A stretch of DNA of 64,000 nucleotides from contig NZ_CP009520.1 of the NCBI RefSeq assembly GCF_000969905.1, forward strand, positions 248,001 to 312,000, read 5' to 3'. Origin of the DNA: Methanosarcina vacuolata Z-761 (GTDB lineage Archaea > Halobacteriota > Methanosarcinia > Methanosarcinales > Methanosarcinaceae). A program made the translations under genes and the position numbers. Within the stretch, counting starts at the first letter, position 1, and each line of letters begins with the position of its first letter. The notes below the pieces were generated by a model. The model worked only from the letters and a program-made list of their open reading frames with translations. It made no database searches and was not told where the DNA came from. Positions 1 through 64,000 of this stretch are shown here, in pieces.

Positions 1-1277
1 ACATCATATGTAGCTCCGGCCGCCCGAGCAATAGGGCCTGTAAGATTAAGCGGAGCTATCAATTTCTTTTTTAAAACTCCGGTTGTTGAAAATCTGTCAA
101 TAAGTGACGAGGAAGTATAAACAGCGGTAATCGCGGATTCAAATTGTGGTACAAATATTTTCAAATAAAGGTCGAGTTTTGAAAGAGATTCGCCTGAAAT
201 CTCCTTTTTTACTCCTCCTATATCTATAGTGCCTCTCATAAATCGGGAGCCTGTGAGAAACTCGTTTTGCCTGAAAATATTTTCACGGAGGATAAGGAAA
301 GGCGTTGTCATTCTCGGAAATCCTATATCGGTAATCATGCCCGAGAGATCTCCCATATGCGAGTAAATGCGCTCGAGTTCCAGGAGAATAGCCCTTAAGT
401 AGTTCGCTCTTTCCGGAATTTCAATTCCCGCAATTTTTTCTACGGCCGTACAGAAGGCAACGGCATTGGAAACGGTCTCATCCCCACTTATTGCCTCCGC
501 AATAGGAATACAGGCAGAGGGGCTTTTTCCCTCGGCAAGCTTTTCGATTCCCCGGTGTTTATAAAAGAGCCGGATTTCGAGATTGAAGATTGGTTCTCCG
601 ATGACACTGAACCTGAAATGTCCAGGCTCAATAATTCCTGCATGTACAGGCCCGACAGGGATCTGGTAAACGCCGTCTCCCTCTAGCTGTTTAAAAGGAT
701 ATGCTTCCTCCGGGCTTTCAACAGTCTGGATTTTCCTGTTTTTAAAGGATTTAAGGAGAGGATGAAAGCCTTCAGGATAGGCCTCATGTAAAAAGAGTCT
801 TCTTTTGTCAAAAGCATCTGTAAATTCTATACCAAATCCGTCCCGAATTTCCCGTTCATACCAGCATGCCGAAGGAAAAACCGTGGCAATAGATGTAGTT
901 TCCTTTCTGACATGCCGCATAAACGCAAATACGTCAGTAGAACTGTTCATTCTGAAGATATAAAAGAGAGTAAAACCAGGTTTTCCTTCTAAATCCTGAA
1001 CGCAGAACAGACTTGTCAGGATAAAACCCTTCTCGGAAAGCGCAGGTACGGTTTTTAAAAACTCCTCTTCTGCCAGGGGGATATAGAATTCATTATTTTT
1101 TCCCTTTTCGATCTGCGGCTCTTTACCTGCAATGTCAATCATTAAATCTGTAGCGTGCCGGGTCGCCAGAACCGAAGGAGTCTCCAAAACTGCAGAATTA
1201 CCTGAAATCTGGTAATTCCCTCTTAATTTCGGGCCTGCCGGCATCAGGGAACTTACTGTGTCTTTGTTTGAACTCAT
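1..1277 (-). CDS. Fused 30/49-kDa (HyfG/HycE-like) subunit of an Ehr-type complex, partial
   Basis: The frame starts with ATG at 1277 and stays open to the window edge, so the C-terminus is missing. The first ~180 residues resemble the NuoC/30-kDa domain, including FPSACWYEREIRDGFGIEF. The rest resembles the NuoD/HycE large subunit, with FYKHRGIEKLAEG and later HMGDLSGMITDIGFPRM. In true [NiFe] hydrogenases the next segment carries the RxCGxC nickel ligands. Here the aligned stretch is AISGDETVSNAVAF (ISGDET at residues 263-268, bases 474-491), so those cysteines are absent. That is the known mark of energy-converting hydrogenase-related (Ehr) complexes. It is last of the five genes visible, 18 bp after the HyfF-like gene. 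The C-terminal CxxC lies outside the window and cannot be judged. Electron donor and acceptor are unknown. Confidence 0.85.
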   Translation of the reverse strand, partial: MSSNKDTVSSLMPAGPKLRGNYQISGNSAVLETPSVLATRHATDLMIDIAGKEPQIEKGKNNEFYIPLAEEEFLKTVPALSEKGFILTSLFCVQDLEGKPGFTLFYIFRMNSSTDVFAFMRHVRKETTSIATVFPSACWYEREIRDGFGIEFTDAFDKRRLFLHEAYPEGFHPLLKSFKNRKIQTVESPEEAYPFKQLEGDGVYQIPVGPVHAGIIEPGHFRFSVIGEPIFNLEIRLFYKHRGIEKLAEGKSPSACIPIAEAISGDETVSNAVAFCTAVEKIAGIEIPERANYLRAILLELERIYSHMGDLSGMITDIGFPRMTTPFLILRENIFRQNEFLTGSRFMRGTIDIGGVKKEISGESLSKLDLYLKIFVPQFESAITAVYTSSSLIDRFSTTGVLKKKLIAPLNLTGPIARAAGATYD

Positions 1278-1295
1278 TTTCTTTTTGCCTCCCAT

Positions 1296-2774
1296 TCACA
1301 GGTATCCAAGTTCGTACACGATTATGTTCAACAGTTTTTCCAGAGGTTCCGGAAAGACAACTCCAAGGGCCAGAATCATAAAAAGAATGGACAATATTGG
1401 AAATTTCATGCCTCCTCGGACTGTATAGGGGATAATCGGAGTTTCCGTGCCTTCGGTTCCAGCATCTTTCGAGCTCTGGGTAAAGGCTTCGATTAAAAAT
1501 CTTGCAAATGCAGCCGACGCTATGACCAGGAGGAGGAGAACTGCAAAGACAAGCGGTTTCGAAAATCCGAAAGCTTCCAGCAGGATAAAAAATTTGGCCG
1601 AAAAAATCGGGAAAGGAGGCATGCCTATGATTGCAAAGCTACCAATAACAAAGCCCCAGCCTGCAACGGGCTGAAGTGAAAAAACATCTTTTATGTCCTT
1701 AATCAGGTTACTTTCGTATTGCCTGTGTAGAATGCCTGCCGAAAAAAAGAGTGAGGCTTTGGTCAGTGAGTGGGCAAGGATGTAAAAAAGTGTCCAGAAG
1801 AGAGCAAGAGGCGTTCCAATCCCTATTCCAAGGAGGAGAATGCCCATGTGTTCCACACTTGAAAATGCAATCAGCATCTTCAGGTTTTTCTGCAAAAGCA
1901 TATTCAGGACCGCAACTGTGATGGTAAGCAGGCCAAAACCCAGAAGGAACTGAGATATCATAGTCTCGGCCTGAGTCTGCCTGACAATTGCGTACATCCG
2001 CAGAATTCCGTACATGCCTATATTCAACAGGACTCCGGATAAGATGGCGCTTACTGCTGAAGGGGCTTTTGAGTGGGCATCTGGAAGCCAGGTATGGAAG
2101 GGGAAAATCCCAGATTTTGCTGCAAACCCGATAAAAAGAAACACAAAACTTGCAGTCAACATTTTAGGTGACAGGAGGGCTGCATTTTTAGCCAGTATTG
2201 TCCAGTTCAGAGTCCCGCTGCCCAGTACTTCCCCGGAAAGTGTGTATAAAAAGATCAGTCCTATGAACGAAAAGAGCATGGCTCCCGAGGCTATGAAGAT
2301 GTATTTGATGGCTGCGTCGATGTTTTCTTTGGCAGACAGGATTGCTACGAGTGCGGCTGAAAAAACTGTTGTCAGCTCGGCAAAGATCCAGAACAGAGCA
2401 AGGTTGTCCGAAAAGAAAGCCAGGGTCACTGTCGTAAGCAGGAGGCTGAAAACCATATAAAAGATTTTCAGGTTATTCCTGTGCAGTTCCTGGGCCTGCA
2501 TCAGGCTCTCCACGTAACCATTTGCATAGACCGAAGCCAGGAAAAACAGCAAGGCCGCAATCAGAACTTCATAGAGGCTGAGATGGTCCACATAAAAGTA
2601 TTCACTTCCGGTTTCAAAAATCGGGAATGGAGCAGTGAGCAAAACATAAACCCCGATTGTAAGAGACGCAAGGGTGTGTAGAATGAAGAAGGCATTCATT
2701 GCCCTGTGAGACTTTGAAAGCGTGATAAGGGCAAGAGCTATGGCTCCCACAGCCAGATAACTGAGTATTATCAT
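1296..2774 (-). CDS. HyfF-like antiporter-type membrane subunit (NuoL/M/N family)
   Basis: A 492-residue, very hydrophobic protein of the Mrp antiporter/NuoL-M-N family, close in length to HyfF (about 526). Family hallmarks are visible: SGIFPFHTWLPDAHSKAPSA, then GVLLNIGMYGILRMY, KMLIAFSSVEHMG and HSLTKASLFFSAG. The conserved Lys and His residues of the proton path are within these. It should form a proton- or sodium-translocating module in the cytoplasmic membrane. Its start overlaps the stop of the HyfE-like gene by one base (TAATG), pointing to translational coupling. The next gene begins 18 bp after its stop. Confidence 0.9.
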   Translation of the reverse strand: MIILSYLAVGAIALALITLSKSHRAMNAFFILHTLASLTIGVYVLLTAPFPIFETGSEYFYVDHLSLYEVLIAALLFFLASVYANGYVESLMQAQELHRNNLKIFYMVFSLLLTTVTLAFFSDNLALFWIFAELTTVFSAALVAILSAKENIDAAIKYIFIASGAMLFSFIGLIFLYTLSGEVLGSGTLNWTILAKNAALLSPKMLTASFVFLFIGFAAKSGIFPFHTWLPDAHSKAPSAVSAILSGVLLNIGMYGILRMYAIVRQTQAETMISQFLLGFGLLTITVAVLNMLLQKNLKMLIAFSSVEHMGILLLGIGIGTPLALFWTLFYILAHSLTKASLFFSAGILHRQYESNLIKDIKDVFSLQPVAGWGFVIGSFAIIGMPPFPIFSAKFFILLEAFGFSKPLVFAVLLLLVIASAAFARFLIEAFTQSSKDAGTEGTETPIIPYTVRGGMKFPILSILFMILALGVVFPEPLEKLLNIIVYELGYL

Positions 2775-3472
2775 TAATCTTCCCTCACTGACCAGATTCT
2801 AAGTGTCTGGAGGCGCTGATGATATTCTTCAATTGTAGAATCTATACCAATTGCCAGGATAGTTGTTAACAGTACAAGGATCATCAGGTCTATTACGATC
2901 AGGATTTCTATAATAAAAGGGAGATCCGCAACAAAAATCCCGAAAAGAAGAACTCCGTTTTCCATTGTCAGATAACCGATGGCTTTTGTAATCACTTTCC
3001 TCCGGCTGAATATCACAAGCATACCCATGAGAGTCAGCGATAAGCCTATAACAGCCCCCATGAAAAACAACTTTCCCAGAATAAATTCACTGAAAAAGCC
3101 CGAGAGAAAGACATAGGCAAGCAGAATCAGGCCCATGCTAACAATGAGGGAAGCTGTTGGTTCCAGGTAATTAAACTTCAGGTCTCTGCTAATCTTGATT
3201 TTTTCCCCGATATGGTTTATAAAAAGAGGAATTAGCAGTACCTTGGTTACAAGTGTAAGAACTGCTATCGAAAGCAGTGTTTGGCTGCCCTCGATCAGGT
3301 AGAGAAATAAAGCGATCAGGACCAGTAGTAAGGACTGGGAAGCGTATACGTTCAGCAGAGAGGCAATGTTCCTTGTGGAAAGGGTAAAAGCTGCAGTGAT
3401 CAATACAAAGACAAAGAAAATCCTGATTATGTCTTCTAGAAATGCTGGATCTGCCAGTAAAGGAGATATCAT
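2774..3472 (-). CDS. HyfE-like membrane subunit
   Basis: A 232-residue hydrophobic protein with about seven membrane spans, similar in length to HyfE (about 216). The N-terminal half has the usual features of HyfE and its NuoK-like part: SRNIASLLNVYASQSLLLVLIAL, then LTLVTKVLLIPLFINHI. The position between the HyfC- and HyfF-like genes is the normal place for hyfE. Its start overlaps the upstream stop by 4 bp (3469-3472). It is expected to help couple the peripheral arm to ion movement. No hyfD-like second NuoL homologue is present between hyfC and hyfE. Confidence 0.87.
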   Translation of the reverse strand: MISPLLADPAFLEDIIRIFFVFVLITAAFTLSTRNIASLLNVYASQSLLLVLIALFLYLIEGSQTLLSIAVLTLVTKVLLIPLFINHIGEKIKISRDLKFNYLEPTASLIVSMGLILLAYVFLSGFFSEFILGKLFFMGAVIGLSLTLMGMLVIFSRRKVITKAIGYLTMENGVLLFGIFVADLPFIIEILIVIDLMILVLLTTILAIGIDSTIEEYHQRLQTLRIWSVRED

Positions 3473-4410
3473 GCAAATACCTCCAGCAGGATGGTAAGTG
3501 CGGAAAAGAAAAATGCCATCATATAGAAGCTGGGCAATCTGAAAAGCCGCATTTTTGCAATGGAAGACTCAAAAAGGCCTATTAATCCTGCAAGCAAGCT
3601 GGCTTTTACAAGGAAATAGAGGCATGAGACTGAAAGGCTTGCAAAGGTGATCTCGGTTGCAAGCCCCCAGGGGGCCAGAATATTTATCAGGACTGCCATC
3701 AGGATTGTCTGTTTAACGGCATGGGCAAGCTCTATTAAAGCCAGGTTTTTCCCGGACTGTTCCAGAATCATGGCTTCGTTCATCATGGTAAGCTCAAGAT
3801 GCGTTGCAGGGTTGTCCACAGGGATCCTTCCTGTCTCCACTATGATTATAATAAAAAGGGAAATCGAAATAAGGGTAAGGGTCGGGCTTTCCGGAATCGT
3901 TGACCCGGCAGTTATTGCAAACATCTCATGAAGATTTACGGTTCTTAAGACATATGCAAGTGCAGCAAAGGCTATGACCATCGTAGGTTCAATGACTGCC
4001 GAGAGGCTCATTAAGCGGGAGCTTCCCATGCCCCCGAAAGTGCTTCCAGCATCAAGCCCGCAGAGTGCCGTAAAAAAACGTTCTATTGCGAGCAGGTAGA
4101 GGAAAACTATTATGTTTCCGATTCCTGCATGGGTATCAGGGATAAAGACTATGGGGACAAAGAGTGAGGCCAGAAGGAGAACTGCCAGGTTGAGGTAGGG
4201 AGTAATTCTCATGATTCCGGAAGAGTTGGGTGAGTACACAACCTCTTTTTGCATAAGCTTGCGTAAATCTAAATAGTTCTGCAGGAGACCTGGACCTTTT
4301 CTTCCCTGAGCGGATGCCTTGACTTTTTTAATCAGGCTCATAAAAAGTGGGGAAACCAGCAGGATAAAGCCCGTATTTAGCAGGGCGAATAAAAGGAATG
4401 AAGCATTCAT
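3469..4410 (-). CDS. HyfC/HycD-like membrane subunit (NuoH family)
   Basis: A 313-residue NuoH/HycD family protein that anchors the peripheral arm to the membrane. The family signature is clear: KKVKASAQGRKGPGLLQNYLD near the N-terminus, and further on ETGRIPVDNPATHLELTMM followed by NEAMILEQSGKNLALIE. These are the acidic loop residues thought to line the quinone-like cavity in complex I relatives. Length matches HyfC (about 315). The gene overlaps its neighbours by 4 bp on both sides, so the five genes form a tight operon. Confidence 0.92.
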   Translation of the reverse strand: MNASFLLFALLNTGFILLVSPLFMSLIKKVKASAQGRKGPGLLQNYLDLRKLMQKEVVYSPNSSGIMRITPYLNLAVLLLASLFVPIVFIPDTHAGIGNIIVFLYLLAIERFFTALCGLDAGSTFGGMGSSRLMSLSAVIEPTMVIAFAALAYVLRTVNLHEMFAITAGSTIPESPTLTLISISLFIIIIVETGRIPVDNPATHLELTMMNEAMILEQSGKNLALIELAHAVKQTILMAVLINILAPWGLATEITFASLSVSCLYFLVKASLLAGLIGLFESSIAKMRLFRLPSFYMMAFFFSALTILLEVFA

Positions 4411-6341
4411 GCGAAATACCTCGTAAATGTCATCAGTGTTAGTACCGCAATGAAAACGTAGAGTACATAGGTGTCCAGCTTCCCATTCTGCATTCTGGAA
4501 ACCTGGGAAGAGATAAGGCTGACTGCATAGGCTACGGGAATATACAGGCGCTCTTCAAAGAATTTAATCAGGTGAATTCTCGCAGTTCCATTCTTAAAAA
4601 TACTTCCTTTAGTATCTGAATATGTTCTTGTACTGGATATTTCAGTCCTGTAAATTTTTTTGAAAATGACTACAAGAGGCTCCGAAAAGCCTGTAGAGGT
4701 GTATTCCATTGTCGGGTGCTGGGCCAGGATTCCGCATCCCCAGGTTTCTTTGCTTATCCTTGTTTTTGAAGGGCCGGAATTGCGGACCATAATCCATACA
4801 AGCCCGCATGCTCCGACAAGAATCAACCCGAGAAGCAGCATGTCCGGAATCCCAAGGTCAAAGCCTAGCAGAGCCAGAATCCTGGATGAAAACAGCCCTG
4901 AAAGGATACAGAAAGCTGCAGGCACAGCTTCTCCGAACAGCATGGGTTTCGGGACTTCGGTGGCTCCCTGTGCACATTTTGTCCTCGGAAGGGCAAGGAA
5001 GGTAATTCCGAAAAGCTTTACAAAAAGAGCTGCTGCAAGCGCACTGGTGAGGGCAAATACCGAGAGGGTAATAATTAAAAGCACCTTTATTAGAGGGTCT
5101 GGAAGCTCAGAGGAATAAAAGTAAGCTTGAAAAAGCATCATCTCACTTACAAAGCCGCTTGTTGGAGGAAGGCCAGCAATTGAGACCGAACCTATCAGAA
5201 AAAGAGCGGCGGTTTGGGGCATTCGTTTTACAAGGCCTCCGAAGGCTTCGATGTTCCGTGTGCCAGTAGCATGGACCACTGAGCCTGCACCGAGAAATAG
5301 CAAACTTTTGAAAAGGGCGTGGTTGAAAGCGTGGAAGCAGGCTCCTGCAAGGCTTAAGAGTGCAAGGCTTTCAACTCCTTCCAGTTTAAATATCAAATAC
5401 AGGCCAATTCCTGTGAAAATGATCCCGATATTTTCTATGCTGCTGTAAGCAAGCAGCCTTTTTATATCGCTTTCTTTAACAGCGTAAATAACTCCCAGTA
5501 CGGCTGAGAGAGTCCCTGCTATAAGGATCAATGTACCCCACCAGAGTTCTGGGGTGGAGACCGAGAGCAAAAACCGCAGGAAACCGTAGATTGCAACCTT
5601 CAGCATAACTCCTGACATCAGAGCCGAAATGCTAGACGGGGCTGCAGGATGAGCATAGGGCAGCCATTTGTGGAAAGGAACAAGTCCTGCTTTGATTCCG
5701 AAACCGGTAAAGAGGCAGAGGAAAGACAAAGTCAGGTCGCTTGCCGGGTAATCCAGTGGTCCGAACTCGGCAGAGCCCGTCAGCCTGAACAGACTTATAA
5801 AACCCATAAAAAGAAAAGCTGTACTCAGACTTGTCATTATAAAGTAGAAAAGCCCTGCTTTTTTGTTTTCTTCCGAGGTATAATCGTGGAGTACCAGCAT
5901 CAAGGAAGATAGGGACATCACTTCCCAGAAAACCAGGAAACCTACCATATTTCCTGCAAGTACGACCATCAACATGGCAAGGATAAAGAGGTTTGTGAGG
6001 GCTGCCTGAAGATCTTTTCTTGCTTCACTTTTAGCATGCTCCACATATTCAACGGAATATATTGAAACCCCTGACGTAACGGCTGCAATCAGCAGAATAA
6101 AACCTGCCGAAAGCTTGTCTGCGGCCAGGGTGAAATCCAGCCCTGGAAGAAATCCGATGGCTGGAAAAGCAGGCTCTTTTCCGGTGTACAGGATGATGCC
6201 TGCAAAAGCCAGAAGCAAGATCGAAGAAAGAAATGATAGGCCAAAAGAAGCTTTTCTTGCGTTTTTACTGCGGCACAGGAGAGGCAAGACAACTCCAGCT
6301 ATAAGGGCTATAATAGCGCTGTAAATAAAAGCTTCTAGCAA
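4407..6341 (-). CDS. HyfB-like antiporter-type membrane subunit (NuoL family)
   Basis: A 644-residue NuoL/HyfB family protein (HyfB is about 670) and the first gene of the operon. Hallmarks are GLVPFHKWLPYAHPAAPSS, LMSGVMLKVAIYGFLRF, KESDIKRLLAYSSIENIG and HAFNHALFKSLLFLGAGS. The last ~130 residues hold a soluble stretch with SKETWGCGILAQHPTMEYTSTGFSEP and a final membrane helix. HyfB-type subunits have the same tail. It should be the main ion-translocating subunit. The ATG at 6341 is the natural start. Upstream lies a gap of almost 400 bp with an AT-rich promoter region. Confidence 0.9.
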   Translation of the reverse strand: MLEAFIYSAIIALIAGVVLPLLCRSKNARKASFGLSFLSSILLLAFAGIILYTGKEPAFPAIGFLPGLDFTLAADKLSAGFILLIAAVTSGVSIYSVEYVEHAKSEARKDLQAALTNLFILAMLMVVLAGNMVGFLVFWEVMSLSSLMLVLHDYTSEENKKAGLFYFIMTSLSTAFLFMGFISLFRLTGSAEFGPLDYPASDLTLSFLCLFTGFGIKAGLVPFHKWLPYAHPAAPSSISALMSGVMLKVAIYGFLRFLLSVSTPELWWGTLILIAGTLSAVLGVIYAVKESDIKRLLAYSSIENIGIIFTGIGLYLIFKLEGVESLALLSLAGACFHAFNHALFKSLLFLGAGSVVHATGTRNIEAFGGLVKRMPQTAALFLIGSVSIAGLPPTSGFVSEMMLFQAYFYSSELPDPLIKVLLIITLSVFALTSALAAALFVKLFGITFLALPRTKCAQGATEVPKPMLFGEAVPAAFCILSGLFSSRILALLGFDLGIPDMLLLGLILVGACGLVWIMVRNSGPSKTRISKETWGCGILAQHPTMEYTSTGFSEPLVVIFKKIYRTEISSTRTYSDTKGSIFKNGTARIHLIKFFEERLYIPVAYAVSLISSQVSRMQNGKLDTYVLYVFIAVLTLMTFTRYFA

Positions 6342-6726
6342 ACTCTTTCACTCCTTAAGCTGGCTAACCAAGTGTTCAGCCTTTTCAGCCTGTGTTTACT
6401 TAAGGCAAGATTACTTAAAGCAAGATTTTTGGAACTGGCTCCCCTATTATAAATTATGAAAACAATATCGTGGTTCGTATTTACACTCCACCCAAAATTT
6501 CGATTTCAAAAATTTTCGCTCGAATATTTTTCGCCTAAATCTTCCTAACATTACACAGATTTACATTATAAACTTTTTTGTAATTAATGCTACTTTTTCA
6601 TTTTTGACACTTGCTTTCTAAAAATAGGGTGTATAGAGCTTCTCAACATTTAATAAAAAAGATTTTTTCCTGCTTTAAGATGAAAAATCTTCATTTTTTA
6701 CACCATATCTACCCTTAATTCCCAAA
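6342..6726 (-). promoter_or_regulatory. Upstream region of the Ehr-like operon
   Basis: This AT-rich gap separates the Ehr-like operon from the insertion sequence. A short direct repeat of TTACTTAA-type sequence with GCAAGA lies near 6397-6425. An AT-rich box (TATTATAAATTATG, near 6445-6459) could serve as a TATA element, but the start of transcription cannot be fixed by eye. No gene-length frame is seen here. Confidence 0.35.
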
Positions 6727-6834
6727 TTTTAAGCGCATACTTTTTGTATCCCTATTTTGCTCATTTAATTCGTGTGCAGATGCATACTAACTTACTCATT
6801 TCCAAACAACAATTCAAAAACTATCTATACTATT

Positions 6835-6857
6835 ATGCGCTTATTATATAAGCGCAT
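6835..6857 (+). promoter_or_regulatory. Hairpin covering the transposase start
   Basis: A perfect 9-bp stem (ATGCGCTTA at 6835-6843 with TAAGCGCAT at 6849-6857) closes a 5-nt loop. The ATG at 6855-6857 lies inside the right arm. The arm sequence is the same TAAGCGCAT found in the terminal inverted repeats. In an mRNA started outside the element this stem would hide the start codon. That role is inferred, not shown. Confidence 0.5.
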
Positions 6858-8442
6858 GAAGTCTATCCTCCGCATCAAGAAAATAAATGGAATTGAGTAC
6901 TGGTACGAAGATATTCCTTATTACGATAAGGAAAAGAAACAAATTCGCCATAAATCCAAATATGTTGGCAGAAACATAAACGGTAAACCTGTTAGAGTTC
7001 GTGACGCATTAAACTCTTCCGATGAAATCGTGCAAGATGAGACTTCTTTCGTTTCCAGCAAACCTGTAAATGCTTATAACTATGGTGAGTTCCTTCCATT
7101 ACAGAAAATAGTAGAAGAACTCAAAATTGAAGAGTATCTTGGTGATCTGTTCAATGAAAAAGACAGGAACATGATACTTTCAATGGCACTTAATCGTGTA
7201 ATTCGTCCTACAGCTATGTATAACCTTAAAACCTGGTATGAGAATTCTGTTCTTTCTCTCCAGTGGCCTGAGTTACCCTTGAAAAGTCAAAACATCAGTA
7301 ATCTACTTGCAAAAGTAGGTAATAGCGACATTCCATCCATGTTTATGGGTAAAATGTTTAGAAATCTTGGGACAAAACGCACATTAATGTACGATCTTAC
7401 CAGTTTATCGAGCTACTCACAACTAATTAATCTTCTTGAATACGGATACAATAGAGACAATTGCGATCTTCCTCAAATAAATCTCTCCATGATTGTGGAT
7501 AAGGAAAAAGGAATTCCGGTGATGTATGACATCTATCCTGGAAGTATTGTAGACGTTACAACTCTTAAAAATACTCTAAAAAAGATAGAAGCTCATGGAA
7601 TGGAAAACTATACACTGGTAATGGATAGAGGCTTTTTCAGCAAGGGAAACATTGAGGAATTAGTAAGGGAAAAGATTCCTTTTATTATGCCAGCTACAAT
7701 GGCACTTAAAAGTGTCAAAGAGCTTATGAGTTCAGTACAAAAAGACATCGAAAGTCCGGAATATCTTCATAAGTTTCACAAAAAACCAATATTTGTAAAG
7801 CCAGTGACTCTTGAGGAAAAGGAATTCAAGATCAATGGATACTGTTTCTATGATCCAAAGAGAGAAATGGAAGAAAAAAGCACATTTTACTCCCGTCTTT
7901 ATGATATGAAGGAAAAACTGGAAGAAACAGCAATACCAGGATGGAGAAATGCGGCAGAGGTGTTCAAAGAGAGAGCAAGGGAAATGGCAAGTTTCTATTC
8001 GTGGAAAAAGATAGATGACCATTTCAAAATCAATATCAAGAAAAATGCAGTATCGCAGAGAATAAACAGAATGGGAAAGTTTTTCCTTTTTTATTATGGA
8101 GAACGTGATTGGGTAGAATGTCTCACTTACTACAGAGAAAGAGATATTGTTGAGAAAGGATTCAAAGTAATGAAAAATGATATTCAGTCGCTTCCACTAA
8201 ACACAAACAAAGATTCAACAACAAAGGGATTCATTTTTGTCTGCTTTATCGGACTAATTATTAGAATGAAGCTACTGAGTATGATGAAGGAAACAAAAAT
8301 TATTGAGGATTATACAGTAGAGAGTTTACTTTTAGAGCTTGAGAAGATCAGAAAAGTAGAACTGCAAAATGGAGAGGTAATAGTTACAGAACTCACAAGA
8401 AAGCAAAAAGAAATTATGGAAAAATTGAATTTATGCGCTTAA
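6835..8442 (+). CDS. IS1634-family (IS4 group) transposase
   Basis: A DDE transposase of about 530 residues. The first Asp is in TLMYDLTSLSSYS and the second in LVMDRGFFSKGNI. The IS4-type Y-R-E-K signature is exact in YRERDIVEKGFKVMK (Y, two residues, R, three, E, six, K). Two in-frame ATGs, at 6835 and 6855, flank a hairpin. The protein alignment feature MKSILRIKKINGIEYWYED begins at the second one, which may be the real start. The frame stays open upstream to 6772, but that part lies partly outside the likely core and looks non-coding. Confidence 0.9.
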   Translation: MRLLYKRMKSILRIKKINGIEYWYEDIPYYDKEKKQIRHKSKYVGRNINGKPVRVRDALNSSDEIVQDETSFVSSKPVNAYNYGEFLPLQKIVEELKIEEYLGDLFNEKDRNMILSMALNRVIRPTAMYNLKTWYENSVLSLQWPELPLKSQNISNLLAKVGNSDIPSMFMGKMFRNLGTKRTLMYDLTSLSSYSQLINLLEYGYNRDNCDLPQINLSMIVDKEKGIPVMYDIYPGSIVDVTTLKNTLKKIEAHGMENYTLVMDRGFFSKGNIEELVREKIPFIMPATMALKSVKELMSSVQKDIESPEYLHKFHKKPIFVKPVTLEEKEFKINGYCFYDPKREMEEKSTFYSRLYDMKEKLEETAIPGWRNAAEVFKERAREMASFYSWKKIDDHFKINIKKNAVSQRINRMGKFFLFYYGERDWVECLTYYRERDIVEKGFKVMKNDIQSLPLNTNKDSTTKGFIFVCFIGLIIRMKLLSMMKETKIIEDYTVESLLLELEKIRKVELQNGEVIVTELTRKQKEIMEKLNLCA

Positions 8443-8537
8443 AAAAGCGGAAGTCAGGATCTACCTATATATATTAAAAATGTTTATGCTCTTTAAGTGA
8501 CCATTGCCTTAGAATGACATTGATCAGAGAGAAAAAA

Positions 8538-8700
8538 GCTATTAAAAGAGAAAAGCTATTAAAAGAGAAAAGTTTGTATTAAAAGAGAATAGTTTGTATT
8601 AAAAGAGAAAATTTTGTATCAAAAGATCGGATTTCATATTAATAAAAAAATTTTGTATTAAAAGAGATAAGCTATTAAAAGAGAAAAGTTTGTATTAAAA
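8538..8700. repeat. Tandem repeat, ~20-bp unit
   Basis: Imperfect copies of TATTAAAAGAGAAAAGTTTG, with shorter variants, run between the insertion sequence and the RibD-like gene. About eight units can be counted. The tract ends just beyond the 3' end of the minus-strand gene at 8719. No reading frame of note. Confidence 0.75.
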
Positions 8701-8718
8701 AATATGTTTTTAACTTTT

Positions 8719-9390
8719 TTATTCTTTCAAAACCCGATATACCAGATGTACACATTGCTTTTCCACGATTTCATTTCTTAAAAGTTCAAGCCGAATACCG
8801 CTTTTTCCCAGTGTCCTGAAAAGATTTGTTCCATTCTTCCCTACAATTTCGGGAGTGAGAATAAGGCTGATTTCGTCGACAAGTCCATGTTCGAGTAATA
8901 TACTGTTCAGAACTCCCCCGCTATCTGAAACTACAAGTTCAAAACCATATCTTTCATTTGCAATTTCAAGTGCCTGTCTTATGTTTACACGGTCTGAGCC
9001 TGTCCGGATGAAATCATAATTTCTTTCTTTGAGGTAATTGATGTAAGCTTCAGGAGTCTTTTGCGAGACCAGAACGATTGCGTCTTTGCTGAACTCGGAA
9101 CGCCTGAACACATGCATTAACCCTTCAAGGATTCCCTTTGAGTCCGCAATCAGCCAGTATGCCCTGGGGTCGTCAGGATGAATTTCAGGTTTCTTGAAAT
9201 CCGCTTCCTCTTCAGGTGGAATTTTTTCGCAGAAGAACTGGGTTCCGGTTTTCGCAGTGTTCGAGCCTACTATCATGGCATCGGGCAGATAACTGCTCAG
9301 GATTTTGTAGTGAACTCCAATATTTGCTTCGAAGCCCGTAGTAGAGCCGTCGAGACTTATACTGTTGTGAATAATTACTTTTGGTATCAT
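8719..9390 (-). CDS. RibD C-terminal/dihydrofolate-reductase-like protein
   Basis: A 223-residue protein with the RibD C-terminal (DHFR-like) fold. The N-terminus KVIIHNSISLDGS is the usual first strand and loop of this family. Later come LPDAMIVGSNTAKTG and ELVVSDSGGVLNSILLEHGLVDEISLIL, the substrate and NADPH region. Archaeal ArfC, the pyrimidine reductase of riboflavin/F420 synthesis, has the same fold and size. The match is not close enough to assign that step. It stands alone on the minus strand; its function is probably an NAD(P)H-dependent reduction of a pteridine- or pyrimidine-like compound. Confidence 0.8.
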   Translation of the reverse strand: MIPKVIIHNSISLDGSTTGFEANIGVHYKILSSYLPDAMIVGSNTAKTGTQFFCEKIPPEEEADFKKPEIHPDDPRAYWLIADSKGILEGLMHVFRRSEFSKDAIVLVSQKTPEAYINYLKERNYDFIRTGSDRVNIRQALEIANERYGFELVVSDSGGVLNSILLEHGLVDEISLILTPEIVGKNGTNLFRTLGKSGIRLELLRNEIVEKQCVHLVYRVLKE

Positions 9391-9546
9391 ACTATCCCCT
9401 GAATTTTCCTTATTTATCCGATTGAACTCCCATTAACCCTTTTAATACTGAAAAATTACTTTTAAAAGTCAAATCAGCTTTTAATTCCTTTAAAATTTCT
9501 ATAATATATCGAAGAAGTTATCTGTATTGGAATGTATTTAATTTTA

Positions 9547-10458
9547 ATGCATACTATAGAATTTGAAAGCGTATCAAAGTCTTTTTCAGAAAAGACTATT
9601 CTCGAGGATATATCGTTTTCAGTGAATCAGGGCGAGATCTTCGGGCTTCTCGGGCCAAACGGGGCGGGAAAAACCACGCTTATAAGGCTTCTTCTTGATA
9701 TTCTCAGGCCGGACTCCGGGGAAATACGCGTTTTTGGAGATTTTCTGAGCCCGGATGCAAAAAACAGAATCGGGTACCTTCCCGAAGAACGGGGGTTGTA
9801 TAAGAAAACGAGACTTCTTGATATGCTGGTTTATCTTGCACAGCTTAAAGGCGTACCAGAAAAACAGGCACATTTAAAAGCCGAATCCCTTCTCAAATCC
9901 CTGGAATTAGATCAACATAAAAACAAAAAAGTTGAAGAACTTTCCAAGGGAATGCAGCAGAAAATCCAGTTCCTTTCCGCAATTATCCATGAACCTGAAC
10001 TCTTAATCCTTGATGAACCCTTTTCCGGGCTTGACCCTGTAAATACGAAGACAGTTATGGACAGAATCCTGGGACTCAGGGCAGCAGGAAAAACAATAAT
10101 CCTCTCCACACATATGATGGAACAGGCCCAGGCACTTTGTGACAGGATCCTTATGCTTAATAAAGGCAGGAGAGTACTTTACGGTTCTGTAGATGATATC
10201 CGGAGAGAGCATGGAAAAAACTCTCTGATTGTAGAATTTGCAGAAAAAGGAGATTTGAACGCAATTCGGGAAATTTCTGGCATAAAGAAAGTAATAGAAC
10301 ATGGAAAATCGGTTGAAATTTTCCCTGAAGAAGAAATAAGCGTCCAGATCCTTCTTGAGGAGCTTGTCCAGAAAGCAAACCTCATACGTTTTGAAAAAAA
10401 GCTTCCTTCTCTTAATGAGATCTTTATTCAAACTCTGGAGAGTGCTTCCAATGAATAG
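9547..10458 (+). CDS. ABC transporter ATP-binding protein (NatA-like)
   Basis: ABC ATPase of about 303 residues. Walker A is GLLGPNGAGKTTLIR, the signature is LSKGMQQKIQ and Walker B is LLILDEPFSGLDP, followed by the His switch in ILSTHMMEQA. The C-terminal ~80 residues form the extra domain typical of drug/sodium-export type ATPases (NatA, CcmA group). The ATG at 9547 gives the family start MHTIEFESVSKSF; an in-frame ATG at 9532 is possible. The stop overlaps the start of the permease gene by 8 bp, so the two are coupled. Confidence 0.9.
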   Translation: MHTIEFESVSKSFSEKTILEDISFSVNQGEIFGLLGPNGAGKTTLIRLLLDILRPDSGEIRVFGDFLSPDAKNRIGYLPEERGLYKKTRLLDMLVYLAQLKGVPEKQAHLKAESLLKSLELDQHKNKKVEELSKGMQQKIQFLSAIIHEPELLILDEPFSGLDPVNTKTVMDRILGLRAAGKTIILSTHMMEQAQALCDRILMLNKGRRVLYGSVDDIRREHGKNSLIVEFAEKGDLNAIREISGIKKVIEHGKSVEIFPEEEISVQILLEELVQKANLIRFEKKLPSLNEIFIQTLESASNE

Positions 10459-11722
10459 TTTTTCCAAAAAAACCTTTATTGTTGCAAGGCATGAGTTCCT
10501 GAAAACAATAAAGCGTAAAGAATTTCTTTTTATGACCCTCTTCTTTCCCGTCCTGTTTGCAGGAATCAGTGTTGTTCCTGCAATGATTTCAGGTATGAGC
10601 CCAACTGAAGACCAGAGAGTAGGTTATATTGATATGACTGGCTCTTTCGAATTTCCAGAATCAATACAGAGCGAAGGCTTTTCTCTAGAGCCCTCAGAGA
10701 CAAAAACCTCAGTTGTAGAATTTGTAATGTACAGGGACATTTCCGATGCAAGTCAAGCCTTACAGGCAGGAAAGATTTCTTCCTACCTCGTTATTCCTGA
10801 AGACTTTCTTAAAACCGGAACAATAGAACTGTATAGCCTTGAAAAAGAATCATCTATGCAAAATATGGGGCTGTCCTCCGGACTCTCGAATATCGTTATT
10901 ACTTCCCTCCTTAAGGACAAAGTGGACGAGCTAACTCTCAACAGGGTCCAGGATCCGGTTAACATCAAGTTTTATAATGTGGGAGAGACCGGAGAGTCTT
11001 CTGAGCAGGGTATTAATGATATCTTTGCCAGCTTTGGTCTTCCTTTTCTTACAGCTTTTTTCCTCTTCTTCAGCATTTTTTCATCATCCGGCTTTCTGCT
11101 TCGCGGAGTTGCCGAAGAAAAAGAAAATAGGATTATAGAAATTTTGTTGTCCTCGGCAACTCCTTTTGAAATCCTTACAGGCAAGATCTTTGGCCTTGGC
11201 GCAGTCGGCCTTCTGCAGGTTGTAATCTGGCTTGCGGTAATATCGCTCAGTAGCGGGTATGCCCTTACTGTAAAAATCGAGCCTGTTACTCTCTTCCTTG
11301 CTGTCATTTATTTCATATTTGGTTTCCTATTTTTTGCCAGTGTGATGGCAGGAATCGGGGCTATCACCAGTTCCCTTCAGGAGAGCCAGCAAATTGCAGG
11401 AATTTTTACGTTTGTAGCTGCATTTCCCCTCATATTCGTGCAAATGATCGTTACAAGCCCGAACAGCTTATTTTCAGTCTTTCTTTCTCTCTTTCCCATT
11501 AGTGCGCCTGTAGCCATGCTTGCCAGGATGGGAACTACATCTGTGCCTCTTTACCAGATCCTTGCCAGCATCTTCATCCTGTTGATTTCGGTTTATGTTG
11601 TGATCCTGCTTTCCAGCCGGATTTTCAGGACTTATCTACTCATGTACGGGAAAAGACCGAAAGTAAAGGAAATATGGAAGAATATATGGACGGAATCCAG
11701 ATCAATGAACAAAGGAACCTAA
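10451..11722 (+). CDS. ABC-2 type permease (NatB-like)
   Basis: A 423-residue permease starting with ATG at 10451, inside the end of the ATPase gene. It has one N-terminal helix (EFLFMTLFFPVLFAGISVVPA), a ~170-residue extracytoplasmic domain and five to six C-terminal helices. RGVAEEKENRIIEILLSSATPFEILTGKI is the conserved cytoplasmic coupling loop of NatB/ABC-2 exporters. With the ATPase it should form an efflux system for ions or small molecules. The substrate cannot be read from the sequence. Confidence 0.9.
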   Translation: MNSFSKKTFIVARHEFLKTIKRKEFLFMTLFFPVLFAGISVVPAMISGMSPTEDQRVGYIDMTGSFEFPESIQSEGFSLEPSETKTSVVEFVMYRDISDASQALQAGKISSYLVIPEDFLKTGTIELYSLEKESSMQNMGLSSGLSNIVITSLLKDKVDELTLNRVQDPVNIKFYNVGETGESSEQGINDIFASFGLPFLTAFFLFFSIFSSSGFLLRGVAEEKENRIIEILLSSATPFEILTGKIFGLGAVGLLQVVIWLAVISLSSGYALTVKIEPVTLFLAVIYFIFGFLFFASVMAGIGAITSSLQESQQIAGIFTFVAAFPLIFVQMIVTSPNSLFSVFLSLFPISAPVAMLARMGTTSVPLYQILASIFILLISVYVVILLSSRIFRTYLLMYGKRPKVKEIWKNIWTESRSMNKGT

Positions 11723-11730
11723 TGCCACAC

Positions 11731-11775
11731 ATAATAATTGGTCAAATAATAATTGGTCAAATAATAACTGGTCAA
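11731..11775. repeat. Tandem repeat, 15-bp unit x3
   Basis: Three copies of ATAATAATTGGTCAA (the third has one change) lie directly after the permease stop codon. The remaining sequence to 11980 shows nothing recognisable. Confidence 0.8.
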
Positions 11776-11980
11776 ATAAACTAGAGTTTTATCAACAGGA
11801 TTTTATAATATTGAGTACATAGTATAAATTGGTTCATAGGGGAGTAGCTGTGAAATGGAGGGAAATACCGGACAGCTTCAAAACTGATCCAGTAATAAAC
11901 TTCATTGACATAGAATAAACCTTGTGAACCACCTAACTGATTTTAATTCAACTTTTGTTCAATGCCTAAATTTTGCGAAT

Positions 11981-12146
11981 TCTGTATCTACGAATCCTGA
12001 ATCTACGAATCCTGAATCTACGAATCCTGAATCTACGAATCCTGTATCTACAAATCCTGAATCTACGAATCCTGAATCTACGAATCCTGAATCTACGAAT
12101 CCTATATCTATGAATCCTGTATCTACAAATCCTGAATCTACGAATA
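11981..12146. repeat. Tandem repeat, 15-bp unit x11
   Basis: About eleven copies of CGAATCCTGAATCTA, some with GTATCTA or a CAAATCC variant. Because 15 is a multiple of three, the tract keeps a frame open (TNPES repeats, 11924-12214). It has no ribosome-binding site or non-repeat domain, so it is treated as non-coding. Confidence 0.85.
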
Positions 12147-12330
12147 GATCCTTTTTTCAGCCTTCTTTATCTATCCTCTACTGTTTTGTCCACTATTTTT
12201 TACTTCTGCGGTGAGTACAGCAGTCTCTCGGTTTCTACAGCAATTTTATTCTTTGCCCCAGATTTTTTTCTTTGCCCTGGATAATCGTGAATATTCCCTG
12301 TGATAATGCAGGTGCCATATTTTACATGGG

Positions 12331-12410
12331 AAAATATGGCTTTACGTAAGAAAAAATGGCTTTATATGGGAAAACATGGCTTTATATGGGAAAACATGGC
12401 TTTACATGAG
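12331..12410. repeat. Tandem repeat, 20-bp unit x4
   Basis: Four copies of AAAACATGGCTTTATATGGG, diverging slightly. The last one overlaps the 3' end of the small membrane-protein gene at 12382 on the other strand. The C-terminal residues of that protein (SHVKPCFPI) are therefore encoded by repeat DNA. Confidence 0.8.
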
Positions 12411-12645
12411 ATGCTGTAGCACCGATTGCAATCAACAGAAAAAGCATAACTATGAATCTGAAATAAGTAGGGTGTGATACTTTCAATTTACTTTCAATAG
12501 GATCCGCAATTGCAGGAATTGACATACTACTTATCAGAATAGAGAATATACCAGGGAGAATCTCACCTTGAAAGATCAATGCCATTCCTACAAACAAAAA
12601 ATAAGCACCAATGGCATATCGAATAATGTTTATCAAAATAAACAT
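12382..12645 (-). CDS. Small membrane protein, unknown function
   Basis: An 87-residue protein with two or three hydrophobic segments: AIGAYFLFVGMALIFQG, GIFSILISSMSIPAIA and FRFIVMLFLLIAIGATA. I do not recognise the family. The last ~10 residues come from the 20-bp tandem repeat, so the original C-terminus may have been replaced. No clear ribosome-binding site precedes the ATG. It has no operon partner. Confidence 0.5.
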   Translation of the reverse strand: MFILINIIRYAIGAYFLFVGMALIFQGEILPGIFSILISSMSIPAIADPIESKLKVSHPTYFRFIVMLFLLIAIGATASHVKPCFPI

Positions 12646-13023
12646 TTTGTATCTGTGTTCATCTATTCTATCACCCTCACAATGAGTCGCAATTTTCTAA
12701 AACTTGTGGCACCTCATATTGAATATGAAGTGAGGCTGGAGCACTGCAGTAGGGCTGCGATTGTGAATTAGATTCTTTCCCTTCGTTTTTGCTGCCCTCA
12801 GATTGCATATATAAACAAGCACATTAGACATTAACAGTAAAGGCACATTTTGGGCAGTTGAATATGTAATTCTATTGAGTTTTCATTTCAACCACGTAAG
12901 TCTCACTTTTCACAGGTTGCAGCAAGCCGATAGCAGCAAGTATTTTCCATATTTTCTACTTTTATCTACGACTATTTATACTTTCTAGCAGGCCCTTTAT
13001 GAGGTCTCCTAAAATTTCGAGAC
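12646..13023. other. Gene-free gap with a dispersed repeat
   Basis: No gene is seen. A ~31-bp stretch beginning CTATTGAGTTTTCATTTC at about 12875 is nearly the same as one at about 56294. Otherwise the gap is AT-rich with no structure I can name. Confidence 0.4.
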
Positions 13024-14595
13024 TTATGAAAGTTCTGCTTGAATACAGACTGGAGCGATATAGTTTACCACCTGGAGAGCAATGCTCTCAATGAAGTTTC
13101 GGATACTCCAGGGAATCTTATCAAGGGTATGGGAGGCGAAGTTCAGGCTGCCCACAATCTCTCCTCTATAGTTAAGAGGAATTATGGCAACAGATTTTAT
13201 TCCTTCCCTCTTTACTGCGTCAACCATTGTATCGGAGTAGAACTCCAGTGAGTATATGGGCTTTCCAATCAAAATTTGCCTTGCCTCCAGAGAATCTGCC
13301 TTATATCTGGAAACTGTTTCTCTAAACTCGAGGGAAATTCCCCTATATGAAACCAGGTTTAGCTGGTCCAGGAGTTCGTCCTTGAGGTATATAACCCCTA
13401 CATCAAGTCCGTTTATTTGAAGGCAGGAATCAAGAACCAGGTTGAGTATTGTCTGGAGGTTCCAGGTAGTACTCAGTTCCTTTCCGAGTTCTCGCTGGAT
13501 CTCAAGCATTTTATGGGCTTCTTTCCTTTCTGTAATATCAACTACAAGGCCCTGGAAATGAGTTACTTTTCCTTCCTCATCTCTCTGGATAAAAGTTTTC
13601 TCTTCTACCCAGAGCATTTTTCCATCCCCCGTAAAAATTCTATATTCAACGTCGAAGTAATCCTGTTTCTCTGCAATGTTGCGTTTGAGGGTTTCAATAA
13701 CTGGGCCTATATCATCTTTGTGAATAATGCTATTGTAAGGGATTTTTCCTGAAGTAAAATCTTCTACTCTATATCCGAACTTAGTTATGTTTTCTGAAAC
13801 GTACACTGTTGGCAGGTTTTCTTTGTTTTCCCACAAAAAAGCTACTGCCTGGCTGTTATTTATTATAGTTCTCAAGAGTTTCTGAGTCTCCAAAGACTTT
13901 CGGAGAGCTTCTTCGCTCTCTTTTCTCTCAGTTACGTCCAGCACAAGCCCTTGAAAGTGAGTCACTTTTCCGTCAGGACTTCGCTGAATAAATGCCCTTT
14001 CATTTACCCAGTGGAGATCGCCAACTTTTGTAAAGATTCTGTACTCTATATTGAAGTCAACTTCACCTCTCCGGATACGCTCTTTAAGCGAATCCTCCAC
14101 TCTCTTCAGGTCATCAGGGTGGATAATATCTCCATACAGGACCCTGCCTGAAATAAAGTCCTCCACTGTGTACCCAAACTGGACCACATTTTCAGAGACA
14201 AACTCAGAAGGCCATTTTTCTTCATTTTTCCAGAGAAATACCACTGCAGGACTGTTATTTACAACTGTCCTGATTATTTCCTGCATCTCAAGGACAGAAA
14301 GTAAATCCACAATTCCTATTGCTGCAATAACCTTCCCGTCCTCTGAGAAAATTGGAGAAACAACCACGTTCCTGCCAAGATACGTGCCTTCCTTGGGCAC
14401 TCCACGTATGGTTTCGCCGGTCCTGAGCACCTCTTCGAGTACAGGGCCCGTATATTTTCTATCAAGGATTTGACCTTTCTCCAGGCGAAGTCCCTTTCGA
14501 TTGAGGCTCCGGATAGTAGTTGGAAGCCCAACAAGAGAGTGTACTGCGACCGCTATAGGCTCAAGTTCATCAGATCCCGCATCTTCAGATATTAA
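13024..14595 (-). CDS. DUF2111-PAS-PAS-GAF sensor protein, start damaged or non-standard
   Basis: Domain order: DUF2111 (14595 to about 14290), two PAS/PAC units ending in FQGLVLDVTERK and FQGLVVDITERK, then a C-terminal GAF domain (LELNLVLDSCLQINGLDVG region). DUF2111 is a methanogen sensor domain; its core here is AVAVHSLVGLPTTIRSL and VLEEVLRTGETIRGV. The first standard start in frame, GTG at 14430, would cut this domain in half. The coding frame clearly continues up to about 14595. A GTG at 14612 behind a GGGGG tract would begin MKELLI but hits a stop after six codons. A small frameshift near 14592 or a rare start codon is likely. There is no histidine kinase domain, so it probably signals to a partner. 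Confidence 0.75.
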   Translation of the reverse strand, partial: LISEDAGSDELEPIAVAVHSLVGLPTTIRSLNRKGLRLEKGQILDRKYTGPVLEEVLRTGETIRGVPKEGTYLGRNVVVSPIFSEDGKVIAAIGIVDLLSVLEMQEIIRTVVNNSPAVVFLWKNEEKWPSEFVSENVVQFGYTVEDFISGRVLYGDIIHPDDLKRVEDSLKERIRRGEVDFNIEYRIFTKVGDLHWVNERAFIQRSPDGKVTHFQGLVLDVTERKESEEALRKSLETQKLLRTIINNSQAVAFLWENKENLPTVYVSENITKFGYRVEDFTSGKIPYNSIIHKDDIGPVIETLKRNIAEKQDYFDVEYRIFTGDGKMLWVEEKTFIQRDEEGKVTHFQGLVVDITERKEAHKMLEIQRELGKELSTTWNLQTILNLVLDSCLQINGLDVGVIYLKDELLDQLNLVSYRGISLEFRETVSRYKADSLEARQILIGKPIYSLEFYSDTMVDAVKREGIKSVAIIPLNYRGEIVGSLNFASHTLDKIPWSIRNFIESIALQVVNYIAPVCIQAELS

Positions 14596-14715
14596 ATAAG
14601 TAATTCTTTCACCCCCAGAGATCCTGAAATTCTTAAACGTAAAAAGATCGAAGAATTTTCAGCAAGAAGAACTAAGATCTTAACCCTTTATATGTCTTTT
14701 TTTCCTTATTTTAAG

Positions 14716-14844
14716 ACATTTTTAGTGGTAAACATTTTTAGTGGTAATACATTTTTAGTGGTAAACATTTTTAGTGGTAAACATTTTTAGTGGTAACCAT
14801 TTTTAGTGGTAATACATTTTTAGTGATAATACATTTTTAGTGGC
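14716..14844. repeat. Tandem repeat, 16-19-bp unit
   Basis: About eight copies of ACATTTTTAGTGGTAA, with a variable 0-3 bp linker. They lie in the ~550-bp divergent gap between the sensor gene and trmG10. The remainder of the gap (14845-15151) contains an AT-rich box near 14867-14876 and no gene. Confidence 0.8.
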
Positions 14845-15151
14845 TATATATTAGTCTTAATTTATATAATTTTGATTTTTCTCAAATTTCCAGATTCCAA
14901 GTTTCTTTGAGACTGTTCTTTTCTGGTTTCCATCCGGTTCTTGATCACGGTTTCTTGGCAGGTAGTTTTCTAGCCTGCGCGGAAACGTAACAGTTACAGG
15001 AATTTTGGTGTCCGTGAAGAGGATACAAATCATCAGTTACTTTTAATAACTACTTTCACGTTTCACGCACGGAGTTTTGTATTTACTTCCACACTGTAAT
15101 GGTGCGGATGTTATTTCCAATTTATAATCATCAACCTATTCCCGATCACCA

Positions 15152-16219
15152 ATGTTATACGCTTTTGAACTTTCTGGAGAACATGAAGAACTGCCCGTTG
15201 CCGAAGTATTTGCCTGTCTCAAAATTGAAGGACTTGATTTTCGGGCCCATACTATTATTGACCAGTGCCTGGTAGTGGAAATAACTGGCAAACAAGAGGA
15301 TGTGGAAAAAATCCTTCGAGGCCCGATAACTGACAGACTGGCAATGACCCACCATATCCTGAAGGTCGTTGGGATTACCGAAAATACGCCGGATGCAATC
15401 CTGAACCTTGCAGAAGCCTTTGATTTATCAGGCTACATAAAGGAAGGGCAAAGTTTTGTGGTCAGAGCAAAGCGAATCAAACATCATGTGGATTTTCCGG
15501 GCGAGTTTCTGGAACAGAAAGTCGGAGGATGTATTTACAGGAAAGGCTTCAGGGCAAACCTGAAAACCCCTGACGTGGAATTCAGAGTGATCCTGAGTGA
15601 AAAAGCTGTATTAGGAATTCTCCTGTCCTCTATCGACAGAAGTGCATATGAAGCCAGAACTCCCCAGAATAAACCTTTTTTCCATCCCGGTGTCCTTATG
15701 CCGAGAGTTGCACGCGCCCTTGCAAATCTCTCTGGAATAAAGCCAGGAGAACTCTTTCTGGACCTATTTTGCGGCACGGCAGGAATTCTTGTTGAAGCCG
15801 GGCTTATGGGAGCAAGGGTTATAGGAATTGATGCCCAGGAAAAACTTGTTACGGGTGCCCATATGAACCTTGAAGCCTTTAAACTGGATTATGCCCTGAT
15901 GGAAGGAGATGCCTGCAGGGTTCCGTTAAAGGAAGAAACAATAAATGCAGTCGTCACTGACCCACCCTACGGTAGATCGGCAGCAATTCTCGGCGGGTCC
16001 CTGGAAGAACTTTATTCCTGCGCTCTTAGTGAGATTGAGCGTGTCCTTAAGCCTGGAGGCATCGCAGTTGTAGTTTCGGATAAAGCTGCAGCGGAATACG
16101 GAGAAAAGGCAGGGCTTAAGGTTCTTAAGATTTACTCCCAGAGAGTACATCGAAGCCTTACCCGGACAATAACTGTTTTTCAGAAAGAATTGAAGAATGA
16201 GAATGGCAAACGGGAATGA
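15152..16219 (+). CDS. tRNA (guanine-10-N2) methyltransferase TrmG10
   Basis: A 355-residue protein with an N-terminal THUMP domain and a C-terminal Rossmann methyltransferase domain. The SAM site is LFLDLFCGTAGILVEAGLMGARVIGID and the catalytic motif is TDPPYGRSA, typical of N2-guanine methyltransferases. Archaeal TrmG10 makes m2G/m2,2G at position 10 of tRNA. The length agrees with the family. The final residues (KNENGKRE) are encoded by the first unit of a 26-bp tandem repeat, so the tail is not conserved sequence. Confidence 0.9.
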   Translation: MLYAFELSGEHEELPVAEVFACLKIEGLDFRAHTIIDQCLVVEITGKQEDVEKILRGPITDRLAMTHHILKVVGITENTPDAILNLAEAFDLSGYIKEGQSFVVRAKRIKHHVDFPGEFLEQKVGGCIYRKGFRANLKTPDVEFRVILSEKAVLGILLSSIDRSAYEARTPQNKPFFHPGVLMPRVARALANLSGIKPGELFLDLFCGTAGILVEAGLMGARVIGIDAQEKLVTGAHMNLEAFKLDYALMEGDACRVPLKEETINAVVTDPPYGRSAAILGGSLEELYSCALSEIERVLKPGGIAVVVSDKAAAEYGEKAGLKVLKIYSQRVHRSLTRTITVFQKELKNENGKRE

Positions 16220-16295
16220 AAAATGAGAATAGTAAACTGGAATGAAGAATGAGAATGTCAAACTGGAATGAAGAATGAGAATAGTAAACGGGAAT
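16192..16295. repeat. Tandem repeat, 26-bp unit x4
   Basis: Four units beginning GAAGAATGAGAATRG and ending GGAAT, at 16192, 16218, 16244 and 16270, plus a partial fifth. The first unit contains the trmG10 stop codon. No gene lies between here and 16557. Confidence 0.85.
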
Positions 16296-16556
16296 GAAGA
16301 ATCAAATCTGCATTCAGTAGGTAATCTGTAACCTGTTTTTCGCGATAGTTTTATTGATCTCGTTTTTGTTGGAAAACACATTATCCATGACGCGAAATAT
16401 TATTGCAAGCAGCACCTTTGTTTATTAATGGGGCAAAATTGCAAAAAACTATAACAAGTTGCAAAACTGGAAAGAATTACAAAAACTGGTAATCTTTTCT
16501 ACCTGCAAGTTGTATAAATATTACGAGGAAGTAATTGACCTGAAAAGAGTGATCCT

Positions 16557-17816
16557 ATGGCATTGCCCCCGTTAAAAGACCGAAGCCGTGGTTATGAATT
16601 TGCGGCAAGCGAATATAATCTTATTTTTAGAATGGAAAATACGGGTTATGTCAGGTACAAAGACAAGGAAAAAGGAATCTTCTATCTTGATCCTTCACCT
16701 TATTATAATGACCCTAAAAGCCAGATTTACGCAGTAAAAAGCGGGGAATTTCCACCAAAGGACAGATTAATAGAAGTTGCTGTGACGGAAACTGAAACAT
16801 TTTATGAACTTAAAGGGCAGGAACTTGATCCAGTTTTAGTTAAATATACAATTGGCTGGAAATACATAAATCCAAATAAAATTCGGGGTAAAGACTTAGC
16901 AAGTACTGAAGAGTTTTTGGAGTTTTTATCAACTCCTGTGAAAAACCCCAATTTTTACAACATTGAGGATTTTCGATATTGTTTGGGTATGTGTGCAATC
17001 TCAGCCCCTCAAATAACAGACCTTGAGAAAGGCGGAGTAAATACCGTAGCCCTGGACACTCATCGGGACAGGCAGAAATGGGCTGCGTTTAAGCGGATAT
17101 TAGGAATTGTTCCTCAAGAATTTCGGCAGCCTTCCTCCAAGAACTTTTATAAGTTTCTTGAAAACAGCGAGGAAATTTATCCTCTTAACAGCCGTGAAGT
17201 TAATTTATCCTATTTTAATGTGACCGACGTGCCTATTCACCTTCCAATTCCTTTGAACATGGCATTTAAAACACACGGAGAATATAAACAGAGTTTTGAA
17301 GAATACCTGCCTGTAGCAAGGGCATACATGATTAATTCTCTTCTATTTCAGCCATATGTTCCTGAAAAAATAGAAAAAAGAATGGAAAATGCAATGTATT
17401 TCATTCTGGAGGAAATATCTTCAAGGGAAGATATGCCATATTATCAGGACATAGGATCGGTTATTCCGAAATTAGCTACTTCCTTTGCCAGACTTAATTT
17501 TAAATCCTGGGTAACACTTAATGATTTGAAATCAAGTACAGGACTCTGGTCATATGTAATGGACGGGTCAAGACATAACACAAGTGAACTTAATAAAATA
17601 TCAACAGACTATCTGTATAGATTGTCTCCTGAAGCAGAAATCCTGCTTAAAGAAATAACAGAACTGGACGACGCAGGAGTGCCTCTTTTATTAAGTACTG
17701 TTAAGAGTTATACAAAGCTGTTTGATTTTACTTTTGATAATGCTTTAAGAAAGCTGAAGGTAAACGGATCTATATATTTCCCAAGCGGTGAAAAGATAGG
17801 GCTTGTTCATTATTAA
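16557..17816 (+). CDS. Unknown 419-residue protein
   Basis: I do not recognise this protein. It starts with ATG (MALPPLKDRSRGYEFAAS) and is well expressed by composition: mixed, soluble, without signal peptide or membrane segment. The last ~70 residues (EILLKEITELDDAG to LRKLKVNGSIYFPSG) look like a winged helix, a DNA-binding fold. The middle has KNPNFYNIEDFRYCLGMCAISAPQI. A winged helix at the end recalls DNA replication or regulatory proteins, but no ATPase motif is present. It is a single gene with free intergenic DNA on both sides. Confidence 0.8.
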   Translation: MALPPLKDRSRGYEFAASEYNLIFRMENTGYVRYKDKEKGIFYLDPSPYYNDPKSQIYAVKSGEFPPKDRLIEVAVTETETFYELKGQELDPVLVKYTIGWKYINPNKIRGKDLASTEEFLEFLSTPVKNPNFYNIEDFRYCLGMCAISAPQITDLEKGGVNTVALDTHRDRQKWAAFKRILGIVPQEFRQPSSKNFYKFLENSEEIYPLNSREVNLSYFNVTDVPIHLPIPLNMAFKTHGEYKQSFEEYLPVARAYMINSLLFQPYVPEKIEKRMENAMYFILEEISSREDMPYYQDIGSVIPKLATSFARLNFKSWVTLNDLKSSTGLWSYVMDGSRHNTSELNKISTDYLYRLSPEAEILLKEITELDDAGVPLLLSTVKSYTKLFDFTFDNALRKLKVNGSIYFPSGEKIGLVHY

Positions 17817-18116
17817 TTTTCATCTTACTCTATCGATGTTTATTGATTTTAACAATTATTCAGCTTAGGTTAAAGTCAATTCCCCGCTAATGATTTCAAC
17901 TTAGTTGAGATTCAAACACCAACCAGCGAAAATAAAAAAAGGGAACCAACAGCTAATAATTGCGGAAAATTAATTTAGAGGGATATGCTTATTGAATTTA
18001 ATTAAAGAAGGGTATTTATATCGTTTTACTTACGATAAATACTAAGCAAGTATACTCGAAAAAAAGTAAAATCAAAATGAAATTCGAAACATTAAGAATC
18101 CCTGTAAAGGCACTTT
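17817..18116. other. Convergent gap without a gene
   Basis: The gap between the unknown gene and truA (minus strand) is AT-rich. It contains several in-frame stops and no repeat or RNA gene that I can see. Confidence 0.4.
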
Positions 18117-18926
18117 TTACTCATGGGAGATCAGTTCTTCCAGCACTTCTGCCATAACCCTGTGTCTGAGGATACGTTTCTGGTTCTGCTCGCTTGCTCT
18201 CCTGATAGAATAACTGTCTTCAATCCATTCTATTTTCTCGTTATAATTAACTTTCAGAAGGGTCAATCCATATGCAGGAGCAGGCTCGATACCTTCTTCA
18301 TAAATATCCGGATTCAGCATCTGGAGCAGCCAATCGGTATCACGCACCCCGTTGCCTATCATGGAAAGGGCGGTTACGATTTTCCGGACCATATTCCAGA
18401 GGAAACTATTTCCAACAACATCGATTTTTATAAGCTCTCCATCTATTCGGGCATCGATCCTTTCTATGGTTCGAACCGTACTTTTTTCTCCATTGGTTCG
18501 CGAAAAGTTTTCAAAATCGTGCGTCCCAAGCAGAAATTTAGAAGCTTCCCTGATTTTGGAGATATCATACTCTCTTCCGCTCATTACATAGCGGTAGTGT
18601 CTGGAAATCGCATCTCTTCTGGCATCAAAGCTTAGGGGCACTTCCGCGTGAGCCCAGACCCAGATTCCCGAGGGAAGTTCGGAATTTATTACTCTTGGAA
18701 TTGCCAGGTTCATTTTATCCGTGTCAAAAGCGAAAACCTGTCCAAGGGCATGAACCCCGGCATCGGTTCTGCCAGCGCAGATATAATTCGCAGACTTGGG
18801 GCTTTCTATAATCCCGAGATTCCGAAGAGCCTTGAAGAGTTCTCCCTCCACAGTCTCGACATTGGGCTGGATCTGGGAGCCGTGAAACTCGGTGCCTATG
18901 TATGCAAGTTTTAAAGCGACTCTCAT
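18117..18926 (-). CDS. truA: tRNA pseudouridine synthase A
   Basis: A 269-residue TruA. The catalytic Asp is D55 in CAGRTDAGVHALGQV. Other conserved stretches are YIGTEFHGSQIQP at the N-terminus, SRHYRYVM, and FLWNMVRKIVTAL. TruA makes pseudouridine at positions 38-40 of the tRNA anticodon arm. It lies 8 bp after the gene for a membrane-bound HTH protein, so the two are likely cotranscribed. Confidence 0.95.
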   Translation of the reverse strand: MRVALKLAYIGTEFHGSQIQPNVETVEGELFKALRNLGIIESPKSANYICAGRTDAGVHALGQVFAFDTDKMNLAIPRVINSELPSGIWVWAHAEVPLSFDARRDAISRHYRYVMSGREYDISKIREASKFLLGTHDFENFSRTNGEKSTVRTIERIDARIDGELIKIDVVGNSFLWNMVRKIVTALSMIGNGVRDTDWLLQMLNPDIYEEGIEPAPAYGLTLLKVNYNEKIEWIEDSYSIRRASEQNQKRILRHRVMAEVLEELISHE

Positions 18927-18934
18927 AAGAATCT

Positions 18935-19852
18935 CTACTTGGCTTTATTCTTATAATAGACTTCTCTTACAATCAGTAAGACTACTATAAAAAGACACCC
19001 TAACAGGAACCAGAACCCGGGGTGAAGAGAAAGCATGTCATAAAGCCCGTGAATCCCGCTTGCATGAGCTAACCCTTCAGGCGGGATAGAAGAACACCCC
19101 TGTACAGAGTTTAAACCATCCGGTGTGGACATTGGGACTTCAGCAACTCCCTGAGTCGGGTCAGTTTCCACTCCATAGGACAGATTTCCTGCTCCGGATT
19201 CAGGAACTCCAGAGCTTGCATTCGAAACTCCCTCAGGCACCTGCTGGTCGAGAGCTATTTTTGGGCTTACGTTATTGCTCTCGTTTATTCCCAGGACCAT
19301 TTGCTCTGGAGAAGAATTGTCAAATGTTTCCATAGTCTTCATTCTCAAAGGAGCAGTTGCATCAATAACCCTTTTTGCCTTCATGTAAGCTGAAAAATAC
19401 TCTATACCCGCAGATGCAAAAAAGACAGCTACTATTACTCCGAGGTACTTTTGCAGCAGGCTTACGAGAGAGAGTTTGTCTATAGAACTTTTTGAAGGAA
19501 CGAGGACAATAAGTTTTTCGGCTGACTCGTAGATTTTTACCTGCCGTCCTTTCTTGCTCCACTTTATTTGTTTGATTTTTATAAGATCGGATTCTATAAG
19601 GGAGTCAAGATTATACTTAACAGTAGTAAGGGGAAGTTCCAGCTCCTCTGCAATACTGGTTGCAGACATGCTTTTTTTCCCGAGCAACTCAAGAATCTTT
19701 ATTGATGTTTCATTGGAAAGAATCTGAGTGATCTTTCTGGATTCTCCATTTACCGGAAGAACAAGTACCTTGCCGCCCTGCTCCATTTGCCCAGGCCCCG
19801 GCAGGGGGTCGCCGACTTCCGATAACTCATCTTGATCTTTAAGCCCGTCCAT
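18935..19852 (-). CDS. Membrane-anchored winged-helix regulator (ArsR-like)
   Basis: A 305-residue protein with start ATG at 19852, behind AGGAAGT at a normal spacing; the open frame continues to 19963 but lacks support. Residues ~40-125 are an ArsR-type helix-turn-helix: LSNETSIKILELLGKKSMSATSIAEELELPL. Then come a membrane helix (LGVIVAVFFASAGIEYF), a Ser/Gly/Pro-rich external stretch and a C-terminal helix (FWFLLGCLFIVVLLIV). It is a one-component regulator held in the membrane, and its targets are unknown. It is upstream of truA. Confidence 0.8.
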   Translation of the reverse strand: MDGLKDQDELSEVGDPLPGPGQMEQGGKVLVLPVNGESRKITQILSNETSIKILELLGKKSMSATSIAEELELPLTTVKYNLDSLIESDLIKIKQIKWSKKGRQVKIYESAEKLIVLVPSKSSIDKLSLVSLLQKYLGVIVAVFFASAGIEYFSAYMKAKRVIDATAPLRMKTMETFDNSSPEQMVLGINESNNVSPKIALDQQVPEGVSNASSGVPESGAGNLSYGVETDPTQGVAEVPMSTPDGLNSVQGCSSIPPEGLAHASGIHGLYDMLSLHPGFWFLLGCLFIVVLLIVREVYYKNKAK

Positions 19853-20041
19853 AATAACTTCCTGGATTAAAAACCTGTCTATTTTTAACTCAGAGTATAA
19901 TCTTAGTTTGCGCGAATCAATATAAAGTTTTATTTTTAAGACAGAATATTCGTTCACTACCACATCTAGATATAGAATCCAGACCTTAACCTTAAATAGA
20001 ACATTGTATATACTAATCTAAATTTTCCGCTGGTACCAATC

Positions 20042-21112
20042 ATGATCACAAAACAGCAGGTTCTTGAATTTCTGAAAAATTACGATTTAGAAAACATTAC
20101 TATTGCAACAATTTGCTCCCACTCAAGCCTTCAAATTTTTGACGGAGCTCGGAAAGAAGGCTTCAGAACTCTGGGAATCTGCGTCGGCAAGCCCCCTAAA
20201 TTTTATGAGGCTTTTCCCAAAGCAAAACCCGATGAGTACCTTGTCGTCGATAGCTATGCCGATATAATGAACAAGGCTGAGGAACTTCGAAAGAAAAACA
20301 CCATCATTATCCCTCACGGCTCAGTAGTTGCTTACCTTGGCACGGAAAATTTTGCAGAGATGGCCGTACCCACTTTTGGAAACCGGGCTGTGCTCGAATG
20401 GGAATCGGATAGAGATAAAGAGCGTGAGTGGCTTCTTGGGGCAGGCATTCATATGCCCGGGAAAATCGATGATCCCCACGATATCAATGGCCCTGTAATG
20501 GTCAAGTACGACGGGGCAAAAGGAGGAAAAGGTTTCTTCGTCGCAAAAACTTACGAAGAATTCAATGAACTCATAGACCATACCCAGAAGTACACGATTC
20601 AGGAATTTATTACCGGAACCCGTTATTACCTTCATTACTTCTACTCCCCTATCCGAAACGAAGGATACACTTTAAGCCAGGGCAGCCTTGAACTTCTGAG
20701 CATGGACCGCAGGGTAGAATCCAATGCGGATGAGATCTTCAGGCTCGGTTCACCCAGAGAACTCGTAGAAGCAGGAATCCGCCCGACATATGTGGTCACA
20801 GGAAACGTTCCCCTGGTAGCAAGAGAATCACTCTTACCCCTTATCTTCTCTCTTGGAGAAAGGGTAGTTGAAGAATCTCTTGGCCTCTTTGGTGGGATGA
20901 TAGGTTCTTTCTGCCTTGAGACCGTCTTTACGGATACGCTTGAGATTAAAGTCTTTGAGATCTCGGCCAGAATTGTTGCAGGGACAAACCTTTACATTTC
21001 AGGTTCTCCTTATGCCGACCTGATGGAAGAAAACCTCTCAACCGGAAGAAGAATAGCCCGGGAAATCAAAGTAGCAGCTCAGACAGGCCAGCTGGATAAA
21101 ATAATATCTTGA
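20042..21112 (+). CDS. purP: FAICAR synthetase PurP (formate-dependent)
   Basis: A 356-residue ATP-grasp enzyme of archaeal purine synthesis. It makes FAICAR from AICAR, formate and ATP, replacing the folate-dependent PurH step. Matches include TIATICSHSSLQIFDGARKEGF, VKYDGAKGGKGFFVAKTYEEF (ATP-grasp) and RIVAGTNLYISGSPYADL at the C-terminus. The length fits the family (about 360). Some methanogens have a second PurP-like gene, so a divergent role is possible. It stands alone, divergent from the HTH gene. Confidence 0.92.
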   Translation: MITKQQVLEFLKNYDLENITIATICSHSSLQIFDGARKEGFRTLGICVGKPPKFYEAFPKAKPDEYLVVDSYADIMNKAEELRKKNTIIIPHGSVVAYLGTENFAEMAVPTFGNRAVLEWESDRDKEREWLLGAGIHMPGKIDDPHDINGPVMVKYDGAKGGKGFFVAKTYEEFNELIDHTQKYTIQEFITGTRYYLHYFYSPIRNEGYTLSQGSLELLSMDRRVESNADEIFRLGSPRELVEAGIRPTYVVTGNVPLVARESLLPLIFSLGERVVEESLGLFGGMIGSFCLETVFTDTLEIKVFEISARIVAGTNLYISGSPYADLMEENLSTGRRIAREIKVAAQTGQLDKIIS

Positions 21113-21208
21113 GCAGGTAATAAACTTCAAGAAAATGAACTTTTAGAGTATCTTGATAATTAAGTTTTCAAGCTCTAAAAATTAGATTTTTCAAAGTTGA
21201 CTGCCTTT

Positions 21209-21844
21209 TTAACCTTTAATTTTTTGAGATTTCAAACAAGTTTTATCAGGACTGATCGGGAAATACATATCTACTGTTTCTCTCACTTCTTTTAACCAAT
21301 CCAGTCGTTCTTCAAGCTTACTGGTAACTATAACCCCAAACATTTTTCTATGAAAGTTTTTTACTCCGCAGAAATCGAAAACGCAGTTTTTCCATAATAT
21401 CTCAAGTGGGTCCCCAAATACTTGCAATTCCCGTTCTCTCGGCGTGTTTGATGTGTTGAATACTAAAGCAGTTTCTGCTTTCAATAGTCCTATTGGTATT
21501 CCTTCGCCATTATCTCCTTCTTTAAATTCATATGCTACTCCAGCACGTATTACTCTATCTACCCATCCTTTTAAAATCGCTGGTGGCTGCCCCCACCAGT
21601 TAGGATGAACTATAACGATCCCGTCAGCATTGCTGATTTCATTACAGTGTTCTTTAATTATTCTTTCTAACGAGGCGCCTTTGGGAATTTCCTGACCTGA
21701 GAGAATCGGATCAAATTTTTCCTCATAAAGATCGTGAAAAAAAACTTCATGCCCATTATTTGAAAGGGTTTCTATAACGGTATTTGCAATCGCATGATTA
21801 AAACTACCTTTATTTGGGTGTCCAAGAATTACCAGTATATTCAT
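21209..21844 (-). CDS. Flavodoxin-fold NAD(P)H oxidoreductase (MdaB/KefF-like)
   Basis: A 211-residue protein of the NAD(P)H dehydrogenase (quinone) family. The FMN phosphate loop is GHPNKGSFNHAIA and the FMN/substrate loop is VHPNWWGQPPAILKGWVDRV. Such enzymes pass two electrons from NAD(P)H to quinones, nitro compounds or flavins and often serve in oxidative stress. It is soluble. In M. mazei-like organisms F420H2 or NADPH could be the donor; this is not decided by sequence. Confidence 0.88.
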   Translation of the reverse strand: MNILVILGHPNKGSFNHAIANTVIETLSNNGHEVFFHDLYEEKFDPILSGQEIPKGASLERIIKEHCNEISNADGIVIVHPNWWGQPPAILKGWVDRVIRAGVAYEFKEGDNGEGIPIGLLKAETALVFNTSNTPRERELQVFGDPLEILWKNCVFDFCGVKNFHRKMFGVIVTSKLEERLDWLKEVRETVDMYFPISPDKTCLKSQKIKG

Positions 21845-22059
21845 CGAACTTTGCCTTCCTATCCTGTGAATATATGCTTTAATGACGACGTCACATATCT
21901 ATGCGAGCCTGATACTTTCATATCTACGTGAGCCTGATACTTTCCAGATATCATCCTCATATCGAAAAAAAGAGAATTCGAAAAGATCAAAGTGTGGATT
22001 TTTATTTTAATTTCTTATAACTAAATTATTTTAAATAGTTTTCAGTTCGATAATATCTA

Positions 22060-23391
22060 ATGCAAAAAATCGAAAGTAGAGAGTCCAAGCCTGTTTTTCG
22101 GGGAAAAAATACTGGGGCGCTGCGTGTACTTGGAAGTGAAGAGAATCCCGGGAAGGGCCTTTTATCGATTGGAAATTACATGGCACTTGACCATTCACGG
22201 GGAGCAGCCGTTTATCTTGATGCCCTGAAGCCTCATGCTATTTTGATTTGCGGGAAAAGAGGATACGGAAAATCCTATACTATGGGCTGTTTGCTTGAAG
22301 AACTTGCCTTTCTTGAGCCGGCTATCAGGAAAAAGCTTGCATCCGTTGTTATTGATACTATGGGGATTTTCTGGACGATGAAGTATCCAAATGCGTTTGA
22401 AGCGCGGAAGCTTAAAAATTGGGATCTCACTCCAGCCGGGCTCGATATCGAGATTTTCGTGCCTGTGGGCAAGATTGAGGCTTACAGAAAGCGGAATATT
22501 GATGTAAAGCCATTTTCCATCCCGATAAGCGAACTTTCAGGAAGCCAGTGGTGCAGGATTTTTAGTATCGAAGAGGTTTCTCCTCCTGGAATTCTGCTGG
22601 TAAGGGCAATCGAATCCCTCAGGGAAAAGGGAGAGGCGTATTCTTTTGAGGAAATTCTCAGTGAAATTGCCGGAGACCCTCGCTCTGACAAGGTTTCGAA
22701 AGGAGCTGCAGAGAATTACTTTAGAGCAGTAAATTCCTGGGGCCTTTTCTCAAAAGAAGGGACAAAACTGTCAGATCTCGTATCTGGAGGTAGAACAACT
22801 ATCCTTGATGTGAGTACGCTTGAAAACGAAAACGTCTGCGCTGCAGCAGTATCAATTATTGCAGGCAGGCTTTATGAAGCAAGACTTGAGGCAAGACGAA
22901 CCTACGAAAAAAAACTTATGGGGGAAAAGTTCGATGAAGAAGTATTTCCCATGGTCTGGCTCTTTATAGACGAGGCTCATATTTTCATACCTGCAAAGAC
23001 TGAAGGCCTTGCCTCAAAAGTACTTATTAACCGCTGTCTCAGACAGGGTCGGCAGCCTGGCCTTTCCTTGGTCCTGGCAACCCAGAGGCCTGCAAGCCTT
23101 CATCCCGATGTTGTTTCCCAGAGTGACCTTCTTATCTGCCACCGCCTTACGGCAAGTGATGATATTCTTGCTCTGGAAACTTCGAGGCCCCTTTATATGC
23201 AGGAAAATCTCCAGGCATATATTAAGAAGATGGGAAGTGAAAGAGGGGCTGCCCTGATAGTGGACGACCATTCCGAGTCAGTCCATCTTGTGCGCATCCG
23301 TCCGAGGCTAAGCTGGCACGGAGGGGGAGAACCAAGTGCTTTTGAACCTCATACAAAGGATAAAAGCAAAGAAAATACCTTTCAACTATAA
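22060..23391 (+). CDS. HerA-like ATPase (DUF87 family)
   Basis: A 443-residue HerA/FtsK-type P-loop ATPase. Walker A is GKRGYGKS (residues 65-72) and Walker B is VWLFIDEAHIFIP, followed by LRQGRQPGLSLVLATQRP, the typical arginine/sensor region. HerA proteins act on DNA with the NurA nuclease or move DNA ends. No nurA, mre11 or rad50 gene is adjacent, and the N-terminal HAS barrel is short. A role in repair or in DNA transport is possible. The start at 22060 is weakly supported. Confidence 0.85.
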   Translation: MQKIESRESKPVFRGKNTGALRVLGSEENPGKGLLSIGNYMALDHSRGAAVYLDALKPHAILICGKRGYGKSYTMGCLLEELAFLEPAIRKKLASVVIDTMGIFWTMKYPNAFEARKLKNWDLTPAGLDIEIFVPVGKIEAYRKRNIDVKPFSIPISELSGSQWCRIFSIEEVSPPGILLVRAIESLREKGEAYSFEEILSEIAGDPRSDKVSKGAAENYFRAVNSWGLFSKEGTKLSDLVSGGRTTILDVSTLENENVCAAAVSIIAGRLYEARLEARRTYEKKLMGEKFDEEVFPMVWLFIDEAHIFIPAKTEGLASKVLINRCLRQGRQPGLSLVLATQRPASLHPDVVSQSDLLICHRLTASDDILALETSRPLYMQENLQAYIKKMGSERGAALIVDDHSESVHLVRIRPRLSWHGGGEPSAFEPHTKDKSKENTFQL

Positions 23392-23582
23392 AAGGAACTC
23401 ATTTTGTAGATATTCTGGAGAAACTCAGGAGTAAGAGTAAGAATTGTTAACTAATTTTTGGTCCCTGTTAGAAAATAATATAAATATTACCTGTGATACT
23501 TCAACCCTGTGAATGCAGCTAAACTCAGGCTGTAAAAATTTTAATGTAATAGCATTTAATTGCAACAAAGACCGGTGATGTT

Positions 23583-24071
23583 ATGAAAGGAAGAGCCTGG
23601 AAGTTCGGAGACGACGTGGATACTGATGCAGTGATTCCCGGAAGGTACCTGATTTACAATACCCCTGAAGAGCTTGCAAAGTACACGTTTGAAGGTGTGC
23701 GCCCCGAATTTGCAAAAAACGTTCACGAAAATGATATAGTGGTCGCGGGAAACAATTTTGGTTGCGGCTCATCGCGTGAGCATGCGCCCCTTGCCCTGAA
23801 AGGAGCAAAGGTAGCCTGTGTAATTGCAAAATCTTTTGCAAGGATCTTTTTCAGGAACGCAATAAATATCGGAGTTCCTGTCCTGGAATGCCCTGACACT
23901 GACAGGATTGATGATGGAGACGAGCTTGAAGTAGACCTTGCTACAGGAACTATTGAAAACAAGACAAAAGATGAGACATACCAGGCAACCCCTCTCCCTG
24001 ATTTCGTGCGTGAAATCGTGGATGAGGGAGGACTTATAGAATATGCCAGGAAACTGGTCTCTGAACGCTAA
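23583..24071 (+). CDS. Isopropylmalate/homoaconitase-type dehydratase, small subunit
   Basis: A 162-residue LeuD/HacB subunit. [16 protein letters not shown] is the conserved N-terminus and [20 protein letters not shown] the swivel-domain signature. The substrate loop reads YLIY (residues 22-25). As I recall, methanogen homoaconitases have YLRT and isopropylmalate isomerases YLVY-like loops. By that rule this is closer to the leucine-pathway enzyme, but both reactions occur in methanogens (leucine and coenzyme B). The large subunit is not in the window. The dehydrogenase gene follows 95 bp downstream. Confidence 0.9.
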
Positions 24072-24166
24072 AAAACAGGAAATCTGTCCTGAGACAGTCC
24101 TGTCCGCGTTTGAGATCTCTCAATAAAAAAGGCAGTTTTGCCTGTAAATTCCAAAGGAGTATAAAT

Positions 24167-25294
24167 ATGACGCAGTATAAGATTCCGGTCCTCCCGGGCG
24201 ACGGGATAGGCCCAGAAATTATCGCCGAAGGCAGAAAGGTAATAGATGCCGCTGGCGAAAAATTCGGTTTTGATGTAGAGTGGATTGAATACCCGCAGGG
24301 AGCAGATCATTATCTTGAGACGGGAGAACTGATTTCGGAAGATACATTAAAGGAGTTGTCCGGATACCCTGTCGTTTACCTTGGTTCCATCGGAGACCCA
24401 AGGATTGCCCCTGGCGTCCTTGAGAAGGGAATCTTATTAACTGCGCGCTTTTATTTTGACGAGTATGTTAACCTTCGCCCGATAAAACTTCTTGACGGAG
24501 TGTGGACCCCGCTCAAAGACAAAACCTCAAAAGACATCGACTTTGTGGTTGTCAGGGAAAACACCGAGGACTTCTACGTAGGTGTCGGCGGCAGGGCAAA
24601 AAAAGGAGTGAGTAAAGACCTTCTTGAAGTAAAAAGAACGCTCTACTCCGCAAAATTCGGTCTTGATATCGAGACTGACAGCGAAGAAATAGGATACCAG
24701 ATAGGCTTGATCTCCAAAGAAGGCACAGACAGGGTTATCGAGTACGCCTTTGACCTTGCCGAAAACCGGAAAAAACATGTTTCGTCCGTTGACAAGGCAA
24801 ATGTGCTTTCCGATATCTACGGCTTCTGGAGAGAAGAGTTCAATGCAATTTCTGCAAAACATCCCGGCGTTACTACAGACTTTAACTTCGTTGATGCCAT
24901 CACTATGTGGTTTGTGAAAAACCCCGAATGGTTTGATGTGGTTGTAACCCCGAACATGTTCGGAGACATTATTACTGATCTCGGAGCCATGATCCAGGGC
25001 GGCCTCGGCCTTGCTCCCGGCGGAAATATCAATCCGAAAGGCACAAGCATGTTCGAGCCGATTCACGGTTCAGCCCCGAAGTACAAGGGACAGAACAAAG
25101 TCAACCCAATTGCTACAATCTGGGCAGGTGCAATGCTCATAGAACAGCTCGGAGAAAAGGAAGCCTCAGACGCCATTGTCAATGCAATCCAGAAAAACAT
25201 CCTTGACAGCAAAGTAAAAACCTACGACATGGGCGGCAAGAGCACAACCTCAGATGTCGGAGACGACATTACAAGGATAATAAAGGGAGAGTAA
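24167..25294 (+). CDS. 3-isopropylmalate/isohomocitrate-type dehydrogenase
   Basis: A 375-residue member of the isocitrate/isopropylmalate dehydrogenase family. ATG at 24167 follows AAAGGAG with 6-nt spacing; an earlier in-frame start at 24110 adds a non-conserved leader. Conserved parts are [39 protein letters not shown] and [18 protein letters not shown]. The partner dehydratase small subunit lies immediately upstream, so the pair works in leucine or coenzyme B (2-oxoacid elongation) synthesis. Substrate specificity cannot be fixed. Confidence 0.92.
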
Positions 25295-25315
25295 TTCAAC
25301 TCTCCCTTCACTATA

Positions 25316-25565
25316 TTTCTTTTTTCCCCATTCTCTTTTCCCCATTCTCTTTTCCCCATTCTCTTTTCCCCATTCTCTTTTCCCCATTCTCTTTTCCCCA
25401 TTCTTTTTTCCCCATTCTCTTTTCCCCATTCTCTTTTCCCCATTCTTTTTTCCCCATTCTCTTTTCACCGTTCTCTTTTCATCATTCTTTTTTCCCCATT
25501 CTCTTTTCCCCATTCTTTTTTCCCCATTCTCTTTTCCCCATTCTCTTTTCACCGTTCTCTTTTCA
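25316..25565. repeat. Tandem repeat, 15-bp unit x~16
   Basis: About 16 copies of CCCCATTCTCTTTTC, some with TTCTTTTTTC or ACCGTT variants, start right after the dehydrogenase stop. The T-rich non-template strand could help end transcription, but this is only a guess. Frames on the minus strand stay open by period and are not genes. Confidence 0.9.
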
Positions 25566-25672
25566 TTAATTTTCTCTAAATTTTCTCAATGTTTCAGTTC
25601 TAATATTTGTATGCGGTTGAGCACTACAAGTAATATATATTTAGTGTGTGATAATTAGATAGGAAGGTATAG

Positions 25673-26773
25673 TTGAAAGGAAAAAACCCAATGATAGGGG
25701 GCATGTTTGTGATCTCAATTAGACCTTTCAGTGATAATGATAATCAAAACTTGCTTGAAATAGAAAGACTGTGCCCGCAGGGCGATGAAAACTGTGCTCT
25801 GGGTGTAGATAAGACGGATATAATTGCCCGTTATAAAATGTATGATAACTGGAATATGCTTGTGGCAGAAGAAGAAGGAAAAGTTGCTGGCTGGATCGGT
25901 TTGACTGTGAAACCGGCTTTTGAAAGGAATGTGAAATATGCATACGTTACTGAAGTGATGGTTCATCCGGCCTTCAGGAAGGCAGGAGTTGCCACACAGC
26001 TTATGAAGAAGGCAGAAGAAAAAGCCCTGGGAATGGGATCAAGTTATACCTATGCCTATGTGTACGAGTCGAATAATGCTTCCAAATCCTTATTCGGCAA
26101 GATGGGATATTCCAGCGTGAGATATATTAAAACGCCAGCACTTCCAACTTATAAAAAATCGGATATATCACCAGAGTATTCAATAAAACCCGTTGATAGA
26201 AAAGAGATTGGTGATGCAGTCAGCCTTATTAATGAGTATAATTCAGGATTTATACATTTCCTGCCGTTTACGGCTCAAACTTTTGAAGAGCGTTTGAAAG
26301 CCATTCCCTGGTATGGGCTGGAGAATTTCTGGGTGGTCAGAGACAAGAATAATAAAATCGTAGCCTGTGCCGGACTATGGAATAATTCCAAACTGGGAAA
26401 TTTATATTATGCCAGAGAACCGGTAGTAATGAAGATGATGAGATCTATTTTTGGAGTCCTGAGTCATATTACAAAAGTACCGAAGATTACAGCCGAAAAA
26501 GAACATTTGAAATTGCTTTATATTGCTGATTATGCATTTGATAAACGACAACCTGAAGCTATGCTGGCGCTACTTAAATGGCTAAGTAACCTTTCAATTG
26601 ATATGAAACAGGATTATCTTATGACTGCAACAGATCCGGATGATGATTTTCTTGCAATTATAAAAAAACTGAAACCTCAGATCGAAACCTGGAACATATT
26701 TGCAAAATCGTTCGAAGGAGACTTACCAACTTTCAGTCCATTTTATACAGATATAAAAGACATGATTCCCTGA
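25673..26773 (+). CDS. GNAT-family N-acetyltransferase (two-domain)
   Basis: A 366-residue protein. Residues ~12-155 are a GNAT domain: VTEVMVHPAFRKAGVATQLMKKAEEKA carries the acetyl-CoA loop (R-x-x-G-x-A), and YESNNASKSLFGKMGYS is the C-terminal part. The second half (SIKPVDRKEIGDAVSLINEYNSG onwards) looks like a diverged second GNAT unit. The TTG at 25673 follows AGGAAGG at 5 bp, so it is the better start; ATGs at 25691 and 25703 are alternatives. The substrate is unknown. Confidence 0.8.
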   Translation: MKGKNPMIGGMFVISIRPFSDNDNQNLLEIERLCPQGDENCALGVDKTDIIARYKMYDNWNMLVAEEEGKVAGWIGLTVKPAFERNVKYAYVTEVMVHPAFRKAGVATQLMKKAEEKALGMGSSYTYAYVYESNNASKSLFGKMGYSSVRYIKTPALPTYKKSDISPEYSIKPVDRKEIGDAVSLINEYNSGFIHFLPFTAQTFEERLKAIPWYGLENFWVVRDKNNKIVACAGLWNNSKLGNLYYAREPVVMKMMRSIFGVLSHITKVPKITAEKEHLKLLYIADYAFDKRQPEAMLALLKWLSNLSIDMKQDYLMTATDPDDDFLAIIKKLKPQIETWNIFAKSFEGDLPTFSPFYTDIKDMIP

Positions 26774-27483
26774 GGAATTAAATTCCAATGGTCTATATGA
26801 AGTTAAAAAATACTGAAAACAATATTAAATGAGTTGACGCTTATACCTCCTGAGCTACCGACACAGGGGTTTTACGCTTCTTCATATAACATAAATTCCG
26901 GGGCATCTTCGTAAAATTTTTCAATACGCAGTCAAAATTGTTGTATGCGAAACACCATAACCTCAACTATGAAATAAATTTAAATATGTCAATCCCATAT
27001 ATTAGCATATGAAAATTTTTAACATAGTTTTTGGGAAAAAAAATTTGTTTGATATGAAATGTGAATACACATCGAAATGCACTGCATATAAAGATAATTC
27101 CTACACATGTACAGAAGCTCTGGATAAAAGCTACTGTGGAATTTATAAACTTTTCTTGCAAGAAGCCTGAAATTTTAGACACAGAATCATATTTCGGGTA
27201 CTGAGAGTTCCCAGTTAAGCTGAAAAACTTCTGTTTTCTTGTTTTATTAATATAGTTTTGTAGTAAAACCTGTGCATAGACTTTGGAGTAAATTAAAATC
27301 AGACGAGAGAGCTCTGTACTGAAACAGGTCGTTAATACTATATAAAAAAAATTAGGTTTGCGTTACAACCTCCAGGTCAGAGTCAGGTGGTTTTACGCTT
27401 CGTTATCAAAGGCTTCAGGATTAAACTCTGGGCATTCAGTTAAAGACCAGTTCAGTTTTTTAAAACCATTATCTTTTCTTTTA
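26774..27483. other. 700-bp gene-free gap
   Basis: No gene I can support. The short frame at 26967-27182 (minus) lacks a ribosome-binding site and family features. The phrase GGTTTTACGCTTC occurs twice (about 26868 and 27389), each after a CTC/GAG-rich stretch, and may mark an old element end. The rest is AT-rich. Confidence 0.4.
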
Positions 27484-28095
27484 TTAAATATTATTTATGT
27501 CTTTTAGATAAATGGTATCTTGACATAATCTGTCAATTAAATTTATGTCATGGCTTACGACCAGTACTCCAATATTAAGTTCTTCGACGATATTTAAAAC
27601 AATATTCCAGATTTGAGCTTGAGTAATAGCGTCTACCATTGTAGTAATTTCATCAGCAATTAAAAACCTGGTTTTAGGGCTTAAAGCTCTTGCAAGGGCA
27701 AACCTCTGCAGTTCTCCTCCTGAAAGCTCATTAGGCCATCGGTTGAGCCAGTTACTTTTAATTCCAAATGCTTCATTAATATCCTGTGAAACAAGGTGTC
27801 CTTCGTTTAGAATATCTTTCATTCTCCATTTAGGGTTTACAGCTTTTTCCGGGTGTTGAAAGACAAGCTGGACCGGGTTATAGCCTTTTGACGGGATATC
27901 TTTTCCATCTATACTTACTTTCCCCTGATACTTATTTTCGTAGCCTGCTAAGATCTTACATAGAGTAGATTTTCCGCTTCCGCTATCCCCAATGAGGCCC
28001 AGTACCTCCCCGCTACCTAACGAAATATTAACATCCTTTAAAATCAAATTATTTCTTTTATACCCGAAGCTTATGTTCTCACTTTTAAGACGCAT
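27484..28095 (-). CDS. Peptide/nickel-type ABC transporter ATPase, short (OppF/NikE-like)
   Basis: A 203-residue ABC ATPase: Walker A GLIGDSGSGKSTLCK, signature LSGGELQRFALARAL, Walker B FLIADEITTMVDAITQAQ and the His switch VVSHDIN. It ends soon after the switch and lacks the C-terminal oligopeptide-transporter domain of most OppF proteins. Short NikE- and CntF-type ATPases look alike. The start overlaps the OppD-like gene by 11 bp, so it is the last gene of the transporter operon. Confidence 0.9.
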   Translation of the reverse strand: MRLKSENISFGYKRNNLILKDVNISLGSGEVLGLIGDSGSGKSTLCKILAGYENKYQGKVSIDGKDIPSKGYNPVQLVFQHPEKAVNPKWRMKDILNEGHLVSQDINEAFGIKSNWLNRWPNELSGGELQRFALARALSPKTRFLIADEITTMVDAITQAQIWNIVLNIVEELNIGVLVVSHDINLIDRLCQDTIYLKDINNI

Positions 28096-29122
28096 TATTG
28101 CACCTCACCACCCCACCGTTGATCTGTTTCAATTGTGGAGTTCCCTGAGAACAGATAGCTTTCTTTTTTGAACATCTTTCATAAAAGATACACCCGTCGA
28201 TGACTTCATCCTGCATTGGTTGATGGCCTTTGATTGCCTGGAATTTATTCTGGGGAAGGGCACTCCAGAGTGCACGGGTATATGGGTGTCTCAGGTTCTC
28301 ACCATTATTTTTAAAGTCTTCAACGTTAGCTACTTCCAGAACCGTACCTGCATAAAATACTGCGATTTTATGGGAGATTTTTAATGCAGCTTCAATATCA
28401 TGAGTTATAAGTATCACTGCACACCCCTTATCTGCCATGTCTTTGAAGTAACTCAGGGTCTCGTTCAAAGTTTTTTCGTCTAACCCCGGGGTTGGTTCAT
28501 CCGCAATTACGAGTTTTGAAGAGCTTATTACAGCAGTCGAAACCAGAACTCTTCGGGCCATCCCTCCTGATAGCTCATGAGGGAGCATTCTTTCGACCTC
28601 GGGTTTTAAATTGTATCTCTGAAAAATTTCTCTCTGAAGTTTCCTCATTAAGCCTTCGTTTTCCTTTTCAATGCATCCTATTACTTGATTTGAGACTTTC
28701 ATTAAAGGATCAAGGTAGGTTATCGCTTGCGGAATCAGGGCTATTTCTTTGCCTCTCATTTCTTCTTTTCTTTCCTGAGTAAGTTCGTTGCCATCGTATT
28801 CTATCTTACCATCAAGTTTTGCGTTTGAAGGTAAAATTCCTAAAATAGCATGAGCCAGAAGACTTTTACCTGACCCGCTTGACCCTACGATAGCTAAAAT
28901 TTCACCTTTATAAGCCTGGATACTCAAATTAGAAATTACTTTCAGTTCAGTCTGCCTAAGGCCCGACGAATATTGAGTAAACGACAATGAAAGATCTTCT
29001 ACGTTCAACAGAGCTTCAGTTTTTTTCCGTCCTCTAGCAACTGTTTTATCTCTTTTTCCAACGACTGTTTCAAGTCCAGTGGCTAACTCTTTTTCAGGGT
29101 TTATTTCAGCTTTATTTCCCAT
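28085..29122 (-). CDS. Peptide/nickel-type ABC transporter ATPase (OppD/NikD-like)
   Basis: A 345-residue ABC ATPase. Walker A is AIVGSSGSGKSLLAHAI, the signature LSGGMARRVLVSTAV and Walker B KLVIADEPTPGLDEKT. The C-terminal ~70 residues, with HPYTRALWSALPQNKFQ and IFYERCSKKKAICSQGTPQL, form the oligopeptide/nickel transporter C-terminal domain with its Cys cluster. The N-terminal ~40 residues are charged and not conserved. It pairs with the short ATPase just downstream. Confidence 0.92.
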   Translation of the reverse strand: MGNKAEINPEKELATGLETVVGKRDKTVARGRKKTEALLNVEDLSLSFTQYSSGLRQTELKVISNLSIQAYKGEILAIVGSSGSGKSLLAHAILGILPSNAKLDGKIEYDGNELTQERKEEMRGKEIALIPQAITYLDPLMKVSNQVIGCIEKENEGLMRKLQREIFQRYNLKPEVERMLPHELSGGMARRVLVSTAVISSSKLVIADEPTPGLDEKTLNETLSYFKDMADKGCAVILITHDIEAALKISHKIAVFYAGTVLEVANVEDFKNNGENLRHPYTRALWSALPQNKFQAIKGHQPMQDEVIDGCIFYERCSKKKAICSQGTPQLKQINGGVVRCNNAS

Positions 29123-29174
29123 AATTCACACTCTCCAGATGTAAATATAACATATTTTTTATTCAGTACATTTT

Positions 29175-29328
29175 AGATCCAGCATACCTCTAATCTGGCA
29201 CACTTCTAATCCAGCACACTTCTAATCCAGTACACTTCTAATCCAGCACACTTCTAATTCAGCACACTTCTAATTCAGTACACTTCTAATCCAGCACACT
29301 TCTAATTCAGCACACTTCTAATTCAGTA
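29175..29328. repeat. Tandem repeat, ~16-bp unit
   Basis: About ten copies of CACTTCTAATCCAGCA (some TTCAG), in the gap between the permease operon and the OppD-like gene. The gap is 217 bp. Whether this splits the transporter into two transcripts is unknown. Confidence 0.8.
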
Positions 29329-29339
29329 ACAGATGAAAT

Positions 29340-30197
29340 TTATTCATGAGCATTTTTCGGATTCATCAGCTTTCCTAAACCTTCTCCAATCATATCAAAT
29401 GCCAGAACTACAATTAACAGCGATAATCCCGGGAAAAATGCAAGCCACCAGTATCCTGCTGAAAGATACCTCATAGATTCGGAAAGAATTATACCGATTG
29501 CCGGTTCATGCGGTGAAAGCCCAAACCCCAGGAATGTGACTGAAGCTTCGTGTAAAATCGCATGTGGAAACATTAAAATCGTGCCTAACAGTATCTGAGG
29601 AGCCAGATGAGGTAGAATGTGTTTTGTAGCTATCCACCATTTAGACCTGCCAAGATTCCTGGAGATCTGAATGTACTCCTGGGTTTTCAGCTGCTTGATT
29701 TCTGCTCTTACGACCCTTGTTAAGCTCGGCCAGTGCGTTAATGCAACTCCGATGATAACTCCTGTTGCTCCCCCTCCAATTCCTATGGAAATGAGAACTA
29801 TTAAAAGCAGGTGCGGAATTGAAAGAAAGAGGTCTACCAGCCAGGACACAAAGGTGTCTGCAGTTTTTCCTGCACTTGAAAGTAATCCTAAAATTACGGT
29901 CAATAGAGTGCTGATTATGGAAGCAAGCCCTCCAACCAATATGCTTAAACCCAGTCCTTCCAGAGTTCTTATAAACATGTCTCTTCCCATCCAATCTGTC
30001 CCGAATGGGTGTTCCATAGAAGGAGCGAGGTTTTTAGAGCCGAAATTGGTCTGTAGAGGTTCCTCGCCTAAAAAAACGCTGGAAGCCACAATTACAAGTA
30101 ATAAAAGTGAAGTGAAACCTATTATCAGAAGCGTTTTCTGCCTGAGATTTAGTCCTCTAAATAGTCCCCTGTTAACTGTCACAACAGCAGTGCTCAT
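29340..30197 (-). CDS. Peptide/nickel-type ABC permease (OppC/NikC-like)
   Basis: A 285-residue permease with about six helices. The N-terminal helix is followed by APSMEHPFGTDWMGRDMF, the usual OppC motif. LTHWPSLTRVVRAEIKQLKTQEY and a following helical stretch hold the EAA loop that contacts the ATPases. The start overlaps the end of the OppB-like gene by 4 bp. It transports oligopeptides, or metal chelates such as nickel, with the other subunits here. Confidence 0.93.
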   Translation of the reverse strand: MSTAVVTVNRGLFRGLNLRQKTLLIIGFTSLLLLVIVASSVFLGEEPLQTNFGSKNLAPSMEHPFGTDWMGRDMFIRTLEGLGLSILVGGLASIISTLLTVILGLLSSAGKTADTFVSWLVDLFLSIPHLLLIVLISIGIGGGATGVIIGVALTHWPSLTRVVRAEIKQLKTQEYIQISRNLGRSKWWIATKHILPHLAPQILLGTILMFPHAILHEASVTFLGFGLSPHEPAIGIILSESMRYLSAGYWWLAFFPGLSLLIVVLAFDMIGEGLGKLMNPKNAHE

Positions 30198-31186
30198 ATT
30201 AATGCCTCCTGTTGCTTTATCCTTGGGTCAACAAATTCATAGATGATATCAGCAATCAGGTTTCCGAAGAAAACAAAGAAAGTGCTGAAGATGACTATTC
30301 CCAAAAGAAGAGGTACATCGGATCTCAGTCCTGCTGCTACTGCAGCCTGTCCTATTCCGGGATATGAGAATACCTGTTCAACCAGGACTGTTCCCCCGAA
30401 AAGTTCACTGAATCCTAAAAACTGCAGGGTAATGGCCGGAAGTGCAACATTTCGAATTCCATGCCTCAATACAAGGTCCAGCCCATTTTCACCTCTTGCC
30501 TTTGCAAATAAGACGTAATCACTGGATAGAACTTCGATTAATTTTTCTCGAGTGAACATTGTAATTTTTGCAATGTCTAATAAACTCAAAGTTAGTGCAG
30601 GGAGAATTAAACGCTTAAACCATTCAAAAAACGTCACATTGTCGGCTGTAACTCCTATAGGGACACTTAATCCTATTGGGAACCAGCCCAGATATACTGA
30701 AAACACCATCAAAAGGATAAGTGCTAGCCAGAATGTTGGTGCAGCAGCCAGAGCGTAACAATAAATCTTTATCGCCTTATCGACCCACGTATCTTGCTTT
30801 GCACCAGCTATTATTCCTAAAACAAAACCCAGAATTCCTGAAAACAGCCATGAAATCCCCATCAGGGCGAGGGAAGCTGCAAATCGTTCTTTAATGACGT
30901 CAATAACTGGAATTCTATAAATCAGTGAAGTTCCAAAGTCTCCTTTAAGAATATCTCCAGCCCAGTTCAGGAATTTTTCCTGCGGAGGAGTATTAACCCC
31001 CCAGTATGCTTCAAGTTTAGCTTTGTGCTCTGCAGTTACTGGCATTTCCCCAATATAGGCTCTAACGGGATCTATAGGCGAATACTGGATAAGCATGAAA
31101 CTTGCAAGACAAACTATAATCAAAAGGCTTGTCAGTCGGAGGGCTTTTTTTCCGATGAAGCCCGCTATTTTTTCATTGTTTGACAC
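30194..31186 (-). CDS. Peptide/nickel-type ABC permease (OppB/NikB-like)
   Basis: A 330-residue permease. The N-terminal helix precedes IQYSPIDPVRAYIGEMPVT, a typical OppB/NikB start. The EAA-type segment is FAKARGENGLDLVLRHGIRNVALPA. It forms the second half of the membrane channel. It is the first of the four transporter genes downstream of the binding-protein genes. Confidence 0.93.
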   Translation of the reverse strand: MSNNEKIAGFIGKKALRLTSLLIIVCLASFMLIQYSPIDPVRAYIGEMPVTAEHKAKLEAYWGVNTPPQEKFLNWAGDILKGDFGTSLIYRIPVIDVIKERFAASLALMGISWLFSGILGFVLGIIAGAKQDTWVDKAIKIYCYALAAAPTFWLALILLMVFSVYLGWFPIGLSVPIGVTADNVTFFEWFKRLILPALTLSLLDIAKITMFTREKLIEVLSSDYVLFAKARGENGLDLVLRHGIRNVALPAITLQFLGFSELFGGTVLVEQVFSYPGIGQAAVAAGLRSDVPLLLGIVIFSTFFVFFGNLIADIIYEFVDPRIKQQEALI

Positions 31187-31462
31187 GCTACTCCCTCATA
31201 CGTAATTATTCTATAATGATGTCCATTTTAACGTGAATATCAGTCTGTGAACGGTGTCCAGGGGTTATTAGGAGTTTTTGCATTTTTTTAAGTAGAATGG
31301 AGTTAAATCTGGTAAAATAGTCATTTTATTGCTTTTTCCAATCAGTCACATTAAACCCGGCTGTGGATAAAAAGAAAGGAAAAAGTGAGTAGTTGAGCCT
31401 GCAAGATCAGAATTAAAGGCTCAGTTATTCACTATACCGGATTTATTGCTCGTTAACTATGG

Positions 31463-31555
31463 AATTGATTACTTGCTAATTACGAGATTGATTACTCGCT
31501 AATTACGAGATTGATTACTCGCTAATTACGAGATTGATTACTCGCGAACTGCAGG
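31463..31555. repeat. Tandem repeat, 23-bp unit x4
   Basis: Units begin ATTGATTACTCGCTAATTAC and end GAG. They sit in the gap between the binding-protein gene and the OppB-like gene, where 421 bp contain no other feature. Confidence 0.8.
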
Positions 31556-31607
31556 ATTAATCAACCATAATTACAGGATTAATCTCCATACTTTCAGGAT
31601 TAAGTCC

Positions 31608-33368
31608 TCATTTGGAAGTCGGGCTGTTTGTGTCTACTCTTTTCCATTCGTAGATATTTCCTAAAACATCTGCTCCTGCGTTTCTTTGTGGAGTACCCAT
31701 ATCCAGGGTTTCGTCTGCCATGTAGAGGTAATCAATCGTCACCAGCCATAACCATGTAGCATCTCCTGCTGGCCCAAAACCGGTATTTCCGTCATATGCA
31801 GCTAATTTCCAGTACTTTGTAGCCTGGTCCTGATCTGTAGACTTTAAAGCTGTTTCCAGATATCCGTCTACAACAGAGTTATTGTAAAGGCCGGGGTTTC
31901 TGTAGGTATCGTCGGCTTCTTTGCTGTGGTACTGCTGGTAGAGATTAAAGGTATCTATGCTGCTGTAAGCGTATAACACAGCGGAACTGTACTGGTTGGC
32001 ATATATTTCGTCCCAGCTTGCTCCTACAAGATCTATTTTTATGCCTAATTCTTTGGCCTGTTCGCTTACAGCTACCGATAGAGCTTGCCTTGTCTGGTCC
32101 GAAGCAGAGTAGTATAGCTTAAATTCGGCTTTTGTTCCGTTCTTCTCCCGAATTCCATCGCCGTCAGTGTCTTTCCAGCCTGCGTTTTCCAGTATTTTTT
32201 TGGCTTCTTCAGGATTTGAATCATTAACTTTCGCTTCAGGGTTCCCAAAGTTCCGCTGGTCTACTCCGGTGTATTCTACGGCTCCTTTTCCGTATATAAC
32301 TCCTTCAAGCAGGTTTTTTCTGTCTATACCGATGTTTAAGGCTTTTCTAATTGCTATGTCTGCTGTGACATTATTGCCTATTGGGTCTCCCTGAAGGCTT
32401 TTTTTGCCTGTGTTATTCTGCATAGGGAAGGATAGTCCCTGAGCTCTTGCTGCCGGAAGAGCTACTAACTTGTACCCATCCACGGTCTGGTTTGCATGGC
32501 TAATCTCAATCTCAGCTATGTCCAAATCCCCGGATTTTACTGCTGCAAGCGCAGTATCTTTATCCAAAAACAGCATGGTTATTTTTTTGAAGTACGGCTT
32601 TTTTCCATAGTAATTTTCGTTTAATTCTAAGATTGCCTGCTGGCCCTTATCCCATTCTACGAGTTTATATGGCCCAGACCCTATCGGATTGGACCCGTAG
32701 GTTTCTTTTTTGTATGCATGTTCTGGTACAATCCCAACGTATCTGAGTCTCCATATGAAACTGGACTGAGGTTCTTTCAGTTTGAATTCAACTGCAGTAT
32801 TATTTATTGCAGTGGCTTTTTCGAGATTGCTCATATCCAGTTCGGAGTTACTTCCAATTGCGGTATTAAACGTAAATGCCACATCTTCTGCAGTTAAGTT
32901 TTCACCGTCTGTAAACCTGACATCATCTCTTATATACACAGTCCAGTTTTTCCCATCCGAACTGACAGAATAATTCGTAGCAAGATCGTTTATTATGCTT
33001 CCATCATCAGCTGATTTAAAAAGAGTGCTCTGTATAAGTGGCTCAAAATTCACATGCCCGCACCCCCATCCCAGAAGGGGGTCAAATCCGGTTTCGGGTT
33101 CACCTGTATGTGAATTTACATTCACCACAAGTTCATCAGAGCTTTTAGAAGCCAGATCATCCGAGCCTCCGGAAACTGATTCCTCCGAATCCCCGGAAAC
33201 CGATTCATCCGAATTCCCTGAAACCAATTCACCCGAGCTCCCGGAAACCGATTCATCAGAAACCTGGGATGACGAGCTAATAGGACCGCCAATCGATGTT
33301 AAAATAAAAATAATCGCTATAATTATGATTACTGTCCCTATCAGTAGATACTGTTGTTTTTTCTGAAT
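31608..33368 (-). CDS. Family 5 substrate-binding protein (peptide/nickel type), paralogue 1
   Basis: About 586 residues, starting at a proposed AUU codon (33366-33368). GGAGGT lies at 33375-33380, 7 nt upstream. The resulting N-terminus (IQKKQQYLLIG, then a helix of Ile/Val/Ala) gives a membrane anchor. A Ser-rich linker with repeats such as DESVSGGS follows, then the binding domain with EPETGFDPLLGWG and YGSNPIGSGPYKLVEWDKGQQA. The first standard start, a TTG at 33227, would remove the anchor. It is a peptide/nickel-type binding protein attached to the outer membrane face. Confidence 0.87.
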   Translation of the reverse strand: MQKKQQYLLIGTVIIIIAIIFILTSIGGPISSSSQVSDESVSGSSGELVSGNSDESVSGDSEESVSGGSDDLASKSSDELVVNVNSHTGEPETGFDPLLGWGCGHVNFEPLIQSTLFKSADDGSIINDLATNYSVSSDGKNWTVYIRDDVRFTDGENLTAEDVAFTFNTAIGSNSELDMSNLEKATAINNTAVEFKLKEPQSSFIWRLRYVGIVPEHAYKKETYGSNPIGSGPYKLVEWDKGQQAILELNENYYGKKPYFKKITMLFLDKDTALAAVKSGDLDIAEIEISHANQTVDGYKLVALPAARAQGLSFPMQNNTGKKSLQGDPIGNNVTADIAIRKALNIGIDRKNLLEGVIYGKGAVEYTGVDQRNFGNPEAKVNDSNPEEAKKILENAGWKDTDGDGIREKNGTKAEFKLYYSASDQTRQALSVAVSEQAKELGIKIDLVGASWDEIYANQYSSAVLYAYSSIDTFNLYQQYHSKEADDTYRNPGLYNNSVVDGYLETALKSTDQDQATKYWKLAAYDGNTGFGPAGDATWLWLVTIDYLYMADETLDMGTPQRNAGADVLGNIYEWKRVDTNSPTSK

Positions 33369-33380
33369 CTGAATACCTCC
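33363..33380 (-). promoter_or_regulatory. Strong RBS with AUU start
   Basis: GGAGGT at 33375-33380 is followed after 7 nt by ATT CAG AAA. No ATG, GTG or TTG in this frame can encode the N-terminal membrane helix. The paralogue at 35548 has the same arrangement. Confidence 0.6.
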
Positions 33381-33553
33381 TCTATTTTACCAGAGTCCTG
33401 AACATTTAAGCAAAAATTGAACTATCAAGTAACGATTTTTAAACTTGACCAGATGATCCTGAATTTTGTATTAAATGTTATTTTCTTGATGAAACTTGAT
33501 AATTATATGTTACTTTTTTTAGTAAAGTTATGATATCTCAATTAAAACAATTT

Positions 33554-33590
33554 ACTATAAATACATTCCGAAATATATGTGTTACAAATT
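33554..33590 (-). promoter_or_regulatory. Conserved upstream element of binding-protein gene 1
   Basis: A 36-bp stretch (33555-33590) is identical at 33 of 36 positions to 35718-35753, upstream of the second binding-protein gene. Distance to the start is 187 bp here and 170 bp there. It holds an AT-rich box (AAATATATGT) in a partly palindromic setting, so it could be a shared promoter or operator. Confidence 0.55.
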
Positions 33591-33862
33591 CTTCGTTTTA
33601 AGTAATTTAGTAATACTGAATAGAAACTTTTGCGCGTTTTCTTGAATTTTCAAATAGTCGACGCGTTGAATACTGAAAAAAAGTATAAATTCTATCGATC
33701 CTGAAAAAGAGCAAAGGCAAAATATAAATTTCAATCAAATTTGCCAAAAAAGAGTCACACTGAGGAGTTTTTCATCCCCAGTTTTACTAAGAACTTTAAG
33801 GAATAGTTCTCAATCTTTCTAAGAGACTTTTATGACCGTTCCTTGAAAATCCAGATTTCAGT

Positions 33863-35548
33863 TTAATTTTCTGTACGTTTCCACTCCAGGATATTGCCGA
33901 AGATATCGGCACCATGAGGCTGAATTTTGGGAGTTCCGAAATCTATATCCTTGTCCATAATGTACATGTAATTGATAGTTGCAATCCAGAGCCAGGTAGC
34001 GTCTCCTTTTTCTGAAAATCCTGTTGTTCCATCCCAGGCAGCCAGTTGCCAGTTTTTATTGGCAGTATCCTCATCAGTGCTGGTTATGGCTGTCCTTAGA
34101 TAGTTATCCACGACCGAATTGTTGTACAGTATTATATTGTTGTAGTTTGCAGGGTCATAGCTTTTGCTGTAGTATTTCAGGTATAAGTCAGTCGGGTCCA
34201 GTGTGCCGAAACCGAAAATTACCGGAGTTGAATGCGCCAGAGTGTCAATCTCATCCCAGCTCTTACCCTCGACTTTAATGTTTATTCCCAGTTTTTTAGC
34301 TTCCTCGCTCAATGCAACGGATAATGCTTGCCTTTCCTGGGCGCCTGAGTAATATAATAATGTAAATTCTGCTTTCGTCCCATTCTTTTCAAGGATACCA
34401 TCACTGTCGGTATCTTCCCAGCCGGCGTCTGCTAATATTTTCTTTGCTTCGTCTACTTTTCCGTCTTCGAATATAGCTTCCTTATTGCCCCAGGGCAGTT
34501 TGTCCACTCCAGTAAATTCCTCTTCACCCTGCCCGTTTAATGCACCATCGATTAAGGTCTGTCTGTTTATTCCGATATTCAGGGCTTTTCTTATCGCAGG
34601 ATCGGAGGTTACATTATTTCCGATTGAATAGCCATTTTCCGTTTTCTTTCCTGTGTCGGGTTGCATCGGGAAAGTTATACCACGAGCATCAATGGAACTA
34701 AGAGACACTATTTTCATTCCATCTACTTTTTGATTAGCGTATGAGGATGGAATTTCAGCTACGTCGACCTGTCCTGATTTAGCTGCTGCGAAAGCTGTGT
34801 CGGACTGCATGAAGAGTAAAGTTAATTTTTTAAAGTACGGTTTCTGGCCATAATAATCCGGGTTTGCTTCAAAGATTGCCTGCTGGCCTTTATCCCATTC
34901 TACGAATCGGTATGGGCCAGACCCGATTGGATGTTCTCCGTAAGTCTCATTGTAAGCATGTTCAGGCACAATCCCGACAGCTGCAAGCTTGTGAATGAAA
35001 GTCGTCTGCGGGTCGTTTAATGTGAATTCAACCGTGTAGTTATCGAGGGCTACAGCATTTTTCAAAACTGAGAGATCGACTCCACTCGAATTTGCCGCAG
35101 TGTTAAATGTGAATGCTACGTCCCTTGCCGTTAAGGGCACTCCATCATGGAATTTAACGTCATTCCTTACATCAACAGTCCAGGTAAACCCATCGTCACT
35201 GACAGAGTAGTTTGTAGCTAAATCATTGATCAGAGATCCATTACTGTCCTTTTCAAAAAGAGTACTTTGAACCAGCGGCTCACGACTATAACCCCATCCT
35301 GTAATCGGGTTAAAACCTGTTTCCGGTTCTCCGCCATGTGTCCCTATGGCTGCCACCAGCTCGTCCGAGCCCTGGGAAGTTGATACATTCGAATCTCCGG
35401 AAGCTAACTCATTCGAACCTCCGGATACTGCTTCATCCGATACCCCTGAAGCCGGATTGTCGGTCTCATTTCCCGGAATGAAAGCAATAGCCGCTACAAT
35501 AATTATGGCTATTAAACCTATCAAGAGATATTGCTGATTTTTCTGGAT
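33863..35548 (-). CDS. Family 5 substrate-binding protein (peptide/nickel type), paralogue 2
   Basis: About 561 residues, starting at a proposed AUC codon (35546-35548) with GGAGG 7 nt upstream (35556-35560). The N-terminus (IQKNQQYLLIG) matches paralogue 1, then comes a helix (LIAIIIVAAIAFI). A Ser/Gly-rich linker is followed by GGEPETGFNPITGWG and HPIGSGPYRFVEWDKGQQA. It shares the binding fold with paralogue 1 but differs throughout, so substrate ranges may differ. The standard TTG at 35524 would leave only part of the anchor helix exposed. Confidence 0.88.
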   Translation of the reverse strand: MQKNQQYLLIGLIAIIIVAAIAFIPGNETDNPASGVSDEAVSGGSNELASGDSNVSTSQGSDELVAAIGTHGGEPETGFNPITGWGYSREPLVQSTLFEKDSNGSLINDLATNYSVSDDGFTWTVDVRNDVKFHDGVPLTARDVAFTFNTAANSSGVDLSVLKNAVALDNYTVEFTLNDPQTTFIHKLAAVGIVPEHAYNETYGEHPIGSGPYRFVEWDKGQQAIFEANPDYYGQKPYFKKLTLLFMQSDTAFAAAKSGQVDVAEIPSSYANQKVDGMKIVSLSSIDARGITFPMQPDTGKKTENGYSIGNNVTSDPAIRKALNIGINRQTLIDGALNGQGEEEFTGVDKLPWGNKEAIFEDGKVDEAKKILADAGWEDTDSDGILEKNGTKAEFTLLYYSGAQERQALSVALSEEAKKLGINIKVEGKSWDEIDTLAHSTPVIFGFGTLDPTDLYLKYYSKSYDPANYNNIILYNNSVVDNYLRTAITSTDEDTANKNWQLAAWDGTTGFSEKGDATWLWIATINYMYIMDKDIDFGTPKIQPHGADIFGNILEWKRTEN

Positions 35549-35560
35549 TAAAATTCCTCC
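35546..35560 (-). promoter_or_regulatory. Strong RBS with AUC start
   Basis: GGAGG at 35556-35560 is followed after 7 nt by ATC CAG AAA. The spacing and first three codons match the sibling gene at 33368. Confidence 0.6.
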
Positions 35561-35717
35561 TTTCTCGTAGTTATATTAAATTACTGCAATATTGTCGCCT
35601 ATCAGTAGTGTTTTCAGTAATCTCAAATCAGTTAAATAACACGTTTCTGAGAAAACATAATTGTATAGTAATACTTTTTTGATAAAAATTAAGATGAATT
35701 AGACTAAACCTGTTTTG

Positions 35718-35753
35718 CTATAAATACATTCCTAAATATATGTAATACAAATT
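35718..35753 (-). promoter_or_regulatory. Conserved upstream element of binding-protein gene 2
   Basis: This is the second copy of the 36-bp element, 33 of 36 identical to that upstream of the first binding-protein gene. It lies 170 bp before the AUC start. Confidence 0.55.
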
Positions 35754-35899
35754 AGTAATTATATAAAATTAAATAATACAAAATAATATTTAATTCGTTT
35801 GTTAGTTTTGGATCAATTCGGGTTCTGGATGAAAAAATAGTTTAAATTTGGTGTTTTTAAAAAATAACTAAAGTATTGCTGGATTAGGTCAGTCTTTGA

Positions 35900-36091
35900 A
35901 TCTATTTAAAACGACTTAAAATACAAAAGTTAAATAGAAAGAAAGGCATATACCAGAATGTTTCCAAACTGCTAGAAAACCTGTTTTTCTTGTATTTATA
36001 AAGGGTTTGATAATTTTCCAGCAAGAATTTTAGCCCCCAAATTGGGCTCATTTCAGGCCTTTTCTAGCCAAATAACGGAAATTTTTGCCCT
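35900..36091 (+). promoter_or_regulatory. Leader of CRISPR-1
   Basis: An AT-rich leader-like segment with a TATA-like TTTATAAA near 35995 and a short inverted repeat (AGCCC at 36032 with GGGCT at 36044). The repeats end in ATTGAAAC, which in CRISPRs of this kind marks the distal end of each repeat, so the leader should be on this side. The far end of the array carries decayed repeats, as expected. Confidence 0.55.
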
Positions 36092-39000
36092 ATTCGTGAG
36101 CAAGATCCACTAAAACAAGGATTGAAACTATATACTTTGAAACCTATTACTATATACTGAAAGAATTCGTGAGCAAGATCCACTAAAACAAGGATTGAAA
36201 CTATTTCTTTTTTAGAAACAGATGACAATTTCCGTGAATTCGTGAGCAAGATCCACTAAAACAAGGATTGAAACTTCCCCACGCTCGCTGCTGCAATCGG
36301 AACAGTCGGTAATTCGTGAGCAAGATCCACTAAAACAAGGATTGAAACCATCACCATCAACGGCAATATGGACAGCGACTTTTGATTCGTGAGCAAGATC
36401 CACTAAAACAAGGATTGAAACCTACTGTAAGAGAGACTGTGATATACTCGATAAGGCTTATTCGTGAGCAAGATCCACTAAAACAAGGATTGAAACTAAA
36501 AGATCATGGGTTTCGATGGGGGGGGTTTGACGTATTCGTGAGCAAGATCCACTAAAACAAGGATTGAAACCTTATATGATACTGTAGTATAGTAGTATTG
36601 TAGTATTCGTGAGCAAGATCCACTAAAACAAGGATTGAAACGTTTTAGAAACTGATTTAACTCTACCAGCATATAAATTCGTGAGCAAGATCCACTAAAA
36701 CAAGGATTGAAACCCTTCTCCAGTATCCCACTTAGAATCCGATCTGGGAATTCGTGAGCAAGATCCACTAAAACAAGGATTGAAACCGATCATGACAAAA
36801 TCAAAAAAGGTTTCTTGGATGGAAAAACAATTCGTGAGCAAGATCCACTAAAACAAGGATTGAAACTACACTTCTGTCCTTTCTTTGCGCCGGGAATAGC
36901 GGATTCGTGAGCAAGATCCACTAAAACAAGGATTGAAACTACCTGTATATGTTGAAGAAACGGAACCCGAATAAAATTCGTGAGCAAGATCCACTAAAAC
37001 AAGGATTGAAACAGAGTATCTAAAACTGTTCGAAAGAATCGGCAATATATTCGTGAGCAAGATCCACTAAAACAAGGATTGAAACTAAAATCCAAGTCAT
37101 CTTGGGATAAACTGATGCTGGATTCGTGAGCAAGATCCACTAAAACAAGGATTGAAACACATATTTTCACAATATTGTCCATCATTTGGCCAAATTCGTG
37201 AGCAAGATCCACTAAAACAAGGATTGAAACTCAACTACAAGGAAATTTAACCCCATACTTAAAAAAAATTCGTGAGCAAGATCCACTAAAACAAGGATTG
37301 AAACCAGTCAAGTTTAACGGTAATATTCCGCTTTTACCCTATTCGTGAGCAAGATCCACTAAAACAAGGATTGAAACAACGACAGGCACTCGCAGATGAA
37401 CTTGAGAAGTATTCGTGAGCAAGATCCACTAAAACAAGGATTGAAACAGACCAAACCCAAAACACCAAACCCGATAACCAATATTCGTGAGCAAGATCCA
37501 CTAAAACAAGGATTGAAACGTTACCCAGACTTCCCGAACTCCAGTTCCTACCATCATTCGTGAGCAAGATCCACTAAAACAAGGATTGAAACTGTTTTCC
37601 ACCCCTAACGTAACTTTGATCCCTCTTATTCGTGAGCAAGATCCACTAAAACAAGGATTGAAACATTAGAGGTTGATAGACTTTGTTTTTCTCTATTATA
37701 TTCGTGAGCAAGATCCACTAAAACAAGGATTGAAACTTATTGACCTCCAGCATACGCTTTTTACGCCGGTGAATTCGTGAGCAAGATCCACTAAAACAAG
37801 GATTGAAACGGATCTGAATTGCCGTATATGGTACAGGGTTAGATTCGTGAGCAAGATCCACTAAAACAAGGATTGAAACACGTTGTTGTATGATGCTGTT
37901 GCATTTGCGTCGTTATTCGTGAGCAAGATCCACTAAAACAAGGATTGAAACTTTCTAAAAAATCTGATGAAAGAACCTGTTACCTTATTCGTGAGCAAGA
38001 TCCACTAAAACAAGGATTGAAACTCAAATCTGTTAACATTTTTCTCACCTGAAAATTAATTCGTGAGCAAGATCCACTAAAACAAGGATTGAAACTTTTC
38101 TAAAACTCCGCACCACTCACAAACATATGTTTCCATCTTTTATTCGTGAGCAAGATCCACTAAAACAAGGATTGAAACAATAGCACACCAACTTTAGTAA
38201 TATTATACATTAAATTCGTGAGCAAGATCCACTAAAACAAGGATTGAAACCTTATGTAATTCATATTGTGATTGCGATATGTATAATTATTCGTGAGCAA
38301 GATCCACTAAAACAAGGATTGAAACTCGTGTTCATTACATCACCTCCCTGTGTAGTAAATATATTCGTGAGCAAGATCCACTAAAACAAGGATTGAAACA
38401 TTTCCATCATGAATAATATAATAGATCCATTTTTATATTCGTGAGCAAGATCCACTAAAACAAGGATTGAAACCTGTTGGCGCATCTGGAAAAATTACAC
38501 AAATTGTTATTCGTGAGCAAGATCCACTAAAACAAGGATTGAAACCTTGCTTTGATGTTTTGATGAGCAAGTGCTCTACTATTCGTGAGCAAGATCCACT
38601 AAAACAAGGATTGAAACTTCAGAGTTCCCGTATCATCGGTTGCTGTTTTAACGATTCGTGAGCAAGATCCACTAAAACAAGGATTGAAACCATTTGGAAA
38701 AAACAGATTGAGAGGGCATTATATGACATTCGTGAGCAAGATCCACTAAAACAAGGATTGAAACATCTGTTGTAATTTTTTATCTCCTGAGCCTTCAGGA
38801 TTCGTGAGCAAGATCCACTAAAACAAGGATTGAAACAACCCCCTTCTAATTTTGGAGATCCCCTGGTATAATTCGTGAGCAAGATCCACTAAAACAAGGA
38901 TTGAAACCTAAGACTAAGATTGCTGAGTTCTCGGGTATTCCGGTTATTCGTGAGCAAGATCCACTAAAACAAGGATTGAAACATCTGTTGTAATTTTTTA

Positions 39001-40006
39001 TCTCCTGAGCCTTCAGGATTCGTGAGCAAGATCCACTAAAACAAGGATTGAAACTTGTTTGACCGTCCACATCAATCCATGAAATAACATATTCGTGAGC
39101 AAGATCCACTAAAACAAGGATTGAAACCGTCAGATTCACCTAGAAAAAGGATTTCAGGGAAAATTCGTGAGCAAGATCCACTAAAACAAGGATTGAAACT
39201 TGTTTGACCGTCCACATCAATCCATGAAATAACATATTCGTGAGCAAGATCCACTAAAACAAGGATTGAAACCAACCTACCTTATCTGCTATTTCTCGGG
39301 TTTTCTGCATTCGTGAGCAAGATCCACTAAAACAAGGATTGAAACTCGTGATCGAGTACTCGTTTTGCTCCTTTTCGGTTATTCGTGAGCAAGATCCACT
39401 AAAACAAGGATTGAAACCAACCTACCTTATCTGCTATTTCTCGGGTTTTCTGCATTCGTGAGCAAGATCCACTAAAACAAGGATTGAAACTCGTGATCGA
39501 GTACTCGTTTTGCTCCTTTTCGGTTATTCGTGAGCAAGATCCACTAAAACAAGGATTGAAACTTTAAACAATGTTATGAAATTTGTATGACTTTTTGGGT
39601 ATTCGTGAGCAAGATCCACTAAAACAAGGATTGAAACTATTAATAATAGATGATTGCATTAATATTAATAAAATTCGTGAGCAAGATCCACTAAAACAAG
39701 GATTGAAACCATTCAATATAGTCTAATATGTGTTTTCCATCAGCTATTCGTGAGCAAGATCCACTAAAACAAGGATTGAAACTGTATTATCAGTACCGCT
39801 GTCACTACCCGAGCAACCAAATTCGTGAGCAAGATCCACTAAAACAAGGATTGAAACACAATATACTCTTCTTGAGCAGTAAGTATACGTTCTTATTCGT
39901 GAGCAAGATCCACTAAAACAAGGATTGAAACATTACACCATTTTCGAGTTGTGGAACTCTTTTTACAACATTCGTGAGCAAGATCCACTAAAACAAGGAT
40001 TGAAAC
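36092..40006 (+). CRISPR. CRISPR array 1, 54 repeats, 37-bp unit
   Basis: I count 54 repeats of 37 bp that look identical: they begin ATTCGTGAGCAAGATCC and end AAGGATTGAAAC. The 53 spacers are 34-38 bp, and the mean repeat start spacing is about 73 bp. Spacers near the 3' end are duplicated: a 35-bp spacer at 38765 and 38983, a 36-bp spacer at 39055 and 39200, and a two-spacer block at 39273 repeated at 39418. Transcription probably runs on the plus strand. The only processing enzyme visible is the Cas6 further downstream. Confidence 0.98.
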
Positions 40007-40042
40007 TCGAAAAACCGGGATACGGCGAAGCCCGGATATTTT

Positions 40043-40114
40043 ATTCGTGAGAAACAAAGTTTGCACGCATGGAATATGCGAGAGATAGACTTTTTTCAAC
40101 ATTTTATTCATGAG
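40043..40114 (+). repeat. Decayed CRISPR repeat remnants
   Basis: After the last full repeat (ends 40006) come a 36-bp spacer-like stretch and then ATTCGTGAG at 40043 and ATTCATGAG at 40106. Both keep only the first nine bases of the repeat. They look like the eroded old end of array 1. Confidence 0.55.
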
Positions 40115-40264
40115 ACATACGGGAAGATGGTTTGAAATTTTTAGAAATTGATCTATAGATGACTGTTTGGAGACAATCAAGGTTTTTTTCCACTTTCAGT
40201 CATGAAAGAAATTCATTCACATGTTACCTGTTTTGTCCGCTTTAAGGTAATTATTGAAGAGCAT

Positions 40265-40600
40265 TGAATATATTGAATCCATTAGATACATTAGATACAT
40301 TAGATACATTGGATACATTGGATAGTACTGGATATTATCAGTATTTGAAAACATTATCAACATCATAGTATATTGTTAAACATTAGCGAGTACTCTTAGA
40401 TGCTATAAACTATTCTTAGATGCTATCGAATATTCTTAAACATTACAGGGTACGATAAGACATTGCTGAATATTATTGGGAATTAATAGCCGTTATTATA
40501 TGTTAGAGGCCATATTGAATAGTATCTAAGATTAGCAAAAATTAATGAATATTGGCAGAAATTAATGAATATTAGCAGAAGTTAACGAACGTTAGCAGAA
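40265..40600. repeat. Short degenerate tandem repeats
   Basis: Several short periodic tracts: ATTAGATACATTGGATAC-type at 40275-40330, TTCTTAGATGCTAT-like at 40390-40430 and GCAGAAATTAATGAATATT-like at 40535-40580. No gene lies in 40115-40642. Confidence 0.6.
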
Positions 40601-40642
40601 ATCATCCAACGTTGACGGTCGTTTATTCTGGGGAATAACTAT

Positions 40643-41209
40643 ATGAAAGACACGTTTAAAAAGATATACCAATTAAAGCTTTCAATAAAAGGGATTAGCC
40701 CTAAGATCTGGCGGCGAATCCAGGTACCGGAATCTTATACTTTTCTGGATCTTCATAAAGCTATCCAGACTGCAATGAACTGGGAAGATTACCATTTGCA
40801 TGAATTCGAAATGCAAAACCCAAAAACCGGGGAGCTTGACAAAATAGGGAAAACAGATGACGAGTGTGAAACTGTCTGTGAACCCCTGGTGCCGGAGAAT
40901 AAGGTCAAGCTTTCCAAATACTTTTCTTCGGAAAATAAGGTTGCTCTGTACACCTATGATTTCGAGGACAACTGGAAGATAAAAGTCCGGCTTGAGGAAA
41001 TCCTTCCAAAAAAACAAGGGGCGAAGTATCCAGTCTGCACTGCAGGAAAAAGAGCAGCTGCCCCTGAGGATATCGGAGGAATATGGGGTTATGAAGAGAT
41101 GCTCGATATCTTGAAAGACCCTGAACATGAGGAATACGAACATACAATGGCCTGGTTAGGGAAAGGGTTTGATCCCGAGCGCTTTAACCCAAAAGACGTT
41201 GCTTTCTGA
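40643..41209 (+). CDS. pRiA4b ORF-3-like protein
   Basis: A 188-residue protein of the plasmid pRiA4b ORF-3 family (also a passenger of IS1096). Family features are visible from the N-terminus: QLKLSIKGISPKIWRRIQVPESYTFLDLHKAIQTAMNW, then YDFEDNWKIKVRLEE and AAPEDIGGIWGYEEM. The function is not established; it is often found on mobile elements. It starts the accessory stretch between the two CRISPR arrays. Confidence 0.88.
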   Translation: MKDTFKKIYQLKLSIKGISPKIWRRIQVPESYTFLDLHKAIQTAMNWEDYHLHEFEMQNPKTGELDKIGKTDDECETVCEPLVPENKVKLSKYFSSENKVALYTYDFEDNWKIKVRLEEILPKKQGAKYPVCTAGKRAAAPEDIGGIWGYEEMLDILKDPEHEEYEHTMAWLGKGFDPERFNPKDVAF

Positions 41210-41724
41210 GATTCAAAAATGACAGGGTTTTCACACCCAGGCTTTAAATGTAAAAATACATCTGCAGAATTCAACTAATGTATGGGGAGTCCTGACTTCT
41301 CGGGGAGTGGTGTTAATATTTTTGAAACTTTCTCTAAAAACATTAGGGCTTGCGCAGTTGAACTGAAAAAACAATAGTATCAGACCATTAACCGCCTAAA
41401 ACATGATTTCAATCCACAGTCTTTGCTGTGATTGATTTTATTCCTCAGGTGCATAAGTCCTAAATATATAACTTAATACATACTAAAGAAATATGAAGTC
41501 ATAATTCATATATCATTAATATATATTAATGATTTATCTGTTGTATATCACATATTAATAATTTCTCTATTATAAATTCCATATTAATAATTTATCTGTT
41601 AATAAATCAAGCTTCTCGTGGTTTTTTTCTGAATTTAAATATATCAGGTACTTGAAAAACAATCAGACACAAGAAATAATGTCGATTCTGAATTAATCCT
41701 CATAAAACAAAGGAAATAATCAAA
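41210..41724. other. 515-bp gap with no supported gene
   Basis: The gap is AT-rich. TTGATTTT and GTGCATAAGTCCTAA near 41428-41462 recall a dispersed repeat also seen near 12875 and 56294. ATATTAATAATTTATCTGTT-type sequence recurs at 41510-41600. No RNA gene was recognised. Confidence 0.4.
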
Positions 41725-42642
41725 ATGTCAAAGAAAATTGGTAGAAATGATCTGTGTCCGTGTGGTTCAGGAAAAAAATATAAACATTGTTGTTTAGGTC
41801 GTAGCAAAGTAGTTACTGGAAATCAAACTCCTACAAAACAAACTCCTATAAAACAAACTCCTATAATTCAAGCCTCTCCAAAATCCGAAAAATCAGACAT
41901 TAGTATGCTGGCCATTATGAGATTTGAACAGAAGTTACAGGAAAAGCCCGAAGGATTGGAACAAATTAGCAAACAATTTGAAGAATACTCTGATCTCAAG
42001 GACATAAGCTTCAAAGATTTCATTCTAGAAAGCTGGAATTTTAATAAATTAAAAAAGATGGGCACTTCGGAAATAATTGAAAAATTGAAATCAATGAATG
42101 TCGATTTTGAAATAGAACGTTTCAAAGAACAGGCTCAAAATTATATCTCTGCAATCCAGTTGGCAGAAGACCATTATTACACACAGAACTTTCAGGCACA
42201 AGGCAAGGATGAAGATTTCATCTGGCTAGCAATAATAGAATTATGGAAACGGATAATCCCAGAAAAATACAATATGGAAATGATTGATGATCTTATTCAA
42301 GATGGCTATGACGACATTGAAAACCAGAATTACAAAGATGGAATGGAAAAGTGGGAAAAAGCGTGGAATATAATAGTAAATATTGTTCCTTCTCATATAA
42401 AATCTGTTACCGATGCTGATAAATTCATTCCCGTTCTAACACAATGTATTTTTAATTGGTGTCAGGATTTTGAAATGGAGTTAGCGAACGCAGCATTGGA
42501 AGATGCCTCTTTCCATCAGAAAAGAATAAAATACTGCCAGGATTTCCGCCGGGTTTTCCCTTATTCTGATAAATCAATAATAAAAAATATGCTCAAAGCA
42601 GAAGCCGAATCACGTGCTGAGCTTGGGATACTAAAACAGTAA
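41725..42642 (+). CDS. SEC-C motif protein
   Basis: A 305-residue protein. The first residues, [18 protein letters not shown], are a complete SEC-C zinc-binding motif (C-x-C-x8-C-C). A Thr/Pro/Ile-rich tract with [12 protein letters not shown] repeats follows. The rest is helical and charged, without a domain I recognise. SEC-C motifs bring proteins to the ribosome or to SecB-like partners. It may be cargo of the region; its role here is unknown. Confidence 0.82.
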
Positions 42643-42928
42643 AAAATGAGTTAAGGGATGAATTCAGTGGTTTCAGAATAATTTCTGTGGTTTTATTGAC
42701 GCGGAGATGAGTAGTTTGAGCGTGAACTACTAACGGCTAAAGCATGTTTGCTTCTTGAATCGGTCCCAATTTTTCAGTTATTTCCGAGGTACTCATCTAT
42801 CCCGCTTCCTTATGGAAATCAGTCATACAAGCCTTTTCCCGCGTTCCGCAGGTGTAGTTAAGAGTCTATATAATTATTAGATAACAAGACATATTCACAG
42901 CAAAGAACTACTCGAAAAGGTGAGCACA

Positions 42929-43180
42929 ATGTCAGATCCTAATAAATTCGATGTAGAAGCAAAAAATATCTATGAAGCCCATAAGGAAGCATGGGAAAAA
43001 TTATACAGTGGGAAAATAATAGCCATAGATGTTGATGCTAATGACATTGTGTCGGTAGGGGATCACCTTAAAGATGTTAGTTTAAGAGCAAGAAAAGAGC
43101 GTCCAGGCCACCGTTTCTTTGTGCGTAGAGCAGGTAAAAATCCTTCAGTTGCTCGACTCAGGAACAGAAACTATTCATGA
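42929..43180 (+). CDS. DUF5678-like small protein
   Basis: An 83-residue protein starting with ATG at 42929, just after AAAAGGTGAG. KEAWEKLYSGKIIAIDV, VSVGDHLKDVSLRARK and FFVRRAG match the layout of DUF5678, a small family that often sits before a retroviral-type aspartyl protease gene. The remnant of such a protease follows directly. Its role is not known. Confidence 0.7.
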   Translation: MSDPNKFDVEAKNIYEAHKEAWEKLYSGKIIAIDVDANDIVSVGDHLKDVSLRARKERPGHRFFVRRAGKNPSVARLRNRNYS

Positions 43181-43543
43181 AAAAGCTACTTTTGATTATT
43201 ATGATAATGACCCTCTTGTCGTCGTGACTCTCATTAATCCAGTTTTAAGAAAAAGACTAAAACTTGTGCATATCTTGATACTGGCTCAGATGCAGTTGTC
43301 ATACCAGAAGACATTTGGTTTAAACTCGGGTTAGATAAGGACTTAATGGCAAGTGTAAGTGTTGTTGGAAACACAGTTAATACATGGTACACTTTTATAG
43401 ACCTGGAATTCCTTCAGAATAAACATAAAGATATTGAAGCTTTTTATAATGATGCAGCAGGAGCTATTTTGATAGGTAGAAACATCCTTGATGAATATTC
43501 TGTAACGTTCGATGGTAGGAATTCGAAGCTGTATATAGAATGA
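43181..43543 (+). pseudogene. Frameshifted retropepsin-like aspartyl protease
   Basis: One frame reads EKATFDYYDNDPLVVVTLIN and ends there. A second frame, beginning near 43240, reads KTKTCAYLDTGSDAVVIPEDIWFKLGL and continues through GAILIGRNILDEYSVTFDG to a stop at 43543. LDTGSD is the catalytic D-T-G type motif. The break lies near 43238-43250. The parts belong together as an aspartyl protease (clan AA) of about 120 residues. It is a broken gene, unless sequencing or programmed frameshifting explains it. Confidence 0.75.
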
Positions 43544-43949
43544 GTATGAATAGTATTTTCATGTCTCCTGCTATGGGAGAAGCTAAGAACCTTAAGGAAC
43601 TGTAGAGTAAAAATCTACCACAGATACCAAATCGTATAAAAGAAGGTATTCAAAATGTCAAAACCCATTGAATTGGGGCTTGTTGCTTTTTTCTGGAGTC
43701 CGAATTCTGGAAGTAAATTACCCCGTTTTCCTCATAAATCACGCTTTTTCTCAACTTTATAAACTAATTTAACAAAAAACAATGTCCTGAGAATCAGTAT
43801 AAATGATTGTTTTGAATTATCCAAAAAGAAGTTCCAATTTTTCCCTCCGATCCAAAAATTAAAAATCACATTATAGAGGCAGAGTAAAACATTTTAATAA
43901 AATTTTAGACTTGCTGCCCACCCTTTACTTTTTTAATAATTTCTTTATA

Positions 43950-44195
43950 ATGACCACGTTTGTTCATTATTAAAAAACTAATCTCAATATAGGACGGTTA
44001 AAAATAAAAAAGTTTATATGTTGCTGCTCCTTATATACTATTCAGTTATTTGTCGACCAGCAAATTTTGTTGACCAAAATAAAAACAGGTAAATTTCAAA
44101 AATTATCTAGTTCAAGCAAAAAACAATTTGCTCGATATTGATTCTTAAATCAGAGATTGTCTCCGAATTCGCTGAATATAAGGGAAAACGACCCT
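43950..44195 (+). promoter_or_regulatory. Leader of CRISPR-2
   Basis: The AT-rich sequence before array 2 has a TATA-like TTTATATG at 44013-44020 and TTATATACTA at 44031. Both arrays have CCCT directly before the first repeat. The gap 43544-43949 holds no gene I can support; it includes an ORF-free AT-rich stretch. Confidence 0.5.
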
Positions 44196-44908
44196 GTCGA
44201 AAAGTAGCTTCCACTAAAACAAGGATTGAAACTAATTTTATGCCATTATTTATAGCTTGCTGATGTGCATAGTCGAAAAGTAGCTTCCACTAAAACAAGG
44301 ATTGAAACTGTTTGATCTACAATGTTTTGTAGAAATATTTTTATGGTCGAAAAGTAGCTTCCACTAAAACAAGGATTGAAACAATAGGTTTATCAAGGTT
44401 AACAAAGCGGAATGTTGTCGAAAAGTAGCTTCCACTAAAACAAGGATTGAAACTATCAACCTCACGCTGTTGCGTTTTTTGCTTCTTTTGTCGAAAAGTA
44501 GCTTCCACTAAAACAAGGATTGAAACACTCATGCCAAGTTACAGCACGAGCGTATACTGCTGCATGTCGAAAAGTAGCTTCCACTAAAACAAGGATTGAA
44601 ACCCTTTTGGAAGCATCTGGCATCCAGTTCTGAATTCAACATCGTCGAAAAGTAGCTTCCACTAAAACAAGGATTGAAACATAACATTTTCACCTTGAAC
44701 CAGAAAGTATACCTCTTGGTCGAAAAGTAGCTTCCACTAAAACAAGGATTGAAACTCTTCCGATAATGCATCGAGAACAGGGATAGAGTTTTCGTCGAAA
44801 AGTAGCTTCCACTAAAACAAGGATTGAGACAATTTTTTATCTACGGTATAGCGAGCAACATATTGCACGTTGTCGAAAAGTAGCTTCCACTAAAACAAGG
44901 ATTGAACC
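44196..44908 (+). CRISPR. CRISPR array 2, 10 repeats, 37-bp unit
   Basis: Ten repeats begin at 44196, 44272, 44346, 44417, 44490, 44566, 44644, 44719, 44794 and 44872. They begin GTCGAAAAGTAGCTTCC and end AAGGATTGAAAC. The last 22 bases are the same as in array 1, the first 15 are different. Repeats 9 (ATTGAGAC) and 10 (ATTGAACC) carry single changes, which marks the old end. Spacers are 34-41 bp. Confidence 0.97.
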
Positions 44909-44945
44909 AGTTCCTTGCTCTCTGTAGTCGGTTTCTGGGTAAAAT

Positions 44946-44984
44946 AATAAAACAACAACTGCCACTGAAAAACGGATTGAAGTC
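44946..44984 (+). repeat. Decayed CRISPR-2 repeat
   Basis: ACTGCCACTGAAAAACGGATT, with GAAGTC after it, resembles the repeat's second half (CTTCCACTAAAACAAGGATTGAAAC) with several changes. It lies one spacer length after repeat 10 and is probably a former repeat. Confidence 0.5.
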
Positions 44985-45070
44985 CTCGCTCGTTTTTATA
45001 TTTTTGGTTTTATATATCTCAAAAGTCTATTTCTATTAGAAGTAGTTCACGAAAAAGTATCGAGTCCTTT

Positions 45071-45091
45071 AATTCGGAAAAAAGCCGAATT
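45071..45091 (+). ncRNA. Hairpin 1 in the reverse-transcriptase leader
   Basis: AATTCGG (45071-45077) pairs with CCGAATT (45085-45091) around a 7-nt loop, a perfect 7-bp stem. It is the first of two hairpins upstream of the reverse transcriptase. Whether it is transcribed or used as a template is not known. Confidence 0.35.
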
Positions 45092-45115
45092 CTTCGCAGC
45101 TAAATATATCAAGTT

Positions 45116-45152
45116 CCGTAGATGATTGAAAATTAAGAATCATTTACGGAGG
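45116..45152 (+). promoter_or_regulatory. Hairpin 2 overlapping the RT ribosome-binding site
   Basis: CCGTAGATGATT (45116-45127) pairs with AATCATTTACGG (45138-45149), 11 of 12 bases, around a 10-nt loop. The ribosome-binding site GGAGG starts at 45148, inside the base of the stem. Folding would partly block translation start, so it may regulate the RT. Confidence 0.4.
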
Positions 45153-45160
45153 TATCTGAG

Positions 45161-46351
45161 ATCCAGAAGCAAAAATTGGCAGAAATTCAATTGAAATTGT
45201 ACAATAAAGCAAAAAGAAACCCTGGAAAAAGGTTTAAAAAGCTTAAAAAACTGTTTTTGAAAGAAGAAGTTCTTTACACAGCCTGGAAGAATTTAAACCG
45301 GAATACAAAAGGCACTGGTTTTGATTCTCTTACTATCCAGCAGGTAGAGGCTTCAGGGGTCGAAAACTTCATCCGTTCAGTAAAGAAAGAGCTTAAAAGT
45401 GAAAAATACGCTGCTGGCGAAGTGAAAAGAGTCAAAATTCCAAAAAAGAACGGGGAAACGAGACAACTTGGAATTCTTACTTTAAAAGACCGGCTTGTCC
45501 AGGGAGCTGTAAAACTCGTTCTTGAGCCGATTTTTGAAGCTGATTTTGAAAACTGCTCCTACGGCTACCGTGCTTACAGGTCTGCAAAACTCGCCAGCCT
45601 TGAAGTTTACAAATGGCTTGAAACTGGGAATATCCATTACCTGAAGGGAGATATTGAGGACTGTTTTGACAGCGTCCCGCATGATAAGCTCATGAAAGTC
45701 CTTAAAACAAGAATCGAAGATGAGTTAATACTTTCTCTGATTGAGGACTGGCTTAAAAAAGGTTCAGTTGAAAGCAGTTCTGGAAAATATTCCGGAAAAG
45801 GGCTGCTTCAGGGCGGAATAATCTCACCTCTTCTTTTAAACTTCTATCTTGACCAGTTTGACAACCAGTGGGCTGAAATCGGGCTGAAGAACATTGAAGG
45901 GGACTCAGTTGAGCATCTTGTGCGTTTTGCAGATGATTTTGTGATCCTTTCAAAGGAATGGATCAATCCTGACAGAGTTGAGGCTGTTCTGGATGTACTG
46001 GGCCTTGAATTTAACAAAGAAAAGACCTATGTTGGGACTGCAGCTAATGGGTTTGAGTTCGTAGGCTTCTATTTTCAAGAGATTGTTGATGAGAAGGGGT
46101 TCGAAAGGAGTATAAAAATCATACCTACTGAAGGGTCTATTGAGAAGGTAATTAAGAGCATTGAAAGTATGGGATGTGTGGAAAAAGCAATATTTGATCA
46201 TAAAAATGAAAACGGGGCTCCAAAGCGTTCTATTAAAAATATATCTAATGTTGTTGACCCGTGGGTGAACTATTACAGACATACGGATTACGCGGTTGGG
46301 CTTGAAAGAATTAAACAAAGCGTTAACAAATGGATAAAAGAGTTTACTTAA
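45161..46351 (+). CDS. Reverse transcriptase (group II intron-like), CRISPR-linked
   Basis: A 391-396-residue RT. The palm motifs are GDIEDCFDSVPHDKL (motif A), LLQGGIISPLLLNFYLDQ (motif B) and VRFADDFVILSK (motif C, FADD). The end, VNYYRHTDYAVGLERIKQS, resembles a maturase/thumb segment. No intron domain V is seen around it, so it is not an intact group II intron. The standard TTG at 45176 is 23 nt from the GGAGG. An ATC at 45161 has 8-nt spacing and is preferred here. It runs 60 bp ahead of cas6 in the same operon. RTs linked to CRISPR usually copy RNA for spacer uptake with Cas1; no Cas1 is visible. Confidence 0.9.
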   Translation: MQKQKLAEIQLKLYNKAKRNPGKRFKKLKKLFLKEEVLYTAWKNLNRNTKGTGFDSLTIQQVEASGVENFIRSVKKELKSEKYAAGEVKRVKIPKKNGETRQLGILTLKDRLVQGAVKLVLEPIFEADFENCSYGYRAYRSAKLASLEVYKWLETGNIHYLKGDIEDCFDSVPHDKLMKVLKTRIEDELILSLIEDWLKKGSVESSSGKYSGKGLLQGGIISPLLLNFYLDQFDNQWAEIGLKNIEGDSVEHLVRFADDFVILSKEWINPDRVEAVLDVLGLEFNKEKTYVGTAANGFEFVGFYFQEIVDEKGFERSIKIIPTEGSIEKVIKSIESMGCVEKAIFDHKNENGAPKRSIKNISNVVDPWVNYYRHTDYAVGLERIKQSVNKWIKEFT

Positions 46352-46411
46352 ATATAAACAAAGTATTTATTTTTGTAATAAGGCTTATCCATAAATTATC
46401 AAAATTTATTT

Positions 46412-47188
46412 ATGTTAAAAGTAATTTATGTTAAAATAAATACAAATAAAATTAAAATGATGCTTTTTAAAAAATTCGTTGTATTTACCATGACTCCAGA
46501 AAATATTAAGCTCAAAACTCTTGAAATGACCTTTGAAGGCTCAGAAGAGTTCAGAGGGGACGCAAATCAGATACGTGGTTTCTTTGCGTCAAAATTTAAT
46601 GAATACGATCAGCTCCACAACCATAATACTGACAGATTTTATTATCGTTACCCTCTGGTGCAGTACAAAGTTCTTGATAGAATACCGCTAGTGGTTGGTA
46701 TAAATGAAGGAGCAGAAATTCTAAAAGGTTTATTTGATAAATTTGATACGGTTACTCTTCCTCATGAGGACTTTGAAATCACTGAAAGGTCTCTGAGGCT
46801 TAAAAAACAGGATTTTGGCCTTACAAAAAACCTCTACTTTTACGAATTTCTCACTCCCTGGCTTGCCCTTAATAAAGAAAATGAAGAAAAGTTCTTTGAG
46901 ACCAGAAACCCTGAAGAAAAAAAGGAAATCCTCAGGAAAACGCTTGTAGGAAACCTGCTCTCCATGTCAAAAGCTTTTGGATATACGGTTCCTGATACCA
47001 TAAAATGCGATGTTGATGTGGAACTCAGATGTTCAAAGTACAAACAAATGGATTTTACTTCTTTTACAGGCGGTTTTATAGCTAATTTTTTGATTCCGGA
47101 TTTTATGGGAGTGGGGAAGGGGGTTGCTAAGGGGTTTGGGACTGTAAGGAAAATAACAGAAAATCGAAGAAAAGTGAAATCATTCTAA
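46412..47188 (+). CDS. cas6: CRISPR endonuclease Cas6
   Basis: Up to 258 residues; the conserved part begins at about 46490 (MTPENIKLKTLEMTFEG), so the real start may be there or at the ATG at 46457. The C-terminus FMGVGKGVAKGFGTVRKI is the glycine-rich loop of Cas6 that grips the repeat RNA. Cas6 cuts the array transcripts into crRNAs. As the only Cas6 here it probably serves both arrays, whose repeats share their 3' halves. It lies between the RT and cmr1. Confidence 0.85.
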   Translation: MLKVIYVKINTNKIKMMLFKKFVVFTMTPENIKLKTLEMTFEGSEEFRGDANQIRGFFASKFNEYDQLHNHNTDRFYYRYPLVQYKVLDRIPLVVGINEGAEILKGLFDKFDTVTLPHEDFEITERSLRLKKQDFGLTKNLYFYEFLTPWLALNKENEEKFFETRNPEEKKEILRKTLVGNLLSMSKAFGYTVPDTIKCDVDVELRCSKYKQMDFTSFTGGFIANFLIPDFMGVGKGVAKGFGTVRKITENRRKVKSF

Positions 47189-47241
47189 CTTGAATAATAT
47201 TCAGTAATTGTACAAATTTAATCATAATTAAGGAGTTATTT

Positions 47242-48342
47242 ATGATGAAACCTGAACCCATTGTAATTGAAACTCTTACTCCAATATGGACAGGTGGAGT
47301 AAATGGGAGTTCGGACACAGTAAGAGAAACAGGTATTATTGGGAGTATGCGTTGGTGGTATGAGGCAATAGTAAGAGGAATTGGAAAATATGCTTGCAAT
47401 CCATTAAGTGATAGCAAATGTATGCTTGATGGAAAGGAAAAAGAGAATGACAGAAATAATAAACTGTGCCCAGCATGTTATCTTTTTGGATGTGGAGGGT
47501 GGAAAAGAAGATTTCGATTAGAAATAGAAGATTTTGGTGTAAAAGAACCTTTTCACTTAGTTACATTCGATAGAGATGAAATTGGAAATAACTGGTGGCT
47601 ATCAACAATATTCGAAAAAAATCTTAATAATAACTTTTCTTTTGGAAAATTTATGTTTAGAATTTATCCAGTTGGAAGAGGTGACAAATCGGAAATAATC
47701 GCACAGATCAAAGCATTACTTTCCATAATGTCCCATGTTGGTGCCATTGGTGCCAAAAGTCAGTATGGTTTTGGTCAGTTTGAAATGGAAAATAGGATGG
47801 ATTTTAAACGAGCCCTAAATGAGATAAATAATTTTTGTAACAAAGATGAGTTCAAAAAAGAAGCAAACAAACCAGACTTCTACTCTTTATCTAATTTTTG
47901 GTGTTACGAGTTTAAAATTCCTGCAAGAAACCAGTTAGTTCAAAGTTTTCAGAAATCGTACATTGTTGGAAATCAGTCCTTGTCCACAAGTTATCTGCCT
48001 GTATCTTTCGATATCAGGTACAAACTTCCAAATCGTAATAAAGGTTCAGGATTGAGACAGGCATATTATTCTCATTGTAATGGAGATAAAAACCAAGTTT
48101 GTCAAATATTTGGCACACTTCCTGAGAACAAAAAAAAGGAAGATGGAATTGGAAGTAGAATTTTTGTAAGTCATCTATTTAGAGAACCTTCAGAAAGTGA
48201 TTATTTCTTACGCATTTGGGGGTTCACTGAAAAAATTGTGGGTAACTTAGTCAGTATAGAGATTAATAAAATGTTTTCTCTTCAAGAAGCTCCAAAAAGG
48301 AAATATGAAGAGGAAATAACTAATTTTTCAGGGGGTGTCTAA
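47242..48342 (+). CDS. cmr1: Type III RAMP protein Cmr1
   Basis: A 366-residue Cmr1. PIVIETLTPIWTGGVNG and ETGIIGSMRWWYEAIVRGIG are characteristic, as is the Cys cluster CPACYLFGCGGWKRRF, which is a usual Zn site of this family. RAMP proteins of the Cmr1 kind sit at the head of the effector and bind the 3' end of crRNA. The gene is followed directly by the TTG start of the next RAMP. Confidence 0.93.
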   Translation: MMKPEPIVIETLTPIWTGGVNGSSDTVRETGIIGSMRWWYEAIVRGIGKYACNPLSDSKCMLDGKEKENDRNNKLCPACYLFGCGGWKRRFRLEIEDFGVKEPFHLVTFDRDEIGNNWWLSTIFEKNLNNNFSFGKFMFRIYPVGRGDKSEIIAQIKALLSIMSHVGAIGAKSQYGFGQFEMENRMDFKRALNEINNFCNKDEFKKEANKPDFYSLSNFWCYEFKIPARNQLVQSFQKSYIVGNQSLSTSYLPVSFDIRYKLPNRNKGSGLRQAYYSHCNGDKNQVCQIFGTLPENKKKEDGIGSRIFVSHLFREPSESDYFLRIWGFTEKIVGNLVSIEINKMFSLQEAPKRKYEEEITNFSGGV

Positions 48343-49617
48343 TTGAATATTGATTGGGGTTCAGTTCTTTATCAACAGGAAAAAGCCTCTATAAATGATC
48401 TCAAAATAATTGTTGAGGAAATCGATAAGGCAGGAAAGGAAAAAAAAGAAGAATTAGAAAAAAAGTTAGAGAGCAAACTTAAGGACCTAATTTTGCCCAA
48501 TGAACATCTAGCATATCATTACATGGCTACCATTAATCAAAAATTGTCAGATAATTTCCGAGAAGCATGGCAGAAACAAAATTTGAAAGTTAATTTAGAA
48601 GAAGTTGTCGAAAAATGGGAACTTACAAAATACATTAAAGACAATTTCATATGTCCAGAGGTAAATATTTCTACGCTACCCAGTTACTCCTTTGTTCTCA
48701 ACTTTATGTTCAAACTTAAAAAGTCCTATATATCCCTTGATGAAAATGATTTTCACATAATTGATAATCCTCTGAGAAAAGATAAAGTTCTACATCTCCC
48801 ATTTGTCGCACCTTCTTCTTGGAAAGGAAGTCTCAGAAACTCTCTCTGGCAACTTAATTATGATTATGAAAATGATAAAATAAGGCGTATTTTCGGAAAC
48901 GAGAGATCTCCAAACTCCGAAGATATAATTCTAAGAATGGGAAGACTGTATTTTTTCCCTACATTTTTTACCAAAAAATCATTGGAAATAATTAATCCTC
49001 ATGACCGAGAGCGTAGAGTTGGGACAGTGCCGATTCTAATGGAAAGCGTTCCGCAAGATACAACGGGTTTTTTTACACTTCTATATGTTCCTTTTGACTT
49101 GATTGGATGTGATGAAAAAAAGATCAGAAAGCAGGTCTCAGAAGATATACAATTGGTCTCAGAGGGATTAAAATCGATGTTTACTTATTATGGATTTGGA
49201 GCCAAAACATCAAGTGGATATGGGACAACATATGAAAATATTACAGATGGTGCGATCACTTTAAGAAACAAAAGTGTAAAAGTTTCGGTTCAAGAAGAAA
49301 AATTTGAGTTTCCAAAAGATTCTTATAAAAAATTCCTTGATGAAAATGGAATTTTAAAAGATGAATTCAGGGGTAAAAATGGTGGGCCTCTTAGTAATTC
49401 AGAGTTGGGTAATTTTAATGGAAGTCAGAAGGAATTTAAAAAATTTAAAACATGGTACAATGATAATATCGAAAAGTGGCAGAAATATCTGAAATCTCAA
49501 AATACCCCTACATCTGAATGGCCAACATGGAGATTTGAAGGTTTCTCTGAATTAATTGATGTTTCCAAAAATATTGCTACTTCTTTAGAACCTTCGGGGG
49601 TACACAATGAGTCCTGA
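48343..49617 (+). CDS. Type III RAMP protein (Cmr6-like)
   Basis: 424 residues, starting with TTG right after the cmr1 stop, with GGGGGTG upstream. A ~130-residue helical N-terminus precedes the RAMP part: HLPFVAPSSWKGSLRNSLWQL and KIRRIFGNERS, then FTYYGFGAKTSSGYGTTYE, the glycine-rich end loop. The VAPSSWKG motif corresponds to the IPGSSLKG of Cmr6. By elimination in the operon it is the Cmr6 role. The last 11 bp overlap csx11. Confidence 0.7.
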   Translation: MNIDWGSVLYQQEKASINDLKIIVEEIDKAGKEKKEELEKKLESKLKDLILPNEHLAYHYMATINQKLSDNFREAWQKQNLKVNLEEVVEKWELTKYIKDNFICPEVNISTLPSYSFVLNFMFKLKKSYISLDENDFHIIDNPLRKDKVLHLPFVAPSSWKGSLRNSLWQLNYDYENDKIRRIFGNERSPNSEDIILRMGRLYFFPTFFTKKSLEIINPHDRERRVGTVPILMESVPQDTTGFFTLLYVPFDLIGCDEKKIRKQVSEDIQLVSEGLKSMFTYYGFGAKTSSGYGTTYENITDGAITLRNKSVKVSVQEEKFEFPKDSYKKFLDENGILKDEFRGKNGGPLSNSELGNFNGSQKEFKKFKTWYNDNIEKWQKYLKSQNTPTSEWPTWRFEGFSELIDVSKNIATSLEPSGVHNES

Positions 49618-52393
49618 TCTCAAAATCCTTGCTGACAATAGGGAAACATTATATTTGGCTGAAATTGCTGCTTGGTTGCATGACATGAGAAAGTGTAGTG
49701 ATAAATTTTTAATCGGAAATTCTTTGGATCGCCAATTAGACTCTACTGAAAAGAACAGTGAAGTTACCCATTTTCTTAAAGATATAAAGACCATATTTAA
49801 GAAAATCGAAATTGATTTTTCTGAAGTAAGTCCTATTTTCGAAAAAGTAACGTTAAATGAGCTTATTGAAAAAGGCCGTCCTGCTACTCTAAAAAAAGAA
49901 AATCTGCAAAAAAAATATCCTTGGATTGTAAAGACCTTAGGTCGTTGTCATGGTGCAGCACATATTGAAAAAGAAAATGTTTCTGAAGAATTATTTAAGC
50001 AATATAAAGATTACACGATGATCAGCAATCCATTTGGATTTGAAATAGAAATAGAAGAGCTTACTCCTAAATTAACAAGCATTCCATATGATAAAATAAA
50101 TGATAGATCTTTTTTTGTAAAGTCATTAGTTGAATCTTTTGATTATGCACTAGGGGAAACCAGAAGACCTACAAATGAGGTTACGCTTACTGAGTGGTCA
50201 GGTATTGTTGCTGCGTTATATAAATCTGCTTTAGCGGGTTCATTGCTTCTTGGAGAAAAAACAGATCCTCTAAATCTAAAGTGGCAATTTTTAGTAATAA
50301 AGTTTAATTCCGAGCAGATATGGGGAAATGCTCAAAATATACCAATATTAGCAACAAGAAAAGAAATGTTAACAAAGGGATTAGATAGGGTGAAAGTTCT
50401 AATTGAAGAAAAATATCCATTAGGGAACGAAGTATATCGAGATCAAAATAACAGTCTGTATGTTGTACCCAATATTCCAAATCTATTGGAATATACAATT
50501 TCTGAAGAAAGTAAAACACAACTAAAGCAATTAATAGCAAATGAATTTGCAGTTGATGAAGAACATAACTTCGGATTTAAAGGCGAAGTCATTCTCACTA
50601 CTGACATTGATAAGCAAGCATGGTGGGGGCAAGAGCCGAATAATGAAGATAAAGAAAAGAATGAAATTCCACCTATAGCACGAATTCTCTCTAATGATGA
50701 ACTTTGCTCTCCAGCAGATGTTAATGCGGTTGAGAATTTTTGGAAAGATGTTTCTGATTGTGGGATATGTACTATTTCCTGGTTACGTCCTCAGGGGCCC
50801 ACTTCAAAGGGATTTAACAGAAAAGCTTCAGATTGCTGGGTCAAGAGAGTAACTTGGCGAGCGAGTGAATGGTATCATAGTCTCGATAACACAATATGGA
50901 TTGATGAGGTTGCTGACTCAAACGGTAGAATTTGCCTGCTAACTGGAAGATTAGACCTCTTAGAATGGCTAAAACCAGACGGATATATTTCTACCATAAA
51001 GGTCGGATCTGACGCAAATAGCAAAGCCATTTTGAAAACTCCATCTTTTGCTCGTATGCACAGGATTTGGAGAACAACCAACAAATTTTGGGAAGATGTT
51101 AAGGATGATTTAGCGAAAAAAATAGGTCGTGTTGATAATAGACTGAAGATTTTTGGAAATTTTCAATCTGAAAATAATAATTCCCTTAAAAGAGATCATT
51201 CTTATAAAGCTATGTTAGACAGAATCGGTTTCAGCATTTTTTGCGGTAGAAATAATGAATTTCTTATAATCGAGAACCTAACAGAATTAGCTAATAAATT
51301 TGATTTTGATTTAGGAAAATCTACTGATAAAAGCCCTACCGAATATCTTAAAAAATATCTTTCTAATAAAAAAGTTAAAATCTATGACTCTGAGGGAAAA
51401 AACCGCTTAAATCCAATAGGATGCTTGAAAATACTAGAAATTGAAGACGAAAACACTTCTTATGTTCCTGTAATTCCTATATTAGCTGAACCAAGTATAT
51501 TTATGACTATTATTCCAGCAGATAAAGCTCTTGAAGCATCCATACTAATAAAAACAAAATATGAAAAGGAAATGGGTAAAGTAAGGAATCGTTTGCCTTT
51601 AAGTCTTGGGATGGTATTTGCTAAGTCACATACTCCCCTAGCAGCTTTAATGGATGCAGGCCGCAAGATGCTGCGCAAATCAAATAAAGATAGATCAGTG
51701 AATGAGGATAAATGGATACTGGAAGAAGATCCAATTGAAAACGATAATAAATTCACTCTTAAATTTAACAATGGAACAAAGTGGGAAATTAGTTCAAAAA
51801 TGGGAGATGAAATAACTACTGATTACTGGTATCCCTATTTTTATGCTCAGGGGGATTTTCAGGAACGGTCCAACTCCTTTATACATTCCTTTAGAAATTA
51901 TGAGAATTCCAATAGATGGCTGATTCATGTTAGTGAGTTAAAAAAAGGAGATATGGTAAGTATTTTGCCTTCTAAATTTGATTTCGAATTTCTAGATTCG
52001 GCTTCCCGCAGATTTGAAATTTGTTACAATGAAAAAGGATATAGAAGAGACAGTTTGAAAGCTCTAAGACCATATCTTCTTGAAGAACTTGATAATTTCA
52101 CTTATCTATGGGATCTATGCTCCAAAAATTTATCAAATACGCAGATAAAAAATGTAATTACTCTTGTTGAGAAAAAAAGGGAAGAATGGGCTGTTGGGGA
52201 AGATACAACTGTTTTTGAAACTTTTGTTCATGATGTTCTTTACAATGCAAACTGGAACAATGGAAGAAGACCAGATGATGCAAAAATGAGTGAATTGGAA
52301 GATGCAGCAAAGTCTGGAAAATTGAGGGATATTTTGGAGTTATACATGAATATTTTAAAATATAGAGCAGAGGAACCTTTTGGAGGAATTTGA
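49607..52393 (+). CDS. csx11: Cas10-family protein Csx11 (type III-C) with an altered cyclase site
   Basis: A 928-residue Cas10 relative. The HD pair is at residues 25-26 (IAAWLHDMRK). A Cys pair follows in DCGICTISWLRPQGP. Where active Cas10 has the GGDD of the palm, the aligned text is IPILAEPSIFMTIIPADKAL: AEPS at residues 627-630. Neighbouring elements (LSLGMVFAKSHTPLAALMDAG) still match. An inactive palm and HD of this sort define subtype III-C. No cyclic oligoadenylate is expected, and none of the usual sensor effectors is present. The HD domain could still cut DNA. Confidence 0.85.
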   Translation: MSPDLKILADNRETLYLAEIAAWLHDMRKCSDKFLIGNSLDRQLDSTEKNSEVTHFLKDIKTIFKKIEIDFSEVSPIFEKVTLNELIEKGRPATLKKENLQKKYPWIVKTLGRCHGAAHIEKENVSEELFKQYKDYTMISNPFGFEIEIEELTPKLTSIPYDKINDRSFFVKSLVESFDYALGETRRPTNEVTLTEWSGIVAALYKSALAGSLLLGEKTDPLNLKWQFLVIKFNSEQIWGNAQNIPILATRKEMLTKGLDRVKVLIEEKYPLGNEVYRDQNNSLYVVPNIPNLLEYTISEESKTQLKQLIANEFAVDEEHNFGFKGEVILTTDIDKQAWWGQEPNNEDKEKNEIPPIARILSNDELCSPADVNAVENFWKDVSDCGICTISWLRPQGPTSKGFNRKASDCWVKRVTWRASEWYHSLDNTIWIDEVADSNGRICLLTGRLDLLEWLKPDGYISTIKVGSDANSKAILKTPSFARMHRIWRTTNKFWEDVKDDLAKKIGRVDNRLKIFGNFQSENNNSLKRDHSYKAMLDRIGFSIFCGRNNEFLIIENLTELANKFDFDLGKSTDKSPTEYLKKYLSNKKVKIYDSEGKNRLNPIGCLKILEIEDENTSYVPVIPILAEPSIFMTIIPADKALEASILIKTKYEKEMGKVRNRLPLSLGMVFAKSHTPLAALMDAGRKMLRKSNKDRSVNEDKWILEEDPIENDNKFTLKFNNGTKWEISSKMGDEITTDYWYPYFYAQGDFQERSNSFIHSFRNYENSNRWLIHVSELKKGDMVSILPSKFDFEFLDSASRRFEICYNEKGYRRDSLKALRPYLLEELDNFTYLWDLCSKNLSNTQIKNVITLVEKKREEWAVGEDTTVFETFVHDVLYNANWNNGRRPDDAKMSELEDAAKSGKLRDILELYMNILKYRAEEPFGGI

Positions 52394-53362
52394 ATGGGTG
52401 AATTAAACAAACTCTATACTCGACAACGTTATCTATTCATGGCACTAGACCCTGTTCATATAGGTACTGGACAATCCCAGCTTGGAAGAGTTGATAACAC
52501 GATAGTTAGGGAGCCTGGAACAAATCTTCCAAAAATTCCAGGAACAAGTTTAATGGGAGCAGCGCGTCACTATGCCTCAATGAAATATGGAAAACCACAA
52601 GCAGCTGGCCAGCATAAAAATTTAAAGGCAAAAGACCCAAAAAAATGTCCAATAATCTATACATTTGGTACATATACAGAAACTGAGGGGGGTCAGCAAG
52701 GTAAAATTAGCATTAGTGATGCACAAATTTTGCTATTTCCAGTAAATTCTATTGCAGGGCCTCTATGGGTTAGTACAAAAGAAGCTCTTGAATTTGCTGG
52801 ATTTTCTATGCCAGATACTGTTGAGCTTTCTGATGAAAGCTTAAGCGTATTTACTTCTGTTAATTGGGAAAAAGACACATTAAATCTTGGGTGGCTCTCA
52901 CTGAAAGCGATTACCGGATTAAAAATAACTCCTCCAGATGTCATTATAGAAAACAAAGAGTGGAATTCTATAGCTAACCGACTTTCAATTGTATCTTCCA
53001 AATTATTTTCTCAAATCGTTAACAGTAACCTTGAAGTTCGTACTTCGGTTGCCATAAATCCAGAAACTGGAGCAGCTGAAGATAAAGCTTTGTTTACTTA
53101 TGAAGCAATCCCTCGAGCGACTTGGTTATTTTTTGATGTAGTACAAGACGATTATATGAGTGAGTTTCCACAAACTGAAAAACAGTATAATGGTGAAGAT
53201 AATATAGGTGATCCTCTTGGAGAAACCTGGAATTCACCGATAGATGTTTTGAACGCAGGCTTTCATTTGATAGAGTATCTGGGTATCGGTGGAATGATTA
53301 CCAGAGGATTTGGGAGGATGAAACAAATATGTTCCTGGGAGGTTTGTGAGAATGAATCTTGA
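52394..53362 (+). CDS. cmr4: Type III backbone RAMP protein Cmr4 (Cas7)
   Basis: A 322-residue Cmr4, the protein that forms the backbone of the crRNA filament and cuts target RNA. The catalytic Asp is D34 in QLGRVDNTIVREPGTNLPKIPGTSLMGAARHY, in the usual position. The end EYLGIGGMITRGFGRMKQI is the glycine-rich loop. It starts immediately after the csx11 stop. Target RNA cleavage at 6-nt intervals should therefore be retained. Confidence 0.93.
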   Translation: MGELNKLYTRQRYLFMALDPVHIGTGQSQLGRVDNTIVREPGTNLPKIPGTSLMGAARHYASMKYGKPQAAGQHKNLKAKDPKKCPIIYTFGTYTETEGGQQGKISISDAQILLFPVNSIAGPLWVSTKEALEFAGFSMPDTVELSDESLSVFTSVNWEKDTLNLGWLSLKAITGLKITPPDVIIENKEWNSIANRLSIVSSKLFSQIVNSNLEVRTSVAINPETGAAEDKALFTYEAIPRATWLFFDVVQDDYMSEFPQTEKQYNGEDNIGDPLGETWNSPIDVLNAGFHLIEYLGIGGMITRGFGRMKQICSWEVCENES

Positions 53363-53744
53363 TCTTGAAGCTGCACGAACTTCTCAAGAAATCATGAAAA
53401 ATACAATGGGCAAACAAAGTAAAAGTGTAGAAAATCTCGTTACAAAGACTTTAGGCGTTTTGCAGGAAAACGGAATTTATGCTTGTATGTTATTTCTTTG
53501 TTCTTGCAGTAATACTGAGAAAGAAATTGCAAAAATTATAAAAAGCGAACTTCTGAAAATGACTGATTTTGTGGAAAAAATTTCACTAAATAGTGATAAC
53601 TCTAAAGAGATTCCAGATAAAGAGATTTTAGAGTTCCTTACAAATAATATCTGTAATGATATTGATACGCTTTTGTTAACCAAACAACTCTGGGAGCAGA
53701 CATTAATCTACACCCGATACGGAGCAAAGGCGAGGGAGGACTAA
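53352..53744 (+). CDS. cmr5: Type III small subunit Cmr5
   Basis: About 130 residues, all-helical and charged, in the normal Cmr5 place between Cmr4 and the last RAMP. The ATG at 53352 follows GGGAGG by 9 nt; a GTG at 53346 is also in frame. The reading frame overlaps the end of cmr4 by 11 bp. TIYTRYGAKARED at the end and QEIMKNTMGKQ at the start are typical of Cmr5 helices. Sequence conservation in the family is low, so the call rests partly on position. Confidence 0.75.
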   Translation: MNLDLEAARTSQEIMKNTMGKQSKSVENLVTKTLGVLQENGIYACMLFLCSCSNTEKEIAKIIKSELLKMTDFVEKISLNSDNSKEIPDKEILEFLTNNICNDIDTLLLTKQLWEQTLIYTRYGAKARED

Positions 53745-53745
53745 A

Positions 53746-54570
53746 ATGACATGGTCCCTCTATCGTGTGAGTTTACGTCTTCTTTCTCCAGTTCATATCG
53801 GATGGAAAAAAACAGATAATTTACAGCAGACACGGCCTTACGTTCCTGCCAAAACGATATGGGGTGCATTGACTGCAAGGCTAGCTAGAGATTATGGAAG
53901 TTTTAACTATGAAAAAGTTGGAAATGAAGTAGCAGAAAATCTAAGATTCAGTTATTTTTACCCTACAATCATAAATACTAAAATTGCTAAAGTTCCTGCC
54001 AATATTGATATTTTTCCGTGGAAAAATATTGATGATTTTTCTTGGAAGTACCTGAATAGTTCCCAAAATACTGCTCTAAATCAAAAAACAGCAGAAGAAG
54101 GTTCACTCCACGAGACCGAAAACATCTCCCATAAAACGCGTAATGGAGATTCCGTTTATCTATTAGGTTATATTTTCGAAAAAGAAGGATTTGACTTAAA
54201 ATGGCAAGAGTCATTGAAAAAAATCCAGATTGGAGGGGAACGTGGGTACGGATGGGGAAAAGTGGAAATTATAGAGATATCCAAACTCTTTGAAAAAATC
54301 ATTTTTGATGGATACGCTGTAAATTTAAGTGGCGACCATCCAATTATAAATGTCATTAAAGGAAATAAATATGTATTAGCGCATGTCATTACGAAAAATT
54401 TGAATCTAAATGGTTTGGTAGAACCTTTTGTTGGTAGAGAAACATCGAAAAATAAATATTTTGGTGGAAAATATTCGAATGCTGAGATTTGCTGGATGCC
54501 TGGAAGCACTGTAAATAAAAACGAGGAATTTGAAATTCTACCTACAGGATTATGGAGAATATGCATTTAA
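53746..54570 (+). CDS. Type III RAMP protein (Cmr3-like)
   Basis: A 274-residue RAMP protein, one base after cmr5. VSLRLLSPVHIGWKK, then RPYVPAKTIWGALTARLAR and IQIGGERGYGWGKVEI contain the RAMP core and glycine-rich loop. Size and remaining roles leave it as the Cas5/Cmr3-like subunit that holds the 5' handle of crRNA. Csx10-type names are also possible. It is the last gene of the operon. Confidence 0.7.
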   Translation: MTWSLYRVSLRLLSPVHIGWKKTDNLQQTRPYVPAKTIWGALTARLARDYGSFNYEKVGNEVAENLRFSYFYPTIINTKIAKVPANIDIFPWKNIDDFSWKYLNSSQNTALNQKTAEEGSLHETENISHKTRNGDSVYLLGYIFEKEGFDLKWQESLKKIQIGGERGYGWGKVEIIEISKLFEKIIFDGYAVNLSGDHPIINVIKGNKYVLAHVITKNLNLNGLVEPFVGRETSKNKYFGGKYSNAEICWMPGSTVNKNEEFEILPTGLWRICI

Positions 54571-55148
54571 GTATTCAACACAGAGAATATCTGTTGAAGG
54601 TCTGTTATAAACTTCAACTAAATAATTAATGGGCTAAAAAACATTGAAAATTAATATCATTTGAGACTGTGAAGGTATGTATTTTAGTGGAAATGGAAAC
54701 AGAACCCCATAAAAGCTAGCTTTCACTTCAATACAGCAGAGCTATAATGAAAGTGACACAAAGACAAATTACGACAGTTGCTGTCTCACTCATTCTTTTC
54801 ACCTCCGTATTTTTAGGGTTCTGCACACTATAAATCTAGATTTGCTCTAGATCTACAGGTCAGAAAGTGACCTTTTGAGCTAAACCCAAAAAAATAACGG
54901 ACGCTACTTTTGATGGAAGTGTTCTAGAATTCCATCTCCAAATATTTTATATTCATTTTTGGTATAAGTATCTATTCTTAGCTTCTAAAGTTTAATCTTA
55001 CTTTATTTTCTTGTAAATTTTTTAAAGAAAGATTCCTAAGTTGTCTTCTTTCTATCGTAAAATTTGTACCTTTGCAAAAGGACAAACTAAAAACTTAAAC
55101 CAAAACCTAAAATAACCCCCAAAGTCATTACTTAACAGGGTGAAACTC
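54571..55148. other. Gap after the effector operon
   Basis: The gap holds a small hydrophobic reading frame (54747-54833) listed separately and otherwise AT-rich DNA. I see no repeat or RNA gene. Confidence 0.4.
54747..54833 (+). CDS. Possible 28-residue hydrophobic peptide
   Basis: ATG at 54747 opens 28 codons: MKVTQRQITTVAV, then SLILFTSVFLGFCTL. It has the shape of a signal or membrane helix, ending in a LGFC-type cysteine like a lipoprotein box with nothing behind it. It could be a membrane microprotein or the cut front of an older lipoprotein gene. No ribosome-binding site is clear. Confidence 0.3.
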   Translation: MKVTQRQITTVAVSLILFTSVFLGFCTL

Positions 55149-55631
55149 ATGACCACCAACTTCGAAACTCCTGAATGTTGTCCTCGTTTTGACCCAGCTC
55201 CCTGGGACGGAAAATTGTTTGAATGGAACAATAAAAGGTTCATCAAGGACTCGGTTACCACACAGTTTTACATGCCTCTGAATTTTGGAGAGGTAATAAT
55301 GCGGATGAACGAGAAAGTCGCCAGGGCAGGCGCAGAAATGCCGGACCAACTCTGTTTGTCAGACCACACCTCAGAAAGCAACATGGACCTTTATCTGGCT
55401 GTTGATAAAGAAGTGGACGGCGCCGAAAACGTAACACTGAGCGGAAAATTTTTGAGCAAAGTCTATGAGGGAAACTTTGAAAAAACAGAAGAATGGTGCC
55501 AGGACTTTGAAGCATACGCAAAAAGCCAGGGCCTGGAAATCAAGAAATGGTATATGTGGTATACCACCTGTCCCGCCTGTGCCGAAAAATACGGGGAAAA
55601 CTACGTCGTGATTATTTCCGAAGTTGAATAA
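55149..55631 (+). CDS. Unknown Cys-containing soluble protein
   Basis: 160 residues, ATG at 55149 with GGGTGA just upstream; a GTG at 55140 is also in frame. The C-terminal part has KWYMWYTTCPACAEKYGENYVVIISEVE, where CPAC could bind a metal or act in redox. An aromatic-rich N-terminus (CPRFDPAPWDGKLFEW) precedes it. I recognise a type often annotated just as a hydrolase or hypothetical protein, but no fold is certain. It lies near an OsmC gene. Confidence 0.75.
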   Translation: MTTNFETPECCPRFDPAPWDGKLFEWNNKRFIKDSVTTQFYMPLNFGEVIMRMNEKVARAGAEMPDQLCLSDHTSESNMDLYLAVDKEVDGAENVTLSGKFLSKVYEGNFEKTEEWCQDFEAYAKSQGLEIKKWYMWYTTCPACAEKYGENYVVIISEVE

Positions 55632-55791
55632 AAGTAAAGTAATAATACCAACGATTTGCTTCTCAGTGATTTGAGATGATATAACGTATTACAAAGACGG
55701 TCATTTACATAGCGAAATCTCCCGCTTGAAACGATAAAGCAAAGATAATCTCAGCAAGTATTGGAATTTAGGAATAGAATGAGGTGTTTGC

Positions 55792-56259
55792 ATGCCCGAG
55801 AACAATCCTCCTATAACTATATTATATGAAGGTGGAATGCAGTTTGTTGCAGAGAATGGAACTGGATGCAAAATTCCCGTAGAACCGGCTGTTTCTATGG
55901 GTGGAAGCGGTAAAACCCCAAATCCGGTAGAGTATCTAGTTACGGCTCTTGGTAGTTGTGTAGGTATTATTATGGTCATGGATTTTTCCAGGAAAGGCTT
56001 TAAACTGGACTCTTTTACAATGAAGATCGATGGTACCAGGAGCAAACTATGCGATTGCTTCTTTGAGAAGCTGCATCTTATAATCACTCTTTCCGGAGAC
56101 ATGGATGACCACACAGTCGCTGAGGTGATTCAGAATACGATGCATACCTGTCCCATTGCGGCGATGTTTAAACAAACAATGGAAATTACCTGGGAATACC
56201 AGATTATAGATAGGATTCACGCACTTGAGGTACAAAATCAAGCACATTGGGCTTTGTGA
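55792..56259 (+). CDS. OsmC-family protein
   Basis: A 155-residue OsmC/Ohr fold protein. The two conserved cysteines are C56 (ALGSCVGIIMV) and C120 (TMHTCPIAAMF). They reduce organic or fatty-acid peroxides in the Ohr/OsmC family, with a thiol partner. The start region GGMQFVAENGTG is normal. Single gene. Confidence 0.9.
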   Translation: MPENNPPITILYEGGMQFVAENGTGCKIPVEPAVSMGGSGKTPNPVEYLVTALGSCVGIIMVMDFSRKGFKLDSFTMKIDGTRSKLCDCFFEKLHLIITLSGDMDDHTVAEVIQNTMHTCPIAAMFKQTMEITWEYQIIDRIHALEVQNQAHWAL

Positions 56260-56520
56260 CTGGTTTAATGTTTTAGACAATTGAAGGTTTAATGCTATTG
56301 ATTTCTCATTTCAACCGCATAAGTCCTGATAGAATGAGATTCGGGAGCAACTTCAGTTAAAAAACTAAAAATATTGAACTCGACTCATTTCAAAAAAGCA
56401 ACCCGTTTAAAAAGCTGTTTGACCGTAAATGCTGGCCAGAGATTTAAACTAAGGATTTTCCAAACCTCTCTATTTCAGTTGCCTTTAAATCCCATAAACT
56501 ATCTACTAATCCTGATCGAC

Positions 56521-57558
56521 GTGGCACGGAGAAAACAATTTGAAAAGCCCCTGCATGGGGATAAGGAAAGCCTGCGCTTTGCAACCCCTGAGCCAATTGC
56601 CCGCTACAGGGCGCAGCGTTTAAGATCAAAGGTTCTGGCTGACATAAGCTGCGGGATAGGAGGCCAAACCGTCTTTTTTGCCCAGCAGTGCGAGTTCGTA
56701 TATGCAGTGGAAATCGACCCCCAAAAAATCGAGTACGCAAAGCAGAACTGCGCAATGTACGGTCTTGACAACGTGAAATTCATTTGCGGGGACGCCCTTG
56801 ACCCGAAAGTCATAGAGCAGATCCCGGCCGTTGACGTAATATTTTCTGACCCCTTCAGGCCGGCCGAAGAAAGCGAAAGGCACGTCTCAAGCCTTGAGCC
56901 GGGAATTCCAAATGTTCTGGCTGCTTACGGTGAAAAAACCCGAAATTTTGCTTTTGAAGCTCCGCCCCAGATGCCGCCTGAAAGGATTCCTTTTGACTGC
57001 GAAAAAGAATACATCTCGCTTGACGGGCAGCTCAACCGCCTAACCCTTTACTTCGGCGGGCTGAAGCAGTATGACAGAATGGCTGTAGCTCTGCCTGCAG
57101 GCGAAGGGCTGGTCCCAAAATATGGTCTCCCGCAGGTAAGGGAAACTGACAAAATGAAACTTAACGCCTACGAGCCTGAACCGTCAGTAGTTGCAGCCGG
57201 ACTGCTGCCTGAGCTTGTTGAATCAATGATGCAGATGGCAGGGCCTTTTATGGGGGGTTTCGAGCTTTTCAGAGTTGACAAAAAAAGGCTTTTATTGACC
57301 TCGGATGCCCTGATAAAGCAGTCCATGATCAAAAATCATTACCTCGTACTTAAAGTCTGCCCCTTTGAACCAAAAGAGATCAATAAATTCCTGAAAGGCC
57401 AGAATATCGGGAGTGTTGTGCTCAGGGCAGGCGTGAAGCCCGAAGAATACTGGGAAGTGCGAAACGAGGTTGAAAAAAGCCTTGAAGGAAATAAAACCGT
57501 GCACCTCTTTGTAAAAGACGGGACTGCAATCCTTTGCGAAGTTATCTTTAACGATTAA
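56521..57558 (+). CDS. Class I SAM methyltransferase with THUMP-like C-terminus
   Basis: A ~345-residue protein. RLRSKVLADISCGIGGQTVFFA is the SAM loop, YAVEIDPQKIEYAKQN the acidic turn, and FSDPFRPAEE takes the catalytic position of NPP/DPP. The C-terminal ~130 residues (FELFRVDKKRLLLTSDAL onwards) resemble the THUMP-like domain of an archaeal family of RNA-type methyltransferases. The frame is open from 56374 (TTG), but the conserved sequence begins at ARRKQFEKPLHGDKESLRF, so the GTG at 56521 is the better start. Target unknown. Confidence 0.8.
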   Translation: MARRKQFEKPLHGDKESLRFATPEPIARYRAQRLRSKVLADISCGIGGQTVFFAQQCEFVYAVEIDPQKIEYAKQNCAMYGLDNVKFICGDALDPKVIEQIPAVDVIFSDPFRPAEESERHVSSLEPGIPNVLAAYGEKTRNFAFEAPPQMPPERIPFDCEKEYISLDGQLNRLTLYFGGLKQYDRMAVALPAGEGLVPKYGLPQVRETDKMKLNAYEPEPSVVAAGLLPELVESMMQMAGPFMGGFELFRVDKKRLLLTSDALIKQSMIKNHYLVLKVCPFEPKEINKFLKGQNIGSVVLRAGVKPEEYWEVRNEVEKSLEGNKTVHLFVKDGTAILCEVIFND

Positions 57559-57649
57559 TTGAAAAATAATTGAAAGAAGAAGTAAAACGGGAGAAAAAGA
57601 TAAAAGAAGAAATTGTTGGGAATTTAAAACCCGATACCTTTAGACTTTT

Positions 57650-57790
57650 GTTACATACTTCCTTCTTTCAGACTTCCTTACATACTTCCTTCTTTCAGAC
57701 TTCCTTACATACTTCCTTCTTTCAGACTTACTTCCATACTTCCTTTTTGAAGGCTTACTTCCATACTTCCTTCTTGAAGGCTTACTTAGA
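57650..57790. repeat. Tandem repeat, ~24-bp unit
   Basis: Units of TTACATACTTCCTTCTTTCA with AGACTTCC follow one another from about 57650, then a variant with TTGAAGGC. About six copies. They end at the stop codon of alaS on the other strand. The frame 57570-57851 is kept open only by the period and is rejected as a gene. Confidence 0.8.
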
Positions 57791-57791
57791 C

Positions 57792-60563
57792 TTATTTGCA
57801 GGCTTCTTTTACGAGTTCAAGCCCGCGGGCAAGCGCATCCTGAATTCTTGAAGGGTCAGTTCCACCGCCCATAGCAAGAGCAGGTTTCCCGCCTCCACCT
57901 CCGCTTACAAGCTTCGACATCTCACGGACAAGGCTGCCGGCATTGATCCCACAACTTACGGCTTTTTGTCCGGCAGATGCCACGAGTTTAACTCCTTCGG
58001 CATCACTTGCAAGAAGAGTTACCACATCTTCATGTTTCAGAAGTTCAGTAGCTGTCTTCTGGAGTTCAAGGGAATCGGCTTCGGGAATAAATTCGGCAAT
58101 AACCTTGAGACCTCCAACCTCGGAAGCTCCTCCCAGCAGCCTGTAAACCCTGGCGCGGGCAATTTCTTCCTTGAGTTTTTCGTTTTCTTTCTTGAGGTCT
58201 TTCCATTCCCCAAAGAAACGCTCAACACTTGCCGGAAGCTGTTCTGGAGGCACACTCAGGGTCTTTGCGGAATCTGCCAGGAGAGAATCTATCTTCTGCA
58301 TGGCACGTACGGCTGCAACTCCTGCTGCAAACTCAACTCTTTCAACTCCATCCTGGATCCTTTCTGCCCTCAGGATTTTGATCGGGCCGACAACTCCCGT
58401 ACTGACACAGTGCGTACCTGCACAGGCTTCAACATCGTCTCCGACCTTTACAACTCTAATTTTTTCTCCTGGAGGCACTCCACCCTGATAGAGCCCAAAG
58501 CCGTATTCCTGCTCGGCTTCAGTCCTTGGCGTCCACTCCGTAACAACACGCTTGTTTTCCATAACCGTGCGGTTTGCCAGGAGCTCTATCTGCTTCAGTT
58601 CATCAGGGGAGATATGCTTGTAATGTGAAAGGTCAAGCCTGGAGTGATCCACAAACTTCTGGGCACCGGCCTGCCAGATGTGTTTTCCAAGGACTTTCCT
58701 GGCTGCATCGTTTACGATATGGGTTGCCGTGTGGTGCCTGGCAAGGGTCATCCTGCGCTTTTCATCCACTTTACCGTTTACAATGTCACCCTTACGGATA
58801 TCCAGATTCCCCTCAGGGTTTTCTATTGTATGTACTATTACGCCGTCGTAGACCTGGACGTCCACAACCTTATATACCGCATATCCGGTAGCGATTGTTC
58901 CCATATCTGCAGGCTGTCCACCGCCTTCGGCGTAGAAAAAGGTGTTATCCAGCACTATATTGTTGTCAAAGATATCCAGTACAACAGCTTCGAATTCAAG
59001 GCGAGTGGGCTCGTCATAGAAACTGCGCTTTGTCTTCGGGAGGTGTTTAAGCCGGTCTGCAAACGGAACTACTTCTTCTTCCTTTTCCTCAGCCTTGTTA
59101 TGCAGTTCACCAATAATGGAATAGAAGTTGTCAGGGAATTCGACGTCCACTCCGATTTCGGATGCTACTTCTTTTGCCATCTCGGGTGGGATTCCGTGAG
59201 AATCGTAAAGTTCAGTTAACTGAGATAAAGGAATCTTTTCCCCGGTTTTCTTGAAATGAGATGCCGATTTCTGAATGATCCTGCGGCCTCTTTCCATTGT
59301 ATTGCGGAACTTCTCTTCTTCGGATTCCAGAATGTCCTGTATGACCGGGAAGTTTTCTCTGAACTCGGGATACTCCGGCATATTCTTTATATGCATATCC
59401 ATAATCTCAGTAAGCGGAGTCCGGATGTCAAGGTCACCCATCATGCGTAAAGTCCGCCTGATGACAAGCCTTGCAAGGTATCCTGCCTTGACATTCGAAG
59501 GAATAATCCCGTCTCCAAGCATGAAAGTCAGACAGCGTGTATGGTCAGTGATTGCATAGACCTTTTCTACAGGTTCCATGATATCCGAGAGTTTTTCCAC
59601 GGTCATTCCAATGCTTGAAGCAACCTTTTTCCTGAGTTCCAGAAGGTTTGCCTGTTCACTTACGTCCATAAACCCTGCAAGCCGAGCATTCTGGGCCAGG
59701 ATATTTGCATATTCGGAATTGTCCAGTTCATGCTCAAGCCCTGCAAGCCCCATGAGTTCGTTTACTATGCCTGGGAAGAGTGCGTCATAGATTGTAGGGG
59801 AACCCTTTGAAGCCCAGACGAAACGTTCGAGTCCGTATCCTGTATCCACGATGTAGTTATCCATCTTCGAATAGGTCTCACCTTTGATGAGGATGTCACC
59901 CTTTTTGTCGGTTTTCAGACCCATGAAAACAAGGGTAGCAAGCTCAAGCCCGTTCACAAGGACCTCAACACAGGGCCCTGCATTTCCTCCGCCGGCCCAT
60001 GGCTCTTCCTTGTAACTTACAGCAAAGGGATCTAACTTAAGTGAATTAAAGAGTTCATCACATAGCTCCAGAGTATGTTCCTTCCAGTAAATTTCGTTGT
60101 CCCTTTTATTGAAGGCGTGATGTGCCATCATTTCAAAAGTTGTAAGATGGCGTCCGCTTCTGCCCACTGAATCCAGGTCGTTCAATCGAATACAGGGCTG
60201 GGAAATCGTGAGGGGATTTGCAGGTGGGGGAACCTGCCCCGAGGTTACGAAAGGCTGAAAATCTGCAATGGATGCGATGGTAAGATAAAGGTCATCTCTC
60301 CAGCGAGCAACTACAGGATAACGGTTGATCCTTGTGTGCCCTCTCTCCTCAAAGAATGAGAGGTAATACTCACGCATCTGGGAGATATCAAATTCCCTGG
60401 AAAAAACCGGGTTTCCTATAAAGGTATAAGGATCACAGGGCGCATCTCCACATGTCTTTCGGTCAGGGTCACGTGTCCAGAAGAATTTGCCACATGACTG
60501 GCACTGCTTCCGGACGAACCCGTTATTTTTGAAAAATTCAAGTTGATATTCATCTTCAAGCAT
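57792..60563 (-). CDS. alaS: Alanyl-tRNA synthetase, archaeal type
   Basis: A 923-residue AlaRS. ATG at 60563 follows GGAGAG; the open frame continues 18 codons upstream without support. It starts LEDEYQLEFFKNNGF and has a zinc region (CQSCGKFFWTRDPDRKTCGD) typical of archaeal AlaRS. The catalytic part includes FEERGHTRINRYPVVARWRDD. The editing domain has HHTATH and CAGTH, the metal-binding residues. The C-terminal domain ends in GGGGKPALAMGGGTDPSRIQ, the C-Ala motif. Length agrees with archaeal enzymes. Confidence 0.97.
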   Translation of the reverse strand: MLEDEYQLEFFKNNGFVRKQCQSCGKFFWTRDPDRKTCGDAPCDPYTFIGNPVFSREFDISQMREYYLSFFEERGHTRINRYPVVARWRDDLYLTIASIADFQPFVTSGQVPPPANPLTISQPCIRLNDLDSVGRSGRHLTTFEMMAHHAFNKRDNEIYWKEHTLELCDELFNSLKLDPFAVSYKEEPWAGGGNAGPCVEVLVNGLELATLVFMGLKTDKKGDILIKGETYSKMDNYIVDTGYGLERFVWASKGSPTIYDALFPGIVNELMGLAGLEHELDNSEYANILAQNARLAGFMDVSEQANLLELRKKVASSIGMTVEKLSDIMEPVEKVYAITDHTRCLTFMLGDGIIPSNVKAGYLARLVIRRTLRMMGDLDIRTPLTEIMDMHIKNMPEYPEFRENFPVIQDILESEEEKFRNTMERGRRIIQKSASHFKKTGEKIPLSQLTELYDSHGIPPEMAKEVASEIGVDVEFPDNFYSIIGELHNKAEEKEEEVVPFADRLKHLPKTKRSFYDEPTRLEFEAVVLDIFDNNIVLDNTFFYAEGGGQPADMGTIATGYAVYKVVDVQVYDGVIVHTIENPEGNLDIRKGDIVNGKVDEKRRMTLARHHTATHIVNDAARKVLGKHIWQAGAQKFVDHSRLDLSHYKHISPDELKQIELLANRTVMENKRVVTEWTPRTEAEQEYGFGLYQGGVPPGEKIRVVKVGDDVEACAGTHCVSTGVVGPIKILRAERIQDGVERVEFAAGVAAVRAMQKIDSLLADSAKTLSVPPEQLPASVERFFGEWKDLKKENEKLKEEIARARVYRLLGGASEVGGLKVIAEFIPEADSLELQKTATELLKHEDVVTLLASDAEGVKLVASAGQKAVSCGINAGSLVREMSKLVSGGGGGKPALAMGGGTDPSRIQDALARGLELVKEACK

Positions 60564-60617
60564 AACAATCTCTCCGGAGGGTTGGGTTTTGCTCTGCCCT
60601 GGTCTATCTGATAACAA

Positions 60618-61049
60618 AAGGGGAAATACCCCAACTCAACCGTTTTAAGAAACTTCCAGGCACTTTAAGTGCTACTATGGAATTTTGAATTTCTATACAA
60701 TAATTCAGTTTATTCATTGTTAACTTTTATATAAATTATAGAGAGCTGATTTGAAATAATGAAACATCCATAAATCGTGTGCGAATAATTTGCAACTCGA
60801 TGTTGCTTTTGCAGCATAAATAACTTACCAACATAACGAAATATATAATGAGTTTGTATTAAAGCAACTTCATACTTATAGACTTTAACCTATTACAGAT
60901 ACACTACAGAAAAACCTTATTCCTCATTTAAAAGGCAGGAAGTTATTCTCATTTAAACAAAAGGTAGCTTTGTATTAGAAGGCTCACCAAAAATCGGAGT
61001 TCGGAAAAGGATAAATTCCTGCGTCTTAACTCTTTCCGGTATCGAATTT
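60618..61049. other. Gene-free gap upstream of alaS
   Basis: AT-rich with several TTATAA-like boxes. Probably the alaS promoter region plus filler. No gene. Confidence 0.4.
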
Positions 61050-61200
61050 TTACCTGTATAGAATTCTTCCTGTATAGAATTCTTCCTGTATAGAATTCTT
61101 CCTGTATAGAATTCTTCCTGTATAGAATTCTTCCTGTATAGAATTCTCATCTGTATAGAATTCTCATCTGTATAGAATTCTCACCTTTATAGAATTCTCA
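61050..61200. repeat. Tandem repeat, ~16-bp unit
   Basis: About nine copies of CTGTATAGAATTCTTC, some with TCA or TTTAT changes. The last one touches the stop codon of the minus-strand YhbY gene (61198). Confidence 0.85.
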
Positions 61201-61458
61201 CCTGTACAGAACCACGGTCCTTCCACGTACCTCTATCACAGTGGATCTCGTAGCAGCAGCAATTTCCTCCGCGATAGCCTTTAAGTCTTTTCCTTCTTCA
61301 GCGCTTTTCAGTACTCTTACCTTCACAAGTCTGTTAGCTTTTATCTGCTTGTTCAGTTCCTCAATCAGAGTGTCCGTTACCCCATTCTTTCCGATATTAA
61401 GAATAGGGGAAAGCTGATTTGCTTCGGCTTTTAACCTGTATAACTTTTCTTTCTCCAT
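61198..61458 (-). CDS. YhbY/CRM-domain RNA-binding protein
   Basis: An 86-residue CRM (YhbY) domain protein. KAEANQLSPILNIGKNGVTD and LIEELNKQIKANRLVKVRVLKS are the family signature, with the GxxG loop. Bacterial YhbY binds the pre-50S ribosome. The archaeal version is thought to bind RNA during ribosome assembly. Single gene. Confidence 0.93.
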   Translation of the reverse strand: MEKEKLYRLKAEANQLSPILNIGKNGVTDTLIEELNKQIKANRLVKVRVLKSAEEGKDLKAIAEEIAAATRSTVIEVRGRTVVLYR

Positions 61459-62389
61459 TGACCTTCCTCACATTAATTGTAAAACTAATTTTATCAAATA
61501 TGAAACACTCATATTATTATAATTTATACCCTATTATAATTCACACATTATTATATTTTTTACGAAAAATTATACAATCAATAAATGAAAAGATTATTTA
61601 CTTCTGAAAACTGTTTGCCACTTACTCGAAGCTACTTGTCACTTACCTGGAGTCATTTACCATTCATCCAGGCTTCTCCCTTTTCTCATTATCTTCTATA
61701 TCAACGTTTCCTAGCAACCCGAAAAGCAGTCAGGTGAACCTCTGGATTTATAGTGATAATGAATTATTTTTTCGAGTTTAAGACTATCAGTAATTTAAGT
61801 TTCAGATTAATACTTTCAGTAATTTAAGTTTCAAATTAATACTGGCAATAAGTTAAGTTAAGCAAGCAATAAGTTAAGCAAGCAATAAGTTAAGTTTGTT
61901 CAGGCTTCTGCGATTATTCTTTTCACTTAACAGGACTTTTCAACTTATTCCGGACTCACATTAAGTAGATAAAAATAAAATAAGGGTTTTAAGGACTCAG
62001 TACCAAAATCCAGTGATAAACGTGAAATTGAAAATCACTAGATTTTATAATTGGTTATAATCCATTAAATACGTCCTCTCGATGGAAGTCTTTCGATATC
62101 AAATATTGAGTTTGATTGAAGAACGAATTCTTCCTGCAAGTTCATGATTTCAATCGAAAAATACAAAAATCACTAGATTTTGGACCAGAGTCGTTTTAAG
62201 AAAATCTTTATCCGTAAACTCGTTAAATTATGGCTATTTTCCCAATTTGATAAGAAACAGGACGAAGTTTTCAAATAATTTCGACACCTTTATTAGCAGT
62301 CTGGGACTCATAAAGGATAAAAAGCGAACCCTAAAAACAGAACCGGCGAACAAAACTTTTTTTCATAAGTTCAGGACGGAGACTTTAAA
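61459..62389. other. 930-bp gap with repeats and palindromes
   Basis: Two degenerate tandem tracts occur at about 61785-61895 (AATTTAAGTTTCAGATTAAT-type and CAAGCAATAAGTTAAG-type). The palindrome AAAATCACTAGATTTT occurs twice, at 62031-62046 and 62166-62181. No gene is seen in this gap. The palindromes lie 208-360 bp before the FilR1 regulator. Confidence 0.5.
62031..62181 (+). promoter_or_regulatory. Pair of identical palindromes upstream of the regulator
   Basis: AAAATC-ACTA-GATTTT stands at 62031-62046 and 62166-62181, 135 bp apart. Both copies are exact. A palindrome repeated before a regulator gene fits an autoregulatory operator, but this is an inference. Confidence 0.4.
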
Positions 62390-63181
62390 ATGAATCCCGG
62401 CTTGCTTGATCTTATCCTGTTTTCAGAGAAAAGAAAAGATTTTCTTCTGTTCCTGAAAGAAGGACCTAAGGATATCGAAGAGATACTTGAGAGGCTTCAG
62501 GTGCCGAGGACGGCTCTTCTTCCGCAGATAAAGAAGTTAAAAGAAGAGGGTCTGGTAATACATGAAGAAGGCATATACCGGCTTAGTGCAATAGGGGAAA
62601 TTGTCGTCGAAAAAATGCAACCCCTGATTGAGACCCTGTCAGTGTTTGAGAAGGACGAAGAATTCTGGGCCAATAGAAAGCTTGCTCCTATTCCACCCCA
62701 TCTTGTAAACAGGATTAACGAACTTGGAAGCTATCGTCTCATAGAACCGGATCTAAGTCATACTTTTGATCTGAACCCGGAATTTATAAAAAACCTTTCT
62801 AACTCAACCTATATCCACATGTTTTATTCGTATTTCCATCCTCAACTTCCAGCTCTTATTCTCAACCTTGCAAGAAAAGGCATTGAAATTTCCCTTGTTT
62901 TGAGTGAAGCTGTATACTTACGGCTTGTAGAGGATTTCAAAGAAGAGGGAAAAGAATTTCTCAAAATGGAAAACTCAAGCCTTTACATTCTGGAAAAAAA
63001 AGAAATTGAAATCCCCGCGCTAATTTCTGTCTCAAACGGGATAATGACTATAGGATTGTTTAATGAAAACGGCAGGTTTGACCGCCAGTATGTGATAAGT
63101 TTCGAACCACAGGCAATAAAATGGGGACAAGAGTTTTTCGAATACTACAGGGATATGAGCAGGGAAGTGAACTATCGCTAG
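62390..63181 (+). CDS. FilR1-domain winged-helix regulator
   Basis: A 263-residue regulator. Residues ~1-90 are a winged helix: LERLQVPRTALLPQIKKLKEEGLVI. The rest matches the FilR1 (DUF1724) domain of methanogen regulators: NLARKGIEISLVLSEAVYLRLVEDF and SVSNGIMTIGLFNENGRFDRQ. FilR1 and Msr-type regulators control motility or methyltransferase genes in Methanosarcina. The target cannot be read here. It is a single gene after a long gap. Confidence 0.85.
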   Translation: MNPGLLDLILFSEKRKDFLLFLKEGPKDIEEILERLQVPRTALLPQIKKLKEEGLVIHEEGIYRLSAIGEIVVEKMQPLIETLSVFEKDEEFWANRKLAPIPPHLVNRINELGSYRLIEPDLSHTFDLNPEFIKNLSNSTYIHMFYSYFHPQLPALILNLARKGIEISLVLSEAVYLRLVEDFKEEGKEFLKMENSSLYILEKKEIEIPALISVSNGIMTIGLFNENGRFDRQYVISFEPQAIKWGQEFFEYYRDMSREVNYR

Positions 63182-63315
63182 GCTAAATACCGCTAAGCTA
63201 AATACCGCTACTAAAGACCTGGCAGCTTCCTGAGTCATCCTCCCGCCTAATAGCGAAGGTAAAGACTCAGAGGTATTATTATACTGTTATACTGTATACG
63301 ATTCTCAGCATAAAA

Positions 63316-64000
63316 TCAACTCATTTTTAAAGTTTTAGCGTTTACTGCTACGATTACAGTGCTCAGGCTCATGAAAACAGCACCTATAGCAGGGCTCAGT
63401 AAGATTCCATATCCATAGAGTATTCCGGCTGCGAGAGGAATGGCAAAAATGTTATACCATGTTGCCCAGAGGAGATTCTGATACATCTTGGAATACGTTT
63501 TTCTGGAAAGCCTGATGATATCAACTACATCTCTCGGATCGTTTTTTACCAGAACTATATCAGCGGTTTCGATTGCAACATCCGTCCCTGCTCCAATAGC
63601 TATCCCGACATCAGCCTGAGCCAGGGCAGGTGCGTCATTAACCCCATCTCCGACCATTCCTGTGATGTATTCCGCCTGAACTTCCCTGACCTTCTCGGCT
63701 TTCTCATGAGGGAGGACTTCTGCGAAATAGTCGTCAAGCTCCAGTTCCTTAGATACCCAGGCTGCTACATAACGATTATCTCCTGTGAGCATGAGGCACT
63801 TAATTCCCATGCTTTTAAGTTTCGAGATAGCTTCCCTGGACTCTTTCCTGATAATGTCGGCAAGTGCAACGGCTCCAAGTACCCTTTTTTCTTCAAGCAA
63901 GAACACGACAGTTTTTCCCTGCGATTCGATTTCTTCAACTTTATCATTTTTGAGAGCAATTCCGTTTTCTTCAAGATAGCCAGGACTCACAACAAGGAAC
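63316..64000 (-). CDS. CopB-like heavy-metal P-type ATPase, C-terminal part
   Basis: About 228 residues of a larger gene cut by the window edge; the frame continues upstream (FLVVSPGYLEENG). The phosphorylation-domain end is visible: LGAVALADIIRKE, MLTGDN, MVGDGVNDAPALAQADVGIAIG. ADIVLVKNDPRDV and LWATWYNIFAIPLAAG then follow. The last helix has SPAIGAVFMSLSTVIVAVNA, as in CopB-type pumps. It exports copper or a related ion. The stop is at 63316. Confidence 0.93.
   Translation of the reverse strand, partial: FLVVSPGYLEENGIALKNDKVEEIESQGKTVVFLLEEKRVLGAVALADIIRKESREAISKLKSMGIKCLMLTGDNRYVAAWVSKELELDDYFAEVLPHEKAEKVREVQAEYITGMVGDGVNDAPALAQADVGIAIGAGTDVAIETADIVLVKNDPRDVVDIIRLSRKTYSKMYQNLLWATWYNIFAIPLAAGILYGYGILLSPAIGAVFMSLSTVIVAVNAKTLKMS

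Follow-up and report, generated by a model that had tools for sequence, protein, structure and literature searches.

Three genes in a 64,000-nucleotide stretch of the Methanosarcina vacuolata Z-761 genome (the window) very probably begin at near-cognate codons: two paralogous genes for extracellular solute-binding proteins (SBP genes A and B) at AUC and AUU respectively, and a reverse transcriptase (RT) gene at AUC. The position of these codons, their conservation, their spacing from the Shine-Dalgarno (SD) sequence and the exchange of such codons with AUG or GUG in orthologues or paralogues are shown. That translation truly initiates at them is inferred from sequence alone, as there are no N-terminal peptide or ribosome-profiling data. 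It is also very likely, again without protein data, that Methanosarcina, and in part its whole family, has fixed AUU, AUC, AUA and ACG as starts for a small set of genes.

Start motifs in the window

The three genes, their SD sequences and their start motifs are as follows.

SBP gene A: 33863..35548, minus strand; family-5 extracellular solute-binding protein, 561 codons, predicted start AUC at 35548-35546
SD of gene A, GGAGG: 35556..35560, minus strand; 7 nt before the AUC, a spacing that is constant in all genus copies
Start motif of gene A: 35560-35540, minus strand; GGAGGAATTTTA-ATC-CAGAAA
SBP gene B: 31608..33368, minus strand; paralogue of A, 586 codons, predicted start AUU at 33368-33366
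SD of gene B, GGAGG: 33376..33380, minus strand; 7 nt before the AUU
Start motif of gene B: 33380-33360, minus strand; GGAGGTATTCAG-ATT-CAGAAA
RT gene: 45161..46351, plus strand; RVT_1 (E 3e-31), predicted start AUC at 45161-45163
SD of the RT gene, GGAGG: 45148..45152, plus strand; 8 nt before the AUC
Start motif of the RT gene: 45148-45169, plus strand; GGAGGTATCTGAG-ATC-CAGAAG

The pattern GGAGG-N4..10-ATHCAGAAR occurs three times in the window, against 0.10 expected from shuffles, and three or more occurrences were seen in 0 of 100 shuffles. A first-pass annotation had described GGAGG, 7 nt and then AUU or AUC CAG AAA in the two SBP paralogues, and GGAGG with an 8-nt spacing before AUC CAG AAG in the RT gene; both descriptions match the sequence exactly. 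Its further claim, that no in-frame AUG, GUG or UUG could substitute, held only in part. It is strictly true of gene B, where the frame is open from 33386 and the first in-frame canonical codon is a TTG 141 nt downstream of the AUU. Gene A (frame open from 35575) breaks the claim with a TTG at codon 9 (+24), which has no SD of its own and is not conserved in the orthologues; these carry AUU or AUC in the same column as the AUC of gene A. Nor is the CAG AAA shared by the two genes the conserved element. The second codon is AAG, CAG, CGG or AGG in orthologues, and CAG AAA was rejected as part of the signal because it is not conserved among them. What is invariant across the SBP orthologues is GGAGG, the 7-nt spacing and AUH (AUU, AUC or AUA).

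The SBP genes and their transporter

Both SBPs pass the gathering cut-off of SBP_bac_5 (PF00496; 32.4), with 253.6 and 240.4 bits (E 4e-75 for gene A and 4e-71 for gene B). The rest of the importer comprises the following genes, which are listed with ordinary GTG/ATG starts.

Importer remainder: 27484..31186, minus strand; two permeases and two ATPases of the Opp/Nik families
Permeases: 30194-31186 and 29340-30197, minus strand
ATPases: 28085-29122 and 27484-28095, minus strand

This is the gene order of family-5 (Opp/Dpp/Nik) ABC importers, in which an SBP_bac_5 protein is followed by two permeases and two ATPases. Unlike those systems, the genes described here score far below the curated NikA and Opp cut-offs: the two SBPs reach 137.9 and 173.3 bits against a cut-off of 393 for NikA (TIGR02294), and the Opp/Nik permease and ATPase scores are all under theirs. 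The ligand of the transporter is left unassigned for this reason.

In other genera of the family (L399-L404) the SBP has a lipobox-like SGC after the signal sequence, while the Methanosarcina copies lack this Cys. The Methanosarcina protein seems to be held in the membrane by its N-terminal helix, a suggestion that rests on sequence alone. A near-identical 35-nt element, TATAAATACATTCCNAAATATATGTNNTACAAATT, precedes each SBP gene by about 170-190 nt (33556-33590 and 35719-35753), where zero such pairs are expected by chance. It contains TACAT-N10-ATGTA and is probably a promoter or operator shared by genes A and B, although this too is an inference from the sequence.

Conservation of the SBP start

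Relatives were drawn from 31 genus genomes and named contigs. The query was the SBP protein body only, which avoids a bias from the N-terminus; start regions were read afterwards, with AUN, GUG, UUG and degenerate SDs all permitted. All 45 distinct copies with an identifiable start, from Methanosarcina and its nearest sister genus, have GGAGG, 7 nt and AUH (AUA once), and AUG, GUG or UUG occupies the start site in none of these 45. One contig is partial, and in one species (L126; G002:C9:199000-204000) gene A has a broken 5' end and its frame is not open until within the Ser-rich linker; gene B of that species is undamaged and has AUU. Copies found in other genera carry AUG in the matching codon, and in each of the 64 homologues checked, bacterial and otherwise distant, the open frame includes a canonical start codon. 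In a motif-anchored set of 48 SBP copies the codons are AUU (37), AUC (10) and AUA (1).

It could be argued that AUH merely encodes an internal Ile, in a longer protein whose translation begins upstream and reaches AUH by stop readthrough or a frameshift. In favour of this, 16 of the 48 copies have no in-frame stop within the nine codons upstream of AUH. Against it, a stop of varying kind (TAA, TAG or TGA) stands directly before AUH in 20 of the 48, and therefore no upstream in-frame start is possible there; a stop lies within seven codons in 12 more. No upstream AUG is conserved, and the upstream sequence is not coding-like in its conservation. This explanation is all but excluded.

A second alternative places the start at a canonical codon further downstream, namely the UUG at codon 9 in gene A and the one at +141 in gene B, and leaves AUH within an untranslated leader. 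A start at the +24 TTG of gene A would indeed retain most of the membrane helix. However, this codon lacks both conservation and an SD, as described above, and gene B offers no canonical codon before +141, which lies past its membrane helix. In addition, the residues IKKNQQYLLIG are conserved between the paralogues right from AUH, and it is from AUH onward that substitution falls sharply and the coding pattern sets in. In this substitution profile, the zeros inside the SD and AU and the constraint on codon 3 are imposed by the pattern used for selection, and the remainder is not. A downstream start is thus considered very unlikely. Initiation at AUH remains the preferred reading, and the predicted N-termini would be (M)KKNQQ... 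or (M)QKNQQ....

The RT gene and its CRISPR surroundings

The RT gene is flanked by a CRISPR array on one side and by cas6/RAMP (cmr-like) genes on the other. Its start codons in five species are AUC, AUU, AUC, AUA and AUU, each 8 nt after GGAGG. Conservation of the start in other Methanosarcina had been proposed in the first-pass annotation as a check on its reading, and the check was passed both by the SBP copies and by the RT gene in these five species. Two CRISPR arrays with differing repeat variants (Rfam CRISPR-DR7) lie in the surrounding region: one at 36092-40006 with 54 repeats, the other at 44196-44908 with about 10 repeats and ending immediately ahead of the RT-cas6-cmr-like operon.

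Probable near-cognate starts in other genes

A scan for similar cases covered 1.26 Mb in stretches, or 28% of the 4.56-Mb genome (773 coding frames), and considered GGAGG-type SDs only. At AUG starts in the scanned genome GGAGG lies 6-10 nt upstream, with a peak at 6-9 nt and 7 nt as the commonest spacing. Among frames without a canonical start, 9 of 14 have AUH, ACG or CUG 7-8 nt after GGAGG, where 1.65 were expected (p 5e-6); the 14 include SBP A, SBP B and the RT gene. Near-cognate starts amount to about 1% of genes in this sample, which is a rough figure given the fraction of a single genome covered and the restriction to GGAGG. What the first-pass annotation did not recognise is that such starts recur in many of the family's genes and do not single out the SBP pair. 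Five further gene families from the scan were checked by their orthologues.

The first codes for a dimethylamine-type corrinoid protein with B12-binding domains and lies directly upstream of a gene with an in-frame TAG at codon 334; we take these to be mtbC and mttB, names given from knowledge of the operon. The mtbC start is AUU AGC in 24 Methanosarcina species, while paralogues have AUG. Elsewhere it is AUU in 6 sister-genus loci, and ACG (9 loci) or AUG (5) in other genera. The N-terminus predicted from the AUU is (M)SKEELLQELADAIISCK. In the mtbC leader (L225 ~1488-1510; C2:575126 in the M. vacuolata genome) the SD runs into an AUG in most species, GGAGGAUG CAN NAU UAG, giving a four-codon frame, AUG-CAN-NAU-UAG, that has a two-base overlap with the AUU start. 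Reinitiation from this mini-frame was considered but is not favoured, as one-base indels break it in some species (L234, L235, L238 and L243).

The start of an MFS transporter gene is AUA in 8 orthologues, GUG in 5, and AUC and GUA in one each. The GUA (L262) replaces AUA/GUG at a site that has GGAGG 7 nt before it and lacks any other in-frame start; it might be an even weaker start or a sign that the gene is decaying. A second aRF1 gene starts with ACG in 4 species, AUG in 8 and GUG in 1. It is an intact, divergent copy, about 67% identical to the main one and present in ~12 of 31 Methanosarcina genomes (L270-L281), and its ACG start is confined to one clade. A PKD-type surface protein has AUA or AUU in 19 of 20 cases (AUA 10; AUU 9, seven of them one codon upstream), with one unclear, and an NHL-repeat protein has AUU here and AUG in four relatives.

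In the MFS, second aRF1 and NHL genes, and in mtbC compared with its paralogues, AUH or ACG occupies the same alignment column as the AUG or GUG of relatives; of the sequence evidence for these codons as starts, this is the strongest. What would be asked of a near-cognate start, namely correct SD spacing, conservation, alignment with AUG in relatives and the lack of a canonical alternative, is met, except that gene A has its in-frame TTG at +24. The interpretation of AUU and AUC as real starts, as first proposed for the SBP genes, is therefore very likely to be correct, although it lacks proof at the protein level.

Proposed mechanism of initiation

In the mechanism we propose, a strong, unoccluded GGAGG SD 7-8 nt upstream would park the 30S subunit, and AUH would be read, through third-base wobble or mismatch, by the ordinary initiator Met-tRNA (CAU). 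The first residue would most likely be Met, although Met versus Ile is untested. Initiation at AUH would be less efficient than usual, an expectation that follows from aIF1, which reportedly destabilises non-AUG initiation complexes in archaea (PMC6237735). Selection may maintain the weak start as a means of limiting or regulating output, a point on which the evidence is only suggestive.

Near-cognate pairing by the ordinary tRNA is the simplest mechanism because the SD is strong and optimally placed, there is no excess structure, the initiators are CAU, and there is a single, AUG-started aIF1. There are two initiator tRNA genes, identical and with a CAU anticodon, and AUG is the start of the aIF1 gene at the loci examined. 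An extra, genus-specific aIF1 copy was rejected, the gene being single throughout the family save for one weak match below the cut-off. Folding of the mRNA around the starts showed no more structure than shuffles; an occluding leader hairpin or riboswitch was rejected on this ground, and Rfam found only CRISPR repeats in 31-46 kb.

A special initiator tRNA that reads AUU/AUC and inserts Ile as first residue would fit the third base, which is only T, C or A in the SBP and RT genes. The absence of G is also expected of a constrained Ile codon, and other Ile columns of the SBP look alike, which counts against the favoured reading of AUH as a start. Against such a tRNA, the sole initiator-type anticodon stem-loops found are those of the two CAU genes, and a pattern search of the M. 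vacuolata genome revealed no GAU initiator tRNA. Moreover, orthologues of the MFS and NHL genes have AUG/GUG in exchange for AUH, and ACG is used too. Ile initiation is very improbable, and acceptance of the ordinary Met-tRNA is retained.

Selection or drift

A different objection accepts AUH as the start but attributes it to neutral drift tolerated by the strong SD, without any selection for weak initiation. We lean slightly against this explanation. In its support, substitution rates make the absence of AUG from a single gene family no more than mildly unusual, the G-free third base is weak evidence (7 of 86 fourfold columns are also without G), and within their families the second aRF1 gene and the NHL gene alternate between ACG or AUU and AUG. 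On the other side, four families (SBP, RT, surface protein and, within Methanosarcina and its sister genera, mtbC) lack AUG in every orthologue examined. Published reconstructions place AUG to AUU switches at about 1 in 61,358 AUG starts (PMC5622118). Pure drift sits uncomfortably with the combination of this rarity and the genus-wide lack of AUG in four families.

A bolder reading, possible but inferred and not shown, is that the Methanosarcinaceae have a class of genes whose AUU, AUC, AUA and ACG starts are selected as a regulated device for weak initiation. Such starts might, for example, be sensitive to aIF1/aIF2 activity or to growth state, and the class could span transport, methylamine metabolism, a release factor and a CRISPR-linked reverse transcriptase.

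Significance and comparison with known systems

No report of AUH starts in Methanosarcina was found in the open-access literature searched, nor any N-terminal or start-codon report for M. barkeri MtbC; older methylamine papers were outside the scope of that search and may contain one. Ribo-seq of M. mazei reported only ATG, GTG, TTG and CTG for unannotated sORFs (PMC11456600). Non-AUG initiation as such is known, but conserved use of AUU, AUC, AUA and ACG across several genes of an archaeal family is apparently undescribed in the literature searched. Such starts are not predicted by textbook rules of archaeal initiation and are missed by annotation pipelines. If the reading is correct, genes of a major methanogen family, among them the core methylamine gene mtbC, are systematically overlooked by gene-callers or given wrong starts. 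A natural, conserved set of AUH/ACG starts would also serve as a probe of how the archaeal 30S subunit, aIF1 and aIF2 police start-codon choice, and the question is directly testable in the genetically tractable M. acetivorans, M. mazei and M. barkeri.

The classic conserved AUU start is that of bacterial infC, which encodes IF3 and is autoregulated in an IF3-dependent manner. As in the genes described here, a fixed AUU follows an SD and is retained across related species. The infC gene differs in being bacterial and in encoding the discriminating factor itself, whereas the present cases are archaeal genes for transporters, a methyltransferase system, an RT and a surface protein. Autoregulation of the infC type was not supported, since aIF1 is single-copy with an AUG start and no autoregulatory loop is evident. 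In archaea and bacteria the ordinary initiator tRNA likewise reads the weaker start codons GUG and UUG, which often come with stronger SDs (PMC5622118), but AUU, AUC, AUA and ACG differ from them in falling outside the ATG/GTG/TTG rule of the ORF caller used.
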